Origin: Thermomonas sp.
GTDB lineage: Bacteria; Pseudomonadota; Gammaproteobacteria; Xanthomonadales; Xanthomonadaceae
Length of the DNA: 36,159 nucleotides
Reading direction: 5' to 3'
Assembly (NCBI RefSeq): GCF_020850895.1
Contig: NZ_JADZDS010000069.1
Coordinates: forward strand, 1-36,159
Part shown: one piece after another, positions 1 through 36,159 of the stretch
How positions within the stretch are numbered: position 1 is the first letter of the stretch
How the letters are laid out: the number at the start of each line of letters is the position of its first letter
Translations under genes and position numbers: made by a program
The notes under the pieces: generated by a model
What the model saw: only the letters and a program-made list of their open reading frames with translations
Told to the model about the DNA's origin: nothing
The model's database searches: none

Positions 1-51
1 CAGGCCCCAGACGGCGGTGATGCGGAACAGGAAGAACAGGCGTCTGAACAT
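1..51 (-). CDS. Possible N-terminus of a membrane protein, cut by the window edge
   Basis: An ATG on the minus strand at 51 opens a frame that stays open to the window edge. It gives a basic, aromatic start (MFRRLFFLFRITAVWGL) typical of the first membrane segment or signal anchor of an inner-membrane protein. Only 17 residues are visible, so the product cannot be named. No convincing Shine-Dalgarno sequence precedes this ATG. The gene would be divergent from the diguanylate cyclase gene beginning at 188. Confidence 0.35.
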   Translation of the reverse strand, partial: MFRRLFFLFRITAVWGL

Positions 52-187
52 GGTGGCGTGGAAGCTGGGAAGATGGTTGTGAGGATAGCCATGCCCGTGC
101 AGGGCGGAAGTGGCGTGCGACGGAAGGGGCGCGTGGATCGACGAAGCCCGCCTCGGCGGGCGTAAACTGCGACCCAGAGGGCCCTGC

Positions 188-1288
188 ATGGATCACGCTG
201 CGGCAAACAATCCGGCCGGGGTTGCGTCGCCCGTCCGATGGGAAGAACAGGACGCGATCGCCCGCAGCGGGGTCTTGAACCGCATCCTCGTGCGCATTTC
301 CCGCGAAGCGCTGCAGGGCGACAGCGTGGACGCCTTGATGCAGGGGATCTGCGACTGCCTGGTGGCGGAGCTGCCGGTCGCCATCGCCAGCGTGATCCTG
401 CTCGACGAGCCGGGCGCGCATTTCATCCACGAGGTCTATGCGGGCGAGCTCACCCTCTCGCCATTGCCGTCGGAAGGCGTGTGGCCGGTGTCGCGTGGCT
501 GTGCAGGCCGTTGCGCGCGCACTGGCCTTGCCCAGTTGATCACCGATGTCGATCAAGATCCGGACTACGTGGCCGGCAATGCCGATGTGCGCAGCGAATA
601 CCTGATCCCGATTTGCCATCGCCAGCGCATGCATGGGGTACTCAATCTTGAGTCCACGCAGGCCGATTTCTTCGACGCGGACGTCTGCCGAGTGTTCGAT
701 GCGGTCGCCGATCTGGTGGCCGGGGCGATCCATTTCGCGCGCATGGCGGACGCGTTGCAGGCGGCCAACGGCAAGCTGGAACAGCTGTCGATGATCGACG
801 GATTGACCGGGATCGCCAATCGTCGCCAATACGACATGGCATTGGCGAAGTGGTGGTCGAGCTTGGCGGAGGCCGGAAGGCCGCTGGCCCTGTTGATGGT
901 CGATGTCGATGCCTTCAAGGCCTTGAACGACACCTGCGGGCATTTGTATGGCGACGACTGTCTGCGCGAGTTGGCGCGCGTCTGCGAGCAGCACGCCGGG
1001 AGCACGGGATTGGCGGCACGTTTTGGTGGCGAGGAATTGGTGCTGCTGCTGCCGGATTTGGCAATACCGGAGGCGGTCCACGCGGCCGAGGCATTGCGTG
1101 CCTGTGTCGAAGCGATGGCGTTGCGGCACCCGGCGTCGCCGGTCGGGCCACACCTCACCGTCAGCGTCGGCGTGGCCAGCACGATCCCGATGCCAACCGA
1201 TGCACCCGAGCAACTGCTGGCGGCGGCGGATCGTGCGCTGTATGCCGCCAAGGCGGACGGCCGCAATCGGGTTTGCCACGCGCCTTGA
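188..1288 (+). CDS. GAF-GGDEF diguanylate cyclase (first of a tandem pair)
   Basis: Predicted cytoplasmic diguanylate cyclase of 366 residues, which would make c-di-GMP from two GTP. An N-terminal GAF sensor domain (about residues 30-185) is followed by a GGDEF domain (about 200-365). The catalytic motif is GGEEL at 280-284, an active-type variant, and the upstream metal and substrate region DVDAFKALND is present. No membrane segment is seen. The RxxD inhibitory site expected just before the GGEEL motif is missing (AGST there), so product inhibition at a classical I-site is not expected. I chose the ATG at 188 because a purine-rich AGAGGG precedes it and homology to its neighbour starts soon after; an in-frame upstream start at 110 adds 26 low-complexity residues. 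It is followed after 74 bp by a paralogue with the same architecture. Confidence 0.9.
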   Translation: MDHAAANNPAGVASPVRWEEQDAIARSGVLNRILVRISREALQGDSVDALMQGICDCLVAELPVAIASVILLDEPGAHFIHEVYAGELTLSPLPSEGVWPVSRGCAGRCARTGLAQLITDVDQDPDYVAGNADVRSEYLIPICHRQRMHGVLNLESTQADFFDADVCRVFDAVADLVAGAIHFARMADALQAANGKLEQLSMIDGLTGIANRRQYDMALAKWWSSLAEAGRPLALLMVDVDAFKALNDTCGHLYGDDCLRELARVCEQHAGSTGLAARFGGEELVLLLPDLAIPEAVHAAEALRACVEAMALRHPASPVGPHLTVSVGVASTIPMPTDAPEQLLAAADRALYAAKADGRNRVCHAP

Positions 1289-1362
1289 GCACGCGCCGCC
1301 GTTCCCTGACCAGCGCAATGCAGATGCGGGATTCGGGCGTAGACTGACTGCAGGGGTGGACA

Positions 1363-2472
1363 ATGGGAAGTCAGGACAGGCACGCGGCAGCGACGGGAAT
1401 TGACCCGCGGTTCGCGGATGCACGGGCAGGCTCTGCGTGGCGGGAAAGCCTGACGCGCGTATTGGTGCGGATCGCGCGCGAAGCTCTGCAGGGCGCGGAG
1501 TTGGACACGATCCTGAAGGGCATTTGCGATTGTCTGGTCGCGGAGTTGCCAGTGCCGATCGCCAGCATCAACCTGCTGGACGATCCGCCCACCCGCTTTC
1601 TGCGCTACGTCCAGTCGGGGGAATTGACCCTGGACGCTTCGCCCATCGCCGATGGCTGGCCGATCAGCCGCGGCATCTCCGGGCGCTGCGTGCGCCTCGG
1701 CGTGCCGCAACTGGTCAACAACGTCCACCTCGATCCCGACTACATCATGGGCAATGCGGCAGTGAACAGCGAATACCTGGTGCCGATCCGTCACGGGACG
1801 CGCATGCACGGGGTGTTGAACATCGAGAGCCGGCACGCCGATTTCTTCGATGCCGAGGCCTGCATGGTGTTCGATGCCGTCGCCGATTTGATCGCCGGGG
1901 CCATTCACTTCGCGCGGATGACGGAGGAACTCCAGCAGGTGAATTGCAAGCTGGAGACGTTGTCGATGCGGGATGGCCTGACCGGGATCGCCAATCGGCG
2001 GCATTTCGACGTGGAGTTGCGCAGGCAGTGGATGCGCATGGCCGTCGAGCACCAACCCTTGGCCTTGCTGATGGTCGATGCCGATGCCTTCAAGGCGCTG
2101 AACGACTCCCGTGGTCATATCTATGGCGATGCGTGCCTGCGCGAGTTGGCGCGCGCCTGCGAGCGCCTGGCCGGTGGCGACGGGATGGCGGCAAGGTTCG
2201 GCGGCGAGGAGCTGGCAGTGCTGCTGCCGCGACGGACGCTGCCGGAGGCCATCGAAATCGCGGAAACCTTGCGTCACGTGGTCGAGGCGAGGGCATTGCC
2301 GCATCCGGCATCACCGGTGGCCGCTTGCGTCACCGTCAGCGTCGGGGTGGCGGTGTTGCAGCCCAAGGCCAAGGATCAGCCGGAGCACCTGATCGCACAG
2401 GCAGACCGCGCCCTGTATGCGGCCAAGCAGCAAGGCCGCAACCGGGTGTGCCACGGGTCGTCCGGCGATTGA
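1363..2472 (+). CDS. GAF-GGDEF diguanylate cyclase (second of a tandem pair)
   Basis: Predicted diguanylate cyclase of 369 residues and a close paralogue of the preceding protein. It has the same GAF domain followed by a GGDEF domain, with GGEEL at exactly the same residue positions (280-284) and well over half the residues identical by eye. The RxxD I-site position reads AGGD, so the arginine is lost here too. The ATG at 1363 follows an AGGGGTGG ribosome-binding sequence. The pair looks like an old tandem duplication. The GAF ligand pockets differ in detail, which would allow the two enzymes to answer different signals; that is inference. The gene ends 57 bp from the convergent DUF3016 gene, and no clear terminator is visible between them. 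Confidence 0.9.
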   Translation: MGSQDRHAAATGIDPRFADARAGSAWRESLTRVLVRIAREALQGAELDTILKGICDCLVAELPVPIASINLLDDPPTRFLRYVQSGELTLDASPIADGWPISRGISGRCVRLGVPQLVNNVHLDPDYIMGNAAVNSEYLVPIRHGTRMHGVLNIESRHADFFDAEACMVFDAVADLIAGAIHFARMTEELQQVNCKLETLSMRDGLTGIANRRHFDVELRRQWMRMAVEHQPLALLMVDADAFKALNDSRGHIYGDACLRELARACERLAGGDGMAARFGGEELAVLLPRRTLPEAIEIAETLRHVVEARALPHPASPVAACVTVSVGVAVLQPKAKDQPEHLIAQADRALYAAKQQGRNRVCHGSSGD

Positions 2473-2529
2473 CTGACTGCATGTGGACGTTGCAACGATG
2501 CCGTCGCAATCCCGCGCAACCAGAGGAAT

Positions 2530-3090
2530 CTAGCGTGCGGAGACGCTCTCCGGGAATTCCCTTTGCAACCAGCTGTCGATCATGCGCTTTTCGTAACGCA
2601 GCGGATCACTGTCGTTGACCGAGCCTGCATGCAGCAGGAAGGCTGGATCGGTGATCCTGCGCTCGCCTTCCGCAACCACCGTGCCACTGGCATCGAGTTC
2701 GCGGAATTGAACGACCATCATCGGCGGATAGTTTTCACGGATCACACGGATATCCTGGCCTGCGGGGCTGGCCCACGGTTCGTAGCGTCCGGCCCGCTGG
2801 ATGTCGAGGATGGTCAATTCGAGGCGGTTGCCGGGTGTCAGGCGCTTGGCCGCCTGCTTGCGCATGTAGCTGGCCAGCTGGACCAGCCAGTCACCGCGCG
2901 TCGAAGCGCTGCGGTTGCTGCTGGTCCTGATGTCGCCAAACCGTGACGGATCGGACCAAGCGACGTTGACGGGTCCGGACGCCGGCAATGCACGCGGTGC
3001 GTTTGCCGCCAGCATGTCACCGCCGGTTGCACTTGCCGTGCCGGTCGCGAGGGCCAAGGCGAAGAAGAGGGAGGCCAGGCGAGGGGACAT
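2530..3090 (-). CDS. DUF3016 family exported protein
   Basis: A 186-residue protein with a Sec-type signal peptide (SPRLASLFFALALATGTASA, cleavage near residue 22), so it is probably periplasmic. The mature part resembles the DUF3016 family of proteobacterial proteins of unknown function, with the features VxWSDPxxFxDI near the start, a central block around LELTILDIQRAGRYEPW, and a C-terminal segment ending in a tryptophan and basic residues. The ATG at 3090 is preferred over one at 3135 because it puts the signal peptide at the N-terminus. It may be co-transcribed with the DUF3297 gene upstream (72 bp gap). The function is unknown. Confidence 0.75.
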   Translation of the reverse strand: MSPRLASLFFALALATGTASATGGDMLAANAPRALPASGPVNVAWSDPSRFGDIRTSSNRSASTRGDWLVQLASYMRKQAAKRLTPGNRLELTILDIQRAGRYEPWASPAGQDIRVIRENYPPMMVVQFRELDASGTVVAEGERRITDPAFLLHAGSVNDSDPLRYEKRMIDSWLQREFPESVSAR

Positions 3091-3161
3091 CGGCGTGCTC
3101 CGTTCGGGACTGGCCCCAGTCTGCTGCAAGTCCAAGCGCTGCTGGCTGAACGCAGCGAGGT

Positions 3162-3440
3162 TCAGTCAGCTGCGGTTTCGGTTTCCGTTGGCGTGTCCTT
3201 GAACCAGGCCTCGACCTTGCCGCGTACCTTGAGGGTCATCGGCATGCCGTGGCGGTCCAATGAGCGCCCCGCCTGCACCCGAATCCAACCTTCGCTGATG
3301 CAATATTCCTCGACATTGGTGCGTTCACTGCCGTTGAAGCGGATGCCGATGCCGCGCTCCAGCAGGGCTTCGTCGTGGAACTTGCTGCGCGGATCGTTGG
3401 ACAGGCGGTCGGGCGGGGTGTCGTGGGTGGCGTCGGACAT
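3162..3440 (-). CDS. DUF3297 family small protein
   Basis: A 92-residue soluble protein that matches the DUF3297 family of short conserved proteobacterial proteins. These have sometimes been mislabelled glutathione peroxidase, and there is no selenocysteine or cysteine peroxidatic motif here. Recognisable blocks are PDRLSNDPRSKFHDE, RGIGIRFNG, NVEEYCISEGWIR and LKVRGKVEAWF. The start at 3440 begins MSDATHDTPPDRLS, matching family N-termini; the in-frame ATG at 3473 adds 11 atypical residues. The gene is divergent from rsmC across a 146-bp gap that should hold both promoters. No function is known. Confidence 0.8.
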   Translation of the reverse strand: MSDATHDTPPDRLSNDPRSKFHDEALLERGIGIRFNGSERTNVEEYCISEGWIRVQAGRSLDRHGMPMTLKVRGKVEAWFKDTPTETETAAD

Positions 3441-3586
3441 GGGGCGTGGCCATGGTTTGGAGCCGTACAGCATACCTGTTGGGTGGCATCTCGCCGAGCA
3501 ACGCGATTTTGGTTGTTACGCGTACGGCGAACGTGGGTCAGTCAGTTGGATGCGGTGAATTCGTGCGCATCGCTACACTGCGCGAC

Positions 3587-4642
3587 ATGCGTACCGCGAC
3601 TCGCGACAACCCTCTCGATGCACTGCTGCATCCATTCATGGATGGCCTCCTGCGCTGGCCGCAGGACGGCGCGGCGTTGTTCCTGCGCGGGCGGGATGGC
3701 ACAGGCCTGCGTGCGCTCCGTCATCGGGAAGGCGAATGCACCCAACCGTTTCGCCCGGAAGCCATGCATCTGGAACGTGCCGGCTTCGCCTTGCTCGATG
3801 AGGATGCGCTGCCGGAAGCGGGCTTCAAGCTGGTGCTGGTGCTGCCACCACGCCAGCGCGAGGAGGCGCGCGCGTTGCTGGCCAAGGCCTGCAGGGCCGT
3901 TGCTCCGGGCGGAGTCGTCGTTGCCGCGGTCGCCAATGACGAAGGCGCCAAGTCACGCGAGGACGATCTGAAGCACTTGGCCGGTGGCGTGGCCACGCTC
4001 AGCAAGTACCACAGCCGGGTGTTCTGGACGGCGCCGGGTGCGCCGTTCGATACGGAACTGGTCGCCCGCTGGTCGCGGCTGGATGCACCGCGCTGGATCG
4101 AAGCGACCGATGTGCCCGGCGGCGGCTTCCACAGTCGCCCCGGCGTGTTCGCCTGGGATCGGGTCGACGCCGCCTCGCGCATGCTGGCGGAGGTGCTGCC
4201 GGGCGATCTGCGCGGACGGATCGCGGATCTTGGCGCGGGTTGGGGCTACCTGTCGCTGCAGGTGTTGGCGCGCTGTCCGCAGCTGGCTTCGCTGGATGTG
4301 TTCGAGGCCGATGCGCGGGCGCTTTCGCTGGCGCGGATGAATCTTCAAGGTGCCCGCGTGCCGGTGGGTTTCCACTGGCACGACGTGGTCGTCGGCGTGG
4401 ACAGTCAGTTCGATGCCATCGTCTGCAACCCACCGTTCCATGCACTTGGGCGTGGGGATCGGCCGGATATCGGCCGTGCCTTCATCGCGACGGCGTCCGC
4501 TGCGTTGAAGCCGGGTGGCAGCGTGTGGCTGGTGGCCAATCGCCATCTCCCCTACGAGGAGGCGCTGGGCAGTGCATTCGCCTCGGTGCTCACGGTGGTG
4601 CAACAGGGCGGCTTCAAGATCGTGCACGCGGTGAAGGCGTGA
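3587..4642 (+). CDS. rsmC: 16S rRNA (guanine-1207-N2) methyltransferase, RsmC-like
   Basis: A 351-residue class I SAM-dependent methyltransferase of the RsmC/RlmG type, which methylates a guanine N2 in ribosomal RNA (m2G1207 of 16S rRNA for RsmC). The length and two-lobed layout fit: a degenerate N-terminal methyltransferase-like half (to about residue 165) and a catalytic C-terminal half. The catalytic half carries the SAM-binding loop ADLGAGWGYLS and the NPPF motif (IVCNPPFHALG) typical of N-methyltransferases acting on exocyclic amines. The start at 3587 gives a family-like N-terminus; upstream in-frame codons to 3446 are not conserved-looking. Its TGA overlaps the GTG start of rsuA by 4 bp. 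RlmG (23S m2G1835) is the alternative assignment. Confidence 0.83.
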   Translation: MRTATRDNPLDALLHPFMDGLLRWPQDGAALFLRGRDGTGLRALRHREGECTQPFRPEAMHLERAGFALLDEDALPEAGFKLVLVLPPRQREEARALLAKACRAVAPGGVVVAAVANDEGAKSREDDLKHLAGGVATLSKYHSRVFWTAPGAPFDTELVARWSRLDAPRWIEATDVPGGGFHSRPGVFAWDRVDAASRMLAEVLPGDLRGRIADLGAGWGYLSLQVLARCPQLASLDVFEADARALSLARMNLQGARVPVGFHWHDVVVGVDSQFDAIVCNPPFHALGRGDRPDIGRAFIATASAALKPGGSVWLVANRHLPYEEALGSAFASVLTVVQQGGFKIVHAVKA

Positions 4643-5352
4643 AGCTGGTCAAGCACATCGCGGGCCTCGGCTACGGCAGCCGCAAGGACGTGCAGTGGAT
4701 GTTCCGCGAGGGCCGGATCACCGATGCCGATGGCGAGGTGCTCTACGCAGACGACCCACTCGATCACGACAGCATCCGCATCGACGGGGAGCCGCTGGAT
4801 CCACCGCCGGGACTGCTGCTGATGCTGCACAAGCCGGTCGGATTCACCTGTTCGACCAAGGATCCGGGACGAGTGGTGTTCGACCTGTTTCCGCCGCGTT
4901 ATCGCCACCGTGATCCGGCGCTGTCGACGGTCGGTCGCCTCGATCGCGACACCTCCGGCCTGCTGTTGCTGACCGACGATGGCCAGCTGTTGCACCGGAT
5001 CATCGCGCCGAAGTCGAAGTTGCCGAAGGTCTATCTGGCGTCGCTGGCCGATGACCTGCGCGGCGATGCGGCAGCGATCTTTGCCAGCGGCACCCTGATG
5101 CTCGATGGTGAGAAGACGCCATTGCTGCCGGCCGAGCTGGAGGTGCTGGGTACACGTCGTGCCCGCCTGACGCTGCACGAAGGCCGCTATCACCAGGTGC
5201 GACGGATGTTCGCGGCGGTCGGCAACCACGTCGCGGGATTGCACCGTGAACGGATCGGCGGATTGTTGCTGGATGATCTGCCGGCCGGGAAATGGGTCGC
5301 GTTGGACGAAGCGGCCCGCACCCGACTGTTCGCGCCGGACGCGACGGCCTAA
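4639..5352 (+). CDS. rsuA: 16S rRNA pseudouridine(516) synthase RsuA
   Basis: A 237-residue pseudouridine synthase of the RsuA family, which isomerises U516 of 16S rRNA. An N-terminal S4 RNA-binding domain (about 1-60) precedes the synthase domain. The catalytic aspartate lies in GRLDRDTSGLLLLT, and the family motif HEGRYHQVRRMFAAVG follows near the C-terminus. The start is a GTG at 4639 sharing 4 bp (GTGA) with the rsmC stop, so translation is probably coupled. The longer open frame upstream is inside rsmC and is not protein-like. Two 16S rRNA modification enzymes in one coupled pair is a sensible functional unit. The stop codon TAA overlaps the yajQ stop on the other strand. Confidence 0.9.
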   Translation: MKLVKHIAGLGYGSRKDVQWMFREGRITDADGEVLYADDPLDHDSIRIDGEPLDPPPGLLLMLHKPVGFTCSTKDPGRVVFDLFPPRYRHRDPALSTVGRLDRDTSGLLLLTDDGQLLHRIIAPKSKLPKVYLASLADDLRGDAAAIFASGTLMLDGEKTPLLPAELEVLGTRRARLTLHEGRYHQVRRMFAAVGNHVAGLHRERIGGLLLDDLPAGKWVALDEAARTRLFAPDATA

Positions 5353-5831
5353 TCCCGGAAATTGTCGAACTGCAAGGGCAGTTCGAAGTCCTTGCCGCGC
5401 AGCAAGGCCATCGCCGCCTGCAGGTCGTCGCGCTTCTTGCCGGTCACCCGCAGCTTGTCGCCATTGATCTGCGAATCGACTTTCAGCTTGGCGTCCTTGA
5501 TCGTGGCCTGGATCTTCTTCGCCAGTTCGCGTTCGATGCCCTGCTTCACCGTCACTTTCTGGCGTGCGCCGGCAAGGTTGGTTTCGATATCGCCAAAGTC
5601 CAGGCAGCGCACGTCGATCTTCCGTGCGATCAGGCGTGCGCGCAGGATGTCGGTCATCTGCTGCAGCTGGAAATCGCTGGGTGCGGATTGGGTGATGACG
5701 TTGTCCTCGCGCACGAATTTTGCGTCGACGCCCTTGAAGTCGAAGCGCGTGGTCAGCTCGCGGCTGGCTTGGTCGACCGCATTGGTGAGCTCGTGGGTGT
5801 CCACTTCGGAAATGATGTCGAACGAAGGCAT
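5349..5831 (-). CDS. yajQ: YajQ family cyclic-di-GMP-binding protein
   Basis: A 160-residue YajQ/DUF520 protein. It begins MPSFDIISEVD and has the family blocks NAVDQASRELTTRFDFKG, the APSDFQLQQM region and the C-terminal KLRVTGKKRDDLQAA. In Xanthomonas a YajQ protein is an established c-di-GMP receptor affecting virulence gene expression through a LysR-type partner; that function is family knowledge, not visible here. The full length matches the family (about 160 residues). The last 3 bp overlap the end of rsuA, which is convergent. Two diguanylate cyclases lie 3 kb away. Confidence 0.92.
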   Translation of the reverse strand: MPSFDIISEVDTHELTNAVDQASRELTTRFDFKGVDAKFVREDNVITQSAPSDFQLQQMTDILRARLIARKIDVRCLDFGDIETNLAGARQKVTVKQGIERELAKKIQATIKDAKLKVDSQINGDKLRVTGKKRDDLQAAMALLRGKDFELPLQFDNFRD

Positions 5832-5952
5832 GGCGCGGCGCAGGAAGGGCTGAGAAGGCGCTCAGGATACCTGCGCACCGATCGCCGTGCAGGCGTTGGC
5901 CGTCGGCGGCATCGAGTCCGGCGCGTGGCCGGACCCGATGCAAGCAGCGCGA

Positions 5953-7755
5953 TTACCTGCCGGAACGACGCGGCGCCAGGGTACCGGCGGCGCGAGCGCC
6001 ACGCAGGGCAGTGACGACCCCTTGCGGGCAGACATTCTGGTAGATGCAGGCAATCCATTCCGGGTGGTCGATGAACGGATTGCGGTTGCCTTGGAAGGTC
6101 TGCACCGCCTCGTTGCGCATCCGCTCGTAGTCGTCCACAGGATCTTCCTGGCTCCACTGCAGCAGCACCGACAGCAGGCCCATGTAGGCGACCGAGGCGT
6201 TGCCATTGGTGTTGACGATCAACGAGGCGTTGTCGGTCAATCGCAGATCGGGCTCGGCGTAGCCGGTGCTGGCGTTGGTGCCGCCTTCATAGCGGATGTC
6301 CATGTACAAGATGGCCCGCGCCACGTTGCCCTTCATTCCCCTCCAGGTCTGCCAGATCGAGTTGTTGGTCCAGTTGGAGTTGCCCGGGAACACGCCACTG
6401 CCGCCGCCACGGCCATTGTGGGCCGCGGTCGGATATTCGGTGCAACTGGCGTTGCAATTTCCGTACGGCTTGTTGCTGCGTGCACTGTTGTAGCTGATGT
6501 CGGAGGCCATCAGCATGTGCAGGTCGGTGTAGGCGAAATTGCTGGGACCGTCGACCGAGAAGCCCAGCGAGTTCGGCCAGGTGTGCTCGCGGTTGTAGAA
6601 ATTGTTGCCGCCACCCGCCTTCAAGTAAGGGGTGTTCTTGTAGATGTCGAGGACCTTGCCGGAATCGAGCGGGTCTTCGTCGACGAAGTCGAGGACATCC
6701 CAGGTATCGGTGGTGCTCGCCGAGTACGGGATCTTGGTGCTCACTTGGATGATGGCATGGAGGCTGGCCCGCAGCGTCGCGGCGCTGGAGGTGTTGACGC
6801 CGTTGTAATACGTGCCGCCACCACCGCTTCCGCCGCCACCGCCACCACCACCGCCACCGGAAGGTGCGGTGAAGCTGCCGGTCAGGCTGGTGCCGGAGAA
6901 CGCAGCATAGGCGCGCAGCATGACGTAGTACGTGCCGGCTTGTGCCGTCGCGATGGTGCAGCTTTCGTTGTTGCCGGACAGGTAAGGGCGGCAGTCGTAG
7001 CTGGTGGTGGTCGGCGCGCTGCCGAAGCGAACGTACATGTCGGCGTCGCCGCTGCCGCCATTGCTGGTGAACTTCAGGTTGGTGGCGCCGGCCGGCACAA
7101 CCAATGTGTAGGTCAGCGACTTGCCCGTGGCTGCGGACAGGCCGGTGACGGCAACGCCGTTCTGCAGGACAGTGCCGCCGCCACCACCGCCACCACCGCT
7201 GCCTCCGCCACTGGGCGTCTGTCCGGTGTTGCAGGCGCCGAACGAACTGGCGCGGGAGGCCTGCCAGGTGAAGTCGGCGTAATGGCTGCCGCTGCCTGCC
7301 AACTGCAGCGAGGTGCCGGAGGCGGTGGAGGATGTTTCGGATTGCGGGATCGCGGTGCTGGCGTGTCCGCTGGCCGGGCCATTGGTTGCGGTGAATGTGC
7401 CTTCGTAACTCAGGAACTGGACCAGGGTGCCGCTGGCATTGACCAGGGCGACGCCGTCAGGCGCGCCGTTCTGGATGCCGGTCGCTGCCACGGTGATGGT
7501 GCCGTAACCATTGCACTGGTTGGCGACGGTGCCGGACAGCGGCAAGGTGGCGTAGCTCTTGCCGTCGGTGCCGTTGTAGAGCACGACGCTCCAGCCCGCG
7601 AGGCTGGTGCCGGCCGGGGCCATCACTTCGACCTTTTCGGAAGTGTCAGTGTTGACGTTGTCGTAATGGAGTTCATTGATGAAGACATCGGCCTGCGCTG
7701 GGGCGGCAGCAAGCAATCCCAACGCAGCGGAAAGGGTGAAAAAGGCACAGCGCAT
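5953..7755 (-). CDS. Secreted modular endonuclease I (lamin-tail - PPC - nuclease)
   Basis: A predicted secreted nuclease of 600 residues. The order is: signal peptide (1-22, ending AQA), a lamin-tail-like beta domain (about 23-178, starting VFINELHYDN), a glycine linker (183-194), a pre-peptidase C-terminal type beta-sandwich (about 203-296, with GDADMYVRFG), a second glycine linker (300-314), and an endonuclease I domain (about 316-577). The nuclease domain keeps YNREHTWPNS at 387-396 with the catalytic histidine, and DLHMLMASD at 411-419. The last 18 residues are rich in Arg and Ala. The family degrades DNA extracellularly or in the periplasm. Type II secretion is likely but inferred. The ATG at 7755 is preferred; one at 7794 only lengthens the pre-signal region. 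Confidence 0.9.
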   Translation of the reverse strand: MRCAFFTLSAALGLLAAAPAQADVFINELHYDNVNTDTSEKVEVMAPAGTSLAGWSVVLYNGTDGKSYATLPLSGTVANQCNGYGTITVAATGIQNGAPDGVALVNASGTLVQFLSYEGTFTATNGPASGHASTAIPQSETSSTASGTSLQLAGSGSHYADFTWQASRASSFGACNTGQTPSGGGSGGGGGGGGTVLQNGVAVTGLSAATGKSLTYTLVVPAGATNLKFTSNGGSGDADMYVRFGSAPTTTSYDCRPYLSGNNESCTIATAQAGTYYVMLRAYAAFSGTSLTGSFTAPSGGGGGGGGGGSGGGGTYYNGVNTSSAATLRASLHAIIQVSTKIPYSASTTDTWDVLDFVDEDPLDSGKVLDIYKNTPYLKAGGGNNFYNREHTWPNSLGFSVDGPSNFAYTDLHMLMASDISYNSARSNKPYGNCNASCTEYPTAAHNGRGGGSGVFPGNSNWTNNSIWQTWRGMKGNVARAILYMDIRYEGGTNASTGYAEPDLRLTDNASLIVNTNGNASVAYMGLLSVLLQWSQEDPVDDYERMRNEAVQTFQGNRNPFIDHPEWIACIYQNVCPQGVVTALRGARAAGTLAPRRSGR

Positions 7756-7912
7756 GACGCAACCTCGTGGCGGGTTGATTGGAAGGGGTGGCATCGTGCC
7801 GAGGGGGAGAGAGGGCAGGCCGGGAATGGATCATCCCCTGATCGACCGGACTGCCCCGTAATTGTGACAGAGTTTGCAAAACCGCATGTTGCACTGCCGC
7901 ATCCTGGATCCC

Positions 7913-8818
7913 ATGTCCCCGCCCGATCTCGTGCCCGTTCCCGTTCGATCACAGCCGACCCGCGCCATCTGGCTGATGCTGGCGGCCGTGGGGATGTTCG
8001 CGCTGATGGATACCGGGCTGAAGCTGCTGTCCGCGCATTACCCGCCGTTCCAGGTGGCGGCGCTGCGCGGCCTGTCCTCGTTGCCCTTGGTGCTGGCCTG
8101 GGCCTTGTGGACCGTCGGTTGGCGGCCGCTGCTGCGCGTGCGCTGGAGCCTGCACCTGCTGCGCGGGGCGCTGGGCATCGCGATGATGGCCAGCTTTGTC
8201 TACGCGCTGAAACGCCTGCCGCTGTCCACCGCGTATTCGATCTTCTTCGTGGCACCGCTGCTGATCACCGCGCTGTCGGTGCCGTTCCTTGGCGAGCAGG
8301 TTGGCCCTCGGCGCTGGAGCGCGATTGGTGTTGGCCTGATCGGTGTGCTGATCGTGCTGCGGCCGAGTGGCGCCGGGATGGTGTCCATGCCCGGCCTTGC
8401 GGTCTTGCTGGCAGCGGCGGCGTATGCGGTATCGGCGATCACGGTGCGTGTGCTCGTCCGCACCGATACCAATCAGGCGATGGTGGTGTGGTTGTTGTTC
8501 CTGATGGCGCTGGGCGCCGGCGCACTGGCGGTGCCGGATTGGGTGCCGCTGCGGGCGGATGACCTGTGGATCGTGGCCGCGGTCGGCGTGGTCGGGACGC
8601 TCGGCCAATATGCCATCACCGAAGCATTCCGCCTGGGCGAAGCCTCATTGATCGCGCCCTTGGAGTATTCCGCCTTGGTCTGGGGCGTCGCACTCGACCT
8701 GGCCTTGTGGGGCGTGTTGCCCGATGCGGTGACGTGGCTGGGCGCGGGCGTCATCATCGCCAGCGGCTTGTACCTGTTGCACCGTGAGCGGATCCATCTG
8801 GCGGCCGAACATCCCTGA
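7913..8818 (+). CDS. EamA/DMT family transporter
   Basis: A 301-residue inner-membrane protein with about ten hydrophobic segments, arranged as two EamA repeats (roughly residues 17-150 and 160-293). This is the layout of drug/metabolite transporter superfamily exporters. Family-typical features are LMDTGLKLL in TM1, the AYSIFFVAPLLITALS segment and the EAFRLGEASLIAPLEY segment near the end. The substrate cannot be told from sequence. The ATG at 7913 starts MSPPDLVP; an upstream in-frame ATG at 7874 is possible. It is divergent from the endonuclease gene. Confidence 0.85.
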   Translation: MSPPDLVPVPVRSQPTRAIWLMLAAVGMFALMDTGLKLLSAHYPPFQVAALRGLSSLPLVLAWALWTVGWRPLLRVRWSLHLLRGALGIAMMASFVYALKRLPLSTAYSIFFVAPLLITALSVPFLGEQVGPRRWSAIGVGLIGVLIVLRPSGAGMVSMPGLAVLLAAAAYAVSAITVRVLVRTDTNQAMVVWLLFLMALGAGALAVPDWVPLRADDLWIVAAVGVVGTLGQYAITEAFRLGEASLIAPLEYSALVWGVALDLALWGVLPDAVTWLGAGVIIASGLYLLHRERIHLAAEHP

Positions 8819-8891
8819 TTTTTACCGGGGATAGAACGGGGGGCTTCGTTGGATTGAAGCGGGGTAGTGTTCGAAAAATCGCGCAAAATAT

Positions 8892-8909
8892 TTTAATACC
8901 CGGATTAAA
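8892..8909. promoter_or_regulatory. AT-rich dyad upstream of aceF, possible operator
   Basis: TTTAAT and ATTAAA are arranged as an inverted repeat around a 6-bp centre within an unusually AT-rich patch (about 8865-8925), in an otherwise GC-rich sequence and 83 bp before the aceF start. This is where the promoter of the pyruvate dehydrogenase genes is expected, so an operator or promoter element is plausible. No regulator is identified. Confidence 0.35.
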
Positions 8910-8991
8910 TAGTGAAATTGCTTCGCCGCGATTTGTGGCGCGCGCCGGGATGTGCTCTAGTGACGGTTTCCACCCTCGCGGAGTTGCGGCC

Positions 8992-10377
8992 ATGGCCGAG
9001 CTGAAGGAAGCGCGCGTCCCCGATATCGGCGGTCATGGTGATGTGCCGGTGATCGAATTGCTGGTCAAACCCGGCGATGTCGTCAGCAAGGATCAGGGCC
9101 TGGTGACCCTCGAATCCGACAAGGCGACGATGGAAGTGCCGTCGCCGTTCGCCGGTGTGATCAAGGAACTCAAGGTCAAACTCGGCGATGCCGTCTCAGA
9201 AGGCGGGCTGGTGGCGATCATCGAGGCAAGCGACGGCGCCTCGGTGCCCGCAGCCGCGGAAACTGCGCCCGCACCCGCAACCGCGCCATCGGTTCCCGCC
9301 GCGCCCGCGCCTGCAGCAGCGGCACCTGCGCCTGTGGCGCCTGCGATGATCGAAAGCGGCGCACCCGTGCCGGCGCGTGCGCCGGTGGCCGAACCGGGCC
9401 AGCCCGGCATCCCGCCGATGCGTTTCGAGGCCGATGCGGTGCTGCCGGCCAAGGTGCCGTATGCCAGCCCTGCGGTGCGCTTGTTCGCACGTGAGCTGGG
9501 TGTGGATTTGTTGCAGGTGACCGGCAGCGAGCGCGGCGGCCGCATCAGCAAGCTCGATGTGCAGAATTTCGTCAAAACGGCGCTTGCCGGCGGGGTCTCG
9601 GCGCCGGCGGCAACCGGTGCTGGCAATGGGCTGAACCTGCTGCCCTGGCCGAAGGTGGATTTTGCCAAGTTCGGCGCGGTGGACAGCAAGCCGCTGTCGC
9701 GGATCCAGAAGATTTCCGGCGCGAACCTCGCGCGCAACTGGGCGATGATCCCGCACGTCACCCAGTTCGACGAAGCCGATATCACCGCGCTGGAAGAGCT
9801 GCGCGTGGCCTTCAATGCCGAAAACGCCAAGGCGATCGCCGCCGGCAAGACCGGCAAGCTGACCATGCTCGCCTTCCTGATCAAGGTCTGCGTGGTTGCG
9901 CTGCAGAAATTCCCGACCTTCAACGCCTCGCTGGATGGCGACAATCTGGTGTTGAAGCAGTACTTCCACATTGGTTTTGCCGCCGACACGCCGAACGGCC
10001 TGGTGGTGCCGGTGTTGCGCGATGCCGACCGCAAGGGCGTGGCGCAGATCGCCATTGAAATGAGCGAGCTGGCCGCGCTGGCGCGTGATGGCAAGCTGAA
10101 GCCCGAGCAGATGCAGGGCGGCTGCTTCACCATCTCCTCGCTGGGCGGGATCGGTGGCACCAAGTTCACCCCGATCATCAATGCGCCGGAAGTGGCGATC
10201 CTTGGCGTGTCCAAGTCCGAGATCAAGCCGGTATGGGATGGCAAGGCGTTCCAGCCCAGGCTCATGCTGCCGCTGTCGCTGTCGTATGACCATCGCGTGA
10301 TTGATGGCGCTGCGGCGGCGCGCTTCACCACCTATCTGGGACAACTGCTGGCCGACCTGCGTCGGGCCATGCTGTAA
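8992..10377 (+). CDS. aceF: Pyruvate dehydrogenase E2, dihydrolipoyllysine-residue acetyltransferase
   Basis: The 461-residue E2 core of the pyruvate dehydrogenase complex, which transfers acetyl groups from lipoyl-lysine to CoA. It has one lipoyl domain (about 5-78; lipoylated Lys44 in ESDKATMEVP), a long Ala/Pro linker (about 82-145), a peripheral subunit-binding domain (about 158-193; ASPAVRLFARELG) and the catalytic domain (about 225-461) with the HRVID motif at 434-438. There is only one lipoyl domain, unlike the three in E. coli, but the partner E3 carries another. The ATG at 8992 begins MAELKEARVPDIGG, which matches the lipoyl domain start; the frame is open upstream to 8854 but not protein-like. 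It is followed after 11 bp by lpdA. The E1 gene (aceE) is not in the window. Confidence 0.95.
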   Translation: MAELKEARVPDIGGHGDVPVIELLVKPGDVVSKDQGLVTLESDKATMEVPSPFAGVIKELKVKLGDAVSEGGLVAIIEASDGASVPAAAETAPAPATAPSVPAAPAPAAAAPAPVAPAMIESGAPVPARAPVAEPGQPGIPPMRFEADAVLPAKVPYASPAVRLFARELGVDLLQVTGSERGGRISKLDVQNFVKTALAGGVSAPAATGAGNGLNLLPWPKVDFAKFGAVDSKPLSRIQKISGANLARNWAMIPHVTQFDEADITALEELRVAFNAENAKAIAAGKTGKLTMLAFLIKVCVVALQKFPTFNASLDGDNLVLKQYFHIGFAADTPNGLVVPVLRDADRKGVAQIAIEMSELAALARDGKLKPEQMQGGCFTISSLGGIGGTKFTPIINAPEVAILGVSKSEIKPVWDGKAFQPRLMLPLSLSYDHRVIDGAAAARFTTYLGQLLADLRRAML

Positions 10378-10388
10378 GGAGAAGGCGC

Positions 10389-12197
<1,809 letters not shown>

Positions 12198-12206
12198 CCA
12201 CGAAAA

Positions 12207-12233
12207 AGCCCCGGCGTGATGAGGGCCGGGGCT
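12207..12233 (-). terminator. Hairpin terminator oriented to the minus strand
   Basis: AGCCCCGGC and GCCGGGGCT form a perfect 9-bp stem around a 9-nt loop. An A-run lies on the left side, so the T-run that makes an intrinsic terminator follows the stem only when read on the minus strand. Read on the plus strand, after lpdA, the stem is followed by GGGAAG. It may still contribute to ending lpdA transcripts, but its orientation would best stop antisense transcription coming from the atp side. Confidence 0.55.
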
Positions 12234-12473
12234 GGGAAGCCGCCGCGGAGTGACGAGGAAGGCGGGCAACCAGCAGGTCTGACCGCGTGGGCGGGAAAAG
12301 GTTCCGTACGAGTCATTTGGGCATGTTTCCAAGGATGCCGGGCGCATTTGGCCGACAAACTCCAGCGAACTGGTGCTCTTCTTGCGTCAATTGCTGCGTT
12401 TTCAGGAAAATTTCGGCGATCCACTGCGCGCATGTGGCGTGTTTCGCGATCCTGCAAGGGCGTCGCTCGGCGG

Positions 12474-12503
12474 TTGCCGTTGCGCGCATTCACCTGTTAC
12501 AAT
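12474..12503 (+). promoter_or_regulatory. Candidate sigma-70 promoter of the atp operon
   Basis: TTGCCG (12474-12479) and TACAAT (12498-12503) are separated by 18 bp. The -10 element matches TATAAT at five of six positions and the -35 element matches TTGACA at four of six. It lies 80 bp before the first gene of the ATP synthase operon, in the only sizeable gap upstream of it, in the right orientation. Confidence 0.5.
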
Positions 12504-12566
12504 TCTCGGGCTAGGTGACCGGTTTTTCAGGCGGCCTGCGCCAGGCCCTCCCTGGGCGGCGGCTAA

Positions 12567-14190
<1,624 letters not shown>

Positions 14191-14227
14191 TCCGCCGCCA
14201 GGCGTCACGATTCGGTTTAGGCAATTC

Positions 14228-14248
14228 CCGGCGGCATGGTGCCGCCGG
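14228..14248 (+). promoter_or_regulatory. Perfect hairpin just before the atpF ribosome-binding site
   Basis: CCGGCGGCA and TGCCGCCGG make a 9-bp perfect stem with a 3-nt loop, four bases before the AGGAG of atpF. There is no T-run, so it is not a terminator. It could set mRNA stability or translation between the highly expressed atpE and atpF; that is inference. Confidence 0.45.
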
Positions 14249-14263
14249 AAGCAGGAGCAACCC

Positions 14264-14734
14264 ATGCTACCCAACCTCACCCTCGTCATTCAGGGTCTCG
14301 CGTTCTTCGCGGTCACCTTGCTGGTGATGAAGTTCATCTGGCCGCCGATCATCGCGGCGATGGAAGAACGCCAGCAGAAGATCGCCGAAGGCCTGGCTGC
14401 GGCAGACAACGCGCGCAAGGATCTGGCGCAGGCACAGGACAAGGCCGGTGAAGAGCTCAAGGCCGCCCGCGTCAAGGCCAACGAGATCATCGAACAGGCC
14501 AACGCGCGCGCCGGCCAGTTGATCGAAGCCGCCAAGCTCGAAGCCATCGCCGAAGGCAACCGCCAGAAGGCGCAGGCCGAGGCCGAGATCGAAGCGACCG
14601 CGAACCGTGCCCGCGAAGACCTGCGCAAGCAGGTGTCGGCGCTGGCCGTGTCCGGCGCCGAGAAGCTGCTTCGTCGCGAGATCAACGCTGCCGACCATCG
14701 TGCGCTGATCGACGAGCTGGCCACCCAGCTCTGA
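14264..14734 (+). CDS. atpF: ATP synthase Fo subunit b
   Basis: The 156-residue peripheral-stalk subunit. One N-terminal membrane helix (about 5-28, [22 protein letters not shown]) is followed by a long charged coiled coil (about 30-156) rich in Ala, Glu, Lys and Arg. This is the standard form and length of bacterial subunit b (156 in E. coli). The ATG at 14264 has AGGAG 6 bp upstream; the open frame before it belongs to the atpE region. It lies 10 bp before atpH. Confidence 0.95.
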
Positions 14735-14744
14735 GGACCCGCCC

Positions 14745-15269
14745 ATGACCCAGGCCACCCTCGCCCGTCCCTACGCCCGCGCCGCCTTCGCGGTGGCGAG
14801 CGAACAGTCCGCGCTGTCGGCATGGTCCGATGCGCTGGCGTTCGCCGCACGCATCGCGGCCGACCCGCAAGTCGCCGCGCTGCTGGGAGACCCGAGGCTG
14901 ACCGCGGAGGCCGCCGTGACCCTGTTGTCGCCCGACGCGGCGGCGCAGGACTTCGACGGCTTCCTGCGGTTGTTGTTCGACAACCACCGCCTGCCGCTGC
15001 TGCCGGAGATCACCGGTCTGTACGATGCCCTCCGCTTCGAGGCGGAACATATCGTCAAGGCCACGATCACCGCGGCCGAAGCCTTGCCTGCATCCGAAAT
15101 CGAGACCCTCAAGGCGGCTCTGCGCCGTCGTTTCGGTCGCGAGGTCGAGGTCGACACCGCCGTTGATCCTGGCTTGATCGGCGGCGTGCTGATCGACGCG
15201 GGTGATGTCGTGATCGACGGTTCACTGCGCGGCAAGCTGGAACGGCTGCAAGCGGCATTGGCGAATTGA
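14745..15269 (+). CDS. atpH: ATP synthase F1 subunit delta
   Basis: The 174-residue delta subunit (OSCP equivalent), which binds the top of F1 and ties it to the b stalk. It opens with the family motif LARPYARAAFAVA and ends with the conserved DPGLIGGVLIDAGDVVIDGSLRGKLERL. Length is normal (about 177). It is followed by an 83-bp gap before atpA that is filled by two palindromes, unusually long for this operon. Confidence 0.95.
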   Translation: MTQATLARPYARAAFAVASEQSALSAWSDALAFAARIAADPQVAALLGDPRLTAEAAVTLLSPDAAAQDFDGFLRLLFDNHRLPLLPEITGLYDALRFEAEHIVKATITAAEALPASEIETLKAALRRRFGREVEVDTAVDPGLIGGVLIDAGDVVIDGSLRGKLERLQAALAN

Positions 15270-15277
15270 GTTTGTTT

Positions 15278-15337
15278 GGCGGGCCCCGGCCCGCCGCGTC
15301 TGCATCGAATTGAAATGACGGCGGGTCGAGACCCGCC
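15278..15337. repeat. Two palindromes between atpH and atpA
   Basis: Two separate perfect inverted repeats lie in the atpH-atpA gap: GGCGGGCC/GGCCCGCC (15278-15295) and GGCGGGTC/GACCCGCC (15320-15337). The second, with its CCTACAG flank, resembles the GGCGGGTCTCGACCCGCC-type extragenic palindromes common in xanthomonads and pseudomonads (general knowledge). The arms of the two are near-identical and can pair with each other as well. Neither is followed by a T-run, so read-through into atpA is expected. Confidence 0.65.
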
Positions 15338-15352
15338 CTACAGGAAACCAAG

Positions 15353-16903
<1,551 letters not shown>

Positions 16904-16910
16904 CAGCTTT

Positions 16911-16985
16911 CGTCACTCCCGCGGAAGCGGGAGTCCATGGACGTTGGCTTCAGGCCACTGGATTCCCGCTTTCGCGGGAATGACG
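16911..16985. repeat. Double-hairpin REP-type element between atpA and atpG
   Basis: Two perfect 8-bp stem-loops, ACTCCCGC-GGAA-GCGGGAGT (16915-16934) and ATTCCCGC-TTTC-GCGGGAAT (16962-16981), are placed head to head. Their outer arms CGTCA and TGACG are also complementary, so the 75 bp is one nested palindrome. The second hairpin fits the pattern ATTCCC-N8-GGGAAT, the same shape as the dRS3 repeat of Neisseria and similar repeats in many proteobacteria (family knowledge). It looks like an inserted non-autonomous repeat that the operon tolerates. Confidence 0.75.
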
Positions 16986-17001
16986 AGCAAAGAGGAAAGA
17001 C

Positions 17002-17865
17002 ATGGCAGGCGGACGCGAAATCAAAACCAAGATCAAGAGCGTGCAGAACACCCGCAAGGTGACGCGCGCGCTCGAAATGGTCTCGGCTTCCAAGATCCGC
17101 AAGGCGCAGGACCGCATGCGGCAGTCGCGGCCGTACGCGCACGCGATGAAGCAGTTGATCGGACACATGGCGCAAGCCAATTCCGAGTACCGCCATCCGT
17201 ACCTGGTCGAGCGGGAGACCGTCAAGCGCGTCGGCTACATCGTGATCTCGTCGGACCGCGGCCTCGCCGGTGGGCTCAACAACAACATGTTCCGCAAGCT
17301 GCTGGTCGAGTTCCGCGCGCTGCAGGAGCAGGGCGTCGAAGTCTCGGTGGTCACCATCGGCCAGAAGGCCTCGGCTTTCTTCCGCCAGCTCAAGGTGGCG
17401 ATGCTGGCCTCGATCACCCATATCGGCGACACCCCGAAGGTCGAGCAGCTGGTTGGCGGCATCAAGGTCATGCTGGATGCCTACACCGCGGGTGACCTGG
17501 ATCGGGTGTTCATCGCCTACAACGACTTCGTCAACACGATGACCCAGAAGGCGACCTTTGACCAGCTGTTGCCGCTGCCCGCGGCTGAGCAGCAGGCGGG
17601 GCGCCACGACTGGGACTACCTGTACGAGCCGGATGCCGAGACCGTGCTCGACCATGTGCTGACGCGCTACATCGAGTCGCTGGTGTACCAGGCGGTGATG
17701 GAAAACGTCGCCTCCGAACACGCCGCACGCATGGTCGCCATGAAGGCCGCATCGGATAACGCAACCAAACTGATCGACACCCTGAACCTGGTCTACAACA
17801 AGGCCCGCCAGGCGGCGATCACGCACGAAATTTCGGAAATCGTCGGCGGTGCTGCGGCGGTTTGA
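17002..17865 (+). CDS. atpG: ATP synthase F1 subunit gamma
   Basis: The 287-residue gamma subunit, the central rotor shaft. It begins [36 protein letters not shown] and ends with the helix [27 protein letters not shown], both conserved family ends that form the coiled coil inside alpha3beta3. The domain between has [23 protein letters not shown] lies just before the ATG. The next gene is not atpD, as is usual, but a lipoprotein gene 107 bp downstream. Confidence 0.97.
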
Positions 17866-17972
17866 TGGAAAAGGGGCGTTGCTGCGCAACGGCGCCTCGG
17901 TCGTGAGATGAGGTTGGCTACCTTGCGCGCTGTTCCATCAGGTCATTCATCGAAACCCAGGGAGGAAACACC

Positions 17973-18356
17973 ATGAACAAGTTGCTGATCGCCGTGGCGC
18001 TGTGCGCCGCACTGACCGCCTGCAAGAAAGAAGAGGCTGCCCCGGCTGCCGATGCGGCTGCCCCCGCTGCCGAAACCGCTGCGCCTGCTGCCGACGCCCC
18101 GGCCGCACCTGCTGCCGAGACTGCTGCCGCTCCTGCTGCCTCGAGCCTGCCGAAGGAGTGCGAAGACTACATCGCGCGGGCCCAGGCCTGCTTCGACAAG
18201 TCGTCGAACAATGCGGCCTCGGCTGCGCTCAAGCAGGCGTTCGAGGACACCCGCGCCCAGTGGGCAGCCAGTCCGTACAAGGACACCCTTGGCGTCGGTT
18301 GCAAGGCCGCCAATGATGCCTTCGCGCAGACCGCTGCGATGCTGAAGTGCGAGTGA
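17973..18356 (+). CDS. Small four-cysteine lipoprotein inside the atp operon
   Basis: A 127-residue predicted lipoprotein. The signal peptide ends in the lipobox LTAC, with acylated Cys17. A flexible Ala/Pro/Glu repeat linker follows (about 20-58), then a compact C-terminal domain (about 59-127) with four cysteines (63, 73, 110, 126) that could form two disulfides. The C-terminal block (KECEDYIxxxxxC...VGCKxAxDxFxQ) resembles short periplasmic DUF5339-type proteins; that assignment is tentative. It has a strong GGGAGGAAA ribosome-binding sequence and the same direction as the operon. It is bounded by gaps of 107 and 131 bp that carry hairpins, including CGTTGC/GCAACG at 17877-17891. Its function is unknown. 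The position between atpG and atpD is unusual. Confidence 0.85.
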   Translation: MNKLLIAVALCAALTACKKEEAAPAADAAAPAAETAAPAADAPAAPAAETAAAPAASSLPKECEDYIARAQACFDKSSNNAASAALKQAFEDTRAQWAASPYKDTLGVGCKAANDAFAQTAAMLKCE

Positions 18357-18367
18357 TTGCGTGACCC

Positions 18368-18430
18368 GGTTGCCCGCCGCAAGGCGGGCAACCCCGCGGA
18401 ACATTCGGGAAAGCCGCGTGGTTTTCCCGA
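18368..18430 (+). repeat. Two stem-loops between the lipoprotein gene and atpD
   Basis: The first (18368-18393) is a perfect 11-bp stem with a GCAA tetraloop, starting 11 bp after the lipoprotein stop. The second (18405-18430) has an 8-bp stem TCGGGAAA/TTTCCCGA and a 10-nt loop. Neither has a following T-run. They could act as a processing or stability barrier, or a weak attenuator, ahead of atpD. Function is inferred only from position. Confidence 0.6.
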
Positions 18431-18475
18431 GGGTTCCCTCCCGTAACAAACCGAATCCACCACGTTTTCATTTGA

Positions 18476-19903
<1,428 letters not shown>

Positions 19904-19912
19904 GGAACCGTC

Positions 19913-20338
19913 ATGGCATCCACCATCCGTTGCGACATCGTCAGCGCCGAGGCCGAGATCTTCCACGGTGAGGCCGAATTGGTCGTGGCCACCGGCGAAA
20001 TGGGTGAGTTGGGCATTGCGCCCAAGCACGCACCGCTGATCACCCGGCTGAAGCCCGGCAAGATCGTGGTGCACCAGCCGGGCGGGGAAATCGTCGATAT
20101 CGCCATCTCCGGTGGCATCCTCGAAGTTCAGCCGACCATGGTGACGGTGCTGGCGGATACCGCCGTGCGCGCCCAGGACATCGATGAGGCCGCGGTGCGC
20201 GCCGCCAAGGAAGAAGCCGAGCGTATCCTCGCCCGTCGCGGCGAGGCGATGGAAATCGCCGAAGCACAGCAGCGCTTGGCCGAAGTCACCGCGCAGTTGC
20301 AGGCGCTGGAGCGCCTGCGCAAGAACCTCAAGCACTGA
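19913..20338 (+). CDS. atpC: ATP synthase F1 subunit epsilon
   Basis: The 141-residue epsilon subunit, which links gamma to the c-ring and inhibits ATP hydrolysis. It has an N-terminal beta sandwich (about 1-85; [32 protein letters not shown]) and a C-terminal two-helix arm (about 90-141). Length matches the family (139 in E. coli). It is the last gene of the operon; a strong terminator follows at 20395. Confidence 0.95.
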
Positions 20339-20394
20339 GGTTGGACTCGCTGTGCCTGGCATCTCGCCAGACCAGCCAAGCCTGATCCGAATCG

Positions 20395-20419
20395 AAACGC
20401 CGGCGCAAGCCGGCGTTTT
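20395..20419 (+). terminator. Intrinsic terminator of the atp operon
   Basis: AACGCCGGC, a GCAA loop and GCCGGCGTT form a strong stem followed by TTTC, 57 bp after atpC. The stem begins in an A-run, so it could work in both directions. The remaining 140 bp to the next gene show no further feature. Confidence 0.85.
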
Positions 20420-20562
20420 CGTTGGGAGCAACCGCAGCGGCCATGCAGTCGCCTGAATCGTTTCCTCGAGCAACGGTCCTTCCCCATCGTCCGCTAGACG
20501 TCATTCGTCGTTCAGGTGCCGTATCTGTCCCGATGCGATGATTCGGTTCACCCAGCCGCCGG

Positions 20563-21153
20563 ATGCACGCCATGCCTCGCCTTGCCCGCAGTCTTGCCGC
20601 TTCCCTGCTCCTCGCCACGATGCTGTCGTTGACTGCGTGCGCGACCGGTCCCTTGGTGCGCACCGACGCCGACCCGACGGCCAACTTCGCCCAGTATCGC
20701 ACTTGGGGTTTCTACCGCCCGATCGCGATGGAACAGTCCGGGTATTCCTCTTGGGTTTCCGAGCGGATCAAGGAGGACGTGCGCCGGGAAATGGAAGCAC
20801 GCGGCTACCGCTATGCACAGGAAGGTGCCAGCCTGCTGGTGAACTTCCATGCCGACGTGCAGGATCGGACCAGCGTCTGGTCGGTGCCACGCACCGATGT
20901 CCAATGGGTCTACAGCTACCGGGCAAGGACCTATGTCGCGGTGCCGTTCTGGTACGACGAGACCATGGCCAACACCTATCGCGAGGCGGTCCTGACCGTG
21001 GATCTGGTCGATGCCGCACAAAACCGGATGGTCTGGACCGGTTCGGCCAGCGCACCGGAAGCACGCCAACGTACCCCGGAGCAGAAACTGGCGAGTATCG
21101 ATGCTGCGGTAGGCGGGATTTTTGCGAGGTATCCGCACCGCGCTGCGCAATAG
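20563..21153 (+). CDS. DUF4136 family lipoprotein
   Basis: A 196-residue predicted outer-membrane or periplasmic lipoprotein. The signal peptide ends in the lipobox LTAC (Cys26 from this start; Cys23 from the ATG at 20572). The mature part fits DUF4136: a beginning like VRTDADPTANFAQYRTWGFY, then ERIKEDVRREMEARGYRY, a central segment with LLVNFHADVQ, and TYREAVLTVDLVDAAQNRMVWTGSASA. Family members are small, mostly uncharacterised lipoproteins. The next gene starts 10 bp downstream, so the two may be co-transcribed. Confidence 0.82.
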   Translation: MHAMPRLARSLAASLLLATMLSLTACATGPLVRTDADPTANFAQYRTWGFYRPIAMEQSGYSSWVSERIKEDVRREMEARGYRYAQEGASLLVNFHADVQDRTSVWSVPRTDVQWVYSYRARTYVAVPFWYDETMANTYREAVLTVDLVDAAQNRMVWTGSASAPEARQRTPEQKLASIDAAVGGIFARYPHRAAQ

Positions 21154-21163
21154 TCAACCGGCC

Positions 21164-21862
21164 ATGGGAAGAAGCTTTGCGGGCGGGCCGGGGCGCGAAT
21201 GGCGTTGGCACGCCCTCGCCAAGCGGCATCCGTCGGCATTCCTGCTGGCCGCGCAACTGTTGAGCCTGTTGGTGTTTCCATTGATGGGGGATGGCAGCGG
21301 CGGGCGCCTGCTGCTGGGAGCCGTTGCGCTGGTGGTGGTGCCGCTGGCGCTGTGGGTGGTGATGCGCAGTCCGCTGATGAACTGGATTGGCTGGCTGTTG
21401 GCGATCCCGGCCATGACCTTGACCGTCCTGGGGGTTTGGGCCGGCTACGAATCATTGCTGCCCTTTGCTGCCGTCATGGAATCGGCGTTGTATCTCTATG
21501 CTGCAGGCGGCCTGATCGTCTACATGCTGCGTGACCAGAAGGTGACGACCGATGAATTGTTCGCTGCCGGCGCCACCTTCACTCTGCTGGCGTGGGGCTT
21601 CGCCTATGCGTACCTTGCATGCCAAGCGTGGCATCCGGGCAGCTTCACCGGGATCGAGCCCGGGCGGCAACGGTACTGGCTGGAACTGCTGTTCTACAGT
21701 TTCAGCAACCTGTCGGCGACGGGGCTTGGCGATACCCTGCCGTTGAACGCGCCGGCCAAGGTGCTGACCATGCTGGAGCAGTTCGCCGGCGTGGGATATC
21801 TCGCGACCGTGGTCTCGCGACTGATCGGATTGACGGTGATCGCCGGCAACCGTCGGGGGTGA
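21164..21862 (+). CDS. Ion channel family membrane protein
   Basis: A 232-residue membrane protein with about six hydrophobic segments. The last two flank a pore-loop sequence, FYSFSNLSATGLGDTLPLNAPAK, whose TGLGD matches the TxGxGD selectivity-filter pattern of Ion_trans_2 potassium-channel-like proteins. The N-terminus is basic and cytoplasmic. No RCK or cyclic-nucleotide domain is attached, so gating would be intrinsic or by a partner. Ion selectivity cannot be fixed from a filter reading TGLGD instead of TVGYGD. The ATG at 21164 is chosen because the earlier in-frame start lies inside the preceding gene. Confidence 0.75.
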   Translation: MGRSFAGGPGREWRWHALAKRHPSAFLLAAQLLSLLVFPLMGDGSGGRLLLGAVALVVVPLALWVVMRSPLMNWIGWLLAIPAMTLTVLGVWAGYESLLPFAAVMESALYLYAAGGLIVYMLRDQKVTTDELFAAGATFTLLAWGFAYAYLACQAWHPGSFTGIEPGRQRYWLELLFYSFSNLSATGLGDTLPLNAPAKVLTMLEQFAGVGYLATVVSRLIGLTVIAGNRRG

Positions 21863-21920
21863 TGCGGCATTGGAATTTCGCCTGGGATGCCGGCGGTTCT
21901 GGGTGCAGTGAATGCCAGGC

Positions 21921-22469
21921 TCAGAAGTTCGGCTTGTCGGTGCTGCTGTTGTAGCGCGCAACTGCCTCGACGATGAGTTTCTTTGCTTCGATGGCGCCGC
22001 CCCAGCCGTCCAGCTTCACCCATTTGCCATCCTCGAGATCCTTGTAGTGCTCGAAGAAGTGGCCGATCCGCTGCAGCCAGTGCTTGCTGACATGCTCGAT
22101 GTCGGCGATGTGGGCGTAGCCGGAGAACACCTTGTTCACCGGTACCACCAGCAGCTTTTCATCGCTGCCGGCTTCATCGCTCATGCGCAGCACGCCGACC
22201 GGGCGGCAACGGATCACCGAGCCAGGCACCAGCGGCAAGGGCAGGATCACCAGCGCGTCGGCCGGATCCCCGTCGCCGCAGAGGGTGTGCGGGATATAGC
22301 CATAGTTGCAGGGATAACGCATCGGCGTGGACAGCACGCGGTCGACGAAAATCGCCCCGGACTCCTTGTCGACCTCGTACTTGACCGGATCGGCGTCCTT
22401 CTGGATTTCGATGATGACGTTGATTTCTTCCGGCAGATCACGGCCGCTCGGGACGAGGTCTAGGCCCAT
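21921..22469 (-). CDS. ppa: Inorganic pyrophosphatase (soluble, family I)
   Basis: A 182-residue cytoplasmic family I pyrophosphatase that hydrolyses PPi and pulls biosynthetic reactions forward. The metal-binding signature CGDGDPADALV is present, as are KYEVDKESG near the N-terminus, PMRYPCNYGYIPHT and the C-terminal FFEHYKDLEDGKWVK. Length is as expected (about 175-180). The ATG at 22469 begins MGLDLVPSGRDLPEEINV, matching family N-termini; the open frame upstream is not protein-like. It is divergent from nadE. Confidence 0.96.
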   Translation of the reverse strand: MGLDLVPSGRDLPEEINVIIEIQKDADPVKYEVDKESGAIFVDRVLSTPMRYPCNYGYIPHTLCGDGDPADALVILPLPLVPGSVIRCRPVGVLRMSDEAGSDEKLLVVPVNKVFSGYAHIADIEHVSKHWLQRIGHFFEHYKDLEDGKWVKLDGWGGAIEAKKLIVEAVARYNSSTDKPNF

Positions 22470-22624
22470 GGCAACGTACTCGACAAGAGTGGAGGAATGC
22501 AGCGCCTGCGGCGTGCGTGGGAGCGCGATTCTACCGAAGTGGCCGCAAGCGTGCCGAATGGATGGCCGAATGGCACGATCCCGCGGACAATGGCGGCACC
22601 GGTTCCACGGGATGGAGAGCAGGA

Positions 22625-24259
22625 ATGGAAGGACAGTTGCGGATCGCGATGGCGCAATTCGACTTCCCGGTCGGCGACGTGGCAGGCAATGCCGCGAGGA
22701 TCGCGGGGATGATCGCATTCGCGCGCGACGAATACGGCGCCGACATCGTGCTGTTCCCGGAACTTGCGCTGTCCGGTTATCCGCCGGAAGACCTGCTGTA
22801 TCGCCCGGCGTTCCTGCATGAGTGCGAAACGGCCATGGCCAGCGTGGCGAAGGCGGCGGTCGGCATCGTCGCCGTCGTCGGCTGGCCGCAGTCCGCCGGC
22901 AGCGTGGTCTTCAACGCCGCCAGCGTGCTGCGCGGCGGGGCCATCGAATCCACCTACCGCAAGCGCGAATTGCCCAATTACGCCGTGTTCGACGAGCGCA
23001 GGTATTTCGACGTCGATCCCGATCGCGAGGATTGTGTGTTCGAGGTGAACGGCACCCAGGTCGGCGTCGTGGTCTGCGAGGACCTGTGGTTCCCAGAGCC
23101 GATCGCATCCACCGTGGCCAAGGGCGCGCAACTGGTGCTGGTGCCGAATGCATCCCCGTTCGAACGCGACAAGCACGCCCAGCGCGATGCCCTGCTGGCG
23201 CAACGCGCGGGTGAAACCGGGGCGGCAATCGCCTATCTCAACATCGTCGGTGGCCAGGACGCGCTGGTGTTCGATGGCGCCTCGGTGGTCGTCGATGGCG
23301 ATGGCGCGGTGCACCCAGCGGCCGTGGCTTTCGAAGCGCAGTGGCTGGTGGTCGAGTTCGACCGTGACACACGCAGGTTCGCATCCCTGCAATGGACCGT
23401 GGATGGCGATGAGAGCCGCGACGCACTGGCGTGGCGTGCGGTGGTGCGCGGCACCCGCGACTATTGCCGCAAGAACGGCTTCGAAAAGGCCTGGCTGGGA
23501 CTGTCCGGGGGCATTGATTCGGCGGTCGTGCTGGCAATCGCCGCCGACGCATTGGGGCCGGGGAACGTCACCGCGGTGCGGATGCCTTCGCGCCATACTG
23601 CAGACCTGTCCAATGACCTGGCGCGGGAACAGTGCGATGCAATGGGGGTGGAGCTGGTCACCCTATCGATCGAAAAGCCGTACCTGGGATTCCTCGAAAC
23701 GCTGTCGGCTTCCTTCATCGGGACATCGGTCGACACCACCGAGGAAAACCTGCAATCACGCACCCGCGGCGCACTGCTGATGGCGCTGTCGAACAAGTTC
23801 GGTGGTCTGCTGCTGACCACCGGCAACAAGAGCGAATACGCGGTGGGCTACGCGACGATCTATGGCGACATGTGCGGCGGCTATGCGCCGATCAAGGACC
23901 TGTACAAGACCGAGGTCTACGAATTGGCACGCTGGCGCAATACGGTCGGTGACCGCGTTATTCCCGAGGCGGTGATCGCACGGCCGCCCACCGCCGAACT
24001 GCGCGAGAACCAGTTGGACCAGGATTCGTTGCCGCCCTACGACGTTCTCGACACCATCCTGAAGCGTTTCATCGACCACGAGCAGTCACCGGCGGACATC
24101 ATTGCCGCCGGGTTCGATCCCGTCGTCGTCGATAAGGTCGTGCGGCTGGTGCGGATCAGCGAGTGGAAGCGCCATCAGGCCGCGCCGGGGCCGAAGGTCA
24201 GCCGACGCGCGTTCGGACGCGAGCGGCGTTATCCGATCACCAGTGGTTATCCCGGCTGA
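22625..24259 (+). CDS. nadE: Glutamine-dependent NAD+ synthetase
   Basis: A 544-residue two-domain enzyme that amidates nicotinic acid adenine dinucleotide to NAD+, taking ammonia from glutamine. The N-terminal nitrilase-like glutaminase (about 1-260) has the glutamate in FPELALSGYPPEDLL (Glu46), YRKRELPNY with the lysine, and the nucleophilic cysteine in VVVCEDLWFPEP. The C-terminal synthetase (about 275-544) has the PP-loop LSGGIDSAVV (SGGIDS at 294-299) and TTGNKSEYAVGY. AGCAGGA precedes the ATG at 22625. Upstream in-frame codons back to 22517 are intergenic. Confidence 0.96.
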   Translation: MEGQLRIAMAQFDFPVGDVAGNAARIAGMIAFARDEYGADIVLFPELALSGYPPEDLLYRPAFLHECETAMASVAKAAVGIVAVVGWPQSAGSVVFNAASVLRGGAIESTYRKRELPNYAVFDERRYFDVDPDREDCVFEVNGTQVGVVVCEDLWFPEPIASTVAKGAQLVLVPNASPFERDKHAQRDALLAQRAGETGAAIAYLNIVGGQDALVFDGASVVVDGDGAVHPAAVAFEAQWLVVEFDRDTRRFASLQWTVDGDESRDALAWRAVVRGTRDYCRKNGFEKAWLGLSGGIDSAVVLAIAADALGPGNVTAVRMPSRHTADLSNDLAREQCDAMGVELVTLSIEKPYLGFLETLSASFIGTSVDTTEENLQSRTRGALLMALSNKFGGLLLTTGNKSEYAVGYATIYGDMCGGYAPIKDLYKTEVYELARWRNTVGDRVIPEAVIARPPTAELRENQLDQDSLPPYDVLDTILKRFIDHEQSPADIIAAGFDPVVVDKVVRLVRISEWKRHQAAPGPKVSRRAFGRERRYPITSGYPG

Positions 24260-24305
24260 CGGGAAGGCACTGGCATGTGCGGGGACGGGAAGGTGTTCGT
24301 TCGGG

Positions 24306-25154
24306 TCAGCGCGAATCGGAATTGAAGGGGTTCAGTCGCCGCAGGGTGCTGGGCGGCGGCGGCCAATCGCCGTTGGTCAGCCAAGGGTGCTGGGGGTCGT
24401 TCTGTAGCAGGATCCGGCGGGCATCCGCGGCCAGCGTCGTATTGCCAAGCTTGGTATAGGCCGCGCCCAACAAGGCCACGGCGTCATTCTGGTATTCGCT
24501 CTGCGGGTAGGTTTCCAGCAGGTACTTGGCGCGGTCGGCGGCCGAGACCCAGGCGCCCCGGCGCAGGTAATACATGCCGATGTTCAATTCGTAGCGGGCG
24601 AACTCGTTGCGCAGGAACACCATCCGCTGGCGAGCGTCACCCGCATAGCGGCTGTTGGGATAGCGGGTGGCGACCGTGTTGAAGTCGGCGTAGGCCTGCA
24701 GCGGGGCGTCGAGGTCGCGGGTGCTGGTGTCCAGGTTGAAGGCCGTGGCCAGCAGCACCGTGTTGCGCGCCATGTTCGAAAGGCCGCGCAGGTAGTAGAA
24801 GTAGGCGATGTTGCGGTGGGTCGGATAGGTGCGGATGAATCGGTCGATCGTGGAAACCGCGTCCTCGTGCTTTCCGGACTTGTACTGGGCGTAGGCCTGC
24901 TCCATCAGCGCCTGCTCGGTGAACGGGCCGTAAGGGTATTGGGCGACGAGACGTCCGAAGATCTCGCTGGCCGAGCTCCACTTTTCCCTCGTCATGGCGT
25001 CGTGGGCGCGGTCGTAGAGTTCCCCGACAGGCACGCCTTCGTTCTTGTTCTCGTCCTTGAACATGCTCTTGATTCCGGAGCAGCCGGTGATGGCGAGGAC
25101 CAAGGCAAGCACGAGGGCTGGGCGCAGCAGGGCGGAACGAGGCATCATGGGCAT
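24306..25154 (-). CDS. bamD: Outer membrane assembly lipoprotein BamD
   Basis: A 282-residue lipoprotein of the beta-barrel assembly machine. The signal peptide ends in the lipobox AITGC. TPR-like helical repeats follow, with the family blocks YDRAHDAMTREKWSSASEIFGRL, YPYGPFTEQALMEQAYAQYK and IAYFYYLRGLSN. The C-terminus is rich in Pro and Ser. Start choice among three nearby ATGs (25154, 25148, 25145) is open and changes only the n-region. It is divergent from rluD, an arrangement also found in E. coli. Confidence 0.95.
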   Translation of the reverse strand: MPMMPRSALLRPALVLALVLAITGCSGIKSMFKDENKNEGVPVGELYDRAHDAMTREKWSSASEIFGRLVAQYPYGPFTEQALMEQAYAQYKSGKHEDAVSTIDRFIRTYPTHRNIAYFYYLRGLSNMARNTVLLATAFNLDTSTRDLDAPLQAYADFNTVATRYPNSRYAGDARQRMVFLRNEFARYELNIGMYYLRRGAWVSAADRAKYLLETYPQSEYQNDAVALLGAAYTKLGNTTLAADARRILLQNDPQHPWLTNGDWPPPPSTLRRLNPFNSDSR

Positions 25155-25248
25155 AAAGCGGGCGCCGGTGGCGTGAACCTTGGATAATACCAGCACGTGG
25201 CCCCGATCAGGGCCGTTGCGTCCGTTCCAGTCACCCATCGGATCCAGC

Positions 25249-26229
25249 ATGAGCCAGTCCGGCAGTCGTAGCGCCGTTGTTCCCGTGTCTGCCGCCGGGC
25301 GGCGGCTGGACGCCGTATTGGCGGAATTGTTCCCGGAATATTCGCGCTCACGCTTGTCGGCCTGGATCAAGTCCGGCGACGTGCTGCTGGATGGTGCCGC
25401 GGCACGGCCGCGCGATGCCGTTCATGGGGGCGAGACCGTCGCGGTGACCGCGGTCGAGAACGTGCAGGTCCGTGCGATGGCCGAGGACATCCCGCTGACC
25501 GTGCTTTATGAGGACGCGCATGTCCTTGTACTGGACAAGCCGGCCGGTCTGGTGGTCCACCCGGGCGCAGGCAATCCAGCAGGAACCCTGTTGAACGCGC
25601 TTCTGCACCACACTCCCGGGCTGGACAAGCTGCCGCGCGCAGGGATCGTCCATCGCCTCGACAAGGACACCAGCGGCGTGATGGTGGTGGCGCGCACCCT
25701 GGAAGCCCATACCGCCTTGGTGGCGCAACTGTCGGCGCGCGACGTGCATCGGCAGTATCTGGCCGTGGTGGTGGGTGCGTTGGTGTCGGGCGGTACCGCC
25801 GACGCGGCCATCGATCGCCATCCGCGTGACCGCTTGCGGATGGCGGTACGCGAGGATGGCAAGGCGGCCGTCACCCATTACCGATTGCGCGAACGCTTTC
25901 GTGCGCACACCGCACTTGAGTGTCGACTGGAAACCGGTCGGACCCACCAGATCCGCGTGCACATGGCACACCTCAAGCACCCGATCCTCGGGGATCCCCT
26001 TTACGGAGGGGCACTGCGGCTCCCGAAGGGCGCCTCGGACGGACTGGTGGCCTGCCTGCGCGGATTCCGGCGGCAGGCGCTGCACGCCGAGGTGCTGGAA
26101 TTCCTTCATCCGGTGAGCGGACAACCGGTGCGCTGCGAAGCCCCCCTGCCTGCAGACATGCAGGAACTCCTGGTCCTGCTTCGGGACGATGCCGCGACCC
26201 AGGCGGAGGCGAGGCGTGGCCGCCGATGA
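25249..26229 (+). CDS. rluD: 23S rRNA pseudouridine(1911/1915/1917) synthase RluD
   Basis: A 326-residue pseudouridine synthase acting on helix 69 of 23S rRNA. An N-terminal S4 domain (about 15-80) is followed by the RluA-type catalytic domain with [17 protein letters not shown], which holds the catalytic aspartate. Later blocks are [28 protein letters not shown]. The ATG at 25249 starts [21 protein letters not shown]; the frame is open upstream but that part overlaps the bamD promoter region. Its TGA overlaps the ATG of pgeF (ATGA), implying translational coupling. Confidence 0.95.
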
Positions 26230-26960
26230 GTGCATTTCTGCAGGCTGATTGGCCCGCCCCGCCCGGTGTCTGCGCACTGGTGTCCCAACGTGACGGGTTG
26301 GGTGTTTCGTCCGCGCCATTCGATACCTTCAACTTGGGCACGCGCTGCGGGGACGCAGTCGATGCCGTGGCGGAAAACCGGCGACAACTGGGTGCTGCCT
26401 TGGCACTGCCGTCCCGGCCACGCTGGCTGCGCCAAGTCCACGGCATCGGGGTGGCGGTCGAGCCTGGAGTGGACGAGCCAGAGGCCGATGCCTCGGTGAC
26501 ACGCACGCCTGGCACGGTGCTGGCCGTTCTCACCGCCGATTGCCTGCCCGTGGTCATCGCAGCGCGATCAGGAGGGACGATTGCCGTTGCCCACGCAGGA
26601 TGGCGTGGCCTGTGCGCAGGCGTGCTGGAGGCAACCGTGGCGGCGATGCAGGTCCCCTCGGACGGCCTCGTCGCCTGGCTGGGACCGGCAGCCGGCCCCA
26701 GAGCGTACGAAGTCGGTAAAGACGTATTCGACGCTTTCGTTTCGCGTGATGCCCGCGCACGGCTGGCATTCCAGCCCACCCGTCCTGATCACTGGAATGC
26801 CAACCTTTACACGCTGGCACGCCAGCGCCTGCTCGATGTCGGCGTACAGTTCGTGCATGGGGGCGTGGCCTGCACGATTTCCGAAACCGACCGATATTTC
26901 TCGCACCGCCGCGATGGGCGCAGCGGACGCATGGCGACCTTGGCGTGGATGACCCGATGA
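26226..26960 (+). CDS. pgeF: Purine nucleoside phosphorylase/laccase-domain protein PgeF (YfiH)
   Basis: A 244-residue YfiH/PgeF protein. The family was long called multicopper polyphenol oxidase; the E. coli protein edits peptidoglycan precursors by removing wrongly added L-serine, and others have purine nucleoside activity (family knowledge). The metal-binding motifs are visible: [20 protein letters not shown] and [17 protein letters not shown]. It starts by a 4-bp overlap with rluD, and its stop overlaps the start of the DUF4166 gene in the same way. The rluD-pgeF pairing is conserved across gammaproteobacteria. Confidence 0.93.
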
Positions 26961-27514
26961 ACGAGCGCAGGGATCCGACCTTGTTCCAGCAGGTACTGGG
27001 TGCAGCGTTCTACGGCGTGGGTGCCGCGGTGCGGCGGCTGCATGCGATCCGGGGCGAAGGCCGGGTTGCCGGTGTTGCCTCGATCGAACGCGGCACCGGC
27101 TGGCTCGCGCGTCGCTGCGCCACCCTCCTGCGCTTGCCGCAGCCGATCAACGATGCCAGCACGACCCTGCATGTGCGTGCGAGCGGCGCCTCGGAGTCAT
27201 GGCGTTTGGTCATCGGCGGTCATCCCGTCGAGGCGGTCCTGCAATGCCGTGGCGAGCTGCTGCAGGTTCGATTGCCGCGGCTGCGCCTGCAGTGTTTTCC
27301 GCACGTCCGTGACGGGGCGATGTGGTGGCAGATCGTCGACGTGCGCCTGTTCGGATGGTTGCCTCTGCCTGCCAAGCTGTTCGATGGCGTGGTCTACCGC
27401 GAACGCGAGTGGCAGGGCCGTTACGAATTCCTGATCGACGCAGTCGTGCCGGTGGCGGGCCGGGTGTTTCGCTGTGAAGGCTGGCTGGCGTCGGCTGCGG
27501 AATTCCACCACTGA
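26957..27514 (+). CDS. DUF4166 domain protein
   Basis: A 185-residue protein resembling DUF4166, a domain of unknown function found alone or fused to saccharopine-dehydrogenase-like proteins. It opens PTLFQQVLGAAFYGVGAAVRRLHA and has a beta-rich middle and end (WQIVDVRLFGWLPLPAKLFDG, GRYEFLIDAVVPVAGRVFRCEGWL). No signal peptide or membrane segment is seen. The ATG at 26957 overlaps the pgeF TGA by 4 bp, so it is coupled as the third gene of rluD-pgeF-DUF4166; a GTG at 26945 is possible. Its function is unknown. The context is rRNA modification and cell-wall proofreading. Confidence 0.75.
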   Translation: MNERRDPTLFQQVLGAAFYGVGAAVRRLHAIRGEGRVAGVASIERGTGWLARRCATLLRLPQPINDASTTLHVRASGASESWRLVIGGHPVEAVLQCRGELLQVRLPRLRLQCFPHVRDGAMWWQIVDVRLFGWLPLPAKLFDGVVYREREWQGRYEFLIDAVVPVAGRVFRCEGWLASAAEFHH

Positions 27515-27558
27515 CCGCGTGAGTGTGCTGGAGGCGATCCTGCGTTCACCGCGGTCCA

Positions 27559-28368
27559 TCAGCGTCGGCCAGGCATGGCCTCGGGATAGGCCTGCTTGAG
27601 TTCCTTCAGGCAACCTGCATTGCGCAGCTGCGCTTGTGTTGCGAGGCGTTCCCGTCGCATCACGGGTCGCGAAGGAGCGCCGGCATCCATCACCCTGTCA
27701 CGCGCCCGGGCCAGGATTTCACGGCATTGTGGAGACAGTGCCGCCCGTTCACCCTCGGAGTTTCCGGGACGATGGGGTTGGCGCACGCCCTGTCCATCAG
27801 GAGGTCCGGCTGGAGCGGCGGGTTGTGCCATCGGCCTTGCCAAGGCAGGAGGGTGGGATGGATGGCCATGCCGGGTGGCTTCGGGCTTGACCGTCGGTAC
27901 GGGCGCCTGTGCGTTCGTCGCGGGCAAGGCTGGCGTAGGCGAATGCGTGTCCGTTGCGGCCAGCTTCGGTTGCATGGCGGCAGCCGCTGTCGATGGCGGT
28001 GCCGCTGTGACGGGGTGTGTGGCTGGCGTTGTCGCGGTAACGACTGGCGCGATCTGCGGCGGCTTCCAGTAATACCAGCCAACACCGGCAGCGATCAGCA
28101 GCAGGACCAGCAGGCCCATGATCTTGTCGCTCTGGCTGCGCGGGCTGGTCGTGATGCCCTCGGAGGTGACGTCCAGCGCCCAACTCAGGGTCAGCGCCAG
28201 CGGGAAGCCAAGCACGAACAGCAGGATGAACACCCGCAGCACCCAGGGCGGCGCGTCGAACGCCGGCAGGGCGATGGAGGCGCCCTGGATGGCGATCCAC
28301 GCGGCCACGACATAGCCCGTGGCGACCCGGACGACCTTGCGCTGCTTGAGTTCCTCGAAAAACGACAT
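27559..28368 (-). CDS. Membrane protein with the N-terminal module of TPR/adenylate-cyclase proteins
   Basis: A 269-residue protein. The first 75 residues (SFFEELKQRKVVRVATGYVV, then AWIAIQGASIALPAFDAPPWVLRV... and ALDVTSEGI) match the two-helix membrane module that usually precedes TPR repeats or an adenylate cyclase domain in proteobacteria. A third hydrophobic segment (about 86-102) follows. Instead of TPRs there is a long Pro/Ala/Thr-rich low-complexity stretch (about 105-205) and a short charged C-terminal domain (about 210-269) with two cysteines. The ATG at 28368 follows GGGAGAACGC and matches family starts. It looks like a truncated or re-purposed family member; function unknown. Confidence 0.78.
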   Translation of the reverse strand: MSFFEELKQRKVVRVATGYVVAAWIAIQGASIALPAFDAPPWVLRVFILLFVLGFPLALTLSWALDVTSEGITTSPRSQSDKIMGLLVLLLIAAGVGWYYWKPPQIAPVVTATTPATHPVTAAPPSTAAAAMQPKLAATDTHSPTPALPATNAQAPVPTVKPEATRHGHPSHPPALARPMAQPAAPAGPPDGQGVRQPHRPGNSEGERAALSPQCREILARARDRVMDAGAPSRPVMRRERLATQAQLRNAGCLKELKQAYPEAMPGRR

Positions 28369-28629
28369 GCGCGTTCTCCCTGTCCCGCGTTGTAGCACCG
28401 TGCCATCGTCGTTGGCAATGCGCCACGGCCGAGGCTGCCGGCGGCCCTTCAACGGCTCTCGACACGGGTGAGTCCGCCGTTTTCCGGTGCGAAAACGCGG
28501 CAGTGGCGCGCGCGTTGACGTCGTCGTCGCAGCAATCGTGACCTGCGATGTTGGCCGATGCAGGCCGGACGAACCCGTCGTCGCCGGGAGCAGACGCGCT
28601 TGCTCGTTCCGGAGGCCGCCGAGCGGTTG

Positions 28630-29235
28630 TCAAAGCGCCTGCAGGATGGCGGACTTCTTGGCTTCGTACTCGGTGGCGTTGATCAGGCCATCGTCCAGCA
28701 GGTTCTTGAGTGTGTGCAGACGGGCTTCGATGTCACCGCCGGCACGGCCGCTTGAGGTCGTAGGCGCGCGCGCCACCAGCGCGGCGAAATCGATGCTGTC
28801 GGCGTCCACCTGCTTGCCGTTGACGAACACCGTGGGCTTGCCACTGGTGTTGTGCGCGGCGGCTTCCAATATCTGCCGTGCCAAGCCATCCCCGCCATCG
28901 CCCATGAAGTCCGACAGCACCGATCCCAGATCAAGGTCCCCAGCGAGGACTTGGCCGTTGACCGTGAGGGTGCTGGAGACTTGGGAGTGGAGTTGGCCGG
29001 GTGGAGCCGGTGTCTGCGCCTTGACCGCCTCCGGGAGCTTGGGGTCGAACGGGTTGCCATGCCCGAGGCCGCCGGTGACCGTGGGGATGCGGCTGACCTG
29101 TGCGCCGTCGGCGCTTCGGGAGCGAAGGCTGCGGCGCAGCACGTAGATGGCGCACCCCGCAAGGATGGCGACCGCCGCCACGATCCAGGCGAGTGCGGCG
29201 GGGTGTTCGAACAATGCGGGAATCGAGGTGGGCAT
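28630..29235 (-). CDS. Membrane-anchored protein with C-terminal SHOCT domain
   Basis: A 201-residue protein with one N-terminal membrane helix (about 13-33, ALAWIVAAVAILAGCAIYVL) and then a basic stop-transfer (RRSLRSRS). The middle part is hydrophilic with a small beta-rich stretch (SSTLTVNGQVLAGDLDLGSVLSDF, PTVFVNGKQVDADS). The last 33 residues (IEARLHTLKNLLDDGLINATEYEAKKSAIL) are a clear SHOCT motif, the short helical C-terminal domain involved in oligomerisation of many unrelated proteins. The ATG at 29235 is preferred to one at 29301. No function can be assigned. Confidence 0.75.
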   Translation of the reverse strand: MPTSIPALFEHPAALAWIVAAVAILAGCAIYVLRRSLRSRSADGAQVSRIPTVTGGLGHGNPFDPKLPEAVKAQTPAPPGQLHSQVSSTLTVNGQVLAGDLDLGSVLSDFMGDGGDGLARQILEAAAHNTSGKPTVFVNGKQVDADSIDFAALVARAPTTSSGRAGGDIEARLHTLKNLLDDGLINATEYEAKKSAILQAL

Positions 29236-29397
29236 GGTCAATGCGTGATGTCGGATTGGCTGGTGGTGAGCCCAGGCCGGGAAGCCGCGTCCGCATCGCA
29301 TCTGCGGATGCCGTGGCCGTACCGCGTCACTGCTCCGCGTCCGCCGAGCACGGCCAGCCCGAACGGCAGTCCGGATGATATCGGGACATGCATCGGC

Positions 29398-30318
29398 TCA
29401 GGGCAGGTGGATGATGCACAGCGCACGCGTGCCGGGCTGCGCCTTGCCGTCGCAGCCGCGGGTGCTGGTGTAGGCGAGCTTGCGGCTGGCCGCCAGCCAA
29501 GCCACCGGGCGGGCGTCGGCGTGGGTGACGGTGATCCGGCGGGGCTGGCCGGCGTCGAGGTCGTACACGATGATGCCGTTGCGGCTGGGGTAGATCAGCC
29601 GCTTGGGATCGTATTGCAGCGAGGTCAACTCCCAGCCGCCACGGCTCAGCTCGCGAATCGGGCCTTTGCCGATGCGGGTGCGCAGGAACACGTTGTCGTG
29701 AGCGTCGTTGGAAATCCAGGCCAGATGTTTGCCGATCCGGAAAACGCCATCGGCCACCACGTCATTGTCGGTATCGGGCAGCACTTCTTCGACCGGGAAG
29801 CGGCCAAAGGGATGCTCGAACTTGGCAAGCACGGCGGGCGGGAGTTGCCGAAGCGCTTGCGGTGCCTGCCCCGGCCGGCTGCTGAAGAATCGCTCGTCCC
29901 AATAAGTCGGGGCGCCCCTGCGCGCGCCGCGGGTTTCCATCGAGGTGGTGACGTACACGGTCGCGCCGGACCACAGGACCTCGGTGCCATCTTGGACGAT
30001 GGTTTCGCCATTGGGGTCGCTGCCGCCCAGCGGTGGCGTGGCGGGTGTGGCGGCGTTGGCGGCGAGGTCGATGACCCACACGCGGCGGCCAGCGCGGGTT
30101 TCACCGCAGTCCACATTCAGTGCGAGGTACTTGCCATCGTCGGAGAACGCGGCCTTGCCCGGATCGCAGTCCTTGTCGGACAACCCGATCTGCCTGACCA
30201 CGGCGGCGGAAACAGCGGTCGGTGGCGCGGGTGCGGAGTCGTGTGCTGCAGCCGGCCAAGCCAGCATGCAAACCGCGATGCCGACCAGCAGGATGCCGAA
30301 TAGGGAGGAATGCTTCAT
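29398..30318 (-). CDS. Exported beta-propeller-like protein
   Basis: A 306-residue protein with a signal peptide (1-25, ending AAA), probably periplasmic. The mature part has repeats typical of TolB/WD40-like beta-propellers: FSDDGKYLALNVD, RVWVIDLAANAATP, GKHLAWISNDAHDN, LTSLQYDPKRLIYPSRNGIIVYDLD and ARPVAWLAASRKLAYTS. Two cysteines sit near each end. Its ATG overlaps the stop of the upstream lipoprotein gene (ATGA), so the two are translationally coupled and probably work together. No enzyme motif is seen. Confidence 0.7.
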   Translation of the reverse strand: MKHSSLFGILLVGIAVCMLAWPAAAHDSAPAPPTAVSAAVVRQIGLSDKDCDPGKAAFSDDGKYLALNVDCGETRAGRRVWVIDLAANAATPATPPLGGSDPNGETIVQDGTEVLWSGATVYVTTSMETRGARRGAPTYWDERFFSSRPGQAPQALRQLPPAVLAKFEHPFGRFPVEEVLPDTDNDVVADGVFRIGKHLAWISNDAHDNVFLRTRIGKGPIRELSRGGWELTSLQYDPKRLIYPSRNGIIVYDLDAGQPRRITVTHADARPVAWLAASRKLAYTSTRGCDGKAQPGTRALCIIHLP

Positions 30319-31301
30319 TTCGGCCACTCCACGGAGGCGCAAGACGGGCTGTTCCGATGCAGCTTGATGACGTTCGCCAGTTGCGCGCTCTGGCCGCAGA
30401 ATTGCGGGTGGTCGTAGCGCAAGGGTTCCAGCGTGTAGACATCGCCATTGCGCGACACGCGCATGTGCGAAGCCTGGGACGGATCCTCATTGTCGTCCCA
30501 GCGGATGTCGGTGACGTTCTTGCCCTGGCTGAGAGAGGCTTTGTCGCCCGCCAGACCGGCGCTGACCGTGCAGCTCGCGCCGCCTGACATCGTCGCCGTG
30601 TACTCCATGCTGCGCACGCCGCCGTCGGTATCGAGGGCGAGCCTGAGCCAGGTGTGTCCCTGTGGCGCATCCTGTTCGCACTGCGCGGATTCGGCGACCA
30701 AACCGTGTGCAGGCGTTGCCGGATCCGTTGCGGATGATTCCTGCAAGCGCACGCTGCCGTTGCGGTCGGTGACCACCACGGCGCCATCCTTGACGCTGAG
30801 CTCCGCGCTGTCTTCGTCGCCGCTGGCGTAGGCCAGCGACGTCATCGCCAACGCGCCGTCCTGCAGGTTGCCGATCACCAGCGTCCCGCCGCGTTCCTCG
30901 GCGAGGTTGGCAATGAACACGTGGCCGTTGCAGACCTGCGCGTTTTGCTGCAATTCCTGGTCATCGAAGACGATCGCCGCCGGGTCTACCTCGGGCAGCG
31001 CGAGTTGGCCGGTGCTGGCCTTGCCGTCCAGGGTGACCTTGAAGTTCACCGTGAACGGTTGGGCATCGGCCTCACCCTGTTCCGGTGACGTGCCTGCGCT
31101 GGCAACGACAAATCCGCGCTTGCCCTCGGCCTGCCACTGCGCGAGCGGCAGGCAGGTGCCGGCACCGAACGCGGCGGAAGGAGACGCGGCCGCCGGCGTT
31201 GCTGCGGAGGCCGCCTTTGGTGCGGCCGTGGGCGCGGGTGGATTCGCGGCGGTGCAGCCTGCGAGCAGCAGCATGGTGGCGGCGACGCGAAGTTTGGGCA
31301 T
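30315..31301 (-). CDS. Lipoprotein of unknown function
   Basis: A 328-residue predicted lipoprotein with a short signal peptide and lipobox LLAGC (Cys16), then an Ala/Pro-rich linker (about 17-45). The mature part is predominantly beta, with several cysteines (including those in GTCLPL, AQVCNG, AQCEQD, ASCTVS, QFCGQ and PSCASV) that could form disulfides. I do not recognise a family. It is the first gene of a coupled pair with the beta-propeller-like protein. It is divergent from clpB across 176 bp. The ATG at 31301 puts the signal peptide at the N-terminus. Confidence 0.7.
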   Translation of the reverse strand: MPKLRVAATMLLLAGCTAANPPAPTAAPKAASAATPAAASPSAAFGAGTCLPLAQWQAEGKRGFVVASAGTSPEQGEADAQPFTVNFKVTLDGKASTGQLALPEVDPAAIVFDDQELQQNAQVCNGHVFIANLAEERGGTLVIGNLQDGALAMTSLAYASGDEDSAELSVKDGAVVVTDRNGSVRLQESSATDPATPAHGLVAESAQCEQDAPQGHTWLRLALDTDGGVRSMEYTATMSGGASCTVSAGLAGDKASLSQGKNVTDIRWDDNEDPSQASHMRVSRNGDVYTLEPLRYDHPQFCGQSAQLANVIKLHRNSPSCASVEWPK

Positions 31302-31398
31302 GGTGATCCCGGTGCAGGAAGGCAAACGGACTGTACCGAAGGTACACGACCAATCGGGTCGAAAGCGGACATCGGAAATGAACGGATGCCTTCAGTGC

Positions 31399-31428
31399 CC
31401 CTTGGAACGGCGCGATTTGACCGCATTT
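31399..31428 (+). promoter_or_regulatory. Candidate heat-shock (sigma-32) promoter of clpB
   Basis: CCCTTGGA (31399-31406) and CCGCATTT (31421-31428) are separated by 14 bp. The classical sigma-32 consensus is CCCTTGAA-N13-15-CCCCATnT, so each element has one mismatch and the spacing is right. It lies 49 bp before the clpB start in the correct direction. ClpB is a known sigma-32 target in E. coli. Confidence 0.65.
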
Positions 31429-31477
31429 TCAGGCCATTGCCGGCGCGACCGCCGGCTCCGATTCGGAGTACCCCGTC

Positions 31478-34060
31478 ATGCGCATGGACAAACTCACCTC
31501 GCGCTTCCAGCAGGCCATCAGCGACGCGCAGTCGCTGGCCGTGGGTCGTGATCACACAATCATCGAACCCATCCACCTGCTTCTGGCCCTGCTCGATCAA
31601 CAGGGCGGCGGCACGCGGCCGTTGCTGTCGCAGGCGGGTGTCAACGTGGCCGATCTGCGGCTGCGCTTGGCCGAGGCGCTGGACAAGCTGCCCAAGGTCA
31701 CTGGCCAGGCCGGCAATGTGCAGGCCGGGAATGACCTGATCCGATTGCTCAACGTGACCGACAAGCTGGCCCAGCAGCGAGGCGATGCCTTCATCGCCAG
31801 CGAGCTGTTCCTGCTCGCCGCGCTGGAGGATTCCAGCGCGGCCGGCAAGGCGTTGAAGGCGGCCGGTGCGGATCGCGGCCGGCTGGAAACGGCGATTGAC
31901 ACGCTGCGCGGCGGCGAGTCGGTGCAGGATGAAAACGCCGAGGAGTCACGCCAGGCGCTGGAAAAATACACCATCGACCTGACCGCACGCGCCGAATCCG
32001 GCAAGCTCGATCCGGTGGTGGGCCGCGATGAGGAAATCCGTCGCACCATCCAGGTCTTGCAGCGCCGCACCAAGAACAATCCGGTGCTGATCGGCGAGCC
32101 GGGCGTGGGCAAGACCGCGATTGCCGAAGGTCTGGCCCAGCGCATCATCAACAACGAAGTGCCGGAAGGTTTGCGCGGCAAGCGTCTGTTGAGTCTGGAC
32201 ATGGGTGCGCTGATCGCCGGCGCGAAGTTCCGCGGCGAGTTCGAAGAGCGCCTGAAAGCGGTGCTCAATGACCTGGCAAAAAACGAAGGCCAGATCATCC
32301 TGTTCATCGATGAGCTGCACACCATGGTCGGCGCCGGCAAGGCCGACGGCGCGATGGACGCCGGCAATATGCTCAAGCCGGCGCTGGCACGCGGTGAGCT
32401 GCACTGCATCGGTGCCACCACGCTGGACGAATATCGCAAGTACGTGGAGAAGGACGCGGCGCTGGAGCGCCGCTTCCAGAAGGTGTTCGTCGGCGAGCCG
32501 TCGGTGGAAGACACCATCGCCATCCTGCGCGGTTTGAAGGAGCGCTATGCCGTGCATCACGGGGTGGAGATCACCGACCCGGCGATCGTCGCAGCGGCCA
32601 CCCTGTCCCATCGCTACATCGCCGATCGGCAATTGCCGGACAAGGCCATCGACCTGATGGATGAGGCCGCCTCGCGCATCCGCATGGAGATCGATTCCAA
32701 GCCGGAGGAGCTCGACCGCAAGGAGCGTCGGCTGATCCAGCTCAAGATCCAGCGCGAGGCCTTGAAGAAGGAGAAGGACAAGGAATCCAAGCAGCGCTTG
32801 GCCGATCTGGAAGCGGAGATCGACGTGCTCGAACGCGAATACAGCGATCTGGAGGAAGTGTGGAAGGCCGAAAAGGCGACGCTGCAAGGGGCGACCAAGA
32901 TCAAGGAACAAATCGAGGCCGCCAAGCTTGAGCTGGAAGCCGCGCAGCGCCGGCAGGACTATGCGCGCATGAGCGAACTCCAGTACGGCCAAATCCCGCA
33001 ACTTGAAAAGCAGCTGGTGGCCGCGCAGGAGGCCGAAACCCAAGGCTTCACCCTGTTGCAGGACAAGGTGACGGCCGAGGAGATCGCGCAGGTGGTGGCG
33101 CGCTGGACCGGGATTCCGGTCAGCAAGATGCTGGAAGGCGAGCGCGAGAAGCTGCTGCAGATGGAAGCGCAGTTGCATACCCGCGTGGTCGGTCAGGAGG
33201 AGGCGATCAAGGTGGTCTCCGATGCGGTGCGGCGTTCGCGCGCCGGGCTGTCCGATCCCAACCGGCCGAGTGGCTCGTTCCTGTTCCTCGGCCCCACCGG
33301 CGTGGGCAAGACCGAGCTGTGCAAGGCGCTGGCGGAGTTTTTGTTCGACTCTGCCGATGCGATGGTGCGCATCGACATGAGCGAATTCATGGAAAAGCAC
33401 GCGGTCAGTCGCATGATCGGCGCGCCGCCGGGCTATGTCGGCTATGAGGAAGGCGGCTACCTCACCGAAGCCGTGCGTAGGCGTCCGTACAGCGTGATCC
33501 TGCTGGATGAGGTCGAGAAGGCGCATCCGGACGTGTTCAACATCCTGCTGCAAGTACTCGACGACGGCCGCCTGACCGATGGGCAGGGCCGCACCGTGGA
33601 TTTCCGCAATACCGTGATCGTGATGACATCGAACCTGGGCAGCCATCAAATCCAGGAGTTGAGCAGCGACGATTCGCCTGAGGCTTACATCCAGATGAAA
33701 GCCGCGGTGATGGCCGTGGTGCAGGCGCATTTCCGTCCCGAGTTCATCAACCGGCTCGACGACATCGTGGTGTTCCACCCGCTGGACAAAAACCAGATCA
33801 AGCAGATCGCGCGAATCCAGCTGCGCGCGCTGGAAAAGCGTCTGGCCGAACGCGGCATCCGCATCGAGCTGTCCGACAAGGCTTACGAGCTACTCGGAAA
33901 CGTCGGCTTCGATCCGGTCTACGGGGCGCGGCCGCTCAAGCGCGCCATCCAGCAGCAGTTGGAAAACCCGTTGGCGCAGGAGATCCTGGCCGGCCGTTTC
34001 GGCAACGGCGACATGGTGAGGGTGGAGGCCGAGGGCGGGAAGCTGGTGTTCGGAAGGTAA
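31478..34060 (+). CDS. clpB: ATP-dependent disaggregase chaperone ClpB
   Basis: An 860-residue Hsp104-class AAA+ protein that extracts polypeptides from aggregates together with DnaK. It has the N domain (1-145), NBD1 with Walker A GEPGVGKT at 206-213, the coiled-coil M domain (about 405-525, rich in KEKDKESKQ), and NBD2 with Walker A GPTGVGKT at 605-612 and the ClpB/HSP100 motifs. Positions agree with E. coli ClpB to within a residue. It starts [14 protein letters not shown] (E. coli MRLDRLTNKF), which supports 31478. The gene is intact; a partial second copy from a different clpB lineage lies 1.3 kb downstream (separate entry). Confidence 0.97.
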
Positions 34061-34203
34061 GAATCCAGGCGCAACACGGCCGATTATTGAAGCGTGCGCG
34101 GTGTCGCTGCTCGATTCCTGGCGTGCTTGGTGCCCTCAATCTTGGTCCTTGCACCCGCGCCCGCCAGCGCATCTCCAGCAGCGGCGGGCCGGGCAGGGGC
34201 TGG
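34027..34203. repeat. Direct repeat, left copy (clpB 3' end plus 3' end of next gene)
   Basis: 177 bp that recur at 35587-35761 in the same orientation with my by-eye estimate of 85-90 % identity and a 42-bp identical block at the right end. It contains the last clpB codons, the clpB stop, and the last about 25 codons of the minus-strand gene that now lies intact at 35695. In this left copy that gene's stop is mutated away and its coding is cut off at 34203, where transposase sequence begins. Confidence 0.8.
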
Positions 34204-34458
34204 TTGCGTTCGAGGCCAAGTGGGACGGCGAGTACTTGCCGATCAGCCAATCCTGGCAATGCAATTGGCCGCGGCTGACCCCGTTCTTCGACCACCCGGT
34301 CGAGATCCGCAAGGTGATCTACACCACCAATGCGATCGAGTCGGCGAACATGAGTCTGCGCAAGTTGACCAAGAACCGTGATGCGTTCCCGAGCGACGAA
34401 GCGCTGTTGCAGTTGTTCTGCCTGGCGCTACGCAACATCAGCAAGAAGTGGACGATCC
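34204..34458 (+). mobile_element. IS256-family transposase remnant (C-terminal part)
   Basis: One frame (from the TTC at 34209) reads FEAKWDGEYLPISQSWQCNW, then LTPFFDHPVEIRKVIYTTNAIE, SANMSLRKLTKNRDAFPSDE and ALLQLFCLALRNISKKWT. This is the well-conserved C-terminal region of IS256/mutator-type transposases, including the third catalytic glutamate in TTNAIESxN. The N-terminal two-thirds and both inverted-repeat ends are missing, and the frame continues into unrelated sequence after KKWT. It is a dead fragment. Confidence 0.85.
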
Positions 34459-34800
34459 GCTGGCCACGCTGCCGAGGGCGAACACTGAAAGCCGACCCGA
34501 TGCAGCCAGGATTCCGCAGGCTTGCGCTTGGCGCGCTGTGGGGACACTCCGAAGAATGGCTGCTGACATCGCCGCTGCATGCCCCCGCGACCCCGAAATC
34601 CCTGCTGTGGACAGCCGGTCCTTGCTCAAAGCGGTCGCTTGCACGACCGAAACCTACCCGGCAGACTGGCCGAAAAGAGCGTTTGTACTTCCTATGCACA
34701 CATCGATGGTGGCGACTGACACGATGCTCCCGGACCACGCTGTCGGGCGGACCTGCGCGAAGTGCCGCACAGACCACGTAATTTCTGGTTGAGTTGAGCG
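34459..34800. other. Unassigned sequence between transposase remnant and next gene
   Basis: About 340 bp in which several frames are open on both strands, but none has a good start, ribosome-binding site or recognisable family. The sequence is a little less GC-rich near its right end. I see no inverted-repeat terminus of an insertion sequence. It is probably debris of the rearrangement. Confidence 0.4.
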
Positions 34801-35316
34801 ATGCGGGACTGGCTGTGGATCGTGGTGGTGATTGTTGGCGTGCTCGCTGCTGGCATGGTGCGCGAACGATGGCGCCTGCGCGCCATGGAGCGGTTTGTCA
34901 TGCAGCGCGGTTTTACCCTGCATTCGCCATTCATTCCAGGCGAACACCCGCCGATGGCGGCACTGGCTGAGCAACTTGAAGGGCGGCGCGCCACACGTTG
35001 GGGAGCGGGGATCACGGGGGTGATTGACGGGCTCGAGATCACCGTTGCCGAGCTTGAGACGCCAGCTCGCGGCAGCGACGGAACGGGATCCCTCAATACC
35101 GTAGGCATCTGGTGGGTCATGGTCGCGTGGCCGCTCGGCCCGAACGCAGTGGCCACCGATCCAATCGGGCCGTGGGAGCATGGCGGCGAGCTGACTCGCC
35201 AAGGTCATTGGGCCGCTTGGCGGCTGCGTGGCAACCTTACGCAGGCCAATGTCGAGGCCTTGCTGGCACATCTGCCATCGGCCCGTCGCCAATTCGAGCC
35301 AGGACGCAATCGGTAA
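34801..35316 (+). CDS. Hypothetical membrane-anchored protein within the rearranged segment
   Basis: A 171-residue protein starting [20 protein letters not shown], one N-terminal membrane helix, followed by [24 protein letters not shown] and a soluble part containing [24 protein letters not shown] and a W-rich segment ([14 protein letters not shown]). The composition is protein-like and the frame is uninterrupted. The ribosome-binding site is weak (GAG at -8). I do not recognise a family. It is the only apparently intact gene between the two direct repeats, so it may be cargo of whatever event brought the segment in. Confidence 0.6.
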
Positions 35317-35333
35317 GAACGGCACGGCAGCTC

Positions 35334-35616
35334 TATCTCACCGAAGCCGTGCGCCGCCGCCCGTACAGCGTGATCCTGCTGGATGAGGTGGAGAAAGCAC
35401 ATCCGGACGTGTTCAACATCCTGCTGCAGGTGCTCGACGACGGCCGTCTGACCGACGGCCAGGGCCGCCGCATCCAGCTGCGCGCACTGGAAAAGCGGCT
35501 GGCCGAACGCGGCATCCGCATCGAACTGAGCGATGCGGTCTTCGACCTGCTCGGCAACGTCGGCTTTGATCCGGTCTACGGTGCACGGCCGAGGGCGGCA
35601 AACGGGTGTTCGGAAG
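35334..35616 (+). pseudogene. Remnant of a second clpB, with two internal deletions
   Basis: Three pieces of clpB are joined. The first, 35334-35468, corresponds to 33458-33592 ([20 protein letters not shown] onwards). The second, 35469-35591, corresponds to 33812-33934 ([20 protein letters not shown] onwards). The third runs from about 35587 and matches from 34027 (the last codons). The deletions are 219 bp (in frame) and 97 bp (frameshift, with GGCCG shared at both edges), and the stop codon is lost. Piece one has 12 synonymous codon differences and no amino-acid change in 45 codons. Piece two has 11 synonymous and 4 mostly conservative changes in 41. All of the gene before residue 661 is missing. 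Confidence 0.9.
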
Positions 35617-35761
35617 ACAAGGATCCACGCGCAACGTGGTCGATTTTGAAGCGTGCGCGGTGTCGCTGCTCGATTCCTGGCGCGCCTGGTGCCCTCATTC
35701 CTGCCCATACACCCGCACCCGCCAGCGCATCTCCAGCAGCGGCGGGCCGGGCAGGGGCTGG
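35587..35761. repeat. Direct repeat, right copy
   Basis: 175 bp matching 34027-34203. Here the sequence runs on without a break into the minus-strand gene whose stop is at 35695, so this copy is the undisturbed end of that gene. It also carries the decayed final codons of the clpB remnant. Confidence 0.8.
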
Positions 35762-36159
35762 CCCTGCGTGTCGGAGATCTGGCTGGGCGCGGTCCAGGGG
35801 CTCCAGCCGGCTTTCGGGTCGGGGTTGCGTGGCATGCTGGGGCTGAACAGTTCGTCACGCGAGCCCTCGGGGCCACGGATGCGGGCCACCACCAGCCGGT
35901 TGCCTGCCCGGATGAGCGGGCCTTGCAGGGCCGGTATCACCAATTGATCGGCCTCTTGTCGAACCTTGTCGGGCAACAGCAGCGCCGTCATGCGGGTGCT
36001 CGAGGTGTTCACCTCCACATCCAGCCAGTCGCGCAGCCCCTTCGCCGGCGCATGCGCTTGCGCCACGCGGAACTCCAGCATCAGCTGGACCTGCGCATTG
36101 CCGACCATCACCGGGCGCTCGCGCAGTTGCATCCAGCCCCACACCGCCGTGGCCAGCAG
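35695..36159 (-). CDS. Unrecognised protein, C-terminal part (cut by window edge)
   Basis: The frame is open from the window edge to a TGA at 35695, giving at least 154 residues. Near the visible start is a hydrophobic [10 protein letters not shown], perhaps the end of a membrane helix. Then comes a beta-rich soluble part with [20 protein letters not shown], the segment [20 protein letters not shown] and a proline-rich C-terminus ([20 protein letters not shown]). A start codon may lie at 36144 (GTG) or beyond the window. It is tail-to-tail with clpB in the ancestral order. No family recognised. Confidence 0.6.

Follow-up and report, generated by a model that had tools for sequence, protein, structure and literature searches.

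The orphaned 3' regions strung together at Rhs loci have a parallel at cdiA loci. For Rhs, such strings are described in an account that deals also with the T6SS effector-immunity arrays of Vibrio cholerae, in which incoming DNA uses a conserved stretch as its anchor and takes the place of a gene's 3' part, the older parts and their neighbours are pushed downstream, and multiple alleles within one genome do not cluster (PMC5361080). A comparable product is reported for E. coli lacZ, where integration of a circle by a single crossover left duplicated gene ends of 109-950 bp in 14 sequenced clones that turned up in a study of homology-facilitated illegitimate recombination (PMC3240628).

The locus analysed here lies behind the chaperone gene clpB of Thermomonas sp., on contig NZ_JADZDS010000069.1 (C69) of assembly GCF_020850895.1, the whole 36,159-nucleotide stretch of which constitutes the window. 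It resembles the V. cholerae arrays, as that account presents them, in the proposed sequential displacement of 3' parts, and Rhs loci in that orphaned 3' ends stand behind one full-length gene; it differs from the former in that a housekeeping chaperone gene would have been displaced rather than a secreted effector (PMC5361080) and in that, unlike for the effector-immunity clusters, searches of the libraries used gave its cargo no match to a toxin or immunity protein. In genes of the Rhs type the 5' part is constant and the 3' part varies, whereas the end of ClpB is conserved. The reported lacZ duplications (PMC3240628) are alike in size to clpB relic C (316 bp), whereas they arose in the laboratory from a plasmid-borne lacZ end, the clpB copies being ~10-15% different and, under the reading we favour, the product of at least two stacked events. 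Among titles and abstract openings, in a search lying mostly outside the subscription journals, no report of clpB as an insertion site was found. The features on which the argument draws, including those on a second contig of the same assembly (C13), are as follows.

31478-34060, + strand: intact clpB, an open frame of 860 aa, with its 3' end designated copy A
34027-34203, + strand: left repeat, comprising the clpB 3' end, an intergenic stretch and the 3' tail (~21 codons) of the opposing gene
34187-34457, + strand: internal fragment of an IS256-family transposase, aligning to ISXax1 aa 296-385 of 409
34801-35316, + strand: open frame of 171 aa
35333-35620, + strand: clpB relic B, with Pfam AAA_2 and ClpB_D2-small
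35587-35761, + strand: right repeat, comprising the end of relic B, an intergenic stretch and the opposing gene's 3' end
35695-36159, - strand: opposing gene, 243 aa, running off the contig, with its first 131 codons at C13:18333-18725
36033-36159, no strand assigned: 127-base overlap, identical to the end of C13
C13:15894-16209: clpB relic C, 316 bp, joined directly to a btuF-like gene, stop and start codons overlapping in TGATG

Exact alignment confirmed the two directly oriented repeats that a sequence-only reading had reported, which were 88.7% identical over 177 columns, with 2 gap openings and 18 mismatches, at an E value of 4e-59 when 24.8 kb was compared with itself; the opposing-gene tail in the left repeat matched at 81% over 21 aa. 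Because the repeats are ~11% different and the clpB pieces of relic B differ mainly at third codon positions, the pair does not represent a recent duplication. The longest exact runs common to both repeats are 44, 37 and 12 bases, and the runs of 44 and 37 bases would be enough for rare recombination. Crossing-over between the repeats would, as had been proposed, delete ~1.56 kb and bring clpB next to the opposing gene, and the segment may, as also proposed, be unstable or polymorphic between strains; but the simple junction so produced is, judged from the arrangement in relatives, probably not the ancestral empty site and at best an intermediate. The left repeat had also been held to stop abruptly at 34203; the similarity to ISXax1 starts near 34187, within the repeat, and the junction with the transposase falls somewhere in ~17 bases where the opposing gene imperfectly resembles the transposase.

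The repeats do bracket a foreign-looking segment, but it is not the whole accessory region, which extends onto C13 up to relic C and to which the opposing gene itself belongs. The transposase remnant at its left edge was substantiated by Pfam Transposase_mut (E 2.7e-14) and matched NCBIfam transpos_IS256 with E 1.4e-19 and 70 bits, below the cut-off of 150; it retains only an internal 90 aa of a complete IS256 transposase, and the terminal inverted repeats are presumably absent, to judge from the truncation. The "unknown membrane-protein gene" of the sequence-only reading is indeed open at 34801-35316, while its membrane nature is only our reading of a hydrophobic N-terminus; the 171-aa protein was predicted to have an N-terminal helix and an alpha/beta part in a low-confidence model (mean pLDDT 61), and had no family match and no relative in the searches made. 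The opposing-gene product may also be a membrane protein, as we read its hydrophobic stretches, and its two parts, scanned separately, had no Pfam, NCBIfam, PHROGs or PADLOC match. Apart from the transposase piece, no cargo protein matched a family above that family's cut-off, and searches of samples from the genus, family and order gave no convincing relative for the genes of the accessory region, with the opposing gene and the 171-aa frame missing from 24 of 24 other genomes of the genus. A plasmid origin of the cargo was considered and set aside, the 171-aa and 366-aa proteins and a 154-aa part of the opposing protein being unmatched in plasmids, as was a phage origin, the 171-aa and 366-aa proteins, which were scanned there, being unmatched in IMG/VR.

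The clpB remnant within the segment proved genuine and composite: relic B corresponds to clpB 33457-33592 (90%) fused to 33812-33934 (85%) and then to 34027 onward, the fusions marking deletions of 219 and 97 bases (sizes from alignment coordinates) at short microhomologies. Beyond its overlap with C69, C13 carries a 173-aa ORF, a 366-aa gene, relic C, the btuF-like gene, a metB-like remnant and a kef-like gene that is 96.8% identical to that of the same-genus genome G017. The 127-base overlap suggests that the two contigs are neighbours. The order of copies is observed directly within each contig, and the order A-B-C presumes that C69 and C13 adjoin; given this adjacency, the locus is an array of one full-length gene followed by at least two truncated 3' ends, all three ends pointing in one direction, with copies 85-90% identical and different in their starts. 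Most likely, ~4.5 kb of accessory DNA separates relic C from the working clpB. The gene is still intact, its product being 89-93% identical to 22 full-length ClpB proteins of the genus and 85-88% identical to the closest ClpB among the named loci listed (Lysobacter, Arenimonas, Pseudoxanthomonas and Xanthomonas), and we assign the array no function.

Comparison with relatives indicated which of the three ends is native. In 4 of 23 same-genus regions, a set without G023 because the clpB of that genome is at the end of a contig, btuF follows clpB directly, through TGATG in G006, G018 and G011 and through TAATG in G005, where only ~120 bases of btuF are covered; in G014 clpB runs into a btuF remnant, and in 15 of the 23 a btuF match was absent from the stretch examined. 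Since the relic C-btuF junction is the same as in those four regions, relic C, still beside its downstream neighbour, most likely represents the native end of clpB. A second clpB 3' end was present neither in the 23 regions (three of them shortened by contig ends) nor in five same-order regions; the relatives thus do not all share one arrangement, whereas close relatives all alike were what the sequence-only reading had named as speaking against it. In G017, G020 and G021 the clpB-btuF interval holds other cargo, without a duplicated clpB end. Among the 80 named loci listed, additional clpB-like matches occurred in one; these were 46-47% identical, and we take them to be a different Clp gene.

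We consider it probable, at roughly 0.68, that recombination within the 3' part of clpB inserted DNA additively at least twice and left this scar. DNA from other lineages, most simply a circle, in which a clpB 3' end was joined to other genes would have crossed over with the resident clpB, so that the incoming 3' end became that of the working gene while the prior end, having lost its 5' side, was pushed downstream beside the cargo. A first event would have brought the opposing gene, the 173-aa ORF and the 366-aa gene and displaced the native end, relic C, with btuF still abutting it; a second would have brought the opposing-gene tail, the IS256 piece and the 171-aa ORF and displaced relic B, which would afterwards have lost its 219 and 97 bases through short-repeat deletions. 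The proposed order of events fits the state of the relics: residues invariant in the genus are changed at 6 of 62 positions in relic C and 1 of 67 in relic B (Fisher one-sided p 0.046, two-sided 0.055), as would suit relic C being the older. The 3' end of the present clpB would then be foreign, for which the proof is weak: over nt 451-2115 the gene is clearly akin to G006/G017 (support 99/97), a kinship that is lost further on, yet a tree keeping A with these genomes in 2116-2574 could not be rejected (AU p 0.10), and few stretches of the gene are as little conserved as its 3' part (mean pairwise identity 82.7%, against 82.9-89.4% for other stretches). No donor genome in which the opposing gene adjoins clpB was found.

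The rival to be taken most seriously, and still an unlikely one, is that the clpB 3' end was duplicated locally and in tandem together with the opposing gene, after which other DNA was inserted and the copies decayed neutrally. It would account for the same opposing-gene 3' end following both A and B, and A, at 84.8%, matches relic C more closely than does any of 22 relatives (G013 being the best, at 84.4%). The substitution pattern is harder to reconcile with it. Of the 136 bases compared between A and the first piece of B, 13 differ, 12 of them at third codon positions and none changing an amino acid, and 14 of 22 relatives are nearer than A to that piece; between A and C, 30 of 48 differences fall at third positions, a share of 0.62 that is also the average over 231 pairs formed by functional relatives and is not that of neutral decay. 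Third-position divergence resembling that of functional clpB genes of different species argues against local duplication and decay, and duplication alone brings in no unrelated genes. The relic trees, built from sequences too short for support, placed A beside C without it, did not clearly group relic C with G006/G017, and in no case excluded a sister relation between A and B (AU p 0.39). An origin of the copies in different lineages is favoured by their third-position divergence, with the trees lending no support and relic C nearest to A; this last point, together with only 3 of 22 relatives being nearer than A to the second piece of B, leaves room for a local origin.

Site-specific integration of a mobile element at the clpB 3' end with restoration of the gene, as in islands at the 3' ends of other genes, fits the layout of displaced ends behind a restored gene and the occurrence of other cargo in the clpB-btuF interval of G017, G020 and G021, but it is quite improbable: those three lack a duplicated clpB end, the frames scanned between A and C include no integrase-like family, and the duplicated stretches are long, diverged and different in their starts, with no short identical core and no short identical attachment repeats at both edges. 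We give still less credence to an assembly or binning artefact in which clpB relics of other species were misjoined, even in a draft genome of 146 contigs and 3.0% contamination whose C69 ends in an overlap with C13 that we take for a branching point of the assembly graph, since relic B and the repeats lie within one contig, relic C lies inside C13 together with a kef-like gene close to that of G017, and the internal deletions of relic B are not made by a misjoin. The transposase piece at the left edge of the segment invites an IS256-driven insertion, as a composite transposon or by IS-mediated rearrangement; judged from the sequence, the piece is unlikely to have been the driver, and the explanation as a whole has the slimmest chance of those weighed, the element being reduced to the stretch matching aa 296-385, the rest of the draft assembly lacking similar DNA, and the segment boundaries being clpB ends.

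Stacked recombination insertions, the reading preferred here, invoke a known mechanism at an unusual locus, and the result is an uncommon but ordinary kind of scar. A broader proposition is one we hold doubtful: that the 3' end of clpB serves this genus as a recurrent capture point needing no integrase, a natural gene trap in which passing DNA with a chance clpB tail is added behind a restored, hybrid clpB, with the ClpB C-terminus swapped between species and the clpB-kef interval recording successive arrivals. The arrangement also counsels caution, as direct repeats flanking foreign DNA need not signal a mobile element. If the preferred reading is right, strings of displaced ends known from toxin loci would also form behind a conserved housekeeping gene, on condition that the incoming DNA shares that gene, and the relics would give the relative order in which the orphan genes arrived.

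The sequence-only reading had placed foreign-looking DNA between direct repeats downstream of clpB (34027-34203 and 35587-35761), and this arrangement was confirmed: across 177 alignment columns the copies share 88.7% identity, including uninterrupted matches of 44 and 37 bases, and they enclose a piece of an IS256-family transposase, a clpB relic (B) and an open frame of 171 aa that domain and profile scans assigned to no family. Relic B comprises three clpB pieces joined by deletions of 219 and 97 bases, as derived from alignments. The deletion points lie at short microhomologies of five bases at the second and three to five at the first, the latter length varying with the copy taken as parent.

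The window is the complete contig C69 of a draft assembly with 146 contigs, and its right end is identical to the end of another contig, C13, over exactly 127 bases (window 36033-36159). The opposing gene, whose window part is 35695-36159 on the reverse strand, has its first 131 codons on C13. We infer that the two contigs are neighbours, in which case the repeat-bearing structure would extend past the window. In the assembly graph the overlap probably marks a branching within the opposing gene, which could reflect strain variation.

Features on C13 beyond the opposing gene, in window direction
ORF of 173 aa, first beyond the opposing gene
Gene of 366 aa, in our reading a membrane protein; DUF2127 match under its cut-off
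C13:15894-16209, clpB relic C, 316 bases, 84.8% identical to clpB
btuF-like gene (name our choice), Pfam Peripla_BP_2
metB-like remnant, 101 of 423 residues align
kef-like gene (name our choice), Pfam Na_H_Exchanger and TrkA_N

Relic C, 4,489 bases from the working clpB stop, most likely represents the clpB end native to this lineage, because its junction and downstream neighbourhood recur in part of the 23 clpB regions of the genus that were compared. Its TGA stop and the ATG start of the btuF-like gene overlap, and the same overlap joins working clpB to btuF in three other genomes (G006, G018 and G011); the junction is TAATG in G005 (a comparison covering only ~120 bases of btuF), and in G014 clpB is followed by a btuF remnant. 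G017, G020 and G021 carry ~0.85 to 4.85 kb of other cargo between clpB and btuF and no clpB duplicates, while a btuF match was absent from the stretches examined in the remaining 15 regions. A kef-like gene lies downstream in 20 of the 23, the other three ending at contig ends. The ancestral empty site would thus be clpB-btuF, in place of the clpB/opposing-gene junction proposed earlier.

The G017 interval holds two genes, one for a protein kinase and one with an FHA domain (L039:2669-6494), and frames in G020 resemble them (L043, reverse complement, about 2738-6586), a second, unrelated cargo at this site; Pfam gave no match for a 221-aa frame in it that had been read as a sigma factor. Past btuF, the truncated metB-like gene (Cys_Met_Meta_PP; L035:5720-6890, on C13) has a 423-aa relative in the corresponding interval of G014, so this interval gains genes but also erodes. 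The clpB genes of G006 and G017 are 96-100% identical along their length, yet identity to the kef-like protein of the window genome is 67% for G006 and 97% for G017, which suggests that recombination also took place farther downstream. The G009 clpB (L060) aligns in three pieces, reflecting sequencing errors or a broken gene.

Local duplication of the clpB end followed by neutral decay does not predict the third-position shares of B and C. Relative to the intact clpB end (A), 12 of 13 differences in the first piece of B fall at third codon positions with zero amino-acid changes, 12 of 18 in the second piece (four changes), and 30 of 48 in C (15 changes); C's share of 0.62 coincides with the mean for the same stretch in 231 pairs of functional same-genus genes (0.62, s.d. 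0.06). Among residues invariant in A and 22 relatives, 6 of 62 were changed in C and 1 of 67 in B (Fisher one-sided 0.046, two-sided 0.055), consistent with longer decay of C. Derivation from a foreign lineage is opposed, or at least not helped, by C being nearest to A (84.8%; best relative, 84.4%) and by the second piece of B, to which only 3 of 22 relatives are nearer than A is; 14 of the 22 are nearer than A to B's first piece.

Trees of the short pieces had little support and allowed C with G006/G017, A with C, and A with B. Working clpB was sister to G006/G017 over nt 451-2115 (support 99/97); in the best tree of nt 2116-2574 it was not, and that kinship was not rejected there (AU p 0.10). 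Conservation in the 3' part is among the lowest along the gene. A maximum chi-square scan placed a possible break near nt 2193 (reached by 0 of 2000 permutations), which is only suggestive because sites cluster along the gene.

The A-B-C layout fits additive recombination, in which incoming DNA that brings other genes along with a clpB 3' end would cross over inside clpB, restoring the gene with the incoming end and leaving the displaced end on the far side of the cargo; two stacked events would account for A, B and C. Integration of a circle in E. coli yielded such a product, the duplicated ends measuring 109-950 bp (PMC3240628), and a published proposal for effector loci is successive displacement with homologous anchoring on one side (PMC5361080). 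The IS256 piece, an internal fragment (ISXax1 residues 296-385 of 409), is most likely cargo and not the agent, and the frames scanned gave no integrase-like match.

Relatives of the cargo were scarce. Among 24 other genus genomes neither the 171-aa ORF nor the opposing gene had a match, and the 143-base stretch behind clpB gave only two short weak hits, both in G008. In the family samples (297 genomes, own included), and outside the own genome, the opposing protein had a single match (32%, E 2e-4) and the 366-aa protein had three (31-33%, E 3e-5 to 1e-4), whereas the 171-aa protein had none. The order samples (328 genomes, own included) yielded none for the 171-aa protein and one for the opposing protein, searched with its 154-aa part (40%, E 4e-4), and a plasmid search with the cargo proteins found no matches. 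The mechanism of stacked gene capture is already known; clpB as such a locus was not found in the literature searched under clpB. The locus is most likely a scar that stacked gene capture left at the housekeeping gene clpB.
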